Shown here one piece after another: positions 1-64,000 of a stretch of 64,000 nucleotides of DNA (positions within the stretch are counted from its first letter, which is position 1; each line of letters opens with the position of its first letter). The position numbers and the translations under genes are program-made. The stretch spans positions 682,001 through 746,000 of the forward strand of contig NZ_JACOFT010000002.1 in NCBI RefSeq assembly GCF_014699135.1, read 5' to 3'. This DNA is from Cognatundibacterium aquatile. Its GTDB lineage: Bacteria; Pseudomonadota; Gammaproteobacteria; Burkholderiales; Burkholderiaceae_D. The notes beneath the pieces are model-generated. The model was not told the origin of the DNA. It was given only the letters and a program-made list of their open reading frames with translations, and did not search any database.

Positions 1-2
1 GC

Positions 3-110
3 TTCCCCGGCTTTGAAACTGACTGTCACGGATTAGTCAAAGCAGAGCTGAATGGCAAATTGGGTTACTTTGTTGACTGTGTGAAACTCGGCGCAGAAAA
101 CGGCAAATAA
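3..110 (+). CDS. C-terminal end of an unidentified protein (partial)
   Basis: An open frame runs from the window edge to a TAA at 108-110 and encodes about 35 residues ending in KLGAENGK. It is followed within 35 bases by a strong terminator hairpin, as expected at the end of a real gene. The visible part has two cysteines and a GKLGYFVD stretch but no recognisable domain. The start lies outside the window. No function can be assigned. Confidence 0.5.
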   Translation, partial: FPGFETDCHGLVKAELNGKLGYFVDCVKLGAENGK

Positions 111-140
111 ACCTCACGCAAGCCCCGATAAAACATCAAA

Positions 141-180
141 AGCACCTGAAAATCTTTCAATTTTCAGGTGCTTGTTTTAT
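141..180 (+). terminator. Intrinsic terminator after the partial gene
   Basis: A perfect 12-bp inverted repeat (AGCACCTGAAAA / TTTTCAGGTGCT) at 141-152 and 161-172 surrounds an 8-nt loop and is followed by a T-rich run. It separates the partial upstream gene from the PilZ gene. Confidence 0.85.
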
Positions 181-293
181 TGTTACATGCAATCATGTAA
201 CACCGGAATAACCGGGCGGCCCGGCAATAAAAGTAATGCCTGCTGCCGATCACAGAATAACAATGCGCTGCGACCAATTGATGGAAATGACAG

Positions 294-1217
294 ATGGGTG
301 AAGTACAAGGATTAATGTCTCTGAAACATGCCGATGTTGCCGTCGGCCAGACGATACACTGGCCCATTTATAATCAGGCTGGTCAGATATTATTTAAATC
401 AGGCGTTCACATTGCGGATCAACAGCAACTGAATCATCTGTTAGAAGTCGGTTACTGCGATGCGAATAATTTGTGGGATAGTATCCCTTCAAAACTGCCA
501 AGCCTCGAACAACTCGGCGCAAAGACCGTACCCGACACAACATCAAAACCAGCAGAAGAACTGAATAAAGAAACCATTGTCGAGCTCGACAGTGTGCGCT
601 GGACCGTCGGCGAAATATTTCATCTGCAAACGCATGATCAGGCCGCAACTCGCTACACGGTCAGACTGATAGGCTATGTAAAAAATAAATCATTGCTCGT
701 CACCGCGCCAACTATCGATGGGCGATCTGCATCTATCCGTGAAGGACAGGCATTTATCATCCGTGCTTTCCCCGGTAAAAAAGCCTACGCATTTACCGCG
801 AATCTGCTCAAATACGTGTACATGCCCTTTTCTTATCTGCACCTCAGCTATCCGAGACAGGTGCGCTCGACCACCATCCGCCAGGGTGCGCGTGCAACCG
901 TCAGAATCATCGCTTCTGTCACGATCGGTAATCCGGAACAAACTGCTGCCGCCACGCTGGGAGACCTCAGCATGGGCGGCACTTCCGGTGTAGTGAAAAA
1001 ATCCATAGGAAAAAAAGGCGATGTCGGTGTCATCAAATTCAAAGTCAACGCCGCTGGCAACGATGAGTATCTGGTGCTGGACGTGATTCTGCGTTCGGTG
1101 GCCATCACCGAAACCGGCGAAGAATTCCGTCTCGGTTTCGAGTTTATTAATCTGACACCGCAGTCCAGATTAATTTTGTCTGCGTTTGTGCATCAGACAC
1201 TGGCAGAGATGGATTAA
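294..1217 (+). CDS. PilZ-domain (YcgR-like) c-di-GMP receptor
   Basis: A 307-residue cytoplasmic protein. The C-terminal PilZ domain shows both c-di-GMP-binding signatures: RxxxR (R196-R200, RQGAR) and DxSxxG (D224-G229, DLSMGG). The region at about 105-190 resembles the YcgR N-terminal beta barrel. The first 60 residues resemble the leader found on some PilZ and HD-GYP proteins. YcgR-type proteins slow the flagellar motor when c-di-GMP is high, which would fit the flagellar island 9 kb away, but the link here is inferred. A second ATG at 315, with AAGG four bases upstream, is an equally good start. The gene ends at a terminator shared with dcd. Confidence 0.8.
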   Translation: MGEVQGLMSLKHADVAVGQTIHWPIYNQAGQILFKSGVHIADQQQLNHLLEVGYCDANNLWDSIPSKLPSLEQLGAKTVPDTTSKPAEELNKETIVELDSVRWTVGEIFHLQTHDQAATRYTVRLIGYVKNKSLLVTAPTIDGRSASIREGQAFIIRAFPGKKAYAFTANLLKYVYMPFSYLHLSYPRQVRSTTIRQGARATVRIIASVTIGNPEQTAAATLGDLSMGGTSGVVKKSIGKKGDVGVIKFKVNAAGNDEYLVLDVILRSVAITETGEEFRLGFEFINLTPQSRLILSAFVHQTLAEMD

Positions 1218-1243
1218 GTTCCGCATAGTCAAGGCCACAAAAT

Positions 1244-1276
1244 AAAAACGGACGGTTTCAATCACCGTCCGTTTTT
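1244..1276. terminator. Bidirectional terminator between the PilZ gene and dcd
   Basis: A 13-bp inverted repeat, AAAAACGGACGGT / ACCGTCCGTTTTT, has a 7-nt loop. It gives a T-run on either strand, so it can stop both the rightward PilZ gene and the leftward dcd gene that converge here. Confidence 0.9.
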
Positions 1277-1308
1277 GTTTGCCGAAACGCCAGACAATGG
1301 CGACGACA

Positions 1309-1875
1309 TCAGGTTTTTGGCAAAGTCACGCCATGCTGACCCTGATATTTTCCGCCGCGATCTTTGTAAGACGTTTCGCATACTTCATCGCTTTCGAAAA
1401 ACAAGACCTGCGCACAACCTTCGCCTGCATAAATCTTGGCTGGCAGCGGCGTGGTATTCGAGAATTCCAGCGTCACGTAGCCTTCCCATTCAGGCTCAAA
1501 CGGCGTCACATTAACGATAATGCCGCAGCGCGCGTAGGTTGATTTGCCGAGGCAGATCGTCAGCACATTGCGCGGAATACGGAAATACTCCATGGTTCGT
1601 GCCAGCGCAAAAGAATTTGGCGGGATAATGCAAACATCACCTTTAAAATCGACAAACGATTTTTCATCGAAATTTTTTGGGTCGACGATCGTGCTGTTGA
1701 TATTGGTGAAGATTTTGAATTCGTCGGCACAACGGATATCGTAGCCATACGATGACGTGCCGTAGCTGACGATGCGCTGACCGTCACGCTCGCGCACCTG
1801 ACCAGCCTCAAACGGCTCGATCATGTTCGTCGATTCCGCCATCCGGCGTATCCATTTATCTGATTTGATACTCAT
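1309..1875 (-). CDS. dcd: dCTP deaminase
   Basis: At 188 residues this is normal length for Dcd, the cytoplasmic enzyme that deaminates dCTP to dUTP, which then feeds dTTP synthesis. The trimeric dUTPase/dCTP deaminase fold is evident: GKSTYARCG at 110-118 for nucleotide binding, and the catalytic glutamate E137 in the TLEFSN motif, equivalent to E138 of E. coli. The start MSIKSDKWI matches the family start. It is transcribed alone and leftwards, ending at the shared terminator. Confidence 0.97.
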
Positions 1876-1981
1876 GCAAAATCTCCTGCCCGATTGATAT
1901 TGGGTGGAATTTTACGCGAAATCGCCCCGTGAATTAAGCTTATTACATGCGCTACCCTGCAGAAAACACATGTCGTGATGA

Positions 1982-3001
1982 TCAGACGCCGCAAACCGCG
2001 TCGGATGCCGCCTGCGTCGCCAGCGTTTTTGCCTCTTCAACGCGCATGCCAGCTGGGAGTTGCACTTTATTTTTCACAGCGGTCATTTCCGCCAGAATGG
2101 AAATCGCAATCTCAGCCGGTGTCTTGCTACCGATATACAAACCGACCGGGCCATGCAATTTTGCGAGTTGCGCTTCGCTGACATCAAACTGTTGCAAACG
2201 TTCGCGCCGCTTCGCATTGTTCAGACGGGAGCCAATCGCACCGACATAAAACGCCTCAGTCTTTAACGCTTCCATCAGCGCCAGATCATCGAGTTTAGGA
2301 TCATGCGTCAAGGCCACCACAGCGCTACGGCTGTCGAGTTGCATCTCCAGCACAAGATCATCCGGCATCGCATGGACGACTTGCACACCATCCACCTGCC
2401 AGCCAACACGATATTCTTCGCGTGGATCGCACACCGTCACCTGATAATCCATGCCGACGGCAATGCTCGCCAGAAAACGTGATAACTGACCAGCACCGAT
2501 AATCAGCAAGCGCCAACGCGGGCCGTGCACCGTGATCAGGCGTTCAGATGTCAGCAGCAATTGCGCATGCGCATCGGCTTTACTCAGTGTTACAGCACCC
2601 GACGCGAGATCTAATTCACGGGTTGTCAGTTCATGGTCGGCAAGTCTGTCGAGCAATTCGCCTATCTTGCTGCTATCCGTCAACGGCTCTATCGCCAGTT
2701 GTATCGTGCCGCCACACGGCAAGCCAAAACGATGCGCCTCATCGGCGGAAATGCCGTAAGTGACGATTTCAGGAGCATTACGGGTAATGCCGTGCTGCTG
2801 AACACGGGCAATCAAATCGTCTTCTATGCAACCACCGGAAACCGAGCCGATGACGCGCCCATCTTCGCAAATACCCAGCATAGCCCCCTCAGGACGCGGG
2901 CTGGAGCCCCAGGTCTTGATAACTGTCACCAGCTCGCAACGACGCCCGCTTTTGACCCAGGCATCACAGGATTTGAGCACTTCGAGATCGACACTATCCA
3001 T
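1982..3001 (-). CDS. XdhC/CoxI-family molybdoenzyme accessory protein
   Basis: A 339-residue protein with the two XdhC parts. The N-terminal XdhC/CoxI domain includes SVSGGCIEDDL at about 53-63, with the conserved cysteine. The C-terminal Rossmann fold includes IGAGQLSRF near residue 167 and the later GAIGSRL motif. XdhC proteins bind molybdenum cofactor and help sulfurate and insert it into xanthine-dehydrogenase-type hydroxylases. No such hydroxylase is visible in this window. The upstream neighbour on the same strand is a tungstate/molybdate-binding protein, so the two genes may share a Mo/W theme; the 131-bp gap leaves co-transcription open. Confidence 0.9.
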   Translation of the reverse strand: MDSVDLEVLKSCDAWVKSGRRCELVTVIKTWGSSPRPEGAMLGICEDGRVIGSVSGGCIEDDLIARVQQHGITRNAPEIVTYGISADEAHRFGLPCGGTIQLAIEPLTDSSKIGELLDRLADHELTTRELDLASGAVTLSKADAHAQLLLTSERLITVHGPRWRLLIIGAGQLSRFLASIAVGMDYQVTVCDPREEYRVGWQVDGVQVVHAMPDDLVLEMQLDSRSAVVALTHDPKLDDLALMEALKTEAFYVGAIGSRLNNAKRRERLQQFDVSEAQLAKLHGPVGLYIGSKTPAEIAISILAEMTAVKNKVQLPAGMRVEEAKTLATQAASDAVCGV

Positions 3002-3132
3002 ATTTTTCGTTCATGGTGTTAATGCATCTCTGGCACCTTCTCGCAGAACCAGAGATGTCTGCAACGGTGATCGTGTGACGACGACCGTTGCCATTGAAAC
3101 TGAAGAAGCTAAAAAAACTAAAGAAACTCAGC

Positions 3133-3936
3133 TTATTTTTTATACGAAGGGAAAAACAATTGCTGGCCATCGACTTTATAGTCGGCAATTTTCTTCTGGC
3201 CTTCTGCTGATGTCATCCATTCAATCAGGCTGTTGGCGCCGCGAATATTGATGTCTTTGTACTTCGCAGGATTGACTGCAATGATGCCGTAGGGATTAAA
3301 CATTTTGGCATCGCCCTCGACCTGTACATCCAATCCTGTCTTCGCTTTATACGCGCCGTAAGTCGCGCGATCAGTCAGTGTATAAGCCTGCATCTGCGCT
3401 GCCATTGTCAGCACTTCGCCCATCCCCAGACCGGCAGATACATAGGCGCTGCCAGCAGGTTTCACGCCGGCTTCTTTCCAGTACGCCTGCTCCATCTGAT
3501 CTGTGCCGGAATTGTCGCCACGGGAAATAAATTTCGCTTTGCTGGCCACCAGTTTGCGCAAAGCGTTGATTACATCTTTACTACCTTTCAGACCAGCCGG
3601 ATCTGCCACCGGGCCGACGATAATGAAGTCGTTATACATCACGTCGCGGCGATTAATGCCATGGCCTTCGGCGATGAATTTATCTTCCGCTGCACGCGCA
3701 TGCACCAGCGTGACATCCACGTCACCGTTTTTCGCCAGCTCCAGTGCCTTGCCTGTGCCGACGGAAATCACATGCACCTTCATGTGCGTTTTCGCTTCAA
3801 AATCCGGCAAAATGGCTTTCAGCAAGCCGGAGTTTTCGGTACTGGTCGTGGTGGACAAGCGCAACACTTCCTGCGCGCTGATCTGCGCCTGAGCGCCGAG
3901 CAAAGTCAGTGAAATAGCGAGGATAAGACGTTTCAT
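3133..3936 (-). CDS. tupA: Tungstate ABC transporter substrate-binding protein, TupA type
   Basis: A periplasmic binding protein of about 267 residues. A signal peptide covers roughly residues 1-21 (MKRLILAISLTLLGAQA). The mature part has the LSTTTSTENSGLL opening and the SRGDNSGTD motif typical of TupA-like oxyanion-binding proteins. The frame stays open upstream to 4023, but the ATG at 3936 has a clear AGGAGA ribosome site and begins the signal peptide, so I use it. The permease and ATPase genes (tupB, tupC) expected with TupA are not adjacent, which is unusual. Molybdate versus tungstate preference cannot be read from sequence. Confidence 0.88.
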   Translation of the reverse strand: MKRLILAISLTLLGAQAQISAQEVLRLSTTTSTENSGLLKAILPDFEAKTHMKVHVISVGTGKALELAKNGDVDVTLVHARAAEDKFIAEGHGINRRDVMYNDFIIVGPVADPAGLKGSKDVINALRKLVASKAKFISRGDNSGTDQMEQAYWKEAGVKPAGSAYVSAGLGMGEVLTMAAQMQAYTLTDRATYGAYKAKTGLDVQVEGDAKMFNPYGIIAVNPAKYKDINIRGANSLIEWMTSAEGQKKIADYKVDGQQLFFPSYKK

Positions 3937-4238
3937 GATTTCTCCTGTAAATGAGTGCGGGTATTTTCTCACGAAACCCAGTTTCCCTCGCGGGAGCGGT
4001 ATCGTGCGAAAACACATTAACAATGGGCTGATTTCGTCGGTTAAATTTTCTGTTACAACGATTTTAGGGGGAGTATCTGCCTATTTTGCCTTTATGTCCG
4101 CATAAACAAAGGGGCTTTCAATATACTGGGGGGAGTATATTTTGGCACTGTTCGGCACCATCCGGCATCATTCTGTACTATGCGGCGCGATCAGGCAGTG
4201 AGCAGAGCAAGATCCGGGAAGCTGACAGCAGCCTGTAG
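3937..4238. promoter_or_regulatory. Upstream region of tupA with an inverted repeat
   Basis: This 302-base region contains no convincing gene. It holds a perfect 8-bp inverted repeat, AATATACT-GGGGGG-AGTATATT, at 4120-4141. Spaced short AT-rich half-sites of this kind resemble operators of ModE-type oxyanion regulators in layout, though not in exact sequence. A second half-like AGTATC lies near 4071. Regulation of tupA by this site is inferred only from position. Confidence 0.4.
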
Positions 4239-4463
4239 TTACAAGCCGGTCCGCACCTCGTCGTCATCGATCGCGGCGAAACGCGGCACGAGTACACCAT
4301 CCACTTCCACCATTTCAAAAAATACCGCCTTCGGACGCGTCCAGATACTGCCATTGTGTGAACGGTAAACGATCACGGGACTGAGATCCGATTCTTGTAT
4401 TGCTTCGCAAACCAATTCGTACACACCACCTTTGTAGTGCCGGTATTTTTGTGGCTGATTCAT
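4239..4463 (-). CDS. DUF1653 domain protein
   Basis: A small protein of about 74 residues that is nearly all DUF1653. It has the family opening YRHYKGGVYEL, the central VIVYRS...WTRP segment and the VPRFAAI ending. The function of this family is unknown. The frame is open to an ATG at 4484, adding seven residues. The start at 4463 (MNQPQKYRH) looks more family-like, but neither has a strong ribosome site. It lies between the exonuclease gene and tupA on the same strand. Confidence 0.8.
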   Translation of the reverse strand: MNQPQKYRHYKGGVYELVCEAIQESDLSPVIVYRSHNGSIWTRPKAVFFEMVEVDGVLVPRFAAIDDDEVRTGL

Positions 4464-4545
4464 CGTCAGAGCTCTTTCATCCATTCAACATCAGGCCGCG
4501 ATTATGCCTCGTCCGCCGCAACTCTGCCGACGACCAGCCGCACAC

Positions 4546-5169
4546 TCACACCGCAGCAAACTGCTTTTTCAAAAATGCCGGCACCTTGGCAGCACTGAGC
4601 TGATTCACTGCGATCAGCAATTGCGGATCAATTGCCGCAACGGCATAACGGCGGCGCAATTCTTCTGCGACATGCAGCATCAATGCAGCAGTGACTTCGG
4701 CGTCGGCCTCGGCTCTGTGTGCCGCGCCTTGAAAACGGATGCCGAGTGCAGCAGCCAGTCGCCCCAGCGAATAACTCGCCATACCGGGAAAAATCCGCCG
4801 CGCCAGCTTGACCGAGCAGACCAGCCCATCATGCTCAGGCCATAAGCCCTGGCGGTCACTTTCTGCCTTCAGAAATTTTTCATCGAAACTGGCGTTGTGC
4901 GCAACCAGCGTATCGTTGCCGATAAAATCCACCAACGCTGGCATCACCTCACTGACCGCAGGTGCACGATCCACCATCGTTTGCGTAATCCCGGTCAACT
5001 CGGTGATGAAATATGGAATCCGTACACCACAATTAATCAGGGACACATAACGATCAACGACTTCACCCCCCACCACACGCAAGGCCGCGACTTCAGTCAC
5101 CCGACCGCCCTGCTCCGGACTCATGCCCGAGGTTTCAAAGTCGATCACGACTATCGCTTGTGCAAACAT
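4546..5169 (-). CDS. DEDDh 3'-5' exonuclease (DnaQ/PolC-type)
   Basis: A 207-residue exonuclease-domain protein. All four metal-binding acids and the catalytic histidine of the DEDDh superfamily are visible: D10 and E12 in IDFETSG, D96 in HNASFDEKFL, and H151 and D156 in AHRAEADAE. Such stand-alone domains trim single-stranded DNA or RNA and resemble the polymerase III epsilon subunit, but they lack its clamp- and polymerase-binding tails. The exact substrate cannot be read. It is followed by the DUF1653 gene on the same strand after an 82-bp gap. Confidence 0.9.
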   Translation of the reverse strand: MFAQAIVVIDFETSGMSPEQGGRVTEVAALRVVGGEVVDRYVSLINCGVRIPYFITELTGITQTMVDRAPAVSEVMPALVDFIGNDTLVAHNASFDEKFLKAESDRQGLWPEHDGLVCSVKLARRIFPGMASYSLGRLAAALGIRFQGAAHRAEADAEVTAALMLHVAEELRRRYAVAAIDPQLLIAVNQLSAAKVPAFLKKQFAAV

Positions 5170-5401
5170 ATTTTTTATTCACCGGAACTAAAATTGTGTA
5201 AGAGTATCTATCAATATCATTATTGTGCGCCCTGATGCATCCACGCACACCGGGCAGCAGCGCCAGAAGAAATAGAACTTTAAAAGCTTTCCATCCATGC
5301 ACAGCTGCCCAACATTGTAATCGCTGATGCAGCGCGGTTCTGCATACAATAATAATGAACAATAATGATCTCATTCATCACGACAGCGCCACAGCTATCG
5401 T

Positions 5402-6724
5402 GTGAACAAAAAACAAAACCAGACGCCATTCATGCGCAAGAATTTTTTACAACGGCGATTTTCGCTGCCAGCCAACGATCTTTTACGGGACCGGATCTAC
5501 CGTCGCTTGTGGACGTCGATACTGATCAGCTCGTTTGGCGCGCAGATCACCATGCTGGCGTTGCCACTGACCGCCGCCGTCATGCTCAATGCCAGCGCCA
5601 GCCAGATGGGCATACTGACGATGATGGAAACGCTGCCGTTTGTATTGCTGTCGCTGCCAACCGGGGTCTGGCTTGACCGCATGCGCAAGCTGCCGGTGTA
5701 TATTGCGGGCGAAACCATCATAGGCTTGGCCGTCATCAGTGTACCGGTGGTCTGGTGGCTGGACATGGTGAACATGCGCTGGCTATATGTCGTCGGCTTC
5801 ATCATCGGTATGGTCAATACCATGGCCGGAACCGCTGCACAAATCGTTCTGACGCAAATCGTACCGCGGGAACGTCTGGTCGAAGCCCATGCAAAAAATG
5901 CGCTGGCAACCTCCGGCGCTGAAGTTGCCGGACCGGCGACCGCAGGTGCCTTAATCAAACTGCTAGGCGCACCGCTTGCGCTGATCGCCGACGCCGCTTT
6001 ACTGATCAGCTCGGCGATGATACTGCGTGGAATCAAGGTCACCGAGAACCGACCGGTTGCCAAGGATGCGGCGTTCTGGCGCGACCTGAAAGCCGGCATC
6101 CATTTCGTCGCTAAAAAACCTCTGTTACTGGCGCTGGCCGCAACTGTCGGCGGCTGGCAACTTTGCTATAACGCCGCCTTAGTCGTGCAGATTTTGTATG
6201 CGACCCGCATCCTCGGTTTGTCAGAGCAAACCGTCGGTCTGAGTTACATGGGTATGGGCTTGGGTACCATCCTTGCCAGTGTTTATGGTTATCGCATCAG
6301 CCGCGCGATCGGCCCCGGGCCTTGTATGGTGCTGGGTATCACGATCTGCGGCGCGGGTTGGAGTTTGCTCGCCATCGCACCAGTCAATCATTGGGGTATT
6401 GCGGCATTCGCTTTAATGCTGATGTGTTTTTCTGTCGGTGCGGTGCTGATATTCATCAATTTCCTCGCTTTACGTCAGGCAGTCACCCCTGAGCCTATGC
6501 TGGGGCGCATGACCAGCACCATGCGCTGGCTGATCCTGTTACCCGCAGGCCCCGGTGCTCTGATCGGTGGCTGGATGGGGGAACACGCGGGTCTGCATTA
6601 TTCACTGGCGTTCGCAGGCGTTACCGCACTGCTGCTGGCAACATTCGCGTGGCGTAATCCTATTATTCGTGGCATCAGTGTTTTACCAACGCTAAGCCCG
6701 CAGGAAGAAAGGCAGTCGTTGTGA
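5402..6724 (+). CDS. MFS transporter (EntS-like MFS_3 family)
   Basis: A 440-residue inner-membrane major facilitator with about 12 hydrophobic helices. After the first helices it has the GVWLDRMRKLPV loop, equivalent to the MFS GxLaDrxGrk motif A. Overall it resembles the EntS/MFS_3 exporters. The substrate is unknown. The GTG at 5402 and the ATG at 5432 (MRKNFLQ) are both possible starts, and neither has a clear ribosome site. It is transcribed alone, divergently from the exonuclease gene. The 230 bases before it hold no recognisable gene. Confidence 0.88.
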   Translation: MNKKQNQTPFMRKNFLQRRFSLPANDLLRDRIYRRLWTSILISSFGAQITMLALPLTAAVMLNASASQMGILTMMETLPFVLLSLPTGVWLDRMRKLPVYIAGETIIGLAVISVPVVWWLDMVNMRWLYVVGFIIGMVNTMAGTAAQIVLTQIVPRERLVEAHAKNALATSGAEVAGPATAGALIKLLGAPLALIADAALLISSAMILRGIKVTENRPVAKDAAFWRDLKAGIHFVAKKPLLLALAATVGGWQLCYNAALVVQILYATRILGLSEQTVGLSYMGMGLGTILASVYGYRISRAIGPGPCMVLGITICGAGWSLLAIAPVNHWGIAAFALMLMCFSVGAVLIFINFLALRQAVTPEPMLGRMTSTMRWLILLPAGPGALIGGWMGEHAGLHYSLAFAGVTALLLATFAWRNPIIRGISVLPTLSPQEERQSL

Positions 6725-7011
6725 CCGGTTGCGTAAAGGATTCAGCGTCATTGGGATTCAGCATCATTGCGCTGAATACTGGCCAATACGCATGTTCATT
6801 CCGTGCAGGCGAGTGATCCGGTGGCGGTCAGTAAATATTTCGCAGCACGGTGCGCATACGATTGCGCAGAAAAGAAAAAAAGCGTGATAATGCGCGATCG
6901 GTGTTAATTGCTTAACGTTTCGTCACAACGTAATAACGATAAGCAATATCAGGCGGGCCCGGGGAAATACAGCAATACGGGCTCTTCATTGACAATAAAA
7001 AAGGTAATTCA

Positions 7012-9270
7012 ATGCCAAAAGAAACGTCAGCTTCTTCATTCAAGCCGTACATACCGGCATCGGCACAACTACCGGAAATGACAGCACGCGCTTTAATCAT
7101 GGGCGTCATTCTCGGTATGATCTTTGGTGCTTCGTCGCTGTATCTGGTACTCAAAGTCGGTTTAACGGTCAGCGCATCGATTCCGGTCGCCGTCATCGCG
7201 ATCACGCTATTCCGCCTGTTTAATAAGTTCGGCGGTAAAGATTCAACCATCCTTGAAAACAGTATTACGCAGACCGCCGGCTCTGCAGGTGAATCACTGG
7301 CATTTGGTCTCGGCGTCACCATGCCGGCGATACTGATTCTGGGTTTTGATCTGGAAATTTCGCGGGTAATGCTGGTCGGCTGCCTCGGTGGCTTGCTGGG
7401 CATTCTGATGATGATTCCTATGCGCCGGACGATGATCGTCGAAAAGCATGGCGAACTGAAATATCCGGAAGGCACGGCATGTGCGGAAGTATTGAAAGCC
7501 GCAGCGACCGATACGTCACGCGAAGCGGCCGGAGAAAGCAGCAACCCGCATGCGCAGGACGATGCCAATCGCCGCGCTAAAATTATCTTTGCGGGTTTCG
7601 GCATAGGCTTGCTGTACAAAATTGCAAACGTTGCGTTTAAAGGCTGGAAAGACACACCGGAAGTCACCTTCGGCGCACCTCTCAAAGCTGGTTCGCTGGG
7701 TGCCGAAGTGTCGCCAGAATTACTCGGCGTTGGCTACATCATCGGTCCGCGCATCGCCGCCGTGATGGCTGCGGGTGGCGTCATGTCTTACCTGTTGCTG
7801 ATTCCGATGATCAAATTTTTCGGCGACGCACTGCTAACACCTCTGGCACCTGCAACCAAACTCATCAGCGAAATGAGCCCGCATGATATCCGCAGCTCGT
7901 ATATTCTTTACATCGGTGCAGGTGCAGTTGCGGCGGGCGGACTGATCAGTCTGGTACGCGCGATGCCAACCATCTGGCGCAGCCTTTCAGCTGGTCTGGC
8001 TGGTATGCGCAATGGTAAAAACGATGATGCAGCAACATTGCGTACAGATCAGGATATTCCGATGAAATGGGTTGTGATCGGCGCACTCGCCATCATTGCC
8101 ATCATTACCTTCGCCACACCGTTACACATGAATTTTCTCGGTGCCTTGCTGATACTGGTATTCGGCTTTCTGTTTGTCACCGTATCATCGCGCCTGACGG
8201 GTGAAATCGGTTCCTCATCCAATCCAATTTCCGGCATGACAGTGGCAACGCTGTTATTCACTTGCTTGATTTTCTTGCTGATGGGCTGGACTGGTGGTCA
8301 GTATTACGTCACGGCTTTGTCGGTCGGCGCGATCGTCTGTATCGCTTCGAGCAACGGTGGCACAACTTCGCAAGACTTAAAAACCGGCTACCTGGTGGGT
8401 TCAACACCACGTCTGCAACAATATGCAATTCTGGCAGGAGCGCTGTCGTCTGCATTGATTCTCGGCCCTATTCTGTTGAAACTGAATGATGCTGGCACGG
8501 TGTATGTACCAGCTGCACAGGTCGCACCTGCCTTGAGCACGGATGCGAGCAAACTGACAGAAACAGCCAGTTTGCAAGGTCCGCAGGCAGAGCAGGATAA
8601 AGCGAGTTACAAGGTCTGGCATAAAACCGATACTGTTGGCGGCCCGGCAGGCAAGTATCTGGTCGATAACGCTGGCAAAGCCGTGTATCTGGTTGATCCG
8701 GGCATTAACGGCGCTTACAACAAACGCCCTGATGGCACGGAAGTCAAAAAATATGATGCCCCGAAAGCCGTACTGATGTCTTACATCATCAAGGGCATAC
8801 TCGATCAGCAACTGCCTTGGACGCTGGTTTTGTTTGGCGTCATGATCGCACTGGTACTGGAAATGGCGGGCATCCCATCGCTGGCATTTGCGGTCGGCGT
8901 CTATCTGCCTTTATCTTCGTCCGCCCCTTTGTTTGTCGGCGGCATGATACGGTGGCTGGTGGATCGCCGTAATAACAAACTCGATCAGTATAAATCGCTG
9001 AATGAGGAAGAAATGCAGGCTGCTGGCGACCGCAGTTCCGGTGTCTTGCTTTCCTCCGGCTATATCGCAGGTGGTGCGCTGGCGGGCATCGTGATTGCAT
9101 TTACTGCGGGCATTCTGACCGGTTTCGACAAAGCGATCGGTGACTGGGCTACTGCACACAATCCATTCTTTGAAGGCGCTTACGCGAATGGATTAACGCT
9201 AATCCCGTATGCCGTCATCATTGTGACCCTGTATCTGGTTGCGCGTGAAAAGAATGTAAAAGCAAGCTGA
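7012..9270 (+). CDS. OPT-family oligopeptide/metal-chelate transporter
   Basis: A 752-residue polytopic inner-membrane protein of the OPT superfamily. It opens with an ELTARA-like motif (PEMTARALIMG, about residues 22-32) typical of bacterial OPT proteins. It has many alanine/glycine-rich helices, an NSITQTAGSAGES stretch (83-95) and an EGTACAEVLKA loop (about 157-167). OPT proteins import peptides or metal chelates with protons; this substrate is unknown. A region of about 100 residues between late helices (about 490-590) is soluble and charged and probably lies outside the membrane. It is monocistronic and ends in a strong terminator. Confidence 0.92.
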   Translation: MPKETSASSFKPYIPASAQLPEMTARALIMGVILGMIFGASSLYLVLKVGLTVSASIPVAVIAITLFRLFNKFGGKDSTILENSITQTAGSAGESLAFGLGVTMPAILILGFDLEISRVMLVGCLGGLLGILMMIPMRRTMIVEKHGELKYPEGTACAEVLKAAATDTSREAAGESSNPHAQDDANRRAKIIFAGFGIGLLYKIANVAFKGWKDTPEVTFGAPLKAGSLGAEVSPELLGVGYIIGPRIAAVMAAGGVMSYLLLIPMIKFFGDALLTPLAPATKLISEMSPHDIRSSYILYIGAGAVAAGGLISLVRAMPTIWRSLSAGLAGMRNGKNDDAATLRTDQDIPMKWVVIGALAIIAIITFATPLHMNFLGALLILVFGFLFVTVSSRLTGEIGSSSNPISGMTVATLLFTCLIFLLMGWTGGQYYVTALSVGAIVCIASSNGGTTSQDLKTGYLVGSTPRLQQYAILAGALSSALILGPILLKLNDAGTVYVPAAQVAPALSTDASKLTETASLQGPQAEQDKASYKVWHKTDTVGGPAGKYLVDNAGKAVYLVDPGINGAYNKRPDGTEVKKYDAPKAVLMSYIIKGILDQQLPWTLVLFGVMIALVLEMAGIPSLAFAVGVYLPLSSSAPLFVGGMIRWLVDRRNNKLDQYKSLNEEEMQAAGDRSSGVLLSSGYIAGGALAGIVIAFTAGILTGFDKAIGDWATAHNPFFEGAYANGLTLIPYAVIIVTLYLVAREKNVKAS

Positions 9271-9324
9271 CCAGCCAGACTTAGCCAGACTTAAGCCAGC
9301 TCTGAACCGAGCGGCGAAAAAATG

Positions 9325-9360
9325 AAAAGGACTTAAATCAGTATAGATTTAAGTCCTTTT
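9325..9360 (+). terminator. Intrinsic terminator after the OPT gene
   Basis: A perfect 15-bp inverted repeat (AAAAGGACTTAAATC / GATTTAAGTCCTTTT) has a 6-nt loop and ends in a T-run. Confidence 0.9.
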
Positions 9361-9439
9361 TCATTGGCATGGTCAGCACGCTTCTTCGTCCGGAAATTTG
9401 CCAGTACAATGACAGCCACACCAATTTAAAATTAAATTC

Positions 9440-9706
9440 ATGTCCACCAAACCCATCCTCGACTGCAAAAATCAAGCCGTCGCTATCGGCGATATTGTCC
9501 GCGTCATCACTCTCAGTAAAAAATTTATTAATAATTTCCCCGAAGACGAGCGCATCTTAATTGAATCGATGATCGGGCAATTTTTCAAAGTGATCGATCT
9601 GGATGAAGACGGTTATCCGTGCGTTATGCGGGAATGGCACGATGAGCGCGGCATACTGCAAACGCATGTCATCGCTTTGGATTCCGAAGAAATGGAAAAG
9701 GTGTGA
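9440..9706 (+). CDS. Small conserved-looking hypothetical protein
   Basis: An 88-residue acidic soluble protein with no signal peptide or membrane segment. Its pattern (VAIGDIVRVITLS... MIGQFFKVIDLDEDG... VIALDSEEMEKV) suggests a small beta-barrel, SH3-like fold, but I do not recognise a named family. The ATG at 9440 begins a compact reading frame between two terminator-like hairpins, so it is probably a single-gene unit. No function is assigned. Confidence 0.6.
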   Translation: MSTKPILDCKNQAVAIGDIVRVITLSKKFINNFPEDERILIESMIGQFFKVIDLDEDGYPCVMREWHDERGILQTHVIALDSEEMEKV

Positions 9707-9734
9707 ATCTGCATCTCTGACAGACTCACACCTT
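9698..9734 (-). terminator. Possible terminator of the flg operon
   Basis: Inverted repeats AAGGTGTGA (9698-9706) and TCACACCTT (9726-9734) flank a 19-nt loop. Read leftwards, the hairpin is followed by TTTTCC, so it could end flgL transcription. It overlaps the stop codon of the convergent small gene. The loop is long, so confidence is moderate. Confidence 0.45.
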
Positions 9735-9758
9735 AAAGAGTACCCAGCAAAAAATTAT

Positions 9759-10973
9759 TTAATTAATATAGTTAAACAGGGACAGCCCGGCAGTTTTTAC
9801 AAACGATTGCTGCGCTGCCTGTAAAGTAGTTTGCTGTTGTGATAACGACGTCAGCGCTTTCACATAATCCAGATCCTGAATATCTGACAACGCAGATTTA
9901 TAGTTCAGTGCATTTGCGGAGCCAAAACTATCAAGATCATCAATTTCCTTCAGACTTGAACCTAATTGCGCACGTGCCGTTAACACGTTACTTAGGGACG
10001 CATCCAGATTGTTATTCCCCTGCGCTAAAGCAGCTGCCAGATCTTTCTTTGCGCTGCTTGTCGTCGCAGGAGTATTGAGCGCATTAATAATGTCAGTCAG
10101 CGTCTCAAAAATATTCTGATTGCCTGGCTGCACACTGAAATGATCCCCAGGCCCTGGCGCGCCGGGTGTATTGGTCAAAGTAATATCCATGCCATCAACC
10201 GTCACCGTTGCCGGGCTGGTGTAAGCGGTACTTGGCACGACTACAGCGCCGGTCGTTTTATTCGTTACGGTAAAATTTAAGCCCGTAGAATCAAATGCAA
10301 TATCGTAGTTCTGACCCGTCAATGCATTTGCTGTCGGTGCGTTGATAGTGACTGCGGCAACGACCTGTCCATTGTTTGAAGGATTCGGAACAACATTGAA
10401 CTGCCCTGGCGACGTACGGATATTCTCAAAAATCTGTGTTCCGGGAGTACTCAACGGCAGCTGGCGCGATGTTTCAACCTGCAGATATCGCTGTCCCTGA
10501 TCACCGTTATATGTTGCTCCGTTGATCGTCTTTGTATAAGGCGCAGTCGTTGTCGAAAAACCGGAAAACAAATAGGCGCCAGTTCCGTCCGTCGCGTTCG
10601 CAAGACCTAACAACTGATCAAGATTACTCTGCATTTCAACCGCAATGTAACTGCGATCTTTATCATTCAGCGTTCCGTTGCCAGCACTGACGATAAGGGT
10701 TTTAAGGTTGTGCAGCGTTGTTGTGACGTTGCCGAGAGTACTTTCAGCCATACTCAGATTATCTTTGGCATTCGCCCGATTCACCGCATACTGCTCATTG
10801 ATTGCATCGGCCTGCGTGATCACCAAAGCACGCGCCGAGCCTATAGGATCATCCGCTGGCGTGAGTATCTTGCGCCCGGAAGCAATCTGTTGTTGCGTAC
10901 GGTTCAGAGAGGATTGCAGATCGCTGATACGGGAACCTCCGCCCTCATAGATCATACTTGTGCTGATACGCAT
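9759..10973 (-). CDS. flgL: Flagellar hook-associated protein 3 (FlgL)
   Basis: A hook-filament junction protein of 404 residues, longer than the roughly 310 of the E. coli protein. Both conserved ends are present: MRISTSMIYEGG...LNRTQQQIASGRKI at the start, and a heptad-rich C-terminus ending in AGLSLFNYIN. These form the D0/D1 coiled-coil ends. The extra length lies at about 190-284, a beta-rich insert with a VDGMDITL...GPGDHFSVQP pattern that also occurs in FlgK. It lies 7 bp after flgK and is exported by the flagellar type III system with FlgN as the likely chaperone. Confidence 0.96.
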   Translation of the reverse strand: MRISTSMIYEGGGSRISDLQSSLNRTQQQIASGRKILTPADDPIGSARALVITQADAINEQYAVNRANAKDNLSMAESTLGNVTTTLHNLKTLIVSAGNGTLNDKDRSYIAVEMQSNLDQLLGLANATDGTGAYLFSGFSTTTAPYTKTINGATYNGDQGQRYLQVETSRQLPLSTPGTQIFENIRTSPGQFNVVPNPSNNGQVVAAVTINAPTANALTGQNYDIAFDSTGLNFTVTNKTTGAVVVPSTAYTSPATVTVDGMDITLTNTPGAPGPGDHFSVQPGNQNIFETLTDIINALNTPATTSSAKKDLAAALAQGNNNLDASLSNVLTARAQLGSSLKEIDDLDSFGSANALNYKSALSDIQDLDYVKALTSLSQQQTTLQAAQQSFVKTAGLSLFNYIN

Positions 10974-10980
10974 AAATTAC

Positions 10981-13227
10981 CTACCTTCCGATGGCCAGTA
11001 TTGCGTCGAATAACTGACTGGCAATCTGCATCAATTTGCCGGCAGCCTGATATGCCTGCTGGTATTTAAGTAAATTGGCGGCTTCTTCATCCAGATTCAC
11101 GCCAGAGATGGATTGTTGATTATCCGTTGCATTCTTCAACAAGGTCGCTTCAGACGCTGTCGTGATACCCAATTCATGTGTTTTATTACCGACCTGACTG
11201 ACAAATTGTGCGTATGCACCTTGTATCGTCGTAGTACTGCCAACCATGCTGTTTTTTGTCTGTATACCCGCCAACAATAAGGCATTCCGGTTATCGCCGG
11301 AACCAGTCACATTGGCTGAGATATTAAACACATCGCTGTTCGAAGGCGTACCAGAAAGAGTGAAACTTGTCCCAGAATAACTATACGTTGCACCGTCAGA
11401 ATAAGGAACTGCCGTACCCGCAGGATAAGTGGTCGACGTTGCCCCCTTAGTAACGGTCACATTCGCGTTTGCAGGAAAACCAGTCAGGGTATTTCCTGCG
11501 GAATTAAAGGTTAATTTGGATGCTGTCACAGGAACAGATGGCGACACAGTAAAAGTATCACCGTTTGCCGGTGCTCCAGAACTGTTCTGAACCGTAAAAC
11601 TCATACCGGAAAAACTGATCTTCGCGCCTGTCGTGTAAGGTACTGTTGCCGGCGGCGCATAATTTGTTGTGGTCGCGCCCACAGTCACAGACACATTGAC
11701 TCCGGCTGGAAAGCCAGTGAATGAGCCACCGGAATAAGTCAGCGTGACTGGTGGTGCGACGGAAGAACTTGCGAAAGAACTATCTGTTTTAACCGCACTA
11801 ATGGTTGCAGTTGCGGAGCTTGATGCGCTCGCGACCGCTGAATCTACTGTGCCAACTGAAATTTTTCCATTACCGATGTTCGTTGTCGGCACTGCCGTTT
11901 TGATCGCCGCAGCAACCGCAATTTTAGAAGGGTCAATCACATCAACGGAAAACCCCGCTGCGGCAGCCAGGGTAGGACGAATCAAAAACTCATCTCCGGT
12001 CGCAGGCTGAGCCGCAGGTGGCTGCGGAAATTCCATCGTAATGCCGTCAATTTTGATCGGCTGTGATGTCGCAGTCTGGGTCTGACCATCAGAAACGCGA
12101 ATGACACGGTAATTTCCGGGGCTGGTTACCTGCAAACGATAATCACTGGTGGTCAGTGCGCTGACATCGGAAATATTCGCCGTTACATCGGCATTCGTTG
12201 TATTTGATGTACTTGGCGTTGTAATTGGTTGGGGAATATTAAAAAACTTCGCACCAGTCGCGCCGTTCAGATCTTGCCCCAATGCATGCTGCTCATTGAA
12301 TGCCGAGGCAATACCAATCGCCACACGCCCGATCGCATTCTGCGCAGGATCTAAAGTATTGGCCCTAAAATCAAAGAGCCCGCCCAAAACGCCGCCTGGC
12401 AAACCATTTTCGGCAATTTGCACCGACGTACCGTTAGCAGAATACGAGACTTCCGCTCTGGTCGAATCAGTTTTAGAGACACTTAATTCGAGCTGATTAA
12501 CGACCCCGCCCAGAACAAGCGGTTGCCCATTTCCAATAAACACATTGAATTTATTATCCTGAGGTATCACCGTGACTTTGGTGTACTTCGACATTTCTGT
12601 AATTAACTGGTCGCGTTGATCAAGTAAGTCATTTGGTGGTGAACCGGTTGTGCTGACTGACTTTGCAATCGTCTCATTTAAATTGGCGACTTGCGACGCA
12701 TACGTATTGATTGCGGTAATCGCACCGCCAATCTGACCGTTGACGTTCTGTCTGATCTCATCCAGACGGGTCTGCAAACTATTGAAACGGCCAGCCAATG
12801 ACTGCGCACTGGATAAAACCGCCTGACGTGCTGCTGCACCGGCGGTCCCGTTCGGACTCGCAGAAAGGTTTTGTATAGATGTGAAAAAACCTTGTAATGC
12901 CGGCGTCACTCCTGCCGTCGGATCGGCAATCAGATTATTGATTTGTTGAATTTGCGAGTAATAAGCGTCAGCCTGGTTCTTGGTGGTCTGCGTCGCATTC
13001 ACTTGCTGGCTGATAAATGCGTCGTATTGTCGCTGTATCTGGCTGATGGAGACGCCCTGCCCAACAAAAGAACCACCCAGCAATTGCGGCGCATTCGCCG
13101 ATTGCAACACAACCTGGCGGTTATAACCTGCCGTCCCAGCGTTGGCAATATTATGTCCAGTGGTACTAATTCCCACTTGGGCAGCGGCCAATGCGGTTTG
13201 CCCGATGTTCAGAATATTTGTACCCAT
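10981..13227 (-). CDS. flgK: Flagellar hook-associated protein 1 (FlgK)
   Basis: At 748 residues this is about 200 longer than E. coli FlgK. Conserved ends are clear: ILNIGQTALAAAQ and GHNIANAGTAGYNRQ at 5-37, and SGVNLDEEAANLLKYQQAYQ near 708-727. It caps the hook and starts the filament. Extra mass lies in the middle: one insert at about 340-420, and two tandem roughly 73-residue units at about 493-565 and 568-638. Both tandem units have GFPA..NV.VT.GATTT and PYT.GA..S.SG.SF patterns. It has its own sigma-28 promoter 49 bp upstream. Confidence 0.96.
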   Translation of the reverse strand: MGTNILNIGQTALAAAQVGISTTGHNIANAGTAGYNRQVVLQSANAPQLLGGSFVGQGVSISQIQRQYDAFISQQVNATQTTKNQADAYYSQIQQINNLIADPTAGVTPALQGFFTSIQNLSASPNGTAGAAARQAVLSSAQSLAGRFNSLQTRLDEIRQNVNGQIGGAITAINTYASQVANLNETIAKSVSTTGSPPNDLLDQRDQLITEMSKYTKVTVIPQDNKFNVFIGNGQPLVLGGVVNQLELSVSKTDSTRAEVSYSANGTSVQIAENGLPGGVLGGLFDFRANTLDPAQNAIGRVAIGIASAFNEQHALGQDLNGATGAKFFNIPQPITTPSTSNTTNADVTANISDVSALTTSDYRLQVTSPGNYRVIRVSDGQTQTATSQPIKIDGITMEFPQPPAAQPATGDEFLIRPTLAAAAGFSVDVIDPSKIAVAAAIKTAVPTTNIGNGKISVGTVDSAVASASSSATATISAVKTDSSFASSSVAPPVTLTYSGGSFTGFPAGVNVSVTVGATTTNYAPPATVPYTTGAKISFSGMSFTVQNSSGAPANGDTFTVSPSVPVTASKLTFNSAGNTLTGFPANANVTVTKGATSTTYPAGTAVPYSDGATYSYSGTSFTLSGTPSNSDVFNISANVTGSGDNRNALLLAGIQTKNSMVGSTTTIQGAYAQFVSQVGNKTHELGITTASEATLLKNATDNQQSISGVNLDEEAANLLKYQQAYQAAGKLMQIASQLFDAILAIGR
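11314..11751 (-). repeat. Tandem protein-domain duplication inside flgK
   Basis: Two diverged copies of a roughly 73-codon unit encode FlgK residues about 493-565 and 568-638. They share GFPAGVNVSV/GFPANANVTV, GATTTNY/GATSTTY and SFTVQNSS/SFTLSGTP. A more distant related unit lies at residues about 340-420 and another in FlgL. Confidence 0.7.
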
Positions 13228-13275
13228 AATTTAACCTATTGATTATTTGAGCTTTGTTGAGCTATCACCTTAAGG

Positions 13276-13302
13276 TTTTCGGAGAAAAACACAAAAACTT
13301 TA
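13276..13302 (-). promoter_or_regulatory. Sigma-28 (FliA) promoter for flgKL
   Basis: On the minus strand the sequence reads TAAAGTTT, 11 bases, then TCCGAAAA. The FliA consensus is TAAAGTTT-N11-GCCGATAA. The -35 element and spacing are exact and the -10 has two mismatches. It lies about 49 bp before the flgK start, in the only long gap (118 bp) of the flgB-L cluster. Confidence 0.75.
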
Positions 13303-13345
13303 ATGTAGTAAAAATAATAACTAGAAATTAGCAAAGACCGTCACA

Positions 13346-14269
13346 TTACGTCGACAATGTTTGTTTGATTATTTTAGTCAGTTTATTGGCGTATTGCGGG
13401 TCAGTCGCATAACCAGCCTTTTGCAGGCCGACAGCAAAACTGGTTGCATCTTTGGCATTTGCAATGACATTTTCATAGCGAGGATTTTTTGTCAAAAGCT
13501 TTGCGTAGTCTTTGAATGCATCTGCGTAGGAATCATAGGCTTTAAATTTTTCAACTTTACGATAGGCGACGCCGTTGACATATTCCGTTGTTACCGCATC
13601 AACAGTTTTCCCCTTCCATTTACTGGTCGCCTTCATGCCAAAAATATTGTGGCTGGTACTGCCATCGACTGTTTTAATTTCACGGCGCCCCCAACCACTT
13701 TCCAGCGCCGCTTGTCCGAGCATGAATTTAGCCGGAATTCCCGTCGCCTTACTTGCCGCCTCAGCGTCGGCACTTAATTTTTCCTGAAATTCACGAACGT
13801 GCGCCGGCCCCGAAAAACTCGTCTTTGCCGCTGTGGCAGGTTGTTGCTCAAATTTCAGATTATCCAGATACGAACTGATGCCTCTGGCGTTACCCGCGAT
13901 GCTCCCACTAATACCGACGCCATTGCCAGCAGTAACATCATCCGTTTGCAACGCCTGGCTCACCGCATTATTAGTCAATTGCCTTACCAGCGCATCTGCA
14001 AGACCAATACCGCGGTTTGCCATCGATTGTGACAATTGCTGATCAAGCATCGATGTGTAGGTACGGGTTTGTTCATTGTCGAAGGCACCATCCTGGCCAC
14101 CAGCCTGACGCATGGATTTCAGCATCATATTCATGAACAATGCCTCAAACTGCTTGGCTGCTGCCTTGATAGATTCGGGGGAATTATCTTTCGCCGATTG
14201 CTTGAGCCCATCCAGACTCTTGCTATCAAAAGCTAATTTATTATCCGAAAGATCAGCACGACCGATCAT
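13346..14269 (-). CDS. flgJ: Flagellar rod cap / peptidoglycan hydrolase FlgJ
   Basis: A 307-residue bifunctional protein. The N-terminal rod-binding domain spans about 1-100 and contains AKQFEALFMNMMLKSMRQA. The C-terminal glucosaminidase domain spans about 150-305, with the catalytic glutamate in AALESGWG and the NIFGMKA motif. It works in the periplasm, opening the murein layer for the growing rod and capping rod assembly. It follows flgI by 9 bp, normal for the flg cluster. The two-domain form is the one usual in beta- and gammaproteobacteria. Confidence 0.96.
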   Translation of the reverse strand: MIGRADLSDNKLAFDSKSLDGLKQSAKDNSPESIKAAAKQFEALFMNMMLKSMRQAGGQDGAFDNEQTRTYTSMLDQQLSQSMANRGIGLADALVRQLTNNAVSQALQTDDVTAGNGVGISGSIAGNARGISSYLDNLKFEQQPATAAKTSFSGPAHVREFQEKLSADAEAASKATGIPAKFMLGQAALESGWGRREIKTVDGSTSHNIFGMKATSKWKGKTVDAVTTEYVNGVAYRKVEKFKAYDSYADAFKDYAKLLTKNPRYENVIANAKDATSFAVGLQKAGYATDPQYANKLTKIIKQTLST

Positions 14270-14278
14270 GAGGCATCC

Positions 14279-15406
14279 TTAAATAATTTCAAGCTCTGCA
14301 CGCAAAGCGCCAGAGGCTTTAATCGCCTGCAAAATCGCCAGCAGATCCTGTGGTGTTGCACCGATTGCATTCAAGGCTTTCACGACATCGGCTAACGATG
14401 TGCCTGCCTTCAGCATCATTAATTGCCCAGCATCTTTTGTGATACTGATGCCAGAGTTTGCAGTCGCTGCGGTTTGACCACCCGCCAGAGCATTTGGCTG
14501 ACTGATCGCGTTATCCGTATTAATGACAACGGAAAGATTGCCGTGCGCGACAGCACAGGAATCCAGCGTAACGGCCTGATTCATCACGATAGAGCCTGTC
14601 CGCGCATTCAAGATCACTTTTGCCACAGTCTGCGCCGGAGTCACATCCAGACTTTCCAAAGCACCTAAAAATGAGACCCTCTGATCTGCACTGACTGGTG
14701 CTTTCACCTGAATCGCACGGCCATCCAGTGCGGCCGCAGTTTCAGGGCCAAAACGCCGGTTAATCGCGTCAACGACTCTGCTTGCGGTAGAAAAATCTGA
14801 TGTATTCAATTCCAGTTGTATCGTATTTCCCTGACCGACAGAACTGGGAACCGCCCGTTCCACCGTCGCTCCCGAAGAAATACGTCCTACACTCAGATGA
14901 TTGACTTGTGCTTTACTACCATTCGCAGAAGCGCCGACGCCACCGACCAATACGTTGCCTTGCGCCATCGCATAAATCTGGTTATCCGCACCTTTGAGTG
15001 GCGTCATCAACAAAGTACCACCACGAAGGCTCTTCGCATTCCCCATAGACGATACCGTCACATCCAAGGCTTGCCCCGGTTGTGCGAACGGTGGAAGCGA
15101 TGTCGTTACCATGACGGCTGCGACATTTTTCAACTGCAAACTCGTACCGACAGGCAAAGTAACCCCCATCTGCTGCAACATACTGACGATACTTTGCACC
15201 GTAAACGGCGTTTGTGTAGTCTGATCACCGCTTCCATCAAGGCCGACAACTAAGCCGTAACCCAGCAGCTGATTCTGACGAACGCCCTGAATACCGGCAA
15301 GGTCTTTCAACCTTTCGGCCCGGCATTCTGCCGTCAGCGTCATGCCCATCGTCAGAGTAATGAGCAGAGTGCAAAGCGACGACCGCAACTGCGTATATTT
15401 TTTCAT
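14279..15406 (-). CDS. flgI: Flagellar P-ring protein FlgI
   Basis: A 375-residue periplasmic P-ring subunit with a signal peptide ending near the ALTAECRAERL region. It continues with the family-defining RLKDLAGIQGVRQNQLLGYG and GDQTTQTPFTVQS segments. The ATG at 15406 has a GAGG ribosome site six bases upstream and is preferred over an in-frame TTG at 15412. It forms the rod bushing together with FlgH and needs FlgA for assembly. It is 21 bp after flgH. Confidence 0.97.
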   Translation of the reverse strand: MKKYTQLRSSLCTLLITLTMGMTLTAECRAERLKDLAGIQGVRQNQLLGYGLVVGLDGSGDQTTQTPFTVQSIVSMLQQMGVTLPVGTSLQLKNVAAVMVTTSLPPFAQPGQALDVTVSSMGNAKSLRGGTLLMTPLKGADNQIYAMAQGNVLVGGVGASANGSKAQVNHLSVGRISSGATVERAVPSSVGQGNTIQLELNTSDFSTASRVVDAINRRFGPETAAALDGRAIQVKAPVSADQRVSFLGALESLDVTPAQTVAKVILNARTGSIVMNQAVTLDSCAVAHGNLSVVINTDNAISQPNALAGGQTAATANSGISITKDAGQLMMLKAGTSLADVVKALNAIGATPQDLLAILQAIKASGALRAELEII

Positions 15407-15427
15407 ATTCAACCTCTTTTCAGTTTC

Positions 15428-16090
15428 TTACATAGGAAGAAAACTGAGGAAGAAACGCGTCAGCATGGAGTTCGCCTCAGCCTTATCGATTCTCGTCGTT
15501 GAGCGGTATTCAAATCTGGCATCGGCCACCTGCGTGGACGGTACAACATTGCCCGCTGCTATGGTCTGAGGATTGATCACGCCGGAAAACCGGACGAACT
15601 CAGCGCCCTTATCAAAGGCAAGTTGCTTTTCACCACTAACCAGCAAATTACCGTTAGGCAGAACATCAATGACAGTTACAGCAATCGTCCCGGTAAAACT
15701 GTTACTCGCCGTTTCCGCACCTTTTTCATCAAATTTTGAAGAACCGTTGGTACTCAGCCCCAACTGTGCAGTGGTTGAGGACTTCACTCCAAATACTGTC
15801 GGTGCAGCCAGCGATAAACCAGAAGATTTACTGGAAGAACTCGCGCTGCCTTTTGCTGCGGAAGTTCTTTCACTGATAGAGATTGTCAATACATCGCCTA
15901 CCATTCTGGGCTTTGCATCTTCATATAAAGGGCGATAACTTGCCGACTGAAAAATCGCACCATTAATTTCTTTGTGAGGTTTCGCAGACTGCGCCGGCAA
16001 CGATGTTGGCTGATGCACGATGGCCGGCGGAGTCACAGCACAACCTGCCAGCAACAAGACGACACTACCGGAAAAAAATAAAGCCTTCAT
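15428..16090 (-). CDS. flgH: Flagellar L-ring lipoprotein FlgH
   Basis: A 220-residue outer-membrane lipoprotein. The lipobox LLAGC places the lipidated cysteine at C17. Typical FlgH features follow: a SLFQ-like GAIFQSASYRPLYEDAKPRMVGDVLTI segment at about 44-70 (given as positions), and a C-terminal ...GVINPQTI.....V.STQVADARFEY stretch. It forms the L ring around the rod. It lies 24 bp downstream of flgG. Confidence 0.97.
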   Translation of the reverse strand: MKALFFSGSVVLLLAGCAVTPPAIVHQPTSLPAQSAKPHKEINGAIFQSASYRPLYEDAKPRMVGDVLTISISERTSAAKGSASSSSKSSGLSLAAPTVFGVKSSTTAQLGLSTNGSSKFDEKGAETASNSFTGTIAVTVIDVLPNGNLLVSGEKQLAFDKGAEFVRFSGVINPQTIAAGNVVPSTQVADARFEYRSTTRIDKAEANSMLTRFFLSFLPM

Positions 16091-16114
16091 GATGTCCTCA
16101 ACTGGTTACCAAAA

Positions 16115-16897
16115 TCAGAGTTGCGTTAACTTTTGCAGCATCTGATCAGAGGTCGTAATCGCCTTACTGTTAATTTCGTATGCACGCTGCGTCTGTATCA
16201 TGTTGACCAATTCTTCAGCAACATTGACGTTCGAGGTTTCGACAAAATTTTGCATCAGTAACCCTGCTCCGTTTGTGCCTGGTGTATTAGTTCCCGGATT
16301 GCCTGACGCTGCCGTCTCTGAGTACAAGTTTTCGCCCAGAGCCAATAAACCTGTCGGGTTAATAAACGTCGCGAGCTGAATGGAACCAACCTGCACTGGT
16401 GCGCTGGAGCCTGGCTGCGTGACAGAAACAGTGCCATCGCGTCCCACAGTAATCGACTGTGCATTGGCAGGAATCGTGATTGCAGGCTGAATCACAAAGC
16501 CACTTGATGTGACTAATTGCCCCTGACTATCCATCTGAAAAGAACCATCGCGGGTGTATGCCGTAGAGCCATCAGGCATCAACACCTGAAAAAAACCCTG
16601 GCCTTGAATCGCCACATCTTTCGCATTGCCAGTTTGTTGCAGATTGCCTTGTGTGAAAATTTTCTCGGTTGCGACGGTACGTACACCAGTGCCTAACTGC
16701 AGCCCAGAAGGCAGTTGCGTTTGCTGCGAACTTTGCGCACCAGGCTGACGTATAGTCTGATACAACAAGTCTTCGAAAACTGCACGTGAACGCTTAAATC
16801 CGGTAGTGCTGACGTTCGCCAGATTATTGGTAATCACATCCATTTGTGTTTGCTGTGAATCCAGGCCAGTCTTGGCGATCCAGAGTGAACGTATCAT
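16115..16897 (-). CDS. flgG: Distal rod protein FlgG
   Basis: A 260-residue protein, the standard FlgG length. It opens [20 protein letters not shown] and has the [16 protein letters not shown] rod-hook signature (about 24-39). It closes with the [21 protein letters not shown]-terminal helix. These ends form the D0 coiled coil of axial flagellar proteins. It builds the distal rod between FlgF and the hook. Confidence 0.97.
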
Positions 16898-16969
16898 TTA
16901 TTTCTCCTGCACGCACTGCGGCGTAATGAACAGCTTAATTTGCTACCGGTTATTCTGCGCCTAAAACGA

Positions 16970-17710
16970 CTAACCCAAACTGAGGATCTGACTGGCTTTT
17001 GTTGCGTTATTCTCCGCATTCTGCAAAAGACGCATTTGCATTTCAAATTGGCGACCAAGGTTAATCATGGTCACCATCGATTCCACCACACTGACATTGC
17101 TGTTTTCCAGCATGCCGCCAGCAACGCCAACGGCAGCATCTGCATCGGCAACGGTGCCGTCTTTCGTTTTAAATAATCCATCATCACCGCGTACCAGATT
17201 TTCTTCTGGCGGATTTACCAGTTTTAAGCGACCGATCACTTGCACCGCATTTGGATTGGAACCGACCGGCACAGTTGATACGGTACCGTCCTTTGCAATT
17301 GCAATCGACACGTCCGGCGGAATCGTAATCGGACCGCCGTCGCCAATCAGATTTAAACCATTCTGCGTTTGCAAAACCCCGTTTTCACTTAATTTCAGGC
17401 TGCCACTGCGGGTGTAGCCCTCAGAGCCGTCAGGCTTTTCTACCGCCAGCCAACCCTTACCCTGAACCGCAACGTCGAGTTCACGCCCGGTCAATTGCAA
17501 ACTACCCGCAGAGAAATCCGTACCTACCGTCGCGTCAACAACAAACGCGCGGGTTGGCAGCTCCGCCCCCTGCACCGGCACTGCCCTGAAGGAATCTAAT
17601 TGAGCACGAAACCCTGTAGTCGTTGCATTGGCCAGGTTATGCGCGTTCGTTGCCTGCTGCTCAAGAATATGCTTGGCACCCGTCATCGCTGTATAAATCA
17701 ACCTATCCAT
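16970..17710 (-). CDS. flgF: Proximal rod protein FlgF
   Basis: A 246-residue rod protein starting MDRLIYTAMTGAKHIL, the classic FlgF start. The ATG at 17710 has a GGGAGG ribosome site five bases upstream, so I prefer it to the in-frame GTG at 17716. It has the HNLANATTTGFRAQ axial motif and a C-terminal SVVESMVTMINLGRQFEMQM helix. It assembles between the proximal rod and FlgG. Confidence 0.96.
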   Translation of the reverse strand: MDRLIYTAMTGAKHILEQQATNAHNLANATTTGFRAQLDSFRAVPVQGAELPTRAFVVDATVGTDFSAGSLQLTGRELDVAVQGKGWLAVEKPDGSEGYTRSGSLKLSENGVLQTQNGLNLIGDGGPITIPPDVSIAIAKDGTVSTVPVGSNPNAVQVIGRLKLVNPPEENLVRGDDGLFKTKDGTVADADAAVGVAGGMLENSNVSVVESMVTMINLGRQFEMQMRLLQNAENNATKASQILSLG

Positions 17711-17764
17711 GACCACCTCCCGATAAGCACGTACTCAATTCAATATCCATTTTTATTCAGATGA

Positions 17765-19117
17765 TTAACGCAGATTCACGATTGTTTGCAAAATCTGATC
17801 CTGTGTTTTAATGGTTTGTGAATTTGCCTGATAAACACGTTGCGCCGTGATCATATTGACCAGTTCGCCGGTAAGATCAGTATTCGAGTCTTCCGTTGCC
17901 GACGCCGTTAACGCACCGAGACCACCTGAATTTGGAGGACCGACCAAAGGCTGACCAGATTCAGAAGTCTCTGCCCACTGGTTATCGCCCAGCGATTGCA
18001 AACCGTTAGAATTGGTAAATGATGCCAAAACAACCTGTCCCAATACTTTCGTCTGACCGTTGGTATAACTACCGACAATCGTGCCGTCTTTCGCTGTATT
18101 GAACTTGGATAATTTGCCAGATGTAAAGCCATCCTGCTTCATGCTGCTGACGCTGAAATCCGAGCCGAACTGCGTTGAATTCGTGTAATCAAATTTGATG
18201 TTTGCTGTCGTATTGATCGGTGTCACAGCACCTGAAGCGACAGGCACAATCATCTGTAACGCACGCGGATCAGTTGCGGCATACGCAGGGATCGCACCAG
18301 TCAACTTACCCATATTGTCAAATGCCAGCTTACCAATCGGTGTTGGCGTCGTCGCTGCTGGCGTCAAAGCACCCGCCGCATCGAAAGGATTACCATCAAC
18401 TGTTGCAAAGACATTCCATTCTATGGTGCCTGCTGTTGCGGGCGGCGTAGCAACCGGATCAACGCGCACATAGTAAGTTTGTAAAACGTGAGAATTACCC
18501 AGACTATCAAACACCGTTACCGATGTCGATTTATTGTAGGACGTAGGATCAGTCGGAGAAAAAGCAATCGGCGTGATGACAGGTGGAATCGTCACTGGCT
18601 TTTGCGTCCCTGGCACGTATTCACGCGAATCCAGATTCATCACGCCACTGACCTTTGCTGTTTGCGCCGGTGCGATATCCGCAGTATTAATCGTAATTGG
18701 CGACGCAGACCCGGTTGAAAGCACACCCGCCGCATTCGCAATATAACCGGTCAGTTGCTGTCCTTGTGCATTGACCAGACCACCGTTTTTATCCAGTTGA
18801 AACTGACCATTACGAGTATAGGTGACAGCACCGTTTTTAATCATGCGGAAAAAACCGTTACCGTTAATCGCTGTATCGAGTGGGTTATTGGTCGAGCTGA
18901 TATTCCCTTGGGTAAATTGCTGAGCTATCGTCGATACCCGCACACCGATACCAACTGCATTCGCAGAAGCGCCACTCAATGAGTTCGCATAAACATCCGC
19001 AAACTGCACTTGCGCCTGCTTAAAACCGACTGTATTTGCATTCGAAATATTGTTACCGATCACATCCAGTGATTTCGATGCCGCGTTTAATCCACTAAGA
19101 CCTTGCTGAAAACCCAT
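17765..19117 (-). CDS. flgE: Flagellar hook protein FlgE
   Basis: A 450-residue hook subunit. The N-terminus MGFQQGLSGLNAASKSLDVI and NNISNANTVGFKQAQ, and the C-terminus DLTGELVNMITAQRVYQANS, are the conserved D0/D1 ends. The variable outer domains lie between. It polymerises into the universal joint on the FlgD scaffold. It lies 51 bp after flgD and is the most abundant product of this operon in most flagellate bacteria. Confidence 0.97.
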   Translation of the reverse strand: MGFQQGLSGLNAASKSLDVIGNNISNANTVGFKQAQVQFADVYANSLSGASANAVGIGVRVSTIAQQFTQGNISSTNNPLDTAINGNGFFRMIKNGAVTYTRNGQFQLDKNGGLVNAQGQQLTGYIANAAGVLSTGSASPITINTADIAPAQTAKVSGVMNLDSREYVPGTQKPVTIPPVITPIAFSPTDPTSYNKSTSVTVFDSLGNSHVLQTYYVRVDPVATPPATAGTIEWNVFATVDGNPFDAAGALTPAATTPTPIGKLAFDNMGKLTGAIPAYAATDPRALQMIVPVASGAVTPINTTANIKFDYTNSTQFGSDFSVSSMKQDGFTSGKLSKFNTAKDGTIVGSYTNGQTKVLGQVVLASFTNSNGLQSLGDNQWAETSESGQPLVGPPNSGGLGALTASATEDSNTDLTGELVNMITAQRVYQANSQTIKTQDQILQTIVNLR

Positions 19118-19168
19118 GATTTTTCTCCCTAACTTTAAATACTGCGATTACCTGAGTAATCAGCAATC

Positions 19169-19837
19169 TCAGAAAATTTGCTTCACATCTGCCATTGAAA
19201 TTTCACCGACACCAGAAACTGTCAGCTTCACACCTTGCGACCCCGAACTCACACTATTCACCATACCGAAACATAATTTAGTCACATCCAACGCCTTTCC
19301 GCCTGAGCTCGCGGCAACATCAAACGTATAAGTACCATCGGCGACCGCTGCCCCAGAATCATTTTTTCCATCCCAGGTCAGATCGTTCACACCAGCGGGC
19401 AACGCACCGAGACTCAGCTTGCGCACCGTGGCGCCGGCGGCGTCTTTAATCACCACTTCGACCTTATCTGCACCCTGCGGCAAATCCACAGCGTAGATTC
19501 CCTTCGCGCTGGAGAGTGGCAAGGAGTTCCCTGCGGTCATCACACCATGACCAATCATGTTTGCCGCCTGCAAATTCTGGCTTGCCTGCATATTGCTGCT
19601 GAGTGCCGCGAACGATGCATTCAATTTCTCAATTCCGGACACCGTCGACAATTGCGCCATCTGACTTGTTACCTGGGCATTGTCCATAGGATTCAACGGA
19701 TCCTGATTCTTCATTTGCGTGACCAACAGGTTCAGAAACGTGCTCTCTGAAGTTTTTGCGGCTGATGTGCTGCTGGTCGTACCATTCATGGTATTGAGCA
19801 AGCTCTGATCAACTGTATTGCTTTGTATCGTTGTCAT
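19169..19837 (-). CDS. flgD: Flagellar hook cap / assembly protein FlgD
   Basis: A 222-residue hook-capping protein. The N-terminal FLNLLVTQMKNQDPLNPMDN segment (about 34-53) is the FlgD signature. Later come the FlgD Ig-like region (about 105-195), with NDLTWDGKNDSGAAVADG, and a tudor-like end. It guides FlgE assembly and is discarded afterwards. It lies between flgC and flgE as usual. Confidence 0.96.
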   Translation of the reverse strand: MTTIQSNTVDQSLLNTMNGTTSSTSAAKTSESTFLNLLVTQMKNQDPLNPMDNAQVTSQMAQLSTVSGIEKLNASFAALSSNMQASQNLQAANMIGHGVMTAGNSLPLSSAKGIYAVDLPQGADKVEVVIKDAAGATVRKLSLGALPAGVNDLTWDGKNDSGAAVADGTYTFDVAASSGGKALDVTKLCFGMVNSVSSGSQGVKLTVSGVGEISMADVKQIF

Positions 19838-19858
19838 TACATTTCCTTTTTATGAAGG

Positions 19859-20263
19859 TCACTGACCCAAAGTCAGCGTTTTCAGCAACATTGTTTTCGC
19901 CGCATTCATCGTTTCAACGTTGGTCTGATATGAGCGAGATGCCGAAATCATATTCACCATCTCTTCCACCACGTTGACGTTTGGCATTACCACATAGCCC
20001 TTGTCATCTGCGAGCGGATGTTTAGGGTCATACTTCATTTTTGCTGGTGTCGCATCCTCAACCACTTCCGTTACTTTCACTCCGGTAGAAGGTGAGCCAG
20101 CAACCGGCACCGCACTAAATACAACCTGCTTAGCCTTATATGGCTTGCCATCAGAACTGGTCACGCTGTCAGCGTTGGCCAGATTACTGGACACCACATT
20201 CAGACGCTGAGCCTGAGCACTCATGGCGGAACCAGCCACATTAAAAACATTAAAAAGCGACAT
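19859..20263 (-). CDS. flgC: Proximal rod protein FlgC
   Basis: A 134-residue rod protein, the normal length. The opening [20 protein letters not shown] and [14 protein letters not shown] match FlgC. The C-terminus [20 protein letters not shown] is the conserved axial helix. It is 5 bp downstream of flgB, which supports co-translation. Confidence 0.97.
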
Positions 20264-20268
20264 GATAA

Positions 20269-20670
20269 TTACCCCTGAATTGCTGCAAGCATGTTACGAA
20301 TTTGCATATTAATAATCGTCAGACTCGCCTCATATCGAAGTGAGTTTTCGGCAAACTGATTGCGCTCAACATCCATATCTACAGTATTGCCATCGATATT
20401 GCCTTGTGAAACCGTGCGATACATCGGCTCAGCCCCCGCCACGGTTGATGCGCTGCCCAAATGCTGCACATCCGTTTTATTCAGACTTGCCGTCGCCTGC
20501 TTAGAATCGAGATGCAGTGCGTTATTCAAAACCGATGTGAAATCAATATCTCTGGCTTTGTAATTCGGCGTATCCGCATTGGCGATGTTAGAAGCAAGCA
20601 ATTGCTGCCGCTGACCACGAACAGATAAAGCTGTTTCGTGAAAACGCATGAAATCATCTAATTTAGTCAT
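20269..20670 (-). CDS. flgB: Proximal rod protein FlgB
   Basis: A 133-residue rod protein and the first gene of the leftward flgB-L cluster. It has the [18 protein letters not shown] motif (about 27-44) diagnostic of FlgB and a [20 protein letters not shown]-terminal part. It contacts FliE at the base of the rod. The 195-bp gap to the divergent flgA must hold the operon promoter. I could not recognise a specific sigma-54 or FlhDC site there. Confidence 0.97.
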
Positions 20671-20865
20671 CCGAAGCCCCTCGCCAGTCCAGAGCCAGCC
20701 TTCTGCCAGCCATATAACGGTTTTCCATTATTGGCATCTTATATCCCGCAAAGACAATTCAATTCATTGAGTAAAGGCAAAAAACCTCTTCTATTCAAGC
20801 CTTAGCAAACCGATCCTGACATCTACAATGGCAACACGTTAAAAGTTATCTGCATCCGCCCGGCT

Positions 20866-21573
20866 ATGAAACAACTTTTCAGATCAATTATTTTTTTGTT
20901 AGTGCTGACGTCGGCCCTTAATCAGGCGCAGGCGCAAACCACGGCTGCTATGCAAGATCACGAAATCATCAGAAAACTGGCAACCGACTTTTTAAATCAG
21001 CAGGCAAGAACTCAACCGGGTGAGAGTACGGTTACGATGGGACAAGTAGATAAACGGCTGAATCTGGCAGCGTGCCAGTCTCCTACAGCATTTCTGCCTA
21101 ACGGAAGTAAAGCCTGGGGCAAGATCACAGTCGGGGTACGTTGCACAGCACCTGTTAGCTGGGTTATTTACTTGCAGGCAAACGTACAAATCAATTCTGA
21201 ATATTACGTCGCGTCCCGTGCTCTGAGTCAGGGACAGCTCATCACAGCTGACGACATGAGTAAAATTAAAGGCGACATATCAAATTTACCTGCTGGCATT
21301 ATTACCAATCCTGAACAGGTCATCGGCAAATCCTTGCAAAGCTCCATTTCGTCCGGCACGCCTTTACGCCAGGAATTACTCCGAAGCCCGGCAGTAGTGC
21401 AACAAGGGCAATCTGTCAGAGTTGTCAGCAATGGCCCGGGGTTTCAGGTTGCCACAGATGCGCGAGCACTGAATAATGCAGCGGAAGGCCAGGTAGCTAA
21501 GGCTAAAACAAGTTCCGGGCAAACCGTCAGTGGCATTGCCAAAGCTGGTGGCGTCATTGAAATAACATATTAA
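20866..21573 (+). CDS. flgA: Flagellar P-ring assembly chaperone FlgA
   Basis: A 235-residue periplasmic protein with a signal peptide (about 1-23, ending in NQAQAQ). The C-terminal SAF-domain region begins near ASRALSQGQLITADDMS. The FlgA ending SGQTVSGIAKAGGVIEI is present. It helps FlgI subunits form the P ring. It is divergent from flgB and followed by flgM after 107 bp, a gap that contains the flgM sigma-28 promoter. Confidence 0.96.
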   Translation: MKQLFRSIIFLLVLTSALNQAQAQTTAAMQDHEIIRKLATDFLNQQARTQPGESTVTMGQVDKRLNLAACQSPTAFLPNGSKAWGKITVGVRCTAPVSWVIYLQANVQINSEYYVASRALSQGQLITADDMSKIKGDISNLPAGIITNPEQVIGKSLQSSISSGTPLRQELLRSPAVVQQGQSVRVVSNGPGFQVATDARALNNAAEGQVAKAKTSSGQTVSGIAKAGGVIEITY

Positions 21574-21609
21574 CAAGCACTACAATTGGAATATATTTGT
21601 ACGTAAAAT

Positions 21610-21636
21610 TAAAGTTTAAAAATACCTGGCCGATAA
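21610..21636 (+). promoter_or_regulatory. Consensus sigma-28 (FliA) promoter for flgM
   Basis: TAAAGTTT, exactly 11 bases, then GCCGATAA: identical to the enterobacterial FliA consensus. It lies 45 bp before the flgM GTG. It would make late flagellar transcription feed back onto the anti-sigma factor. Confidence 0.93.
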
Positions 21637-21680
21637 CCGGATTGTAGAAGTAGACCATTCCCACTTTCGAGGGTATCGCC

Positions 21681-21986
21681 GTGAAAATTGATGACACACT
21701 AAATAAAGCTGCAAGCTTACCAAGCCAGCAGCCCGTACGGACTGAAAAAGCACCAGAGAGAGCAGTTTCCACTCCGGCGCCTTCTATTAACGTACAGATT
21801 TCCCCTCTGTCTACGCAATTGCAAGCTTTACAAAGTACACAAGCAAGTAATGGCGTATTCGAGGCAAAAAAGGTTGAAGAAATCAAATTAGCCATTTCTG
21901 AGGGACGCTTTCAAGTGAACTCCGAAAAAGTTGCTGATGGACTTCTGGAAACCGTGAAAGATTTACTTAACTCCAGAAAACGCTAA
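21681..21986 (+). CDS. flgM: Anti-sigma-28 factor FlgM
   Basis: A 101-residue small protein with the FlgM layout: a disordered, proline- and serine-rich N-terminal half, and a C-terminal half with the VEEIKLAISEGRFQVNSEKVADGLL pattern (about 71-95) that binds FliA. It starts with GTG, with GAGG eight bases upstream. It inhibits FliA until it is exported through the completed hook-basal body. It is followed by flgN after 2 bp. Confidence 0.94.
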   Translation: MKIDDTLNKAASLPSQQPVRTEKAPERAVSTPAPSINVQISPLSTQLQALQSTQASNGVFEAKKVEEIKLAISEGRFQVNSEKVADGLLETVKDLLNSRKR

Positions 21987-21988
21987 AC

Positions 21989-22468
21989 ATGACCAATACA
22001 AGCGCAAATAGTGACTCTATTCTGCATTGCTTAAAAGAAGAAAAAGAAGCAATGGCGGCACTGGCTGACTTACTCAAAGAAGAGCAAGCTGCGCTTGTAG
22101 ATGGTGATGTCTCTCTGTTGACTCAGACTTCTGCACAAAAAAGTGAATTGGTTCGAAAACTGTCTGAGGCAGAAAAACTGCGCAACTCTTATCTGAAACA
22201 GCAGGGTTTCGGTGACGATGCAGAGAGTACATTAAAGTTTGTACGCCAGACACCGGAGGCACAATTGCTTTGGGATGGTTTACTGGAATTATCAGCACAA
22301 GCTAAAGAAGACAATAAAACCAATGGCCTGATGATCACGCGCAGACTGTCGCAAAATCAGGCTGCACTCAGCACGTTTCAACAAGGGACAACGACAGGCT
22401 CCTTATATGGACCAAATGGGCAGTCGTCGATCAGAACAACTCCCGCCAAAGGACTTATTGTCCGCTGA
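21989..22468 (+). CDS. flgN: FlgK/FlgL export chaperone FlgN
   Basis: A 159-residue, helix-rich cytoplasmic protein matching the FlgN family. It has a long acidic N-terminal helix (LKEEKEAMAALADLLKEEQ), a middle helix with SAQKSELVRKLSEAEKLR, and a C-terminal NGLMITRRLSQNQAALSTFQ segment. It keeps FlgK and FlgL export-ready. It is cotranscribed with flgM and ends in a strong terminator shared with motD. Confidence 0.92.
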   Translation: MTNTSANSDSILHCLKEEKEAMAALADLLKEEQAALVDGDVSLLTQTSAQKSELVRKLSEAEKLRNSYLKQQGFGDDAESTLKFVRQTPEAQLLWDGLLELSAQAKEDNKTNGLMITRRLSQNQAALSTFQQGTTTGSLYGPNGQSSIRTTPAKGLIVR

Positions 22469-22484
22469 TCGTTCGCAAGTACAT

Positions 22485-22517
22485 AAAAAAAGCCCCGATT
22501 GTTCGGGGCTTTTTTTA
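22485..22517. terminator. Bidirectional terminator between flgN and motD
   Basis: AAAAAAAGCCCCGA (22485-22498) and TCGGGGCTTTTTTT (22503-22516) flank a 4-nt loop, giving a T-run on both strands. It ends two converging flagellar operons. Confidence 0.93.
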
Positions 22518-22529
22518 TTGCGATCTTTG

Positions 22530-23309
22530 TCAGGGAGTAATTGGCGCTTGAGTCGCAACAGGAATATCCACTACCGGCTCTGGCAATACCGATAGGATAG
22601 TGACACTCACCCGGCGATTACGCGATCTTCCTTCAGGCGTATCATTTGAATCCACCGGTAATTTTGCTCCTTGCCCAACGGCAGTCACCCTGAAATCATC
22701 AACACCATTTTCCGTTAAAAGACGCGCTACCGTACTTGCCCGAACCGCTGATAACTCCCAATTCGAGGGAAAAACCGGATTTTTGATTGGTACATTATCC
22801 GTGTGTCCTTCGACCTGAATTGCATGATTGTCTAATTTTAATACAGAAGCAATCGCGGTCAGTGCCTGTACGGAGTCTGCGTTTAACTTAGCTTCGCCAG
22901 GTGGAAACAACAAACTTGCATTGATTTCTATCGTCACGCCCCTGGCAGTTTGCGTCACTCTGACTTTACCTTCCTTGACCAAGGGCTCCAGGGCAGCAAG
23001 TACATCTTTTGCTAACCCTGTCATTACCTCCCGCTCTTTACGTATGTTTTCAGTTGATTTCCGCTTCACTATTGGCAGCGGATCTAACTTCACCACCTGT
23101 GGAGTTACTCCGGCAGCAACAGGAGAGGTAGGGTCGTTACTAAATGCGCCAGTCAGGGAGCTGGACAACACGCGATACTTTCCCTCATTCAGCGAAGAGA
23201 TCGCATACATAACAACAAAAAAAGCAAACAACAAGGTAATGAAATCAGCGTAAGAGACCATCCATCGTTCGTGGTTTTCTGGCTCTTCGTGATATTTTTT
23301 TCTTGCCAT
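22530..23309 (-). CDS. motD: Flagellar motor stator protein MotD (MotB-like)
   Basis: A 259-residue MotB-family protein. The single membrane helix carries the proton-binding aspartate D22 in SYADFITLLFAFFVVMYA. A plug/linker follows, then an OmpA-like peptidoglycan-binding domain (about 110-240) with VEGHTDNVPI and SRNRRVSVTI. It anchors the stator to murein. It is paired with motC two bases upstream. A separate motAB pair may exist elsewhere in the genome. Confidence 0.94.
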   Translation of the reverse strand: MARKKYHEEPENHERWMVSYADFITLLFAFFVVMYAISSLNEGKYRVLSSSLTGAFSNDPTSPVAAGVTPQVVKLDPLPIVKRKSTENIRKEREVMTGLAKDVLAALEPLVKEGKVRVTQTARGVTIEINASLLFPPGEAKLNADSVQALTAIASVLKLDNHAIQVEGHTDNVPIKNPVFPSNWELSAVRASTVARLLTENGVDDFRVTAVGQGAKLPVDSNDTPEGRSRNRRVSVTILSVLPEPVVDIPVATQAPITP

Positions 23310-23311
23310 GT

Positions 23312-24058
23312 TTAAACCTGACTACTGTGGTTATCAACCCGCTCTTCCACGATACGAGGACTATCTCCAACAGCAATGCTATAAAAAATATCGGACAACA
23401 TCTCGCGTCGGGTAATTTCTCTGCCAATAATTTCTTTTAACTTATTGCTGACGGGCAGAAAAAATAAATTAGCCAGACCAACACCATAAATCGTCGCCAC
23501 GAATGCCACGGCAATACCGCCACCGAGCTTCGCAGGGTCAGTCAGATTTTCCATAACGTGAATCAGCCCCAGTACCGCTCCTAAGATTCCGATGGTCGGA
23601 GAATAGCCACCAGCTGCCTCCCAGATTTTGGCGGCCTGACGTTGCTCAATTTCATACAATGAAATATCAACATCCAGAATGTCTTTCAGTCGCGCAGGGT
23701 CGACGCCGTCAATGACTAGCCGCAATCCCTTACTGATAAAGGCGTCATCAGAAGCATCCATGTAACGCTCAAGACTCAAAAATCCCTCGCGCCGGGCAAC
23801 CGCACTCCAGATCAATGCATCCTGAATATTTTTACGGCTATTGTCTTGCGGCTCAGAAATGACCCATTTCAACATCCGCAAACCGCGTCGGAAAGTACTC
23901 ATACGACTCTGCAGGAGCACCGCCCCCAGCGTACCAATCGCAACAATCACAAATGCCGCTGGTTGCACTAATGAAGAAAGACGCCCGCCCTCCATTAACT
24001 GACCGGAACTGATGCCGACAACGACCAGAATAAATCCTACTAAGCTAGCCCAGTCCAC
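23312..24058 (-). CDS. motC: Flagellar motor stator protein MotC (MotA-like)
   Basis: A 248-residue MotA/TolQ/ExbB-type proton-channel subunit with four hydrophobic helices. The last two contain GGYSPTIGILGAVLGLIHVM and the GIAVAFVATIYGVGLANLFFLP stretch, with the conserved proline and threonine. It starts with GTG and overlaps the fliA end by 19 bp, so translation is probably coupled. It generates torque with MotD. Confidence 0.94.
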   Translation of the reverse strand: MDWASLVGFILVVVGISSGQLMEGGRLSSLVQPAAFVIVAIGTLGAVLLQSRMSTFRRGLRMLKWVISEPQDNSRKNIQDALIWSAVARREGFLSLERYMDASDDAFISKGLRLVIDGVDPARLKDILDVDISLYEIEQRQAAKIWEAAGGYSPTIGILGAVLGLIHVMENLTDPAKLGGGIAVAFVATIYGVGLANLFFLPVSNKLKEIIGREITRREMLSDIFYSIAVGDSPRIVEERVDNHSSQV

Positions 24059-24771
24059 GCTTTCTCCCTTAAATGCGCACGCATACGTGCAACCGCCTGG
24101 CTATGCAACTGAGAAACGCGGGACTCTGAAACGCCCATGACCGCGCCGATTTCTTTCAGATTTAACTCCTGTTCGTAATACAGACCCATTAACAATTTTT
24201 CGCGTTCAGGCAAACTGTCGATTGCACCGATCACGGCATCACGAAAATCGTCATTCAACAGATCCTGCAAAGGATCACCGGAACTATCGGAAGAATAATG
24301 ATCGAGGAAGTGCTCTTTTGTTTCTGCGTCATGGAAATCTTCGTAATACACCAACTGATGTCCGCCGCTATCCCCCAAAAGTCCCTGATACTCTCCAAGG
24401 GATAACTTAAGCGACTTGGCCACTTCTGTTTCTGTCGGCGGCCGCCCCAGTTTTTGCTGCATCTGGTTCATCGCATTTTCGATTTTCCGCATATTTTGCC
24501 GAACCCCACGCGGCAACCAGTCCGTGTTGCGCAGCTCATCAAGCATCGCGCCACGAATCCGCTGGACGGCGTAGGTTTCGAATTGTGCACCATGCGTGTC
24601 TTCGTAACGACTGATCGCATCAAGCAGACCAATCATTCCAGCTTGCACCAGATCATCCACTTCAACACTGGGAGGCAAGCGCGCCTTTAATTGGTAAGCC
24701 AGTCGCTTAACCAAAGGCGCATGCTCCCTGAGGAGAAAATTTTTATCTGATTTTCCGCTGGCCGTGTACAT
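24040..24771 (-). CDS. fliA: Flagellar sigma factor FliA (sigma-28)
   Basis: A 243-residue sigma-70-family factor. Region 2 includes LPPSVEVDDLVQAGMIGLLD and FETYAVQRIRGAMLDELR. Region 3 contains RPPTETEVAKSL. Region 4 ends LPEREKLLMGLYYEQELNLK and GVSESRVSQLHSQA. The frame is open a further 46 codons upstream, but that part runs inside flhG; the ATG at 24771 (MYTASGKSDK) is the natural start, 7 bp after the flhG stop. It reads the flgM and flgK promoters in this window and is inhibited by FlgM. Confidence 0.96.
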   Translation of the reverse strand: MYTASGKSDKNFLLREHAPLVKRLAYQLKARLPPSVEVDDLVQAGMIGLLDAISRYEDTHGAQFETYAVQRIRGAMLDELRNTDWLPRGVRQNMRKIENAMNQMQQKLGRPPTETEVAKSLKLSLGEYQGLLGDSGGHQLVYYEDFHDAETKEHFLDHYSSDSSGDPLQDLLNDDFRDAVIGAIDSLPEREKLLMGLYYEQELNLKEIGAVMGVSESRVSQLHSQAVARMRAHLREKAWTGLA

Positions 24772-24778
24772 ATTCAAA

Positions 24779-25624
24779 TTAGATTCCGAGAGCGATGCCC
24801 TGTTGTCCGGATACACTGTCCAGACACAATGCAGATCGCGCACTGACAGCAAGCCGCTCTGCCAGTTGAAAAAAAGCCATGGAAGAGCGCGCTTTTGGAA
24901 AAGCGTCAATCACTGACCGCCCCTGATGAGCAGCTCTTCTGACGAATTCATCATCCGGCACATAACCAATGAAATTTAAGGGTACCGCAAGATATCGTTG
25001 AGACGCCTGAGCCATATTCGTATAAATCAACATTGCTTCTTTCTCAGATACACCGGACACCAAAATACTAAAAGAGCGTCGTCCCAGACGAGCACTCATA
25101 CGCTTAATCAGTCCATACGCAGATTTGATTGCTGACGGATCTGAAGAAACCTGAATCACTACTTCACTATCATCCAGAGATGCCAGTGGAAACGCATCGC
25201 ACGCGTCAAGATCACAATCAACCACGACCATATCGGCACGATGTACTGCCAGATCAAATGCTCTCGACAATCGTCTCGAATTCTCGGCAGACAAGCTGGA
25301 TGACACAGTCCTCTGACGCGATAACATCGATACTGACAAGCCAGACGCAACCATTTTTACTGCCTCATGCATTGTACGCTGTTGTTGCGCTACATCCAAC
25401 AAGGTGCGCTCTCTGCTAGCACTGAACCACGCGCCTACACTATCAGAAGACGAACGTGCATCAACCATCAAAATTTGCTGCCCCTGCCGCGCTACCGATA
25501 CGCCCAGATTCACCAGTATTTCGCTTTTTTCATTGTCTTTCAACGCTGATAAAAAAGTAAATACACGCGGCTTTGGTCCAGCCAGCATGCGACGCAGTCC
25601 TTCTGCCTGATCAACATTAGCCAA
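24779..25624 (-). CDS. flhG: FlhG/FleN-like MinD-type ATPase with degenerate P-loop
   Basis: A protein of about 281 residues that sits where FlhG always does, after flhF. A MinD-like fold is visible: DQAEGLRRMLAGPK at the start, then VNLGVSVARQGQQILMVDAR, VVVDCD and a RRSFSILVSGV segment. The normal Walker A (KGGVGKT) is replaced by LKDNEKSE, so ATP binding may be weak or absent. I choose the TTG at 25624, which has GGGAGG six bases before it and overlaps the flhF stop; the ATG at 25675 would overlap flhF by 59 bp. FlhG sets flagellar number with FlhF. Confidence 0.85.
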   Translation of the reverse strand: MANVDQAEGLRRMLAGPKPRVFTFLSALKDNEKSEILVNLGVSVARQGQQILMVDARSSSDSVGAWFSASRERTLLDVAQQQRTMHEAVKMVASGLSVSMLSRQRTVSSSLSAENSRRLSRAFDLAVHRADMVVVDCDLDACDAFPLASLDDSEVVIQVSSDPSAIKSAYGLIKRMSARLGRRSFSILVSGVSEKEAMLIYTNMAQASQRYLAVPLNFIGYVPDDEFVRRAAHQGRSVIDAFPKARSSMAFFQLAERLAVSARSALCLDSVSGQQGIALGI

Positions 25625-26888
25625 GAGACACCTCCCGCGCAGCCGCTTGTCCACCAGTTGCAGCAGTTCCGACACCAGCCATCAGCAAAGGCAGCTCTTC
25701 ATCCAGATAACGGAACGGCGCCGTTTCACGTTTCAACTTAAAGGCGCGATCAATCAGGTACTGCTTGTTTGCCACATGCAAGTCTTCCGGTACCCGTTGC
25801 CCATTCGCAATGTAATACAGACTTAACTTTTGGCGAATCACGATATCCAGCGCACCGCCTATCGTCGCCGCCTCATCGAGTTTAGTCAGAATACATCCTG
25901 CGAGGCCTGTCCCCTGATAAGCACGCACGACTTCACTCAGCGTTTCACCGGTTGATGTCGCATTCAGACACAGCAGGCGTTTCACATCAGTGCCAGAACC
26001 AGACAACATCGCGACCTGATCCGTCACCATTTTGTCGCGCTGACTGACTCCGACAGTATCAATTAAAACGGTATGTTTATTCTTGAGCTCGGACAAAGCA
26101 ATCCGTAAATCACTCTCATCTTTGACTGCGTGAACCATCACACCAAGAATTTTCCCATAGATTCGTAACTGTTCATAGCCGCCGATACGATAGCCATCGG
26201 TTGTGATCAACGCCAGTTTCGACGGACCGTGACGCATCACGCAGCGTGCTGCCAGTTTTGCAGTGGTGGTCGTTTTTCCAACGCCTGTCGGCCCGACCAG
26301 AGCGTACACACCACCCTTTTCTAAAATTTCATTTTCATTATCGATGGTCGTCAGATTGCGGGCCAGAATAGACTTTATCCATTCAATACCTTGTTCACCT
26401 GTTTCATTTTCTGGTAATTTTGCAACCATGAATCGCGACAAGCTGGCGCTCAGGCCAGTTGCCAGCATCTCTTTCAGCACCAGCGCCTTCTGTGGTTCGC
26501 GTTTTTGCGTATTAGCCCATGACAACTCCGCCAGTTGCGATTCCAGCATATTGCGCATGGAACGAATTTCGTTCATCACATCACTTAACTCACCCGTAAC
26601 GGAAGCCGGAGCTGCAGCATATTCCTGCGGCTCTGCGGCCATGCCACGCGGTGTGAATATCCGTGTTTCATGTTGAAACGATGGCGCCGCTCTGGTGTGG
26701 TCGGGGGTGATCTGGCGCTCATCTTTAGTCGGTGCGATCGATTGCATCGCTTCATCGGCCATCGCCATAATCTCGACCTTACCGTCAACATTCCGGTTGG
26801 ACAAAATCACCGCATCCGCACCCAATGCTTCCCTTAATAAGCGAAGCGCCTCACGCGAGGTGTTAGCAGTAAATTTTCTGACGTTCAT
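25617..26888 (-). CDS. flhF: Flagellar biosynthesis GTPase FlhF
   Basis: A 423-residue SRP-type GTPase. It has a basic N-terminal region (MNVRKFTANTSREALRLLRE). A variable linker follows. The NG domain has G1 GPTGVGKTTTTAKLA, a TTDGYRIGGYEQL segment, DTVG and TKLDEA motifs. FlhF fixes flagellum placement, usually at a pole, with FlhG. Its start overlaps the flhA stop by 4 bp (ATGA), indicating coupled translation. Confidence 0.96.
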   Translation of the reverse strand: MNVRKFTANTSREALRLLREALGADAVILSNRNVDGKVEIMAMADEAMQSIAPTKDERQITPDHTRAAPSFQHETRIFTPRGMAAEPQEYAAAPASVTGELSDVMNEIRSMRNMLESQLAELSWANTQKREPQKALVLKEMLATGLSASLSRFMVAKLPENETGEQGIEWIKSILARNLTTIDNENEILEKGGVYALVGPTGVGKTTTTAKLAARCVMRHGPSKLALITTDGYRIGGYEQLRIYGKILGVMVHAVKDESDLRIALSELKNKHTVLIDTVGVSQRDKMVTDQVAMLSGSGTDVKRLLCLNATSTGETLSEVVRAYQGTGLAGCILTKLDEAATIGGALDIVIRQKLSLYYIANGQRVPEDLHVANKQYLIDRAFKLKRETAPFRYLDEELPLLMAGVGTAATGGQAAAREVSLG

Positions 26889-28987
26889 GATTGCCCTCCA
26901 ACAAGGCTGGTAACTCTAATGGTTTTTGTTTCAGGTAATTCGGCATGCGACAACACTTTAAGTTGCGGCAATGTACGGCGTAAGAATTTAGACAGCAAAG
27001 CACGCAGTGGTGCAGGCACCAGCAGGACTGGCGTCATGCCCATTTCTTCTTGGTGTTTGGCCGCAGTTTCGGTTTGTGTTGTCAGCGCCTCAGCCAAGCC
27101 AGGCTCGAGAGCAGCGCCATCGCCACCACCGGCATGGATCGCCTGCATCAGCAAACGTTCAAGACGACTATCCAGAGTCATGACGGTCAGCTCATTTGTT
27201 GCCGGGAAAATTTGCTGAACAATCGCACGACCAAGCGCAATACGTACTTGTGCGGTCAGCTCATTGGCATCCTGGGTATGCATCGCCTGCTCAGACAAGG
27301 TCTCGATAATGGTACGCATATCGCGGATATGTACGCCTTCCAGCAGCAGGTTTTGCAAGACTTTTTGCAGTACCGACAAAGGAATCAGTTTAGGCACCAG
27401 ATCCTCAACCATTTTCGGCATTTCTTTTGCAAGATGATCCAGCAACTGCTGCACTTCCTGACGACCTAATAATTCAGCGGCATGGGTCGTGATCAGATGA
27501 TTCAGATGGGTGGCGATTACGGTACCGGCATCAACCACGGTGTAACCCATCGCCTGTGCTTGTTCGCGCGCGCTGGCATCAATCCAGATCGCAGGCAAAC
27601 CAAACGCAGGATCAGTCGTTTCTACACCCGGCAAAGGCCCGGAAACCATGCCGGGATTAATCGCCAGATATTGGCCATTCATCGCTTCACCGGCGCCGAC
27701 TTCAACGCCTTTCAACGCGATGCGGTATGCAGATGGCTTCAGTTCAAGATTGTCGCGGATATGCACCGGCGGCGACAGAAAGCCAACCTCTTGCGCGAAT
27801 TTTTTACGTATTCCTTTAATACGACGCAGCAACTCACCGCCCTGTGATTTATCAACCAAAGGAATCAAACGATAACCTACCTCAAGCCCCAAAGTATCCA
27901 CGGGTAAGATATCCTGCCAGGTGGCTTCTTCGACCTCAGATGCCGGCGCATTCTGCGCCTCCGCTTGCGCCGTCGCTTCGGCAGGAGAAATACCCGCTGC
28001 CTGTTCCGCTTTCTGACGGGCCAGATACCCAGCACCAGCCAGTAATCCCGCTAACAAGACGAAAGCAATATGCGGCATACCTGGAATAATGCCCATGCCA
28101 CCGATAATGCCAGCGGTGATAAACATCACCTGTGGTTTGGCAAACAACTGCCCTATCAACTGACCACTGATATCTTGCTCACTGGCGACACGCGAGACAA
28201 CCACACCAGCAGCAGTAGAAATAATCAACGATGGAATCTGCGCAACCAGACCGTCACCAATGGCCAGCAACGTGTAGTTCTTCAGCGCTGAACCAAAGTC
28301 CAGATCGTGCTGCACCATACCCACAATCAGACCACCGACGATATTAATCACCGTCACCATGATCCCGGCTACCGCATCACCGCGCACGTATTTAGACGCA
28401 CCGTCCATCGCACCGTAGAATTCAGCTTCCTGCGCTACTTCGGTACGGCGGCGGCGCGCTTCCTGCTCGGCAATCAGACCAGCATTCAGATCAGCATCAA
28501 TCGCCATTTGCTTACCAGGCATCGCATCCAACGCAAAACGTGCGCCCACTTCAGCGATACGACCTGCACCTTTTGTCACCACCGTGAAGTTAATGATCGT
28601 CAGAATCACAAACACCACGATACCGACGGTGTAATTTCCACCAATCAGAAAATGACCAAAAGCCTCAATCACCTTACCTGCGGCGTCCGGGCCTGTATGC
28701 CCCTCAGTCAACACCACGCGGGTAGACGCGACGTTGAGCGATAAACGCAGCATAGTGCTGACCAGCAGCACTGTTGGGAACACCATGAAGTCCAGCGGTT
28801 TCACCGTATACAAACTCGTCAGCAAAACAATGATCGCAATCGCAATATTGAAACTGAAAAAAACGTCGAGAATAAATGCTGGCAATGGCAACACCATCAT
28901 AGCCAGCATCAGAATAATCAAGATAGGCGCTGCCAGCGCCCTGCCATTGAGCCCGTTCATCCATAAAGGCAATTTCAGGCTGTTCAT
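26885..28987 (-). CDS. flhA: Flagellar type III export gate protein FlhA
   Basis: A 700-residue membrane protein with about eight N-terminal helices. The FHIPEP-type loop includes VVTKGAGRIAEVGARFALDA (about 138-157). The cytoplasmic C-terminal domain (about 340-700) docks chaperone-substrate complexes. It belongs to the export apparatus for rod, hook and filament proteins. The start overlaps the flhB stop by 4 bp. Confidence 0.97.
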   Translation of the reverse strand: MNSLKLPLWMNGLNGRALAAPILIILMLAMMVLPLPAFILDVFFSFNIAIAIIVLLTSLYTVKPLDFMVFPTVLLVSTMLRLSLNVASTRVVLTEGHTGPDAAGKVIEAFGHFLIGGNYTVGIVVFVILTIINFTVVTKGAGRIAEVGARFALDAMPGKQMAIDADLNAGLIAEQEARRRRTEVAQEAEFYGAMDGASKYVRGDAVAGIMVTVINIVGGLIVGMVQHDLDFGSALKNYTLLAIGDGLVAQIPSLIISTAAGVVVSRVASEQDISGQLIGQLFAKPQVMFITAGIIGGMGIIPGMPHIAFVLLAGLLAGAGYLARQKAEQAAGISPAEATAQAEAQNAPASEVEEATWQDILPVDTLGLEVGYRLIPLVDKSQGGELLRRIKGIRKKFAQEVGFLSPPVHIRDNLELKPSAYRIALKGVEVGAGEAMNGQYLAINPGMVSGPLPGVETTDPAFGLPAIWIDASAREQAQAMGYTVVDAGTVIATHLNHLITTHAAELLGRQEVQQLLDHLAKEMPKMVEDLVPKLIPLSVLQKVLQNLLLEGVHIRDMRTIIETLSEQAMHTQDANELTAQVRIALGRAIVQQIFPATNELTVMTLDSRLERLLMQAIHAGGGDGAALEPGLAEALTTQTETAAKHQEEMGMTPVLLVPAPLRALLSKFLRRTLPQLKVLSHAELPETKTIRVTSLVGGQS

Positions 28988-30135
28988 ACTGCTACTCCTA
29001 CTTGATTATTCGGATCCAACTCTGCGGGAACTTCTAATTCGCGTGGTTCTTCCGGTCTGATGCCACCACGTTCGCGGTAGCTGCGAAGCTGGAATACATA
29101 TGCAAGGACTTCAGCGACAGCAGCGTACAAGGCTTCCGGAATCTCGTCGCCTAACTCTGTGTGCTTATACAGCGCACGCGCCAGCGGTGGCGCTTCTAAC
29201 AAAGGAACATTGTGTTCGGCACCAAGTTCACGGATTTTTGCGGCGACTTCATCCGCACCTTTCGCCACTACCTTTGGTGCGCCACCGCCACCCTCGGTAT
29301 ATTTCAGTGCGACGGCGAAGTGTGTCGGGTTGGTCACAATAACGTCAGCAGTCGGAATTTCAGTCATCATCCGGCGACGCGCCATTTCACGTTGTTGCTG
29401 GCGAATCTTCGCTTTAATTTGCGGATTACCATTCGACTCTTTCGATTCCTGCACCACTTCCTGATGCGTCATCTTTAATTTGTTCGCGTAATGCCACATC
29501 TGATACGGCGCATCTATCGCTGCAATCGCAACTAAAGCAGCAACGATAGACATAAAACAGACGGCCATCATGTGGCCAACGTGTGCGATCCCCGCATGCA
29601 GATTTTCCAGAGGCAAACCAAAGATCGCCTCTTTTTGGCCCATGATGACAACCCAGGCAACGCTACCAACCAGGATGGTTTTCACAATCGCCTTCAATAA
29701 TTCAACACCGGCACGCGCAGAAATCATATTTCCGAGGCCGGAAATCGGATTCATGCGTCCGAAATTCGGCTGCAATGCCTTAGCACTGAACAACCAGCCA
29801 CCGATCAGCAAGGGCGAACCCAATGCCACCAGCAACAGCACCAATACGACGGGGGAAAATGCCAACAGAACATCCAGTAAATTGACGCCGATTTTTCCAA
29901 TCAACAAATTAAAGTCGAAGGCTGCTTCGCGCTCCAGCGTCAGACCGGTAACCAGATTTTTATTTAATTGCTGAACCAAGGTGCCGCCCATCGCCCAGAG
30001 CGCACCACCTGCCGCCAGCAAAATGGTGCAAGTTGACAGCTCACGCGAACGCGGAACATCCCCTTCCTCACGCGCCTGCTCAAGGCGCTTCTCCGAGGCC
30101 GGTTCTGTTTTTTCGAGATCGCTATCTTCGGCCAT
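28984..30135 (-). CDS. flhB: Flagellar type III export switch protein FlhB
   Basis: A 383-residue export-gate protein with four membrane helices (about 35-215). The self-cleaving NPTH motif is at N269-H272, inside VIVTNPTHFAVAL. Cleavage there switches export from hook to filament substrates. It is the first gene of the leftward flhB-A-F-G-fliA-motC-motD cluster. Its promoter must lie within the 280-bp gap to marR. Confidence 0.97.
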   Translation of the reverse strand: MAEDSDLEKTEPASEKRLEQAREEGDVPRSRELSTCTILLAAGGALWAMGGTLVQQLNKNLVTGLTLEREAAFDFNLLIGKIGVNLLDVLLAFSPVVLVLLLVALGSPLLIGGWLFSAKALQPNFGRMNPISGLGNMISARAGVELLKAIVKTILVGSVAWVVIMGQKEAIFGLPLENLHAGIAHVGHMMAVCFMSIVAALVAIAAIDAPYQMWHYANKLKMTHQEVVQESKESNGNPQIKAKIRQQQREMARRRMMTEIPTADVIVTNPTHFAVALKYTEGGGGAPKVVAKGADEVAAKIRELGAEHNVPLLEAPPLARALYKHTELGDEIPEALYAAVAEVLAYVFQLRSYRERGGIRPEEPRELEVPAELDPNNQVGVAV

Positions 30136-30377
30136 TGCCGACTCCTGTCATTTCCACAAAGCAAGTAATGCTTCGATTACGTAAATTTACAGATGAGATT
30201 ATTGAACGCGCCGCCGAACTTGGATGCGAGGAATAAAGGAGTAAATACCCGTTTATTCCCTTTAAAGAACATCAGCCGGACATCTCATTTCAGATACAAG
30301 CGATTGAATAGCCCTTTCGTAAGGATCTCTGGTGTAGCTACAGATTGGTTTCAGGTCCCGGCGGATTTTTAAATATC

Positions 30378-30394
30378 ATGCTAATATTTAGCAT
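30378..30394 (+). promoter_or_regulatory. 17-bp palindrome before marR, likely operator
   Basis: ATGCTAA-TAT-TTAGCAT is a perfect inverted repeat ending 21 bases before the marR ATG. MarR-family repressors bind short AT-rich palindromes of this size and usually repress their own operon. The assignment follows from position. Confidence 0.65.
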
Positions 30395-30415
30395 ACTAAT
30401 TAAATTAATCGCCCA

Positions 30416-30865
30416 ATGACCCGTTACGATAAAACCCTGATGTCGTTGACACATACGCTGATACAGGTTGGTCGCGCTTATAAATCTGCTGCAGACCAAA
30501 TGACGGCGGACTTTCATCTTTCACATGCAAGCGCCTGGCCTGTACTGATGATTTCGCGGTTGGGTGATGGCGTGCGCCCGGGCAAAGTCGCACAGGCGGT
30601 TGGCATCGAGCCTCCGTCGATGGTGCGATTGATCGATCAGTTAATCGACAGCGGTCTTGTTTTAAAACAGGATGACCCTACAGACCGGCGAGCCAAGGCA
30701 CTCTTTCTGACCGCAGAAGGGAAACAAGTGGCAGAACGTTTAGAAGCGGCGCTTTTACCATTTCGCAGGGAACTGTTCAGCGACATTCCACAGGCTGACG
30801 TCGAAGCGTGCCTGCGCGTGCTCAACAAACTCAATGGGCAACTGACCGAGACACCTACAGAATAA
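30416..30865 (+). CDS. MarR-family transcriptional regulator
   Basis: A 149-residue winged-helix regulator. It has the helix-turn-helix VAQAVGIEPPSMVRLIDQL (about 61-79), and the wing contains DPTDRRAKALFLTAEGK, the MarR signature with its DxRxxxxxLT pattern. It is first in an operon with the FUSC efflux genes, so it probably senses an aromatic or drug-like substrate of that pump. An ATG at 30440 (MSLTHTL) is a possible alternative start. Confidence 0.93.
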   Translation: MTRYDKTLMSLTHTLIQVGRAYKSAADQMTADFHLSHASAWPVLMISRLGDGVRPGKVAQAVGIEPPSMVRLIDQLIDSGLVLKQDDPTDRRAKALFLTAEGKQVAERLEAALLPFRRELFSDIPQADVEACLRVLNKLNGQLTETPTE

Positions 30866-30880
30866 GACTGCAGAAATATC

Positions 30881-32914
30881 GTGAAACTCCCCTCACCTTC
30901 TCACCTGCTGTTTTCTGCAAAATGCTTCGTTGCGGCGATGCTAGCTTTGTATATCGCAATGGCATCCGGTTTACCCCGACCGTTCTGGGCGATGATGACT
31001 GCGTATATTGTCGCCAATCCGTTTGCCGGAGCCGTGCGTTCCAAAGCGATTTACCGCGTTTTTGGTACGATTCTGGGCTCGCTGTTCACCATTCTGATAG
31101 TGCCACAGTTAGCGAACGCGCCTGAGCTGCTATCCGCCGCAATCGCTTTGTGGGTGGGGCTATGTCTGTATATTTCCTTACTTGACCGTACACCCCGCTC
31201 CTATGTTTTTATGCTGGCAGGTTATACCGCCGGTCTGATCGGTTTTCCCGCGGTCTCAGATCCGACCTCAATCTTCGATACTGGTCTGGCTCGCGTTGAA
31301 GAAATCTGCATTGGTATTTTGTCTGCCAGCGTCGTTCACTCCGTTGTATTTCCGCAAGGGATAGGCCCAGGCATTTTAAACAGATTGGATGCAGCGATCC
31401 GTGATGTACGGAGCTGGATGTACGACGTACTGCAACCGACGCCCGGCAGCGTATCCGCATTGGGATCTGCCCGTCTCTCCCTCGCGGCTGAAATTACTGA
31501 TCTGCGTGTAATGTCAACGCACCTGCCGTTTGACACTTCTAACTTGCGACTGACCTCGGGGCTGGTTCACAGATTAGCCGACAACATCACCAAAATGCTT
31601 GCCCTGCTACTGGCAGTAGAAGACCGGCTGAACACGTTGCAACATCTGAGTCCGGCGAGCTTAACACCGCGCTGGCAAAAGCTGTTAAATGACGTCGCTG
31701 ACTGGTTGCAAGAGGAAAATAACGAGGCTGCTCAACGCTTAACAGCATTCCAAAAAGAACTTGAACTACTGACGCCGAAGTTCAGCGCGGCCTCAAGCTG
31801 GAGTGATATTGTGTGTCTGAATCTGATCAGGCGCCTCAGCAAACTGATTAACATCTATGCAGAAGTGCTGGAGTTAAGGAGTCAGATTACACTCGCGACG
31901 CAAGGCGGAAGCACTTCCACTCAGGAACATGCCAATACATCCGTTTTGCACCGCGATCATGGCATGGCATTCCGTTCCGCTTTTGCTGCTGTCGTCGCCA
32001 TTTCTGTCTGCAGCGCATTCTGGATACTCACCGCATGGCCTGCCGGGGCCGCCGCGCCCATGATGGCAGGCGTGTTCTGCTCATTTTTTGCAACGCAGGA
32101 CGATCCGGTTCCGGCGATTAAGATGTTTATCAAATATACCTTGCTGTCGGTACCTGTTGCGATGCTTTACATCATCAGCATTATTCCGGCGATTCACAGT
32201 TTTGAAATGCTGCTGCTTTGCATGGCCCCATTATTTATCGTCGCTGGCAGCTACATTCCCCATCCTGCAACCGGAGGCAAAGCACTCGCCTTCCTTATCG
32301 GAGTTGCCGGTGCGTTGTCACTGCAAGACACAGGCACGCTGGAAATCACCAGTTTTCTTAACGGTTTACTTGCACAGCTTTTCGGATTTGTGACAGCCGG
32401 CGTTGTCACCAGCCTGATTCGCACGGTCAGCAACGACTGGATGATTTCCCGGATGATGCAAACCGTCCATCGTGAATTTGTAGAAATGAGCCACTTATCA
32501 GCACCACCATTACGTGACATCGCGATCCGCACTGTCGACCGCATCGGTTTGCTGATGCCGCGACTATCCAAACGTCACCCCAACCCCGATGAACGCAATC
32601 ACACCATGCATCATTTACGCGAGCTGCGCGCAGGGATCCATATTACGCAACTACGCGGGATGAATGCGGAATTGAAAATGAACGGTATTCTGTTGTCGCC
32701 GCTATTCACCTGTATCGGCAATCACTTTACAAACCCGGACAGTACCACCGCCAACGCACTGAATTATCAGATCGATCAAACGCTGCGCGAGATCTGCGCC
32801 AGCGATAGCAAACCTATCTATTTGGCAGCGATTTCAGCGTTAACCAGTATGCGTCGTGATCTGTTTCCCGATGCCCGTACATACAACCCATTTCTAAAGG
32901 AAAAGATAGCGTGA
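30881..32914 (+). CDS. FUSC/AaeB-family inner-membrane efflux protein
   Basis: A 677-residue membrane protein with two half repeats, each with a cluster of hydrophobic helices (about 10-160 and about 365-515) and a soluble domain. The PFWAMMTAYIV and YVFMLAGYTA segments, and the second-half APMMAGVFCSFFA, match the fusaric acid resistance (FUSC)/AaeB family, which exports aromatic acids. It starts with GTG. With the next three genes it forms a tripartite exporter. The substrate is not determined here. Confidence 0.9.
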   Translation: MKLPSPSHLLFSAKCFVAAMLALYIAMASGLPRPFWAMMTAYIVANPFAGAVRSKAIYRVFGTILGSLFTILIVPQLANAPELLSAAIALWVGLCLYISLLDRTPRSYVFMLAGYTAGLIGFPAVSDPTSIFDTGLARVEEICIGILSASVVHSVVFPQGIGPGILNRLDAAIRDVRSWMYDVLQPTPGSVSALGSARLSLAAEITDLRVMSTHLPFDTSNLRLTSGLVHRLADNITKMLALLLAVEDRLNTLQHLSPASLTPRWQKLLNDVADWLQEENNEAAQRLTAFQKELELLTPKFSAASSWSDIVCLNLIRRLSKLINIYAEVLELRSQITLATQGGSTSTQEHANTSVLHRDHGMAFRSAFAAVVAISVCSAFWILTAWPAGAAAPMMAGVFCSFFATQDDPVPAIKMFIKYTLLSVPVAMLYIISIIPAIHSFEMLLLCMAPLFIVAGSYIPHPATGGKALAFLIGVAGALSLQDTGTLEITSFLNGLLAQLFGFVTAGVVTSLIRTVSNDWMISRMMQTVHREFVEMSHLSAPPLRDIAIRTVDRIGLLMPRLSKRHPNPDERNHTMHHLRELRAGIHITQLRGMNAELKMNGILLSPLFTCIGNHFTNPDSTTANALNYQIDQTLREICASDSKPIYLAAISALTSMRRDLFPDARTYNPFLKEKIA

Positions 32915-33120
32915 CAGCAGAAATCAGTATTTTCGGGCTGTACGTTCCCGTCCTTTTACTACTCGCCATCGTCGCTTTTCTGTGCACGATGCTGGCCGGA
33001 CGTTTCCTGATGCGCACCGGCTTATACCGTTTCCTATGGCATCCGGCTCTTTTTGAACTGGCCTTGTTTTTCATTTTTTTAGGCAGTTTTTCACTTGTTC
33101 TGACAAACTCAGGTTATTGA
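32911..33120 (+). CDS. DUF1656 (AaeX-like) small membrane protein
   Basis: A 69-residue protein with two hydrophobic helices and the DUF1656 pattern EISIFGLYVPVLLLL followed by FLWHPALFELALF. The GTG start overlaps the FUSC stop codon (GTGA), so translation is coupled. DUF1656 proteins nearly always accompany FUSC-HlyD pumps; their precise role is unknown. Confidence 0.92.
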   Translation: MTAEISIFGLYVPVLLLLAIVAFLCTMLAGRFLMRTGLYRFLWHPALFELALFFIFLGSFSLVLTNSGY

Positions 33121-33123
33121 TTT

Positions 33124-34011
33124 ATGCAACTGAATAATTTTAAAAAAACTCTCGCAATTTACTCTCGCGTCGCATTGACCTGCATTTTTGTCGTGATCGC
33201 CAGCTTTCTGGCCTGGCGTCTTTGGTGGCACTATGAAATGGACCCGTGGACACGGGATGGTCGCATCAAGGCAAACGTGATTCAGGTTGCACCAGATGTT
33301 TCTGGTCAAGTCACCAAAGTCCTGGTTCATGACAACCAGCAAGTCAGCATCGGTGATGTGCTGTTCGACGTTGACACCGCACGCTTTGAGCTCGCGTTAC
33401 GGCAGGCCGAAGCAGCAGAATTATCTCAGCGGATCGCACTTGAGCAGGCGATTAAAGAAGCACGCCGCAACAACGCGTTACGCGAACTGGTTTCCGATGA
33501 AAGTAAGGAACAAGGCAGCGCCCATGTCGAACAACTGCGCGCAGCACTGACTCAGGCAACGATCAACCGGGATCTGGCAAAACTGAATCTGAAACGGACT
33601 CACGTACTGTCGCCCGTTAATGGCCGCGTTGCCAATCTTGATTTACGAACTGGCTCCTACGTCAGTGCCAGTCACGCCGTTCTGGCGCTGATCGACACCG
33701 ATTCTTACTATGTCGAAGGCTATTTCGAAGAAACGAAACTGCCCCGCATTGCTGCCGGTGATGCCGTCACGATTATTCCTATGGGCGCCACGACCAAGCT
33801 GCCCGGGCACGTCGATAGTATTGCCAGCGGGATTGCCGAACGTGATCGTCTTACCTCACCCAATTTATTAACCAGCATCAATCCGACATTTAACTGGGTC
33901 CGGCTCGCACAACGCATTCCAGTCCGCATTACATTCGATAAGCTGCCGCAAGGAACAACACTGGTCGCAGGACAGACAGTGACCGTCGATATCCGCAACA
34001 GCCGTACCTGA
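33124..34011 (+). CDS. HlyD/AaeA-family periplasmic adaptor of the efflux pump
   Basis: A 295-residue membrane-fusion protein. One N-terminal membrane helix (about 14-37) is followed by a lipoyl half (VIQVAPDVSGQVTKVLVHDN), a helical hairpin, the second lipoyl half (VLSPVNGRVANLDLRTGSYV) and a beta-barrel. It links the FUSC inner-membrane protein to the outer-membrane channel encoded next. It lies 3 bp after the DUF1656 gene. Confidence 0.94.
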   Translation: MQLNNFKKTLAIYSRVALTCIFVVIASFLAWRLWWHYEMDPWTRDGRIKANVIQVAPDVSGQVTKVLVHDNQQVSIGDVLFDVDTARFELALRQAEAAELSQRIALEQAIKEARRNNALRELVSDESKEQGSAHVEQLRAALTQATINRDLAKLNLKRTHVLSPVNGRVANLDLRTGSYVSASHAVLALIDTDSYYVEGYFEETKLPRIAAGDAVTIIPMGATTKLPGHVDSIASGIAERDRLTSPNLLTSINPTFNWVRLAQRIPVRITFDKLPQGTTLVAGQTVTVDIRNSRT

Positions 34012-34024
34012 GCAGATTTTTAAA

Positions 34025-35470
34025 ATGAAATCCATCCTTGCTTACACACAGGGCACCTGCTACGCCGCCATTCTGCTGATGTCCGGCTGCACTGTCTCCG
34101 GACCACAGTATTCACTACCATCGCAGTCCGTGGCACAGCGGCCTGCTGCTGCCGCACCTTTTCTGGCGGCCGGCGAAACGGTCTATCGTTCCACACCATT
34201 ACCTGACAACTGGTGGCAACTTTATGACGAACCGGTGATGAACGCGTTAATCCAAGAGGCGCTGAACGCAAATGCAGATCTGAAAGTTGCTGCTGCAAAC
34301 CTTGCACGAACCCGTGCAGTAGAAAAAGAAACTGCGGATGCGACAACACCCACTATCGGTCTCAGCGCTGCACCGTCTGCCGGGCGAGCTTCTGCAGCGG
34401 CAAGAGGTTTACCAAATGCCCTGCCGGATAGCTGGAGTTACGATAGCACTGTCAGCGTTTCTTACCAGGCCGATTTGTTCGGAAAAATTGCCCGCGCGAC
34501 TGAAGCCGCCAACGCGGATACTCAGGCGGCGCAGGCTGGGTACGATCTGGTCAGAATCAGCGTTGTCGCCGATACAGCCCGTGCCTATACCGAAGCCTGC
34601 TCAGCAATGCGGCAAATTACCATCGGCCAGCAGTCGATCAATTTACAGAAAAAAACGACCGACCTCATCGCAAAACGCATTCAACTCGGACGGGGAACCG
34701 AGACCGACCATACGCGTTCGCTTGCGCAACTTGCCCTGTTGCAATCGGCACTGCCGCAATATCAATCACAACAACGTGTGGCTTATTACAAGCTGGCAGT
34801 ATTAACCGGAAAAACCCCGCAGGAAATGAATCTGAACCAGCCTCAGTGTCACGATGTTCCCAGATTAACGTCTCCGTTACCCGTAGGTGACGGTGCAGCC
34901 CTTCTGCGCCGCCGGCCAGATATCCGCCAGGCGGAACGTAATCTGGCTGCAGCCACCGCCCGCATCGGCGTCTCAATCGCGGATCTTTATCCTCACGTTT
35001 CCTTTGGTATATCCGCCGGAAGCAGCGGATTGTTAGATCACTTTGGCGCAGGCAATGCCTTTCACTGGAATCTCGGCCCACTGATCTCATGGAGCTTCCC
35101 GTCTGCAGGCGCCCGTAGTCGGGTCTCCGCAGCAGAGGCCAGCGCAGAGGGCGCACTGGCTCACTTTGATGCGGTCGTTCTGAATGCACTGAAAGAAGCG
35201 GAGAGCGCGCTGATTATCTACGCCAGAGAAAAAGACAGAAATGCCGCACTACAGAGCGCCCGTGACGAAAGTGTCAGGGCGGCACAGCAGATACGCCATT
35301 TGTTTGAAAGTGGCCGGACAGATTTTCTGTCTGTACTGGATGCAGATCGCAGCGCCACCTCATCAGAAGCGGCATTAGCGGCATCCGATGCACAACTGAC
35401 AAACGATCAGATCAGCTTATTCCTGGCACTTGGCGGTGGCAACGCTCAGCCAGTCACCACGCATCAGTAA
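34025..35470 (+). CDS. NodT-family outer-membrane efflux lipoprotein
   Basis: A 481-residue TolC-type channel. The lipobox LLMSGC gives a lipidated C22. Two outer-membrane-factor repeats follow, with DLKVAAANLARTRA and the RRRPDIRQAERNLAAATARIG motif (about 296-316) characteristic of NodT proteins. It completes the tripartite exporter and is the last gene of the marR operon. No clear terminator hairpin follows before the convergent LysR gene 37 bp away. Confidence 0.94.
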   Translation: MKSILAYTQGTCYAAILLMSGCTVSGPQYSLPSQSVAQRPAAAAPFLAAGETVYRSTPLPDNWWQLYDEPVMNALIQEALNANADLKVAAANLARTRAVEKETADATTPTIGLSAAPSAGRASAAARGLPNALPDSWSYDSTVSVSYQADLFGKIARATEAANADTQAAQAGYDLVRISVVADTARAYTEACSAMRQITIGQQSINLQKKTTDLIAKRIQLGRGTETDHTRSLAQLALLQSALPQYQSQQRVAYYKLAVLTGKTPQEMNLNQPQCHDVPRLTSPLPVGDGAALLRRRPDIRQAERNLAAATARIGVSIADLYPHVSFGISAGSSGLLDHFGAGNAFHWNLGPLISWSFPSAGARSRVSAAEASAEGALAHFDAVVLNALKEAESALIIYAREKDRNAALQSARDESVRAAQQIRHLFESGRTDFLSVLDADRSATSSEAALAASDAQLTNDQISLFLALGGGNAQPVTTHQ

Positions 35471-35507
35471 ATGCAACGTCGGCACAACTGTGACGACCTT
35501 ACAGCAA

Positions 35508-36395
35508 TCAGGTTTTCTTTAAATTCCACAGTAAGGACTGACGTGCATGCGCTACCCTCGGCTGCCTTAACGCTGACGGCGTCCACACCAGATAGTAATC
35601 AAGAAAGGTGGAACCGACAGGGGCCGGAATTTCCATCAGTTGACCATTATCCAGATACGGCGCGCACAAATATTCGGGCAGCGCAGTCCAACCGAAATGC
35701 TTGCATAAGAGGTTACGAAGCGACCGTAAATCCTGACCTGTCATCGCCGGATTGATCTGCCCATGATCAATTTTATTTTTCCCCAGCCAACGATCTATCA
35801 TCGACAGCTCAAGGTTATACGCCAGTAAAGGCTCAGCAAGCAATGCCTGCCGGAAATCCGGTGCACTGACAATCCTATCGGCTACCTGAGGCGAAGCGAC
35901 CGCAAGTACCCGCTCGTTCCGGATCAACTCACAATGCAGACGCTTATCATTTGCAGGGTAAGCGGAAATCCCCAGATCACAATGTCCCTCCGTCAGCATA
36001 TGAGTAATCAGATCGCTGTCTCCCGTATGCAACCGGACTTTCATTCCCGCTTCAAGCAAGGGTTGCAAATGTGTCGTCACCACCTCGGCCAGAAAGTCGC
36101 CGTGCCCGATAATACGCAGCGCGCCGGTAAGCTCAATCGACCTGGCTCTGGCGGAGGATAAGGCCGCTTCTGCATCATCGAGTTTATTGCCCAAATCAGC
36201 GGCCAGCTCATCCGCAGCTGCCGTCGGCACGACACCACGCACCTCCCGCTCAAACAATTTACGACCTATCGCCACCTCCAGCCCGGCGATGTGCTGAGAC
36301 ACCGCTGGCTGGGTCAGATTCAGACTGCGCGCCGCATTCGTGACGGAACGCTGCCTGTACACTTCAATAAAAGTCCGGAGACGCTGTAGAGACAT
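35508..36395 (-). CDS. LysR-family transcriptional regulator
   Basis: A 295-residue LysR protein. The N-terminal helix-turn-helix includes SVTNAARSLNLTQPAVSQHI (about 17-36). The C-terminal part is the periplasmic-binding-like effector domain. It is divergent from an aldehyde dehydrogenase gene and is a natural candidate to control it. A 14-bp AT palindrome sits 9 bp before its start. Confidence 0.93.
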   Translation of the reverse strand: MSLQRLRTFIEVYRQRSVTNAARSLNLTQPAVSQHIAGLEVAIGRKLFEREVRGVVPTAAADELAADLGNKLDDAEAALSSARARSIELTGALRIIGHGDFLAEVVTTHLQPLLEAGMKVRLHTGDSDLITHMLTEGHCDLGISAYPANDKRLHCELIRNERVLAVASPQVADRIVSAPDFRQALLAEPLLAYNLELSMIDRWLGKNKIDHGQINPAMTGQDLRSLRNLLCKHFGWTALPEYLCAPYLDNGQLMEIPAPVGSTFLDYYLVWTPSALRQPRVAHARQSLLWNLKKT

Positions 36396-36404
36396 GAATA
36401 AGGT

Positions 36405-36418
36405 ATAAATTAATTTAT
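36405..36418. promoter_or_regulatory. Palindrome in the lysR-aldehyde dehydrogenase intergenic region
   Basis: ATAAATTAATTTAT is a perfect 14-bp palindrome close to the lysR start, within the 176-bp divergent region. It could be a regulator site or simply an AT-rich promoter element. It does not fit T-N11-A exactly. Confidence 0.35.
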
Positions 36419-36571
36419 GGCACCACTAAGATAGTCTAATTAGCCAGCACTGTCACCACCCAGTAAGATGTTTCCCATGCCGACGAGATGTGCGTAGCAC
36501 GAATGACGCTCACCTTCATGAGACAAATGCAGCACCCCTGACATCATTTTTTAAAAAGAATATCTGACATC

Positions 36572-37996
36572 ATGCTTAATCCTCAGACTCACCAAGACTT
36601 AATGACGATACTCGGCGCGATGAAAAAAGCACATCTCGCGGACGGGCATGTGAACGCAGCGACCCGCAAAAACCGTCTGCAGCGTGCCGCAAAATTAATC
36701 ACTGACAATCACGAGCAGTTAGTTAAGTCCATGAGCGCCGATTTTGGTAACCGCAGCCATTATCAATCTTTAGCCGCTGACATACTGACGACAACGAATA
36801 TGCTGCGCCACTCCGCAGAACAACTGGAAGGCTGGATGCAAGCAGAACCGGTCGCGTCCCCTTATCCTGGAATGCAAAGCTGGATTCAATATCAGGCCCT
36901 GGGTGTAGTTGGCATCATCAGTCCATGGAACTTTCCGGTAAATCTGGCGTTTGGCCCACTTGCTGGCGTATTCGCCGCAGGCAACAGCGCACTGATTAAG
37001 CCTTCTGAACTGACACCGAGAACATCCGAAGTCCTGGCGGAACTCATTGCCCGATATTTCGACCCGATGGAGCTTGGCGTTGTATTAGGAGATGCCTCGG
37101 TCGGCGCTGCATTCAGTGCACTGCCATTTGATCATCTGGTCTTCACCGGCAGCACCACCGTCGGGCGTCATGTGATGAAAGCTGCCGCAGAAAATCTGGT
37201 GCCTGTCACGCTGGAGTTAGGTGGCAAATCCCCCGTGGTCATCGAGGAAAATGCCGATATCAGCTTAGCTGCCGAACGGGTGATGACAGTAAAAACCTTC
37301 AATGCCGGTCAGATTTGCCTTGCACCGGACTATGTCCTGATCAGAGACGATAAAGCCGATGCATTTGTTGCTGCGGCCAAGTCCCTGATTGCAAACAGCT
37401 ACCCGGAGATACAGACGAATAAAGACTATACATCCATCGTTAACGAGCGACATTTTCAGCGGCTTATCGGTCTGATACAGGACGCCAAAGACAAAGGCGC
37501 CCGCATTGTGAGTCTGGCGCCAGAAGGCGAACCAGATTACGACATTATCACTGGGAAAATTGCGCCTCATCTGATTCTGAACGCGAATGACAGCATGGCG
37601 GTCATGCAAGAAGAAATTTTCGGACCACTCCTGCCGCTGGTCGCGGCTGACTCAGTCAATGACGCCATCCGCTTTATCAATGCACGTCCGCGTCCGCTGG
37701 CCGCCTATTACTTCGGCAACGATACGGAAAAACAAAACCACTTCGCAGAGAAAACAACATCCGGCGCATTGGTGATCAATGATGTGATGTCTCACGCCTC
37801 GGTAGAGACATTACCGTTCGGCGGTGTCGGTGCATCGGGTATCGGCGCATATCATGGCATACACGGTTTCCGGCAATTCACACACGCCAAAGCTGTGGTA
37901 CGGCAGAGCGAAGATGGCGCATCCAACCTGCGTTTAAGAGCCCCCTATGAAGAAAAACTCGGCGCTGCAACAGCGCTACTGAATGGCAATAAATAA
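36572..37996 (+). CDS. Coniferyl aldehyde dehydrogenase-type ALDH
   Basis: A 474-residue NAD(P)-dependent aldehyde dehydrogenase. It has the oxyanion asparagine in SPWNFP (N120), the general base E215 in TLELGGKSP and the catalytic cysteine C249 in NAGQICLAPDYV. The latter context and the long C-terminal FGGVGASGIGAYHG match the coniferyl/CalB subgroup, which oxidises aromatic and aliphatic aldehydes. The natural substrate is uncertain. It is followed by a DJ-1-like gene, possibly for aldehyde or glyoxal stress. Confidence 0.9.
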   Translation: MLNPQTHQDLMTILGAMKKAHLADGHVNAATRKNRLQRAAKLITDNHEQLVKSMSADFGNRSHYQSLAADILTTTNMLRHSAEQLEGWMQAEPVASPYPGMQSWIQYQALGVVGIISPWNFPVNLAFGPLAGVFAAGNSALIKPSELTPRTSEVLAELIARYFDPMELGVVLGDASVGAAFSALPFDHLVFTGSTTVGRHVMKAAAENLVPVTLELGGKSPVVIEENADISLAAERVMTVKTFNAGQICLAPDYVLIRDDKADAFVAAAKSLIANSYPEIQTNKDYTSIVNERHFQRLIGLIQDAKDKGARIVSLAPEGEPDYDIITGKIAPHLILNANDSMAVMQEEIFGPLLPLVAADSVNDAIRFINARPRPLAAYYFGNDTEKQNHFAEKTTSGALVINDVMSHASVETLPFGGVGASGIGAYHGIHGFRQFTHAKAVVRQSEDGASNLRLRAPYEEKLGAATALLNGNK

Positions 37997-38027
37997 CACC
38001 TCTCTTTTTACAGAACTGGAAAATAAA

Positions 38028-38705
38028 ATGAAAATCTTAATGGTACTGACATCCCACGATCAACTCGGTGACACCGGCAAAAAAACTGGTTTCTGGCTGG
38101 AAGAATTTGCAGCACCTTACTATACGTTTGCCGATGCGGGCGCAGACATCGTTCTGGCATCACCTGCCGGCGGACAACCGCCATTAGATCCAAAAAGCGA
38201 TCTGCCGGAATTTCAGACCGACTTAACCCACCGTTTCAAAAGCGATGCAAAGGCTCAGCTTGCTTTGGCAAATACAGTCGTGCTCTCGTCCATCAATGAA
38301 AAAGACTTTGATGCCGTATTCTATCCGGGTGGGCATGGTCCATTATGGGATCTGGCCGAATCACAGACATCTATTGCATTGATCGAAGCATTTGACCGTG
38401 CAGGAAAACCGATCAGCTTTGTCTGCCACGCACCCGGCGCATTGCGCCACGTAAAAGCCGCTGATGGAGAAGCATTGATTCGTGGTCGCAGAGTCACCGG
38501 TTTTACCAACGGTGAAGAAGATGCCGTTCAACTGACAGATGTCGTTCCCTTTTTAATCGAAGACGAATTTAAAGCGCTTGGCGCCCGCTATGAAAAAGGA
38601 CCCGACTGGCAAGTATTTGTGATTGCCGACGGTAATCTGATCACTGGTCAGAATCCAGCAAGCTCTGAAGAAGTGGCAAAAACGGTGCTGGCTCAGTTGC
38701 GTTAA
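38028..38705 (+). CDS. DJ-1/PfpI-family protein (Hsp31-like glyoxalase/amidotransferase fold)
   Basis: A 225-residue protein with the DJ-1/PfpI fold. The nucleophile C133 is followed by H134 in SFVCHAPGAL, and the acidic partner is probably E25 or E26 in WLEEFAAP. YPGGHGPLWDL lines the active site. Relatives act as glutathione-independent glyoxalases, chaperones or deglycases. The frame opens at 37983 inside the dehydrogenase gene, but the ATG at 38028 (MKILMVLTSHD) fits the family and has GGAA upstream. Confidence 0.9.
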   Translation: MKILMVLTSHDQLGDTGKKTGFWLEEFAAPYYTFADAGADIVLASPAGGQPPLDPKSDLPEFQTDLTHRFKSDAKAQLALANTVVLSSINEKDFDAVFYPGGHGPLWDLAESQTSIALIEAFDRAGKPISFVCHAPGALRHVKAADGEALIRGRRVTGFTNGEEDAVQLTDVVPFLIEDEFKALGARYEKGPDWQVFVIADGNLITGQNPASSEEVAKTVLAQLR

Positions 38706-38765
38706 TATCTGGGCAAAATAAACGGCCCCTTATAAGCCCGTATTTATCCAGGTTCAGATAAATAA

Positions 38766-38813
38766 AAGCGTACCCACTCTTGCCCAGTTAAAAGGCGGAA
38801 AGTGGGTACGCTT
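38766..38813 (+). terminator. Inverted repeat after the DJ-1 gene, probable terminator
   Basis: A 13-bp perfect inverted repeat (AAGCGTACCCACT / AGTGGGTACGCTT) with a 22-nt loop lies between the convergent DJ-1-like and katG genes. There is no T-run after the stem, so it may act with Rho or merely be a transcript end structure. Confidence 0.5.
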
Positions 38814-38851
38814 CTGCTAATGAAGGACTACCGTTAGAGAATCAACCTGGA

Positions 38852-41682
<2,831 letters not shown>

Positions 41683-41832
41683 ATGCGTATGCGAAAAAAG
41701 TCGGAGTTGCCGACCAAGCTCTGTCTTCAATGCGACAGACCATTTGCATGGCGCAAGAAATGGGAAAAAGTGTGGAACGATGTGAAATACTGTTCCGACC
41801 GATGCCGCCAGGATAGCAAGCGAAAGACTTGA
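41683..41832 (+). CDS. DUF2256 small cysteine-rich protein
   Basis: A 49-residue protein that is entirely DUF2256: LPTKLCLQCDRPFAWRKKW, then WNDVKYCSDRCR. The four cysteines (two CxxC-type pairs) suggest a zinc ribbon. The ATG at 41683 follows a GGATG ribosome-like site; the open frame begins at 41620. DUF2256 genes are commonly found beside PhrB-type photolyase genes, as here, where the photolyase starts 188 bp downstream. Confidence 0.9.
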   Translation: MRMRKKSELPTKLCLQCDRPFAWRKKWEKVWNDVKYCSDRCRQDSKRKT

Positions 41833-42020
41833 CGAGACCAATAATTGATGATGATGTCTATAGCGCTCAGGGCAATTGGTTATATATCTCCGGGCGGGTA
41901 TCGACCTCGCAACGGCAGAAGGTTCAACATACAAAAACAAGTCCATGATTATGATCTCGATGGCACATATCAGCGACTCTGGAACGCTAAATAGAAATAG
42001 ATGGTAAGCACACAAACCAT

Positions 42021-43583
42021 ATGAAACACACTATCGCCAGCACAACCGTGCCTCACCGCACAATCAGACTGATTCTGGGTGACCAGCTCAATCCGCAACA
42101 TCGCTGGTTCAGCGAAGTCAATGATGCGACAACCTATGTCTTCATGGAAGTGCGGCAAGAAACAGATTATGTTTTGCACCACGCACAAAAAATTCTGGCG
42201 ATTTTTGCGGCGATGCGCGATCTGGCCCAGCAGTTGCGCGACGCGGGACATCAAGTGCATTACATCGCGATTGACGATACGGATAATCTGCAATCCGTAC
42301 CAACCAATATTGACGCGTTGATCAGTCAATATCAGGCAACGGTATTTGAGTATCAGGCGCCGGATGAGTGGCGTTTGGATCAGCAGCTATATCAACATGG
42401 TCGCCGCGCAAATATTCCGTGGGTCATGGTTGATAGCGACCATTTCTATACAAACCGTAACGAAGTGTCCGACATCTTTACCGGACGCAAACAATGGTTA
42501 ATGGAATTTTTTTATCGCCAGATGCGCGTGACTCATCACGTATTAATGGAAGACAAGAAAAAGCCCCTTGGCGGTCAATGGAACTATGATCACGACAATC
42601 GCAAGCCGTGGCGCGGCAATCCGCCTGAGCCACAAGATACGCGGACTTTGCATGATCACTCTGATTTGTGGCAGACCATTGTTAATGCGGGTGTAAAGAG
42701 TTTCGGCAATCCTCAGGCCAGGCAATTGGCATGGCCACTTAACCGTCAGGAAGCGCTACAACAATTGGATGCTTTCATCGATAATGCGCTGCCGCAGTTT
42801 GGTGATTTTCAAGACGCGATGAGTGTTAAATCATGGCGCTTATTTCATTCACTCCTGTCGTTCGCCTTAAATGTAAAAATGCTGAATCCTCGTGAAGTGG
42901 TTACAAAAGCTGAGGCGGCGTATCACTCAGGGCGTGCATCGCTGGCTGCAGCAGAGGGCTTCATCCGACAAATATTAGGCTGGCGCGAATACGTCCGCGG
43001 TGTGTATTGGGCCAACATGCCAGAGTATGCAGAGAAAAATTTCTTCGGACACAGCCGTCAGTTACCGAGCTGGTTCTGGGATGGCAAAACTCGGATGAAT
43101 TGCCTGTCTGTAGCAATCACGCAATCGCTGGATCACGCACATGGACACCACATCCAGCGCTTGATGGTAATCGGAAATTTTGCGCTGCTTGCCGGCCTGG
43201 ACCCGGCTGAAGTGCATCGCTGGTATTTAGGTATCTACATCGATGCATTCGAGTGGGTGGAACTGCCAAACACCATAGGCATGAGTCAATTCGCCGATGG
43301 CGGATTGTTAGCGACCAAACCCTATGTCTCGAGCGCTGCCTACATCGATCGCATGAGTGATTATTGCAAAGGCTGCTACTACGATAAAAAATTGCGCGTT
43401 GGCGAGAGCGCATGCCCGTTCAACGCTCTGTATTGGGATTTTTTTCAGCGTAACGCAAATTCTCTTGCGAAGAATCCACGTATCGGCATGGCCTACCGCC
43501 AATTGGAAAAAATGGATACTGCTACGGTTGCAGAATTCCAGAAACAGGCAAAAATTATCTTAGAGAATATCGATACCCTGTGA
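42021..43583 (+). CDS. Iron-sulfur photolyase/cryptochrome of the PhrB (6-4) type
   Basis: A 520-residue deoxyribodipyrimidine photolyase-related protein. It opens with RLILGDQLNPQHRWF and has the FAD-binding region RQILGWREYVRGVYW and a HHIQRLMVIGNFALLAGLDP helix. The four [4Fe-4S] cysteines expected in this bacterial group are visible: one in MNCLSVA, two in YCKGCYYDKK and one in SACPFNAL. Members repair (6-4) photoproducts using light and carry FAD plus a lumazine-type antenna. It is downstream of the DUF2256 gene. Confidence 0.93.
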   Translation: MKHTIASTTVPHRTIRLILGDQLNPQHRWFSEVNDATTYVFMEVRQETDYVLHHAQKILAIFAAMRDLAQQLRDAGHQVHYIAIDDTDNLQSVPTNIDALISQYQATVFEYQAPDEWRLDQQLYQHGRRANIPWVMVDSDHFYTNRNEVSDIFTGRKQWLMEFFYRQMRVTHHVLMEDKKKPLGGQWNYDHDNRKPWRGNPPEPQDTRTLHDHSDLWQTIVNAGVKSFGNPQARQLAWPLNRQEALQQLDAFIDNALPQFGDFQDAMSVKSWRLFHSLLSFALNVKMLNPREVVTKAEAAYHSGRASLAAAEGFIRQILGWREYVRGVYWANMPEYAEKNFFGHSRQLPSWFWDGKTRMNCLSVAITQSLDHAHGHHIQRLMVIGNFALLAGLDPAEVHRWYLGIYIDAFEWVELPNTIGMSQFADGGLLATKPYVSSAAYIDRMSDYCKGCYYDKKLRVGESACPFNALYWDFFQRNANSLAKNPRIGMAYRQLEKMDTATVAEFQKQAKIILENIDTL

Positions 43584-43782
43584 CGAGCCGCGTTGCACCG
43601 AGTACAGTAACGTCACCGCATTTGTCTAAAAACGGGGGCGCTTTTAAACCGACAAGCAAAAGCAGCTCAACCGGTGAAAATTGACGTGGGCACTTTCGCC
43701 GGCATTAAGGCTGGCATATATCAATCCTGTTACACAACATCTCCGTCTGCCGATTAAGCATGCAACAAGGCTCAAACGTCGG

Positions 43783-44424
43783 TCATCCCCCCAGATCTAT
43801 TCTTGCCGCCAGCGGCACATTCGCTGGCGCCTGATAGTCGCCCACCACCATTGCGCGCTGCCCATCCTGCGCCAAGGCTGCCATCCGAGATAGTACAAAC
43901 AACGCAGAACTTTTATCGAGTGCTGCCAGCGGATCATCCAGCAAAGTCAGTGCGGCGCCGCTCGCGAACGCTGCGGCAATCCACACCTTGCGCCGGGTGC
44001 CAGACGATAACATCTGTATCTGCTTAAACAAATGCGGCTCCAGCGCCAGCCCCTCTATCAACTGCAATAACACTGTCTGATCAAAGCCGGCATAGCGACT
44101 TGCCTGCCAAGAAAAAAATCCTTCCACGGTGAACTCGTCATACTCTGTAGCGGATGGTTCGATCCAGAAAACCTGTTGCCTGTAAGCCGAGACGTCCACA
44201 TGCTGCGCCACACCCAGCAGAGTAAGGTTGCCCGCAGCGTACGGCAGCTCAGCCGCCAGCAAACGCAGAAAATCCGTCTTACACTCCCCCTCCTCATCAC
44301 ACACCAGCGTTACACCAGAATAAATCTCAGCCGACCAGTCGCGCAAGACAAGGCGCAGATGCGCGATATGCAATCCGTCAATCTGTAAAACTACCGTGCT
44401 TTCTGGAGATATAGCAGACATCAA
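43783..44424 (-). CDS. ABC-ATPase-like protein with degenerate nucleotide-binding motifs
   Basis: A 213-residue ABC-type ATPase by overall pattern. The signature LSSGTRRKV (139-147) and a Walker B-like ALTLLDDPLAALD are clear. The Walker A position reads CDEEGECKT (42-50) rather than GxxGxGK(S/T), and the residue after the Walker B aspartate is Asp instead of catalytic Glu. It may bind nucleotide poorly and act as a regulatory or remnant subunit. No permease gene is adjacent. It is the last chromosomal gene before the prophage. Confidence 0.75.
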   Translation of the reverse strand: MMSAISPESTVVLQIDGLHIAHLRLVLRDWSAEIYSGVTLVCDEEGECKTDFLRLLAAELPYAAGNLTLLGVAQHVDVSAYRQQVFWIEPSATEYDEFTVEGFFSWQASRYAGFDQTVLLQLIEGLALEPHLFKQIQMLSSGTRRKVWIAAAFASGAALTLLDDPLAALDKSSALFVLSRMAALAQDGQRAMVVGDYQAPANVPLAARIDLGG

Positions 44425-44546
44425 TGATCCTTGTGATTAGAGAAAAGCAAGCCCAGTGGCCGGTTCAGTCAGGCAAACATTATGTCTGCAAACTATGCAC
44501 GCGACAATCGGGCAACAATGGTATCGGACATTTGAAACAGACAACA

Positions 44547-44582
44547 AAAAACCCGCAAACTCCAAAGAATTTGCGGGTTTTT
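44547..44582 (-). terminator. Terminator on the chromosomal side of the tRNA remnant
   Basis: AAAAACCCGCAAA (44547-44559) and TTTGCGGGTTTTT (44570-44582) form a 13-bp stem with a T-run on both strands. On the minus strand it lies 22 bases after the CCA end of the tRNA fragment, exactly where a tRNA gene's terminator is expected. Confidence 0.88.
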
Positions 44583-44603
44583 AAACTTACTAAGATGTCG
44601 ATA

Positions 44604-44622
44604 TGGTGCCCGAGGCCGGAAT
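44604..44622 (-). tRNA. tRNA 3' end fragment, probable prophage attachment site
   Basis: Read on the minus strand, the 19 bases give ATT-CCGGC-CTCGGGC-A-CCA. That is the end of a T-loop, the 3' strand of a T-stem, the 3' strand of a 7-bp acceptor stem, the discriminator base and CCA. The remaining tRNA body is absent. An acceptor of GCCCGAG would suit a tRNA-Phe-like gene, but identity is uncertain. Phages that integrate in tRNA 3' ends leave such fragments at one end and the intact tRNA at the other. Confidence 0.75.
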
Positions 44623-44992
44623 ACGATCATATTAATAATCAATCACTTATATAGATACTGCGTGTTTTATGGGAAACCCTTTCTATCTCACCTAAAAAGA
44701 AGACCAACACATGTGATTATGACAACACAAGCGGATAAAAGTAATCGGTTCGATTCCTAAATTCCCATAAGGCGACAGCAAGACAGTATTTTAATTACAT
44801 GCTTAATTTGGGAATATCCGTGCCGTTCAGATACAAGCGAAACGGCATAGAAAACTGCTTATAATAACTACGGTCATTTGCATTTCTTACAATTTATTGT
44901 GTAGCAATCAGTGTTAGATTACTATCTTAGACTACCATACTTAATTTAACAGTTCTGAGACGAGTGTCGAAAATAAAATAGAGATAAATTTG
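44623..44992. other. Gene-free left end of the prophage
   Basis: About 370 AT-rich bases between the attachment site and the first cargo gene. I see no gene. A 7-bp inverted repeat (TGCCGTT / AACGGCA) lies at about 44821-44847, possibly an integration accessory or regulatory site. The promoter of the first cargo gene should lie near 44900-44980. Confidence 0.5.
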
Positions 44993-45844
44993 ATGACAAA
45001 ATCTAATCAATCAAAAACGACAGAATCTCCGGCGCCAGGTAGTTTGTTGACCTGTGGGATCATTGCCCCAATTTCAGAGATAGATAATTGCTCAGCACAA
45101 CATTGGGCCGAAGTGAAACAGATCTTTATTGAAGCAGTTGATTCAATTCAAGATCCAAAATTTAGTGAGGCTAAATTAGTTAGCGATGACGATCCAGTTA
45201 CTGTCATTCACAAATCGATAGTACAAAATTTATACAATTCAGACATTGTTATTTGCGATATGAGTGGTAAAAACCCAAATGTCATGTTTGAACTTGGTAT
45301 GCGGTTGGCATTTAATAAACCAGCAGTCTTAGTTATTGATGATAAAACCGATTACTCATTTGATACTGGAATCATTTCACACATCACCTATCCACGAGAT
45401 CTGCACTATCAGTCTATTTTGAAATTCAAAAGCGATCTTGCAAATACAATTGCAAGTACATACAAAGCAACCGTAAACGGAACTGCGAGATCATTTCTGT
45501 CAAACTTTGAGGAAATATCTGCGAGCAAATTATCTAAAAAAGATGGATCGCTTGATGACGTCATTATTGATAGACTCGATCAGTTTCAACGTGAATTAGT
45601 GATGCTTAAACATTCACAACAAAATTCAATGTTATTGAACCGCATGAACGAGAGAAAGCATGGCAGCGTTACGGGTCGAGTAGTGTCCCTTTCATCTATT
45701 AGGAATATCGCTCAGGAAATTGCAAACAATGAGTTTTCACCAAAAGAGGATCGAGCCGCTTTTATATCACTATTGTCCGAAAGAGCAGGTCTAAACAAAA
45801 ATGATCCAATTCTAAATGACATCATAAATAACCTAGATATTTAA
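44993..45844 (+). CDS. Nucleoside deoxyribosyltransferase/TIR-like cargo protein
   Basis: A 283-residue soluble protein. The N-terminal half (about 18-155) has an alpha/beta pattern with CGIIAPIS, then SDIVICDMSGKNPNV (83-97) and MFELGMRLAFNKPAVLVID. The NPNVxxELG pattern, with E100, is shared by nucleoside 2-deoxyribosyltransferase-like and some TIR-like proteins that cleave N-glycosidic bonds in nucleotides or NAD. The C-terminal half is helical and unrecognised and may be a sensor or oligomerisation part. ATG at 44993. Its place next to the attachment site suggests lysogen cargo, possibly defensive; that is inference. Confidence 0.6.
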   Translation: MTKSNQSKTTESPAPGSLLTCGIIAPISEIDNCSAQHWAEVKQIFIEAVDSIQDPKFSEAKLVSDDDPVTVIHKSIVQNLYNSDIVICDMSGKNPNVMFELGMRLAFNKPAVLVIDDKTDYSFDTGIISHITYPRDLHYQSILKFKSDLANTIASTYKATVNGTARSFLSNFEEISASKLSKKDGSLDDVIIDRLDQFQRELVMLKHSQQNSMLLNRMNERKHGSVTGRVVSLSSIRNIAQEIANNEFSPKEDRAAFISLLSERAGLNKNDPILNDIINNLDI

Positions 45845-46032
45845 GTAATAGAATCCTCCCCGAATATACAAAGCCATGACTGAGCATATTCAACCACTCC
45901 CCGCTCAGTCTCAACTCGCTCAAAACCAAACAGCATCATCCGGTCACCCTCCATCCAAAGGATTTGCGGTTCAAAAAGTGTGTATTTCGTGATCCCGCGC
46001 ACAAACCGAGCGAGTTTCACGACACGATGCAA
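45841..46032 (-). CDS. Small hypothetical protein
   Basis: An open frame of 63 residues starting with TTG, ending 4 bp inside the previous convergent gene. The sequence has a LWMEGDRMMLFGFERVET core and a VEYAQSWLCIF end, which reads as a compact beta-rich protein rather than random translation. A GGGG lies too close to the TTG to be ideal, so the start is unsure. Function unknown. Confidence 0.5.
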   Translation of the reverse strand: MHRVVKLARFVRGITKYTLFEPQILWMEGDRMMLFGFERVETERGVVEYAQSWLCIFGEDSIT

Positions 46033-46048
46033 CCCCTGATCTGATGCG

Positions 46049-46252
46049 TTGCCAGCAATGGAGTCGGCTAAGGTCTTGCTTTGGAATGAAATGCTTTCAC
46101 AGAATTTACGTAAAGCAGATATGGCGCGAAGACTGAACGTTCACATGCCGCAAATAGATCGATTATTCGACATTCATCACTCAACAAAATTGGAGTTTGT
46201 TGAGCAAGCGGCAAAGGCGCTCGGAAAAAAACTCTCACTTTCTTTCGCATAA
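46049..46252 (+). pseudogene. HicB-like antitoxin C-terminal HTH remnant
   Basis: The 67-residue frame (TTG at 46049, ATG at 46058) encodes KVLLWNEMLSQNLRKADMARRL and VHMPQIDRLFDIHHSTKLEF, closely resembling the C-terminal helix-turn-helix of HicB-type antitoxins. The usual roughly 70-residue N-terminal HicB domain is missing; an in-frame TGA lies just upstream at 46037. No hicA is adjacent. It is either a decayed antitoxin or a free-standing small DNA-binding protein. Confidence 0.6.
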
Positions 46253-46253
46253 A

Positions 46254-46282
46254 AATAAAGCCCGGTATATCCGGGCTTTATT
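46254..46282. terminator. Bidirectional terminator
   Basis: AATAAAGCCCGG / CCGGGCTTTATT, a 12-bp stem with a 5-nt loop, lies between the convergent HicB-like remnant and the RelE-like gene. Its layout is almost identical to the hairpin at 47887. Confidence 0.88.
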
Positions 46283-46295
46283 GTTTATTCACTCA

Positions 46296-46619
46296 CTAAG
46301 GGCGATCATCTATCTCATCATGTTCACCACACACCCGGAAGAATATGCAGCTATCTTCATAAGTAAAGCTTGCTTTATACGTGTCGCTTGACGTGATGTG
46401 AATAGTATAGACTGGGACTTGCTTTGTTTTTTCAAAAACAGAAGGAACTGTTTTGCTCTTCAAATTATGAAAATGCAGCTTAGCAGGCGCGCTATCAAGA
46501 TCTATCAAAACCAACTCACCAATTATTCGGCGAGCCTCTTTCGCAATGTCTGGCTTAAGTCTAGAAAATGTTCTCTGAAATGTAGGGTTCCCAAAGTCAA
46601 TTCGCTTAACTACACGCAT
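46296..46619 (-). CDS. RelE/ParE-superfamily toxin-like protein
   Basis: A 107-residue basic protein with the RelE/ParE layout: two N-terminal helices (FQRTFSRLKPDIAKEARRII), then strands with KLHFHNLKSK, VYTIHITSSDTYKASFTY and a FFRVCGEHDEID ending. That last pattern is the R..G.HDE-type end seen in mRNA-interferase or gyrase-toxin relatives. Its ATG overlaps the upstream stop by one base (TAATG), so translation is coupled. The upstream protein would be the natural antitoxin candidate. Confidence 0.65.
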   Translation of the reverse strand: MRVVKRIDFGNPTFQRTFSRLKPDIAKEARRIIGELVLIDLDSAPAKLHFHNLKSKTVPSVFEKTKQVPVYTIHITSSDTYKASFTYEDSCIFFRVCGEHDEIDDRP

Positions 46620-47182
46620 TAGCCAGGCATTCCCATAATTTTATCCAACATAGCTTCAGCATCTTTTTTCGACGATGCACTATATAAATGCTGTACTTGG
46701 TATAGGTTTGCATCATGCTCAGTGATTTTCCACTGCGCATGGTTAGCCATTGCATAAAGTTCAGACATAACACCAGAGACCTGCTCCAGAGTAGCTTTTA
46801 ACTCTAATGCTCGCTGAGTATCAGAAAAATTTACTAACATTTTTTCAACATGCTTTTTGATCATTTTTGATGACTGCTTGATAGATTCAAGCTTATCCCA
46901 AATACGACCATTTTCATCAATGCACTCATCAATCGGCATTCTATCTATACCGAAAGCGATACCCTCAAGCTCAAAACAAACTGAAGCACTTTCTTTGGCA
47001 ATACGTGAAAAGTGATTATTTAAGCGACTGAAAAAATGATTAAGCATCCAATCTGCCAATTTTTTGATTGGGAAAACTCCAATCAAAGAAAAATTGATAT
47101 TCTTGCGAGGAATATGCCCCTCAACAGCATGGATTGAGGCAGCGGCAGAATCAATGGTTGCTAACATAGAATGATGCAACAT
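46619..47182 (-). CDS. Unknown helical protein coupled to the RelE-like gene, candidate antitoxin
   Basis: A 187-residue soluble protein that I do not recognise. It is rich in predicted helices (for example WDKLESIKQSSKMIKKHVEK and QRALELKATLEQVSGVMSEL), with a hydrophobic segment around 30-45. No obvious DNA-binding domain is seen, although it is larger than most antitoxins. The ATG at 47182 has AGGA six bases upstream. It is first in a two-gene operon with the RelE-like toxin and is preceded by a palindrome overlapping the promoter. Confidence 0.6.
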   Translation of the reverse strand: MLHHSMLATIDSAAASIHAVEGHIPRKNINFSLIGVFPIKKLADWMLNHFFSRLNNHFSRIAKESASVCFELEGIAFGIDRMPIDECIDENGRIWDKLESIKQSSKMIKKHVEKMLVNFSDTQRALELKATLEQVSGVMSELYAMANHAQWKITEHDANLYQVQHLYSASSKKDAEAMLDKIMGMPG

Positions 47183-47234
47183 AGTAATTCCTATCTAGTG
47201 TTTAGCTCAAACAGTAGGCTGATGAGTAAAACGC

Positions 47235-47262
47235 GTTAAGCATTTGCTTAACATTGATTATA
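47235..47262 (-). promoter_or_regulatory. Palindromic operator and -10 box of the toxin-antitoxin-like operon
   Basis: GTTAAGCATTTGCTTAAC (47235-47252) is a perfect 18-bp palindrome. On the minus strand a TATAAT -10 hexamer (47257-47262) lies just before it, so the palindrome covers the transcription start, about 53 bp before the 187-residue gene. This layout fits autorepression as in toxin-antitoxin operons. Confidence 0.7.
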
Positions 47263-47479
47263 GCCGCGAACGTCAATATATATAATTAATTTATAGTGCC
47301 CAATATGGCTATTACACGTCTTTTTTGGTTATTCTTCCAACATTAATTATCAATATAGCAATCAAAAGTCGATTCCCGTCGCTTAACCGCAAATTAGCCA
47401 CACGTATGATGTGGTTAATTTGCTTTTTTATTTTCCGCGTGGCAATATTTTTGTTATTAAAATTTTATATGAGGCTTTT

Positions 47480-47872
47480 ATGCGGAAACAAAATGGCGGA
47501 TCTGAAGTTATATTACTTTTAGCAATTGGAGCAGCTGTTATTGTCTGGACAATATCAAAGGCCATCAACCTCGATATGCTCCTAACTCTAAAAGAAATAA
47601 TTGCAATATCAGCAGGTACGGCGGTCTATGTCTTGATGTTGAAATACTTAGACATCTCATTTAAAAGATCTTTTTTATTCTTTGTTGCGTTTGTCATTCT
47701 CTTGATAATACCTGCCTTAGACTACTACGCGAACCCCTATGCTGCAGATCCAGCTTGGTCGAAATATATCACTAGTGATACGGCATGGTATGGGTCAATA
47801 TACTGGCAACTTGGAATTATAGGCGCACTGGTAGCTGCTGGAATTTGGCAGAATTTTTCTGAAAACAGATAA
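47480..47872 (+). CDS. Small four-helix membrane protein (prophage cargo)
   Basis: A 130-residue protein with four hydrophobic segments: VILLLAIGAAVIVWTI, IIAISAGTAVYVLML, FFVAFVILLIIPAL and LGIIGALVAAGIW. The ATG at 47480 has GAGG five bases upstream; the frame is open to 47411. It is in the cargo zone, on the opposite strand to the lysis genes. It could be a superinfection-exclusion or lysogen-conversion protein, but no family is recognised. Confidence 0.65.
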   Translation: MRKQNGGSEVILLLAIGAAVIVWTISKAINLDMLLTLKEIIAISAGTAVYVLMLKYLDISFKRSFLFFVAFVILLIIPALDYYANPYAADPAWSKYITSDTAWYGSIYWQLGIIGALVAAGIWQNFSENR

Positions 47873-47886
47873 CAATCATCGACGGT

Positions 47887-47915
47887 AATAAAGCCCACTA
47901 AATGTGGGCTTTATT
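47887..47915. terminator. Bidirectional terminator between cargo and lysis genes
   Basis: AATAAAGCCCAC / GTGGGCTTTATT, a 12-bp stem with a 5-nt loop. It separates the rightward membrane-protein gene from the leftward late operon and would end the late transcript. Confidence 0.9.
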
Positions 47916-47944
47916 ACATTAGTGCAGACGTCTGCACATTCAAA

Positions 47945-48457
47945 TCACTTCGTTGCCGCCTGCAGCTTTGCGTAAAACTCCCGCAATCCTAGTGCTTGCT
48001 CTCGCCAGGCGAGGCAGGCGGTGGCGTTGAATGCGTTTGTTTCTGCGACCTCAACAAGCGAAATTCCGGAGGGTTCTCGGTCAGTATCGGCGACGGGTCC
48101 GGCAGACTCACCGATCCAGGCTGCGTCGTGGATGCGCACGAAGCCAGCGTTGATAGCACAACCAGCATTGTCATCAGAAGTGATGTAAATCGGCACTTGT
48201 TTTTCAATTGCTTCTCCCTTTGTGTAGATGGTTTTGATGCGAGGCACGTATTTGATTTGAGTATCGATCACGATTTTTGCTTGCGCCTGTGCGACTTTGA
48301 CCGACTGCGCTGCCTGCTCTGATACGTAATCAATGTGGGCTTGCCCGGCGCTGCGCTCACCGTGCATCATGCCAAGCAGATAGATCACTGCGCCTGCTGC
48401 GACAGCAACCAGCGCCCGCACGTACCACGGCATGAGTCGAGTTATTGAGTCAAACAT
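47945..48457 (-). CDS. Phage inner-membrane spanin (Rz-like)
   Basis: A 170-residue protein with one N-terminal membrane helix (about 12-30, WYVRALVAVAAGAVIYLLGM) and a periplasmic helical region (SEQAAQSVKVAQAQAKI). Position after the endolysin and the embedded lipoprotein gene identify it as an i-spanin. It would bridge to the o-spanin to disrupt the outer membrane at lysis. The start overlaps the endolysin end by 16 bp. Confidence 0.88.
   Translation of the reverse strand: MFDSITRLMPWYVRALVAVAAGAVIYLLGMMHGERSAGQAHIDYVSEQAAQSVKVAQAQAKIVIDTQIKYVPRIKTIYTKGEAIEKQVPIYITSDDNAGCAINAGFVRIHDAAWIGESAGPVADTDREPSGISLVEVAETNAFNATACLAWREQALGLREFYAKLQAATK
47989..48207 (-). CDS. Phage outer-membrane spanin lipoprotein (Rz1-like), nested in Rz
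   Basis: A 72-residue protein encoded entirely inside the Rz gene in another frame. A TTG start has GGGAG six bases upstream. The signal peptide ends in lipobox LASC with lipidated C24, and the short mature part is proline-rich (PDPSPILTENPPEF). This is the classic Rz1 architecture. Confidence 0.85.
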   Translation of the reverse strand: MKNKCRFTSLLMTMLVVLSTLASCASTTQPGSVSLPDPSPILTENPPEFRLLRSQKQTHSTPPPASPGESKH

Positions 48458-48939
48458 ATCTTCCTTTCATCGTTGCGCCGTTTAACAAGCCCAGGTAACT
48501 CAACACCGCCAGCTTTTGCCCACTGTCGATTTATTTCATTGCAAGCACCGATGTAATCGCCCTTATTCAGCTTCGTTACCATTGTTGATGGCCGCCCAGA
48601 CTTCAGCATGCAAAAGCCGTCTTTTACCCCTGCCCTACCAGGTCCGACATTAAAAACAAACGATACGAAAGCTGCACGCTGGTAATCATTCATCGGCACA
48701 TGGGTGCATGACTCCATTGCGCTCTTTGCGTCCAGCAAATCTCGAACAGTCAGTTCGTCGCACTCCTGGACAGTTGCTATATCCCCCATCTTTACGCCAC
48801 CTGTATGCCCGCGACAAATCGTCGGGATGCTAATTGGGTCAAGGTACGCTTTCGTTGACATCCCCTCGTACATTGCGATGATCGGGAACGCTGCAGCAAT
48901 TCCTGCAGTTGCCAGCCGCTTTTTTAATACGTCATTCAT
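48442..48939 (-). CDS. Phage endolysin, GH24 lysozyme of the SAR type
   Basis: A 165-residue muramidase. The catalytic triad spacing E-8-D-5-T is exact: E25, D34, T40 in YEGMSTKAYLDPISIPT. The N-terminus (KKRLATAGIAAAFPIIAMY) is a weakly hydrophobic, Ala/Gly-rich helix typical of signal-anchor-release endolysins. It is exported by Sec, held in the membrane, then released. The ATG at 48939 overlaps the holin-like stop (ATGA). The frame opens earlier at 49038. Confidence 0.93.
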   Translation of the reverse strand: MNDVLKKRLATAGIAAAFPIIAMYEGMSTKAYLDPISIPTICRGHTGGVKMGDIATVQECDELTVRDLLDAKSAMESCTHVPMNDYQRAAFVSFVFNVGPGRAGVKDGFCMLKSGRPSTMVTKLNKGDYIGACNEINRQWAKAGGVELPGLVKRRNDERKICLTQ

Positions 48940-49217
48940 TTTGGATTCATCCCCATTTTTATCGCCACGATAATTCCCCACACAGTGAGAAAAAAACTCA
49001 GAATTGCTGTAATCGGTTTTGCCAGCCGCCCTATCCACGTCAGCACTTTAAATGCCGATTTGAAACTATTAAGGATGTCAATAAGCTCTGACGTATTACT
49101 CTCTGTGCGTCGTGTTGATTCGGTGTTTGCGTCAAGCTGCTGCTGGATGGTATCCATGCGTAGCCGCAGCTCCTGAATCGTTTGCGGGTGAACTTCATTG
49201 CCGAAATCATCTTGCAT
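48936..49217 (-). CDS. Putative holin / small phage membrane protein
   Basis: A 93-residue protein with a charged helical N-terminal part (LRLRMDTIQQQLDANTEST) and one C-terminal membrane helix (about 68-87, AILSFFLTVWGIIVAIKMGM). The ATG at 49217 has AAGGAGA upstream. It precedes the endolysin with a 4-bp overlap. By position it is the holin or pinholin; one membrane helix fits class III holins. No named family is recognised. Confidence 0.7.
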   Translation of the reverse strand: MQDDFGNEVHPQTIQELRLRMDTIQQQLDANTESTRRTESNTSELIDILNSFKSAFKVLTWIGRLAKPITAILSFFLTVWGIIVAIKMGMNPK

Positions 49218-49270
49218 CGCCTCTCCTTTGGGCACAAAAAAACAGCCCACCGTGAGTAAAGCGGCGGGCA

Positions 49271-49293
49271 TAAAAAAACCCGCCGAAGCGGGC
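49271..49293 (-). terminator. Intrinsic terminator-like hairpin upstream of the lysis cassette
   Basis: On the minus strand GCCCGC-TTCG-GCGGG is followed by TTTTTTT. It lies between the DUF4376 tail gene and the holin-like gene. The core is nearly the same as the hairpin at 62730. Confidence 0.85.
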
Positions 49294-49317
49294 GTTTGGT
49301 ACTGCTGACAAAAATAC

Positions 49318-49932
49318 TTATCCGGGCAAGGCGATGGCGTTAATCTCCGCAACTGTCGCGGCATTTAACAGAGCTAATTTCATCGCTTCTGACTGATTAA
49401 AATTCACAACGCCCTGCGCAGCCATGCTTGCGTACATCGATTTAAATTTCTCAATCGTGTCCATCTGGATATATGCGTTATCTGCGGTTTTCCAGACATT
49501 CGGAAAATTAGGAGGAAATGCGCCGGTGATCGCAATTGTCGTCGCAACGCTTTCAATGTCTCCACGCGACAACGCATCGCATGAGATCAAATGGCCAAGA
49601 TGTGGGAACGTCGATGCGTTCGCAGTTGACCGCCACGTGTTGATTGCATCGTTTTTTGCGCGTTTTAATGCAGTCATGATCTGAGCGCACTCAGCAGCCG
49701 GTCGAGGCTCAATACGCCATTTTGTATGCAGTACACCGCCAACCTGCTCGATGCCATCATCAACTGCTATTTCTACTGCGGAAACGGCTGGAGGTGCTGT
49801 TTCATGAACAAATTCGATATCAAGAAACGCAGCGTCAGCAGCACTCAGATCATCAGGTATTTGATGATTCGGGAATGCGTCTGCGAGGGCAATACGATCA
49901 ACAATAGATCCGTTTTTTAGTTTGAATTTCAT
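49318..49932 (-). CDS. Phage tail-fibre-associated DUF4376 protein
   Basis: A 204-residue protein. The C-terminal part (about 85-204), with RAKNDAINTWRSTANAS, FPHLGHLISCDALSRGDIE and a VAEINAIALPG end, fits DUF4376, found in phage tail-fibre regions. The N-terminal part resembles tail-fibre accessory proteins. It sits between the tail fibre gene cluster and the lysis cassette. Its precise role, assembly or adhesin tip, is unknown. Confidence 0.8.
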   Translation of the reverse strand: MKFKLKNGSIVDRIALADAFPNHQIPDDLSAADAAFLDIEFVHETAPPAVSAVEIAVDDGIEQVGGVLHTKWRIEPRPAAECAQIMTALKRAKNDAINTWRSTANASTFPHLGHLISCDALSRGDIESVATTIAITGAFPPNFPNVWKTADNAYIQMDTIEKFKSMYASMAAQGVVNFNQSEAMKLALLNAATVAEINAIALPG

Positions 49933-49934
49933 GT

Positions 49935-50270
49935 TTATCCTAAGTCAACCACATTGGTCGTCGGAAGAGTAACCACCTGACCATCTGCACTGGTCAGAGT
50001 GATATACACTGGATTATTCCCCGGTGCGTATAACCAATCCGGTTTAGCTATGTTGTACGCATTGTTATCTGGTGGCGCGATGTTGACTGTCGAAGCCAAT
50101 ACGCCGCTAACATAGGCTCTGAGCACATAAGGTCGAGTACCGCCAATGACTTGATTTATGTAAAGCGAGATATATGGATTAGCACTCGATACATTAGGAC
50201 TGCACGAAAACGATGAATATGTCAAAGGCGCAGCAGTAATGCCGCCCATGATCTTTTTAAAATGCCTCAT
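49935..50270 (-). CDS. Phage tail-region hypothetical protein
   Basis: A 111-residue beta-rich protein starting MRHFKKIMGGITAAPL. The ATG at 50270 has AAGGTGG upstream and overlaps the tail fibre stop by 4 bp. It contains NPYISLYINQVIGGTRPYVL and a GNNPVYITLTSADG strand pair. It is possibly a tail-fibre tip or distal protein. No family is recognised. Confidence 0.65.
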   Translation of the reverse strand: MRHFKKIMGGITAAPLTYSSFSCSPNVSSANPYISLYINQVIGGTRPYVLRAYVSGVLASTVNIAPPDNNAYNIAKPDWLYAPGNNPVYITLTSADGQVVTLPTTNVVDLG

Positions 50271-51706
50271 CGAACCACCTTGCCGTATATCGTCGCACCA
50301 GCATCCCGTGTCCAAACCAAAATGAAGTCGGTTCCAGCGGATTGCAGCGTTACAGCGTTACTCGCAAACGTGGTCGTGAATGATCCATCTGATTTGACCC
50401 AGTTAATCGTTGGAAACGCGATGGTTCTGCCGCCGAAATTGACGCACTCAATCAGCAATTCATCCGTGTTGCCGGATGTATCCCAGCCCGCCAGCGACAG
50501 CGTGATGTTCCCTGTGGCCGTGATCTTTTGATGCCCCGCATCGCTGACAGTAATTGCGGCAGTGCCAGAAGCAAAGCTACCCTTGTCCAAAAACGTGACT
50601 TTCTTCGCTTTTGTGTTGATCGATGTCACTGCATCGCTGATCTGCCTCTGTAACTTCCCGACGGCGACTAAGACAGTATCTGTCGTAGCAACGGCGGCAT
50701 TGGCTGCGGTCGATAATCCAGTCAGCACAACAGCACGGACAGCCGCTGCAAGATTCCCCCATGTTTTATTGCCGAGGTAGTAGTCTGTTGTAGCACCAGC
50801 GGCCACTGCCGGTTCCTTGCCATTGAATGTTGCCCAGTCCGTTTTATCAAGATATCCGCTGGCCGTGTTTGTCGCCGCAGGCATTGCAATGACGGGATCT
50901 ATGCCGCCAGTTGATGTCAGCGGTGCAGTTGCTGATACTGAATTCAGCGTGCCTGTTCCAGCCGGGCCAATATCTCCTTTATCACCTTTGTCGCCTTTGT
51001 CCCCCTTCTGCAGCACAAGATTCAATACTTGGTTTGGGGTTGCGCCAGAGATAGTCGCAGACGGTGTGGCGCCCGATGTTACCGTACCGACTGATAACAC
51101 ATTGGCTGGGCCAGTCGCGCCGGTGTCGCCTTTTACGCCTTGAATCCCCTGATCACCCTTACTTCCTTGAATTCCAGGAATACCTTTTTCCCCCTGAATA
51201 CCTTGGATACCTTGAATGCCTTGATCGCCCTTGTCACCCTTAGCGCCCTGAATATCACTTGATTTCCAAACAGATCCAGACCACACATAGATCGCTGTAC
51301 CGATCAAATAAGCATCGCCAGAAATAATGCCAGAGGCTGGCAGGGCTTCTGGCGATGTCAAAATGCCCTTCAATGCCAACCCTTTACCGACCAGATCGCC
51401 ATTGTTATACGCATCACGGAAACTGCCAAACGTGCTGAGCAAAGTTGTTGCTGACTGCGCGAGCTGCAAGATATATGACTGCGTTTGAGCGATGGCATAG
51501 GCTGCATTTGCAGCTGTAGCGCCCTTATACTGCGTAACAAGTCGCAGCGCCGTTGCAGAGATGACTGATTCAACTTCATACGCGCCGCCATCTGGCCCGA
51601 AGAAAATTGCACCGCTCAGGACGTTCGATACAAAATCAACATTCTGCCCAGCGACATCGCGAGAATTGACGGTCACACTGACCGACCCCGCCCGATACCA
51701 TCCCAT
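50267..51706 (-). CDS. Phage tail fibre with collagen-like repeats
   Basis: A 479-residue fibre. Residues 1-150 form an N-terminal domain that probably attaches to the tail. Collagen-like Gly-X-Y triplets follow at about 154-200 (GAKGDKGDQGIQGIQGIQG) and again at 235-251 (GDKGDKGDKGDIG). A beta-rich C-terminus, likely trimeric, would bind the host surface. Such triplets form extended trimeric rods in phage fibres. It lies between the XkdW-like gene and the small tail gene. Confidence 0.9.
   Translation of the reverse strand: MGWYRAGSVSVTVNSRDVAGQNVDFVSNVLSGAIFFGPDGGAYEVESVISATALRLVTQYKGATAANAAYAIAQTQSYILQLAQSATTLLSTFGSFRDAYNNGDLVGKGLALKGILTSPEALPASGIISGDAYLIGTAIYVWSGSVWKSSDIQGAKGDKGDQGIQGIQGIQGEKGIPGIQGSKGDQGIQGVKGDTGATGPANVLSVGTVTSGATPSATISGATPNQVLNLVLQKGDKGDKGDKGDIGPAGTGTLNSVSATAPLTSTGGIDPVIAMPAATNTASGYLDKTDWATFNGKEPAVAAGATTDYYLGNKTWGNLAAAVRAVVLTGLSTAANAAVATTDTVLVAVGKLQRQISDAVTSINTKAKKVTFLDKGSFASGTAAITVSDAGHQKITATGNITLSLAGWDTSGNTDELLIECVNFGGRTIAFPTINWVKSDGSFTTTFASNAVTLQSAGTDFILVWTRDAGATIYGKVVR
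50960..51245 (-). repeat. Collagen-like short tandem repeats in the tail fibre gene
   Basis: Two blocks of 9-bp (Gly-X-Y) DNA repeats lie around 50968-51012 and 51108-51245. In-frame slippage between repeats could change fibre length. Confidence 0.7.
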
Positions 51707-51723
51707 AGAAACTCCTTTAGACG

Positions 51724-51752
51724 AAAAAAAACCGCTGATGACGCGGCTTTTT
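51724..51752 (-). terminator. Intrinsic terminator-like hairpin before the tail fibre gene
   Basis: The minus strand reads AAAAAGCCGC, a 7-nt loop, GCGGT, then T8. One G-U pair is needed. It lies between the XkdW-like gene and the tail fibre gene. Confidence 0.75.
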
Positions 51753-51768
51753 ATGAGTAGTGCTTTGA

Positions 51769-52095
51769 TTAAATTTTCGGATACTTTCGCTTCACTTCAT
51801 CACAAGCAGCAATGTAGGCGATCATTTTTGAATCATCCCCTTTGCTTTGCCAGTACAGTGCATCTGCAAAATCCTGCATCGGTGGATATTCAAGAAGTCG
51901 CTGCTGGACATACGTCACAGGTGGCTCTGCTGAAATAAACTCACCATCGATGAATCGCCAGCGGCCATGCGGTGCCATGCCGATATGAACATTGCTATGA
52001 CCATCAGTGTTCATGTCGATTGTTTCCTGCTGACAAACGCCTGCTTTAATAACCAAACCAGTTTCGTCAGTAATGAAATAATTAATCATATTCAT
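51769..52095 (-). CDS. XkdW-like phage tail protein
   Basis: A 108-residue protein. The C-terminal segment LEYPPMQDFADALYWQSKGD followed by MIAYIAACDEVKRKYPK matches the XkdW-like pattern seen after tail-tip proteins. The start overlaps the gpJ stop (ATGA), so it is coupled to the host-specificity protein. It may assist fibre attachment. Confidence 0.75.
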   Translation of the reverse strand: MNMINYFITDETGLVIKAGVCQQETIDMNTDGHSNVHIGMAPHGRWRFIDGEFISAEPPVTYVQQRLLEYPPMQDFADALYWQSKGDDSKMIAYIAACDEVKRKYPKI

Positions 52096-55000
52096 CGTTT
52101 TATCACTTGTATAAATAATGACGCTCCGTTCGTGTTGCGTGAGTCGTTAGACTGCAACACGTACGTGTGGTATCCAGCACCAGGCCTGTCGATAATGCCG
52201 CGCGATGCCATCGTCCCCGCACCTGGTATTTCGCCCCACAACTGAGTACCGTCGCGCTGTAACGTGATAGCCGAATAAAATGATTGCGTTAGCGACCCCT
52301 GTACAAATACCGGATAGTCACCGTCAAGATAAACACTGACGGAAACCGAGCTTGCCTGTGCAAATGCACCGACAGGTACTGTGACCGCGTTACCTTTTAT
52401 TTGCAACGTATCGACATTGGCTGTCTTGATGTGAGCAGTGGTGATCCACTCTTCCCCAATGACGGCTTGATTGATAAAGACCTGCCCACCCTGCACAACA
52501 AATGGGGTCTGCAACGTGCCGGTGCTTTCATCAATAATCGCGACACGCTGCGCCGAGAGTAATACTTGCGACTCAGTGACCCCGTTCCTGCTATTCACAC
52601 CAACACCAATGCCCGCGATGATCGTTCGTCCACCTGATACGATCTGCGTCTTGATCGTCTGCATAGCAGATAAATCGCCATTGATATTAGCAACAGCCGT
52701 TGAGACGTTTTGCACCGTTGCAGACGTGTCATTTGCCTTTGCAGTTACGGTATCCACTTTCACTGCCAACGAACCAAGTGCATCAGCTCTGGCACTGATT
52801 TCAGTCTGAATTGCGGCCGTATTTTGATCAACTTTGACAGTCAGCGTATCAAGTCGTCCAGCTTGAGCACTATCAGCAGTTGCTCTGACATATTGCTCAT
52901 TCTGTATTGCTGCTGTGTTTTGATCTACTTTAACCGCCAGTGTATCGATGCGACTGGCTTGCGCGCTGTCTGCTGTTACTCTCGCAGTTATTTCAGATTG
53001 AATTGAAGCAGTTGCCTCCCCCATCCGCACCTGCAACACTTCGACCTTGCTTGCTTGAGCGAGTTGACTTGTCGCCAGCGTCTCTTGCTTCGTCTGAATC
53101 GCAGCAAAATTGTCGTCATACGCTGACTTCATTGTCGTGACCCGTTGCGACAGCGCCTGATTACTATCTGTGACGACTTGCTGAAGATCAGTTATCTGCG
53201 CAAGATTTTCAGCATATTTAGCCGATGTCTCGGATCTGGTAACAGAGATCGATTTATCTGCATCAGAAAACGCAATCAAGTGCAGTGCAGCCATTGCCTC
53301 ACCATCTCTGATTGAATTTTCTTGTCTCGATACCAGCGATTGAAGTGCTGAACCGTCCGGGATATTGACTATCGCCGTTTCAATATCGATGAGGCGCGTA
53401 TCGATCTCTTTTATGTCGTCAATCGGCTTTAATAAATCTATTGCCAACTGCGTTTTACTGATTTTCCCATTCAGATAATCAAGAATGTTTTTCGCATCTG
53501 TGCTGGAGACTCCGCGAATGCCAGCGCCGGTCGGGTAAAAATCACTGATGCTATTTCGCTTATCAATTAATCTCACCCAAAAATAGTATTCGTCGCCTGC
53601 AGCAAGCCCAGTCAATGAAAATGACACTTGCGGCGCAGAGATACTTGCCAGTTTTACTGCGTTAGCGATCTGCGTGGATTTTGAATACCATATTTCGGAT
53701 GCGGATAAATGCAACATCGTCGCATCGTCAACAGTCCACGCCACATCGATCCCGAACACTTTTGATGTCGTCGTCAGACCTAACGATGGCGCAACTGCAG
53801 ATCCACCACCAGGCGATACCTGCGCATTAAAATCAACCGTCTGCGATTTAGTACCTGTTGCAGACACAGCTGTGACTGTAAAGCTATACGAACCAGCCAG
53901 CATGCCTTTAATTTCATAGCTGGATGCTTGCACAGTATCAGTCGTCCACGAACCATCTTCGCGCCGCCAGGTAACGATGTACTTTGGAGCCTGACCGAAC
54001 CAACTCAGTATTCCATCTGTTGCAGACAAACTAGGGTCAACCCAGTACGTATTTGATGAAAACATCAGATTCGTCGGCGCATTTGGAATCGTTGCTAACA
54101 CAGTCACCGGCTGACGTTGAATCTTTGTCCCGTTATCGATATAGCCGAACTTGCCGGGTTCATGCCTGATTGCCGATATCTCAAACGAAAGCGAATCTTT
54201 CTGCGTGATCGATATAATCCGATAAGTCGGCGCAACCAGAGCCGCACTATCAACAGACCAGATTGCAGGAGCCTGCGGCATCACAGACCATTCGCCCTCG
54301 ACCGTCACATCATTACCAGAAACAGACGAAACGACCTTTGTTTCAGATATACCTGTCGGTAAGATGACGCTGAGACTGTCACCGGCAGCAATGACCGGCG
54401 CTTTATCCAGCGTTACAACACGCCCGGACGCTGCACGAATACGACCACCATTTCGACGCCCGGCTTTATTTGGATTCGCGATCCGGACAACCTGCCCAGG
54501 AGCAACGACCAACGCATCAAGCGCAACGCCAAACGTCACCACATCTGTTTCCAGGCGAGACGTTAGCAATGCCCATTTACCAGCTCGCTGCGCCTGCCCT
54601 TGCGATGAGCAACCAAACGCAGTGATATTGAGTTGCTGAACGCCGTAGCGAATCAAACCATCGTCATCTTGCACGTACTCAGATTTCTGCTTGTAGAAAT
54701 TTGCAGGATCATTCCACGACACAACTGCGACTGTATAACGTGTTTTCTTGCTGCTGCCAGTGTTATGAAACTTACCGTCGATAACGTTTGCAGCTGTGAA
54801 GATATAAGTCGGGTCTTGCGGCATATCTGCTGATGCCACAATCGTGCCGCCAGCCCAGTATGTGATGCCACGGAACAGAGCCGCCAAGTCCTGAAGCACT
54901 TTGTATGCCTCTGCTGCGCTCTGCAAATACAGATTACATGTGAAGCGTGGCTCAGTACCACCGTGACCATCTGGCACCATTTGATCGCAATACTGCGCGA

Positions 55001-55937
55001 TCTGGTACAAACCCCATTTGTCGACGTAAGACGATGGGATTAAATTACCCAAACCATAGCGCCCATTGATCAGAAGATCATAAAATATCCATGCCGGATT
55101 ATTCGTCCATGCTGGTTTAAACGTCCCGTTCCAGATGCCGGAATACGTTCTGGCCACTGGATCATAGTTTGATGGAACCGATAGAATGCGGCCGTACAGA
55201 TCATAAGCGCGAGTCGGAATGCTCTGAAACTGCGCCGCATCAATCTGCACACCAACAATCGCTGACATGGGATACCGCATACGCGCATCGATCAACTCGG
55301 TGTACGTCAGAATTGACGTTGTATCTGCTGTCGTTGAACTGTTCGCATTCGGCGTTGTTCTGACTACGCGAACAGTCCAGCCAGTCATTGCCTTTGGCAG
55401 TTTTATCCGGTGACTGCGCTGGTATTGTGATGTGGTCTTGCCTGAAAATGCGGTGTCAACCACGACTTCATAAGCACTACCATCAGTCGACAACTCGATT
55501 TTATAGGCAACGGTGTAGCCATTGATATTACCGTTCGATGTATCAGCTTTGGTCAGCGCATTGATACCAAGACGAATGCTGATCGATGTCAGTTGCGTGT
55601 TAGAGAGCGATTTAGTCCATGGCGATGTTGATCGCAATTCGACACCGACACCGATCTCATTTGATACATCCGGAAAGCCGTCAATCGGGTCCTGAACTTG
55701 CGTGCCCGGGCGAAAGTCAACCGTCGCCCCTTTAAAGTTGTATGTGCCGTCAGCGTTTTGCAATGGGGTTTCATTAAAATAGACGGACTTCATCCCATCT
55801 ACCAACCCCTGAATTTCTCCCTCAGATACAAGATCGAGCACTTTCGCATAAGAGATACTATGCAGACTGTCTGGGGTTTCTGAACCGCCGCCACCACCAC
55901 TACCTGACTTGCCTTTGTAACCGATAATCTCGCGCAT
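52092..55937 (-). CDS. Phage host-specificity / tail tip protein, lambda gpJ-like
   Basis: A 1281-residue tail tip protein. It begins MREIIGYKGKSGSGGGGGSE and SLHSISYAKVLDLVSEGEIQ, the typical gpJ opening. Fibronectin-type-III-like parts follow at about 620-810, then a long coiled coil (about 860-1110) with tandem units of about 32 residues, and a C-terminal receptor-binding end. It forms the central fibre that contacts the host receptor. Confidence 0.94.
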   Translation of the reverse strand: MREIIGYKGKSGSGGGGGSETPDSLHSISYAKVLDLVSEGEIQGLVDGMKSVYFNETPLQNADGTYNFKGATVDFRPGTQVQDPIDGFPDVSNEIGVGVELRSTSPWTKSLSNTQLTSISIRLGINALTKADTSNGNINGYTVAYKIELSTDGSAYEVVVDTAFSGKTTSQYQRSHRIKLPKAMTGWTVRVVRTTPNANSSTTADTTSILTYTELIDARMRYPMSAIVGVQIDAAQFQSIPTRAYDLYGRILSVPSNYDPVARTYSGIWNGTFKPAWTNNPAWIFYDLLINGRYGLGNLIPSSYVDKWGLYQIAQYCDQMVPDGHGGTEPRFTCNLYLQSAAEAYKVLQDLAALFRGITYWAGGTIVASADMPQDPTYIFTAANVIDGKFHNTGSSKKTRYTVAVVSWNDPANFYKQKSEYVQDDDGLIRYGVQQLNITAFGCSSQGQAQRAGKWALLTSRLETDVVTFGVALDALVVAPGQVVRIANPNKAGRRNGGRIRAASGRVVTLDKAPVIAAGDSLSVILPTGISETKVVSSVSGNDVTVEGEWSVMPQAPAIWSVDSAALVAPTYRIISITQKDSLSFEISAIRHEPGKFGYIDNGTKIQRQPVTVLATIPNAPTNLMFSSNTYWVDPSLSATDGILSWFGQAPKYIVTWRREDGSWTTDTVQASSYEIKGMLAGSYSFTVTAVSATGTKSQTVDFNAQVSPGGGSAVAPSLGLTTTSKVFGIDVAWTVDDATMLHLSASEIWYSKSTQIANAVKLASISAPQVSFSLTGLAAGDEYYFWVRLIDKRNSISDFYPTGAGIRGVSSTDAKNILDYLNGKISKTQLAIDLLKPIDDIKEIDTRLIDIETAIVNIPDGSALQSLVSRQENSIRDGEAMAALHLIAFSDADKSISVTRSETSAKYAENLAQITDLQQVVTDSNQALSQRVTTMKSAYDDNFAAIQTKQETLATSQLAQASKVEVLQVRMGEATASIQSEITARVTADSAQASRIDTLAVKVDQNTAAIQNEQYVRATADSAQAGRLDTLTVKVDQNTAAIQTEISARADALGSLAVKVDTVTAKANDTSATVQNVSTAVANINGDLSAMQTIKTQIVSGGRTIIAGIGVGVNSRNGVTESQVLLSAQRVAIIDESTGTLQTPFVVQGGQVFINQAVIGEEWITTAHIKTANVDTLQIKGNAVTVPVGAFAQASSVSVSVYLDGDYPVFVQGSLTQSFYSAITLQRDGTQLWGEIPGAGTMASRGIIDRPGAGYHTYVLQSNDSRNTNGASLFIQVIKR
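52819..53015 (-). repeat. Coiled-coil coding repeats in gpJ
   Basis: About 96-bp units encode KVDQNTAAIQ...ADSAQAxRxDTL, about 32 residues each, in at least two clear and one partial copies. They form part of the trimeric coiled coil. Confidence 0.65.
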
Positions 55938-55953
55938 TTATAAACCTTTGGAC

Positions 55954-55978
55954 GAAAAAAAGCACCCGAAGGTGCTTT
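55954..55978 (-). terminator. Intrinsic terminator-like hairpin between gpI and gpJ genes
   Basis: AAAGCACC-TTCG-GGTGCTTT followed by TTTTT on the minus strand, a compact 8-bp stem with a UUCG loop. It lies between the tail assembly gene I and J. Confidence 0.85.
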
Positions 55979-55997
55979 GTGATGACGTTTTTTGTTT

Positions 55998-56597
55998 TTA
56001 TTGGTCTTGTGAGTAAATCCCTGCTGAGATCACGGCAGAGCCAACGATCATACGGCCATACAGTATCGGGACCGGGTTGCCCTGCGTTGTCGTGTTCACA
56101 GCACCACTAAAATTGTATGAAGCGCCGTTATTTGCGCCGCTCGACTGAGTGGTCTGCTGAGGCGAAATTAGTTGAATGACACCGCCCAAAAACATCGATG
56201 CACCAACCGTCGCAACAAAACCGCCCACACCACCAGCACCCAATGCTGCGAATGCAGTACCACCGGTTAAGAACCCTGCACCAATCACCAATGCAGCACC
56301 GAGAATAACCTGAAACCAACCACCTGATTTTGCCCCCTGCAGTATCGGTGCAATCCTGATCGCTTCATTGCCTGTTGGCTTTTGCAGGTCTTGTTCACCA
56401 ATATTTTCTTTTCCGAGAAAGACAGAGTATGCGACACCACGCTGGCTGCTGCTCATCAACTCTTGCTGAAATCCGGGAATCATCGCGCATAATGCCCGAA
56501 TCGCTTCAGCGGTATTTTTTACTGCGAACTTGTGTACTCGCCCAAACTTAGCCCCCAGCTTGCCGTACAGCCGTATCGTTCTCACTTGATCCATCAT
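55998..56597 (-). CDS. Phage tail assembly protein, lambda gpI-like
   Basis: A 199-residue protein. The N-terminal ubiquitin-like region (RTIRLYGKLGAKFGRVHKFAV) and the glycine/alanine-rich hydrophobic centre (about 105-160) are typical of lambda gpI. It helps tail tip assembly with J and K. Its start lies inside the K gene, with a 50-bp overlap; ATG codons at 56597 and 56594 are both possible. Confidence 0.9.
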   Translation of the reverse strand: MMDQVRTIRLYGKLGAKFGRVHKFAVKNTAEAIRALCAMIPGFQQELMSSSQRGVAYSVFLGKENIGEQDLQKPTGNEAIRIAPILQGAKSGGWFQVILGAALVIGAGFLTGGTAFAALGAGGVGGFVATVGASMFLGGVIQLISPQQTTQSSGANNGASYNFSGAVNTTTQGNPVPILYGRMIVGSAVISAGIYSQDQ

Positions 56598-57330
56598 TTC
56601 CCCTATATCGCAAAACTGCTCTTGTTATCTCTTGCCAATAGCCACCGTACACATCGCGACTAGATAACCGACCGTGCAGATGATGCAAAATAAGCCCGTC
56701 ACCAAGGTAGATCGCTGCATGGTTCGGGACACTGTTTTTACTGCGAATCTGCATCAGAATCACGTCACCCTGCTCTGGCTCCTGCTCATGCGGGCGAATC
56801 TCAAATCCTGCGAGTGGGAACCCTTGTGTGTACAGATCACTCTGCCCGTCATTCCACCATTCATCTGAACGCTTAAAATCCGGCAACGTGATTCCGCGCT
56901 CGATCTGATACCAGTCACGAATCAGTGTGTAGCAATCCAGAATTCCATGAAAAAACTGACGCCCGACGAGCGGTGCGCAGTAGCCCGATGGCGCAATCGT
57001 ATTGAACTCGCCAGCTACCGGATTACCGTCAATCTGATCAACCCTGACGATGTGCCAAGGCAGGCCAGAGGCTTCACATGAAACGAGATCAGCCTCACTG
57101 GGTTGTGCTGGCATGTTTGGGTGAGAATGCACAACAGCGATCACTTGGCCTAAGTCTTCCGCATTGGCGTAAGCCTCACAGGAAATGAGGAAATGTTCAT
57201 CACCAACAGCGGCATTCTCGCAAGGTACGTAACGCTCTTTTCCCTTGACGACAATGACAAGGCCACAGCACTCGCGGGGATAGCAGCTTTCCGCATGAGC
57301 GCGTATCGCGCCTAATGTTTTTTTTATCAT
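56548..57330 (-). CDS. Phage tail tip peptidase, lambda gpK-like (JAB + NlpC/P60)
   Basis: A 260-residue two-domain hydrolase. The N-terminal JAB/MPN metalloprotease has E20, the HSHP motif (H68, H70) and D81. The C-terminal NlpC/P60 domain has C133 in ILDCYTLIRDWYQ and a histidine in PNHAAIYLGDG. It probably cleaves peptidoglycan or processes tail proteins at entry. Its start overlaps the L stop by 4 bp. Confidence 0.94.
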   Translation of the reverse strand: MIKKTLGAIRAHAESCYPRECCGLVIVVKGKERYVPCENAAVGDEHFLISCEAYANAEDLGQVIAVVHSHPNMPAQPSEADLVSCEASGLPWHIVRVDQIDGNPVAGEFNTIAPSGYCAPLVGRQFFHGILDCYTLIRDWYQIERGITLPDFKRSDEWWNDGQSDLYTQGFPLAGFEIRPHEQEPEQGDVILMQIRSKNSVPNHAAIYLGDGLILHHLHGRLSSRDVYGGYWQEITRAVLRYRGNDGSSENDTAVRQAGG

Positions 57331-58025
57331 GTCAGACCCGCCCCAGGGAACCCACCGAAGTTAATAGGATTGCCCGCACCAAACCGGAGTTTGCAGTCAG
57401 ACAGCTTACCGCCGCAACGATCTTGCGAACTGTCTGTCACCGGGTTTCCGTTCTTATCGAACTTTGCAGCGCCGGTATAACCACAGTACGGGCCACGATA
57501 ACCCCCAGTACTCAGCCAAGCACAAACATTCGCAACGATCTGACGACGTGGCAATAGCGTCCCCATACAGTCCAATGCACTCGCAAGCTGAAACTCGACA
57601 ACTTCACTGGTTTCGCTGCTTTTTTGCTCGATATACCAAATCTCCAATGGGAACTCTTGTGTTGGATCTGCAGTGGGATTCCCATTTTTAAAATTAATAG
57701 CATCGAGATATTTACCCATCGTCGTATGCCGGGTCAGTTTAGCGCCGACTAGATCATCAAAATAGATGCACATTGATGAAATACTTCCGTCGATATTTCC
57801 CACCGATAGCTGCGGCGTCGGCAAGCTACCCGATCCAGTCTGTGCAAAGCCAGTCGCTTGAATTGGCCATGGCGAATACTGCTGTTCTTGCCACGTAATA
57901 ATGCCGGTTTGCGCGTAGCCATGGAACCGTAAAATACTTCCGCCCATCGCCGTTGCATCAAGCTCAAATAAATCAATTTTTTCAGATAGCTCAAGTAATT
58001 GAACATCAATTGTTGGAATGTTCAT
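57327..58025 (-). CDS. Phage minor tail protein L (iron-sulfur type)
   Basis: A 232-residue tail tip protein. Four cysteines, C168, C181, C204 and C211, match the iron-sulfur cluster ligands described for lambda gpL. The sequence around them reads WLSTGGYRGPYCGYTG and QDRCGGKLSDCKLRFG. The ATG at 58025 (MNIPTIDVQLLELSEK) is preferred to the more upstream frame start at 58079. It lies between M and K as in lambda, and its start overlaps the M gene by 20 bp. Confidence 0.92.
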   Translation of the reverse strand: MNIPTIDVQLLELSEKIDLFELDATAMGGSILRFHGYAQTGIITWQEQQYSPWPIQATGFAQTGSGSLPTPQLSVGNIDGSISSMCIYFDDLVGAKLTRHTTMGKYLDAINFKNGNPTADPTQEFPLEIWYIEQKSSETSEVVEFQLASALDCMGTLLPRRQIVANVCAWLSTGGYRGPYCGYTGAAKFDKNGNPVTDSSQDRCGGKLSDCKLRFGAGNPINFGGFPGAGLT

Positions 58026-58359
58026 CGCCAATATAACCCCGCTCAAAAGTTGCAGTGATTGTGTGAATGCCAGCACCATCAGATTTAACCTGATGACTTT
58101 TACAGCGGTACGTACCCCGTACCCCTAAAGGTGGCGTGTAATAAAATGCTTGTACCCCACCCTTCTCATTCAGAAAATTAACAATAGGTAGCACCTCAGC
58201 TGTTTTACCGATCCAGGACAACTGAACAGATATATCAGTGTTGTTAATACCATCTGGAGCAACTTGAGAATAACCATCACCAAATTGCGCAGAAAGTGTC
58301 CGGTATTTAATATCGGTATTCGCGCCACCCGCAGATGGTGGCCAGATAAATGTATCCAT
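58006..58359 (-). CDS. Phage minor tail protein M
   Basis: A 117-residue protein with the gpM pattern: FIWPPSAGGANTDIKYRTL near the start, AQFGDGYSQVAPDGINN, and a beta-rich end (HTITATFERGYIGDEH). It helps form the tail tip with L. It lies 1 bp after the tape-measure stop. Confidence 0.92.
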   Translation of the reverse strand: MDTFIWPPSAGGANTDIKYRTLSAQFGDGYSQVAPDGINNTDISVQLSWIGKTAEVLPIVNFLNEKGGVQAFYYTPPLGVRGTYRCKSHQVKSDGAGIHTITATFERGYIGDEHSNN

Positions 58360-58360
58360 G

Positions 58361-61261
58361 TTATGCCTGCCCGTTTTTCATTTTCCAGATCAAACCGCCT
58401 TGTCGCATCGACTGAGCAATACCCTGCTGTACCAGGTTATTCACCATATCTGCCAACTGGGTAGCTGCACCTGTAGGACTGCTGCCAGTTGTCGATGTTT
58501 GCGCTGATGCCGGGCGATCTGAATACACATTAATGGTTGTATGAACAGCGATAGGCCCCGCTTCTGATGACTGCTGAGACGTATTGCTATTTTTTGCCAG
58601 ACCACGGATGACATTACTTTCATCCTTCGGCAATACCATTTCTTCCTCATGTAATTGTGTTAATGGGTTCACACCAGCCGGGATATCAAACCCTCCCCTT
58701 GCCGATGGGACACTTAAAGCGGCAGCGGCAGTAGCAGTTCCAGCGAAGCCTTCACCAACAGCGGTCGCAGCAGCAGCGGCAGCGGGTGCAAGGCCGGGGC
58801 CGACAACAGGGATCGCTGCTGTCGATGCGAATGCATTCAATGCCGCCATCGCTACCATCGCCTGCGATTGCGCAGTGATCGTCGCCACATACGCACCAGC
58901 GGCAACTTTATCCATTAAGAACTTCTGAATCTGCATCTTGATAAAGCCTTGGATAAATGAGTCTGCAATACTGACTGCAACATTTCTCAGACTTTCACCA
59001 AGATTTTTTCCCTGCAATATGAAATGCGAAATACTTGAAGTAACGCCATCCGTTGCGGTCGTGATCGCATCGGCAGTCATTTTTGATGTCTTTTGCTGAT
59101 TGGATAAAATTGACTGATTCGATGCCAGCCAAAACCCAGTTACTTGCGCTGCTGATGTTTTTTCATTTTGCAAAATCAACGCTGTTGCTTCTTGCTTTCG
59201 CTTTTGATCATTTTGCAATGCGTTAATCATTGCTTCCTGATGCCGCCGCGATTCCGCTTCCAACATGCGATTGGCCGCCGTTTCGTTGTAATACTGTGCT
59301 TCACGAAACGCCTGTATTTTCGATGCGCGACTGGAAAACAGTTTTTCTTCAGCCTCAGCATTGGTCAGTAAACTACGCTGGATCAAGCTGTTTTCATTTT
59401 CCAGCTCGATATACGATTGCATGACCTGATTGTTAAGAGCCATTTCATCTGCAGCACGCTTTTTCTTTGCTTCGATGATTTTATTTTTGCCTTCTTCTAC
59501 TTCTTTTTCGTGCCCCTCAATTTTCTTGTGTGCGTCGATGTATTCGTTAGCAGCTGCAATCTCTGCTTTATATGCTGTCTCAATCGCCAATTTTGCCTCG
59601 GCAATTGATCGATTTCGTGCACTGTAATACTCTTCGGCACTTAACTGATCGCTGTTGTAATACTGCTTTAAAAACTGCTCGCGAGATTGCAGCACTGCCT
59701 TTTCAGATGAGATGAGTGCTTCCTGCTCTTTCAGCTTTCCTTCTAAGATAGCCTTAGCAACATCCTTACCTATCGCGTGAGTATTTTCATCTTTCGATTC
59801 CGGCGCTGGTGTCCAGGCTTTACCTTTCCTTGCCTGCTCGATACCGACTTCATTGCGACCGTCAAAACCCCATGCCATACGCATCGCATCGGCGTTATGG
59901 CGAGCCTGAGAGACAATATTGTCACCGGCAACGCCAATTCTGTTTTTCGCATCATCCCAACCGGCGATCAGAGCATCTTTTGCACCAGAGAAATCGCCGG
60001 TCACCAACTTAACGCCCGCTACAGCAACGCCAGAAATGATAGACCCGACAGCCGATAAACTGGCGATTACAGACTCTGAAACCATGTACGCGACAGTTTT
60101 TAATCCATAAAGCAGTGATGTAATCGTCGCCATCGAATAGCGAAACGCATTTACTGCCTTCGGAAACCCATCGTGAAAAAACTCTGCTAGATCCGTCAGA
60201 ATCGGCATGACCTGATCAGCCCACGCACGCTTGAAACCTTGCGCAGTCAGATCTGATTCACGATTGAAATCGCGCATCGCATCTTCGTAGCGCTTGACTG
60301 CTTCTTGCGTCTCAGCGCCTATGCCGAGGTTGTAATCATTTAAGCGCTGCCTTGCCTCTTCTATTTTTTCAGATGAGACTGATACGGCTGCTGCAACTGC
60401 TGCGGCACTACCTAAGCCAATGGCTTGCGCAGCCTGATTTCTATCCCACCCTTGCGTGTAGCTGTTAATGACCTCATTGGCATTCTTGATCGTTTCATTC
60501 AGCGGTAATAAATTACCTTTGGCATCTTTGTATTTGACGCCGAGCCGATCTAACTCATCGGTGTTTCCACGGACTGCTGTCTCTGCATCTTTAAAAACGC
60601 CCACATAATCGCTTTTATTCACACCCATTGCTGCAATGGCTGCATTTGTCGCTGTCGCCTGCAGCTCAGTCTGATGCAGAGATTCTTGTATCTCTTTAAC
60701 CTGTTTATTTGCCTCAATGAGCGCATCGATACTTTCGCTCTTATAACTATCGCCGGTAATCAGACCGACAATAAAATCCATTGATCCGGAAATGACTTTA
60801 TACGCTGCGTATACAGCCCCTAAGCCGACTGCAGTGAACACCGCGCCGACGGCAACCCCGATCACCGCTGCCTTTGCTTTGGAGTATGCGGCAAAACCGT
60901 CCCAGGCTTTCTCTGCCGCGACGATGCCAACACCAACGCCGGTTCCGATTCCCTCTGCAATTTTCTCGCCCATCGATTTAAAGTCGGCATCATTTGCAGC
61001 ATTAGTAAGCTGAGTGATTGCCGCCTCAGATTCTTCAGCGCTTTGCATGATGCTATCGTTTGCAGCTTCCATGCTAGACCCCATGGATAGTGCTGCCTTA
61101 CGCATATTGTCAGATGCTTGCAATAAATTCTTTTGGAATTCGTTCACAGCCTCAGATGATGCAAACATCGACGATGTTGCTGACTTTGATGCGATATCCA
61201 TTGAGGTTGTCAAACCACTGACATCTGCACTCACTTTGATCGATAGATTACCAAGTGACAT
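58361..61261 (-). CDS. Phage tail tape measure protein
   Basis: A 966-residue tape measure. The N-terminal half is helical with a hydrophobic cluster (about 126-175, containing AVIGVAVGAVFTAVGLGAVY). Long charged coiled coils follow at about 500-680. The C-terminus contains ARGGFDIPAGVNPLTQLHEE, which resembles the tape-measure ending. Length would set the tail length. It follows the G/GT genes, as in lambda. Confidence 0.94.
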   Translation of the reverse strand: MSLGNLSIKVSADVSGLTTSMDIASKSATSSMFASSEAVNEFQKNLLQASDNMRKAALSMGSSMEAANDSIMQSAEESEAAITQLTNAANDADFKSMGEKIAEGIGTGVGVGIVAAEKAWDGFAAYSKAKAAVIGVAVGAVFTAVGLGAVYAAYKVISGSMDFIVGLITGDSYKSESIDALIEANKQVKEIQESLHQTELQATATNAAIAAMGVNKSDYVGVFKDAETAVRGNTDELDRLGVKYKDAKGNLLPLNETIKNANEVINSYTQGWDRNQAAQAIGLGSAAAVAAAVSVSSEKIEEARQRLNDYNLGIGAETQEAVKRYEDAMRDFNRESDLTAQGFKRAWADQVMPILTDLAEFFHDGFPKAVNAFRYSMATITSLLYGLKTVAYMVSESVIASLSAVGSIISGVAVAGVKLVTGDFSGAKDALIAGWDDAKNRIGVAGDNIVSQARHNADAMRMAWGFDGRNEVGIEQARKGKAWTPAPESKDENTHAIGKDVAKAILEGKLKEQEALISSEKAVLQSREQFLKQYYNSDQLSAEEYYSARNRSIAEAKLAIETAYKAEIAAANEYIDAHKKIEGHEKEVEEGKNKIIEAKKKRAADEMALNNQVMQSYIELENENSLIQRSLLTNAEAEEKLFSSRASKIQAFREAQYYNETAANRMLEAESRRHQEAMINALQNDQKRKQEATALILQNEKTSAAQVTGFWLASNQSILSNQQKTSKMTADAITTATDGVTSSISHFILQGKNLGESLRNVAVSIADSFIQGFIKMQIQKFLMDKVAAGAYVATITAQSQAMVAMAALNAFASTAAIPVVGPGLAPAAAAAATAVGEGFAGTATAAAALSVPSARGGFDIPAGVNPLTQLHEEEMVLPKDESNVIRGLAKNSNTSQQSSEAGPIAVHTTINVYSDRPASAQTSTTGSSPTGAATQLADMVNNLVQQGIAQSMRQGGLIWKMKNGQA

Positions 61262-61271
61262 ATTTCACCTC

Positions 61272-61300
61272 AAAAAAAAAGCCACCAGGTAAGGTGGCTT
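61272..61300 (-). terminator. Intrinsic terminator-like hairpin between gpGT and tape measure
   Basis: The minus strand reads AAGCCACC, a 6-nt loop, GGTGGCTT, then a T-run of about nine. It separates the G/GT frame from the tape measure gene. Confidence 0.85.
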
Positions 61301-61324
61301 AGAATAATTCTCTACTACGCAATT

Positions 61325-61695
61325 TTATGGCGGCAATGGTTTTGATCTTTGCGCGGCCAGAGCCTCTGCAGCAAATATTAACTTCCACTCTTCACAGGTT
61401 TTTCCGTCAATTTTTGGATCGACTGCAGGTTGTTTCGCTTTATCGAAAAGCATAAAGTCTTTAATCTCATACGGATCAGGCCGAACTTCTTTATTTCGAT
61501 TAATGTTCGCAAGTATCGATAATGCGTGCGCGTGCATAATGTCTTGCGGACGCAATCCCCACGGCTCCATCAAGTAAAACTCTTGCCATCCCAGATACTC
61601 TGGAAGAGGCATTCTATTTATCTGACCAATGGTCTTACCAAGCGCGAGCGCCAGTCTGTATTTAAACTGGCGGTCGTGGTCATCGCTTAGTTTTT
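61325..61695 (-). CDS. gpT part of the tail assembly chaperone (made by -1 frameshift)
   Basis: This frame is open from the slippery site to a stop at 61325. It encodes KKLSDDHDRQFKYRLALALG, then MPLPEYLGWQEFYLMEPWG (a DUF4035/gpT-like segment), and about 95 more residues. An ATG at 61612 exists but has no good ribosome site, and 28 upstream codons also look coding, so I infer expression as a gpG-T fusion of about 229 residues. gpGT binds the tape measure during tail assembly. Confidence 0.85.
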
Positions 61696-62013
61696 TACCG
61701 TAGCTTCTTTATAAAAGCCATTCAGTTTAAGCACTTCGGTAATGAGAGAGTCAATCGGTGCATTTGCCGATTTTTTCAATGCCGGAATGTCTTTGGTGTT
61801 AAAAATCGCTTTGCCTTTATCATCCACGACAGAAAGAACAAGCATTTCAAATCGAAACTGAGCGTTATCGCCATGCTCTTTCAGAATGGCACGAATCGAA
61901 TCAGTTTCTTCTGTGTCCAACTGTTTGACAATTACATCACCAAAACCGTCAACCGGAACCAGTTTTGTCTTAGGCAAGATTGCGTTAAATAACGCCTTTT
62001 TATCAAATGTCAT
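61687..62013 (-). CDS. Phage tail assembly chaperone gpG
   Basis: A 108-residue protein between the tail tube and tape measure genes, the position of lambda G. ATG at 62013 (MTFDKKALFNAILPK) follows GGGAG eight bases upstream; the frame opens at 62031. It ends VKN-stop directly after an A AAA AAC heptamer. It acts with gpGT as a chaperone of the tape measure. Confidence 0.9.
   Translation of the reverse strand: MTFDKKALFNAILPKTKLVPVDGFGDVIVKQLDTEETDSIRAILKEHGDNAQFRFEMLVLSVVDDKGKAIFNTKDIPALKKSANAPIDSLITEVLKLNGFYKEATVKN
61690..61696 (-). other. -1 ribosomal frameshift slippery heptamer
   Basis: The minus strand reads A AAA AAC immediately before the gpG TAA stop. This is a classic X XXY YYZ slip site. 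A shift of -1 after it joins gpG to the gpT frame without any stop codon for 123 codons. Confidence 0.92.
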
Positions 62014-62042
62014 TTGAATTACTCCCTTCATTCAAGATAGGT

Positions 62043-62708
62043 TTATTTGTTGTCGATTGTGATTTCGCCGGAGATCTTGATCGTGACGGAAATCTCTGCC
62101 TTGCTATCCGTTTTCAGATCCGGGCCTGCGTACTTAGTTACAAAGCCTGAAAATGAAATCACTGTGTCATTTACCTTTCCAGGAATAACAATCTGATACG
62201 GCGAAGTAATACCGTCATTCATATCGGCACGCACTAAACCCTGCACTGCGCCATTGATAAAGTTTGCTGATATTTCGCACGTCCCATTGTCTTGTAAGCC
62301 AGCGACAAACTCTTTTGCTTTAGACAAGAGATGTGTTGTATCGATAGCCGATACACTGATGCCGCCCAGTTTGATGCTGGATGACTCTTCAAACAACGCG
62401 TATGCGACGTTATGAGCCGTATAAGTTCCGACGACCGATGCATCACCGCCAGGTGCAATCAGCGCAGCAAATGTATAGGTCGTTGCATTCGGAACGGTCG
62501 CAATAACAAACTGGCCGTTGTATGCAGATGGCGTGGCACCAGAATGGGTAACAATAGAACCGGCTACCAATCCATGCGCGGTTGCAGTGGTGACGGTTAC
62601 CGTTGAACCTACTGCTGTCATCGTGCTAATGACCTTTGAAATAACAGCGGCCATTGCACCACGTTGTAAATAGCTGCCTTGTGCGCGTATTGCTTGTGAC
62701 TGAGACAT
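62043..62708 (-). CDS. Phage major tail tube protein (gpV-like) with an inserted domain
   Basis: A 221-residue tail tube subunit by position, before gpG and after the tail completion genes. The C-terminal half has YALFEESSSIKLGGISVSAI, then AEISVTIKISGEITIDN, typical of tail tube folds. Residues about 31-98 form an insertion with TATAHGLVAGSIVTHSGATP and YNGQFVIATVPNATTYTF, a module found in many tail proteins. ATG at 62708. Confidence 0.85.
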   Translation of the reverse strand: MSQSQAIRAQGSYLQRGAMAAVISKVISTMTAVGSTVTVTTATAHGLVAGSIVTHSGATPSAYNGQFVIATVPNATTYTFAALIAPGGDASVVGTYTAHNVAYALFEESSSIKLGGISVSAIDTTHLLSKAKEFVAGLQDNGTCEISANFINGAVQGLVRADMNDGITSPYQIVIPGKVNDTVISFSGFVTKYAGPDLKTDSKAEISVTIKISGEITIDNK

Positions 62709-62724
62709 ATTTGCTCCTATAAAT

Positions 62725-62747
62725 AAAAAAACCCGCCGAAGCGGGTT
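62725..62747 (-). terminator. Intrinsic terminator-like hairpin before the tail tube gene
   Basis: The minus strand reads AACCCGC-TTCG-GCGGGTT followed by T-rich sequence. It shares its core with the hairpin at 49271-49293. It lies between the DUF3168 gene and the tail tube gene. Confidence 0.88.
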
Positions 62748-62778
62748 GAGAAATGTTTTTAACTACTAATTCATACAG

Positions 62779-63138
62779 CTAATCGTAAAACCACAGCGAA
62801 AAATCCTGCCAGTAACGAAACAGTTTTGTGTCAGGTTCGTATGTTCCCCCTTCGATTAAATGTACGGCTCCGAGTATTGGTGAATCCAAAATTGCATCAC
62901 GAACTGCTTTTCGCAACTGGCTGGCCTGAATTACATCTGGAGAATACACATCGATCTGAAATCGCGGATTTGCGAGGCCACTATCCCCTTGCAAACTTGA
63001 ACTGCGCTTACCTACCGGCTCCGACCAGACAATATAGGGAGCCGCATCATTGGGGCCTGCAACATAAGGACGAATAGGTAGTGCAGAAAGCTGTGGAGAT
63101 GCATTCAGCGCAGTAAAAAGAGCTTCTTCAATCAGCAT
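62779..63138 (-). CDS. Phage tail completion protein (DUF3168)
   Basis: A 119-residue protein with the DUF3168 pattern: MLIEEALFTALNASPQLSAL, PYIVWSEPVG, and a FQIDVYSPDVIQASQLRKAV strand-helix pair. Such proteins terminate or complete the tail and resemble lambda gpU-type. It overlaps the upstream gp10-like gene by 11 bp. Confidence 0.9.
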   Translation of the reverse strand: MLIEEALFTALNASPQLSALPIRPYVAGPNDAAPYIVWSEPVGKRSSSLQGDSGLANPRFQIDVYSPDVIQASQLRKAVRDAILDSPILGAVHLIEGGTYEPDTKLFRYWQDFSLWFYD

Positions 63139-63517
63139 ATTTGTTAATCACTCCTAATATCCCATTTGTCAGATGATCTTTAACCGGCTCTGCAGCGGCA
63201 GCTACACCAGGTCGGAAGAACGGCTCAGCTGGCATTTTTGACGTGCCGAACTCTTTGAAAATTGCATAGTGTTCTACGCCATCCTGACCACTATGTTCGA
63301 CTTGCACCGTTGCACTGACAGTTGATTTTGCATGCGCAGATGTTGTATCGATTGCGCTAATCAGAGCTCCGGTGCTGACAGGAGCGCGACTTTGTATTTC
63401 TTTCTCAATAATTTCAGCAGACTCTAATACCAGGTTCGGTAAGGCCGCTTCAAGATCATTAATCAACCCAGCGAACGATGAATTTAATTCGCCTAATCCT
63501 TGAATATCACCCATCAT
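63128..63517 (-). CDS. HK97 gp10-like phage head-tail/tail completion protein
   Basis: A 129-residue protein matching the HK97-gp10-like family: ESAEIIEKEIQSRAPVSTGA near 33-52, and AIFKEFGTSKMPAEPFFRPG near 85-104, where EFGTSKMPA is the family hallmark. It connects the head connector to the tail. Its start overlaps the head closure gene end by 11 bp. Confidence 0.93.
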   Translation of the reverse strand: MMGDIQGLGELNSSFAGLINDLEAALPNLVLESAEIIEKEIQSRAPVSTGALISAIDTTSAHAKSTVSATVQVEHSGQDGVEHYAIFKEFGTSKMPAEPFFRPGVAAAAEPVKDHLTNGILGVINKYAD

Positions 63518-63833
63518 TCGCCCCCTTTTTACACATCAATGTCATCCAGCGCCGATCTTTCGATTTTAGTATTGCCTCGATATCGTAAATACTTCCATCA
63601 TCATTGATGACGCGCATTGCTGGCGATAATCGGACATCACTACGAACTTTGATCGATGATGCAATCGAATTTTTAGTAGCACCGGACGCAATGTACTGGT
63701 TGCCAGATAAATCAAGTACAGATGCCCAGCACGTAAATACACGCTGCCACACAAGCAGCGGCTGGCCTACTGAACTACTACCTGAAACCAGTTGCTGCAC
63801 TTCTACAAAGCTATCCAGCTCTTCTGATCGCAT
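63507..63833 (-). CDS. Phage head closure / head-tail adaptor protein
   Basis: A 108-residue small beta-barrel protein of the SPP1 gp16-like head-closure group. Marks are the MRSEELDSFVEVQQLVSGSS opening, a central KVRSDVRLSPAMRVINDDG and the YDIEAILKSKDRRWMTLMCK ending. It closes the capsid before tail joining. It follows the connector gene directly (TAAATG). Confidence 0.85.
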   Translation of the reverse strand: MRSEELDSFVEVQQLVSGSSSVGQPLLVWQRVFTCWASVLDLSGNQYIASGATKNSIASSIKVRSDVRLSPAMRVINDDGSIYDIEAILKSKDRRWMTLMCKKGANDG

Positions 63834-64000
63834 TTACACTCCCATTCCGACCCGGTAAGGTTGGAGCAAATTACAAAATGCCAGAGAATGAATATCCTCT
63901 GGCGCATCGTATAGCGCTCGCAGCTCAAGCAAAATCGCGGCATATACTGCGTCGGGAACATCTACATCAACACCAGCCTCATCTTTCCAAGGAATCGGAC
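63834..64000 (-). CDS. Phage gp6-like head-tail connector (partial)
   Basis: The frame enters from the right edge and ends with a TAA at 63834-63836. The visible about 54 residues include VPDAVYAAILLELRALYD and end FCNLLQPYRVGMGV. The LL.PYR ending is typical of HK97 gp6-like connector proteins. Its start is beyond the window. Confidence 0.8.
   Translation of the reverse strand, partial: PIPWKDEAGVDVDVPDAVYAAILLELRALYDAPEDIHSLAFCNLLQPYRVGMGV

Follow-up and report, generated by a model that had tools for sequence, protein, structure and literature searches.

A probable type II toxin-antitoxin cassette of a lambda-like prophage, with a long, predicted helix-rich partner encoded before a divergent RelE/ParE-superfamily protein

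Toxins of the BECR/RelE-ParE superfamily are distributed over 13 Pfam families, of which ParE_toxin contains both gyrase inhibitors and RelE, and YafO is listed as an mRNA-degrading toxin (Table 1, PMC11980606). The main text of that source, in which the word 'coiled' does not occur, also contains the report that HigB of a TAC module is triggered by the major tail protein of phage lambda (section 10, PMC11980606). Novel antitoxins of RelE that carry RHH or HTH domains have been described (PMC2701414), and these are not the family presented here. A DNA-binding domain is not universal in antitoxins, because PaaA2 is devoid of one, and the paaA2-parE2 pair of a cryptic prophage has been reported to be addictive (PMC8630535). 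In the Panacea (PanA) antitoxins, a scaffold is combined with exchangeable neutralising elements, and a sensing function has been proposed for them (PMC10440598).

The locus analysed here, within a window of 64,000 nucleotides (the whole stretch of DNA from Cognatundibacterium aquatile that was analysed), shares features with several of these systems and departs from them in others. Like relBE-type modules (PMC11980606), it has a predicted antitoxin gene that comes first and overlaps the toxin gene, with an acidic antitoxin and a basic toxin (about 95 residues in relBE-type modules); unlike them, the partner family is 161-194 residues long, its window member has no RHH, HTH or Phd/YefM match, and the Pfam matches of the toxin family are weak. 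The prophage-borne RelE/ParE toxin and the predicted antitoxin with no recognisable DNA-binding domain recall the paaR-paaA-parE system (PMC8630535), in which, however, the regulator PaaR2 is a third gene that has no counterpart in the window operon. As for PanA (PMC10440598), an antitoxin scaffold appears to persist through changes of toxin and of neutralising part, whereas no Panacea match was found in 15 partners and only one swap, between two families of the RelE superfamily, was observed. This swapped variant (L087) resembles yafNO in having a YafO-family toxin and the antitoxin gene first, but its antitoxin belongs to the family of the 187-residue partner and not to the YafN type; unlike TAC modules, the window operon contains no gene for a SecB-like chaperone. 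YafN is itself Phd/YefM-like, and PaaA2 is much smaller than the 187-residue partner. Since PaaA2 and Panacea provide precedents, the kind of antitoxin is known and the family is new as far as these searches go; in the open-licence literature searched, no published account of the pair was recognised.

Organisation of the window pair

Both open frames of the pair lie on the minus strand. The predicted antitoxin, a partner protein of 187 residues and pI 6.5, is the first gene (46619-47182) and is followed by the predicted toxin, a RelE/ParE-superfamily protein of 107 residues and pI 8.6 (46296-46619). The stop and start codons overlap by one base in these two frames, which bears out the TAATG coupling, with the 187-residue gene first, that the preliminary description had claimed. 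The gene before the pair is divergent and a terminator-like hairpin lies after the toxin gene; neither the window ORFs nor the site scan gave a third co-directional gene adjoining the pair. The opposite charges of the two proteins recur in their relatives, with acidic partners (pI 4.4-6.5) and basic toxins (pI 8.6-10.5) at 16 of 16 loci, among which the window pair carries the smallest charges (-2.4 for the partner and +1.4 for the toxin).

The signals upstream of the pair are less well defined. The TATAAT box that had been named as its promoter is present (47262-47257, minus strand), but it is accompanied by a poor -35 element, with two of six positions agreeing with TTGACA at a spacing of 17 nt and three of six at 16 or 18 nt (counted by hand), and the site is absent from the output of the promoter scan; we retain it as a possible promoter. 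The inverted repeat at 47235-47252, a possible operator earlier described as a perfect 18-bp palindrome, in fact has a 2-nt centre that is not complementary, flanked by perfect arms of 8 bp. When the 150 bp upstream were shuffled with dinucleotides preserved, 8 of 500 shuffles gave a repeat as long. Among 15 relatives, 13 have no upstream inverted repeat with arms of at least 7 bp (for L013, 138 bp only were available), the two others carrying 8-bp arms at a different distance (L011) or 7-bp arms (L019). The proposed operator is thus marginal against chance and unconserved, and for these reasons the repeat was kept out of the evidence. With no DNA-binding family matched and no conserved operator, the autoregulation that type II modules usually have is not apparent here.

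Downstream of the toxin gene, the terminator-like hairpin (46254-46282) was reported by the scan on the plus strand only, with 12 pairs and a loop of 5; read by eye on the minus strand, it forms a 9-bp stem followed by ATTTTTAT. The scanned region holds six terminator-like sites, compared with 1.3 expected. This hairpin and the prophage setting described below did not figure in the preliminary description.

The toxin and partner families

Searched alone, the window toxin has no family match in any of Pfam, PHROGs, NCBIfam and PADLOC. Its single sequence found only its own genome among 369 genomes of the class and nothing in a scan of genome contigs, while in 399 genomes of the order it found its own genome and three relatives, to which profile searches added more; a protein of Derxia gummosa is 46-47% identical to it. 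The relationship to known toxins emerges from these relatives. The PDB entry of RelE3 (3bpq) is matched by a four-member toxin profile at E=0.0028 and by the 15-member profile at E=1e-4, and is the sole toxin of the RelE/ParE superfamily among the PDB matches of the family profile at E<=1. In addition, hhalign joins the toxin family to ten ordinary RelE relatives at 96.9%, as against 0.1% for the reversed control and at most 1.6% for 30 column shuffles. Matches to the 13 Pfam RelE/ParE families are weak and none is clear, the best being ParE_toxin (5 of 15 members, best E=0.0022) and ParE-like (2 of 15, best E=0.0086), both listed to E 0.05. A PHROG named RelE-like toxin is matched by 4 of 15 members (best 1.5e-4) and the PADLOC model CARF_RelE, weakly, by 3 of 15 (best 8.8e-4). 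On the strength of the profile comparisons, the 107-residue protein is a divergent member of the RelE/ParE superfamily; the likeness claimed earlier is invisible for the window protein alone in four libraries and clear for the family profile with RelE3 and hhalign. Across 26 aligned toxins, H100 is found in all 26, D104 in 25, R95 in 24 and K82 in 23; H100 alone is invariant, active-site-like positions vary in this wider set, and any correspondence of the four residues to the catalytic residues of RelE is tentative.

The partner is the less familiar half. The claim that it is an unrecognised protein holds, as Pfam, PHROGs, NCBIfam and PADLOC contain nothing above noise for the window member, and so does the claim that it has no familiar DNA-binding domain, which is absent from the window partner in all four libraries and from the family in Pfam and PHROGs, where scattered matches of single members include no DNA-binding family. 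Panacea is likewise absent from the Pfam matches of the 15 partners at E up to 0.05. The partner's own sequence was not found in 399 genomes of the order and it therefore seemed unique at first. When an HMM was built from the partners of 11 other loci, however, it picked the window ORF in its own locus (E=7.6e-4, 14.5 bits), a weak link, at 12-21% identity between the window partner and family members; this match and that of Derxia (8.5e-4) are the weakest obtained. The partners are 161-194 residues long (the frame of L082 opens earlier and gives 224 residues from its first start), roughly double the 82-115 residues of the antitoxin genes that accompany ordinary RelE relatives, and those of the intact toxin-found loci mostly carry a W-x-I/V-x-E-H-D-A-D-like stretch near the end. 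From residue propensities and coiled-coil matches, the partner is predicted to be helix-rich; its matches to prefoldin, TBCA and designed coiled coils were read as composition and rejected as homology. The partner family looks to be unnamed and large, and to travel with phages as part of a small cassette.

A related arrangement, here called type B, was found at five loci in four genomes belonging to other families of the phylum. Its toxin is RelE-like, 88-90 residues long and more distant from the window family, and its partner is again long, helix-rich and encoded upstream with an overlap (174-181 residues from the chosen starts, 176-196 from the first). Profile comparison aligns the type-B toxins with those of the window family (type A) at 97.2% (reversed 8.4%); for the two partner families, the C-terminal parts align at 90.4% (reversed 0.2%, 30 shuffles at most 1.1%); a plain HMM search between the partner families gave no match at E<10 among 403 ORFs of 16 type-B and ordinary loci, and the end motifs of the type-B pairs differ from those of the window family. 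One type-B partner (L041) is basic, with a pI of 8.7, and is the only basic one of the five (L031, L034, L046, L039 and L041). Two of the pairs, L034 and L046, stand in tandem about 1 kb apart on the same contig (G895:C417).

The type-B profile found nothing in viral contigs, and tblastn with a type-B toxin matched four phage records. The two of these that were inspected, L054 and L055, were rejected as members, their upstream genes being different and of 131 and 107 residues. In the former, in Nitratiruptor phage NrS-1 (L054:1941-2598, plus strand), a RelE-like 'plasmid stabilization system protein' follows the helical-looking 131-residue frame, possibly a shorter relative of the same arrangement. 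A wider search from the toxin side returned 26 matches in 24 of 349 genomes: the window's own locus, which alone was counted as a family member, the five type-B loci, 16 matches behind an upstream gene of 82-115 residues and four in other contexts (L037, L038, L040 and L043). From their look, we take the short upstream genes to be ordinary antitoxins of the Phd/YefM-like kind.

Pairing, toxin exchange and phage context

The association of the two genes was approached from either side. From the toxin side, the partner gene is found upstream at all 16 intact loci (the window, L008, L010-L022 and L051), where it overlaps the toxin gene or is separated from it by no more than 9 nt, and it is also present at two further toxin-found loci, L070 and L071. 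From the partner side, a scan of viral contigs with the partner alone returned 17 loci, of which five were known and 12 new; the next gene is RelE-like in ten of the new loci (L077, its near-duplicate L078, L080-L086 and L088, with gaps of -20 to +10 nt) and YafO-like in L087, and the contig edge cuts the remaining one (L075); no solitary partner was seen among the others. Altogether, the partner and a RelE-like gene occur together at 28 loci, comprising the window, 17 IMG/VR viral contigs and 10 bacterial genome contigs, a count that includes the near-identical L077 and L078 and also L071, with its altered toxin 3' end. In the 27 loci other than the window, the partner gene encodes 161-194 residues and overlaps the toxin gene or lies within 10 nt of it.

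The two halves were further cross-tested with profiles built on separate loci. A toxin HMM built on the 16 first loci and run on 990 ORFs of 12 later ones (leaving aside the duplicate L078 and the cut L075) had the partner-adjacent ORF as its sole match at E<1 in 11 of 12 loci and missed L087; without L070 and L071, which came from a toxin scan, 9 of 10 loci remain as an independent count. Conversely, a partner HMM built on 11 later loci and run on 736 ORFs of 11 toxin-found loci, excluding L018-L022, the seeds of the partner scan, had the upstream ORF as its sole match at E<1 in every one of the 11. Among 240 genomes sampled from the order, five were matched by the partner profile, the same five that carry family toxins, four of which had contributed to the profiles and one of which (G554, with L051) had not; the samples of the toxin and partner scans appear identical (221 near-complete genomes and 117 genera each). 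Two further toxin matches in this sample have upstream genes of 82 and 91 residues. The presence of the pair in other genomes, on which the preliminary description had staked its proposal, was thus found from the toxin and the partner side alike, with no refutation. For one toxin relative, in a Rubrivivax MAG (L009), no partner was detected at E<=1e-3; the toxin frame of this locus is split, possibly through an assembly error.

Toxin and partner distances correlate in a mirror-tree comparison (r=0.71; 0 of 5000 permutations as high), a correlation to which shared descent contributes and which it could produce. pN is below pS in all 14 comparisons, drawn from seven locus pairs; dN/dS could be computed in four of them (0.03, 0.07, 0.13 and 0.16), dS being saturated in the other ten. 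With tblastn, the window toxin and partner found nothing in phages (50,697 records) or plasmids (72,556 records); the same holds for the relatives' toxins, that of L016 in plasmids, that of L014 in phages and that of L021 in both, and for the L087 and L021 partners in phages. At two loci the pair has a further peculiarity. In L071 (4956-6125, plus strand), the toxin frame is without its C-terminal end and continues into lipoprotein-like sequence, as an altered copy or a fusion; in a Desulfobacterales MAG, a frame directly after the pair (L016:6314-6841, plus strand) has what we take to be the look of an ImmA/IrrE peptidase, and may be a third component.

A variant of this pairing is found in the prophage locus L087. 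Its partner is 52% identical to that of L020, the identity being 74% in the first 50 residues and about 40% thereafter, and the DNA of the two loci is 72.5% identical over 240 bp (73 upstream and 167 within the gene). The C-terminus of the L087 partner is longer and without the usual LRW...E-H-D-A-D and DIDxFLDDL elements, and the gene that overlaps its end encodes a YafO_toxin (PF13957, 39.4 bits against a cut-off of 25). That the scaffold is shared while its end and the toxin differ suggests that the partner is an antitoxin with an exchangeable, toxin-specific neutralising end, from one example; a further scan gave no second YafO-swapped unit, and L087 is a single case.

The pair is part of a prophage of about 41 kb, because a 19-bp left att repeat (44604-44622) recurs at a tRNA-Leu gene beside an integrase-like frame. 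The second copy of the repeat lies beyond the window, at window-frame position 85767 (L060:1767), at the 3' end of the tRNA-Leu(taa) gene (L060:1767-1859), and the frame beside it (84544-85566) is integrase-like by eye. The prophage corresponds to IMG/VR record IMGVR_UViG_2920390971_000001, of 40,574 bases, in which the pair sits among other accessory genes, with the left att repeat on one side and the spanin and lysozyme genes (recognised from Pfam and PHROG matches) on the other. Just inside the left att repeat, a 284-residue TIR/nucleoside deoxyribosyltransferase-like protein (44990-45844, plus strand) matches a PADLOC TIR effector at E=1.9e-7, PF05014 below cut-off and phrog_3634 at 1.6e-18, and is possibly a second defence gene. 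Convergent with the pair is a 67-residue ORF (46049-46252, plus strand), possibly a hicB remnant, that matches a HicB-like PHROG in part only (E=3.2e-12, profile positions 84-148 of 342). Between the pair and the spanin gene, on the strand opposite to the pair, lies the gene for a hydrophobic, probably membrane protein of 153 residues (47411-47872, plus strand) with no convincing family match in Pfam, PHROGs, NCBIfam or PADLOC.

In other phages the pair occupies varied positions. That of L022 separates the tail genes K and I; a 3.6-kb query spanning this junction is matched by 80 phage records, none of which covers 80% of it, and in the two annotated records inspected (vB_Pae_CF53a and phiAH14a) other genes fill the K-I junction, a comparison made for the L022 site. 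By eye, the neighbours of L018, L019 and L087 include tail-tube or tape-measure genes, and the L080 pair, like that of the window, lies after lysis genes. The L021 pair has a promoter-like site, TTGACA-16-GATAAT (11 of 12 positions; the region has three sites of this kind where 0.7 would be expected), and its toxin gene is immediately followed by a terminator-like site; the hexamers and spacing of L018 and L022 are the same by eye. We read the pair as a prophage moron, placed here in the att-to-lysis zone and elsewhere inside tail operons.

Proposed mechanism and alternatives

The pair is, in our reading, quite probably a type II toxin-antitoxin cassette that forms part of the cargo of a lambda-like prophage (a moron), with the partner gene first and translationally coupled to the toxin gene, and with a partner that would mask the toxin through its C-terminus. 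The pairing seen from either side, the opposite charges and the toxin swap with its changed C-terminus all favour the earlier proposal of a new antitoxin family with a RelE/ParE-like toxin. The partner would be an acidic, helix-rich antitoxin with no recognisable DNA-binding domain, whose N-terminal part ('AARSLDLLRAID') would form the common scaffold and whose C-terminal part, with an 'LRWxIxEHDAD'-like helix and the last ten or so residues ('DIDxFLxxL'), would bind the basic RelE-like toxin and so mask it. Loss of the partner, through prophage loss, proteolysis or an infection cue, would free the toxin to cleave translated mRNA, and the ensuing arrest of growth would favour retention of the prophage or block a superinfecting phage. 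What the comparisons show is that pairing and gene order are conserved, that the toxins are homologous to one another and so are the partners, that the charges are opposite, that the toxin was swapped once and where the cassette is located; from this we infer the helical structure of the partner, the neutralisation, the binding by its C-terminus, the cleavage of mRNA and the biological role.

Two alternatives concern what the cassette is for, and both are compatible with the toxin-antitoxin explanation. That it is purely an addiction module, which merely stabilises the prophage or element carrying it, is plausible, if short of probable: the setting is that of prophages or integrases in the window (att repeat and tRNA), in the 17 IMG/VR loci and, by eye, in L010 and L015, and the paaA2-parE2 pair of a cryptic prophage is reported to be addictive (PMC8630535), whereas five loci (L011, L012, L014, L017 and L051) occupy, by eye, contexts without clear phage genes. 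It is also possible, though slightly more doubtful, that the partner is, as the preliminary description had suggested, a phage-responsive sensor, with a C-terminus that holds the toxin until a component of an incoming phage releases it and an N-terminal scaffold that senses, the outcome being abortive infection. The doubled size of the partner relative to the antitoxin genes beside ordinary RelE relatives would suit such a role, as would the retention of the N-terminal scaffold while the C-terminus and toxin change, a pattern that in Panacea antitoxins has been linked to proposed sensing (PMC10440598), the proximity of the window pair to the TIR-like gene in the same att-proximal zone and the reported triggering of HigB in a TAC module by the lambda major tail protein (PMC11980606). 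Size and modularity, however, also fit a plain antitoxin, PADLOC is empty for the window pair and CARF_RelE is matched only weakly, in 3 of 15 toxins.

Two others concern what the proteins do. An inhibition of DNA gyrase in the manner of ParE, in place of mRNA cleavage, appears unlikely: although ParE_toxin, the family matched by 5 of 15 members (best 0.0022), holds gyrase inhibitors as well as RelE (PMC11980606), RelE3 is the only superfamily toxin among the PDB matches at E<=1, a PHROG named RelE-like toxin is matched by 4 of 15 members and the swapped-in toxin, YafO, is listed as mRNA-degrading (PMC11980606). A reading in which the partner is a co-expressed chaperone or cofactor and the pair a phage accessory enzyme, with no toxin system at all, would account for a coiled-coil-like partner of a size outside the usual antitoxin range, but is very improbable, since the second gene belongs to the RelE superfamily, the L087 swap puts a known toxin family (YafO) in its place, the window operon has no third co-directional gene and L009, the sole relative with no detectable partner, has a split toxin frame (again with the proviso of a possible assembly error).

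Returning to the toxin-antitoxin cassette, a broader proposal, speculative and in our estimation rather improbable, is that the partners form a new class of antitoxin, in which phages would use a long helical scaffold, sensory in function and fitted with a replaceable neutralising tail, to arm RNases of the RelE superfamily (RelE-like or YafO), and this scaffold would read a phage component to release the toxin, the type-A and type-B partner families being branches of this class. If the pair works as proposed, it adds to the known antitoxins a family absent from the searched libraries, and annotation would miss this partner family because those libraries do not hold it. Because it is inserted at varied points of the tail and lysis regions, the cassette is a candidate for a defence or addiction function encoded by prophages, and the same scaffold, occurring with a RelE-like or a YafO toxin, would offer a natural experiment on which part of the antitoxin neutralises and which, if any, senses.
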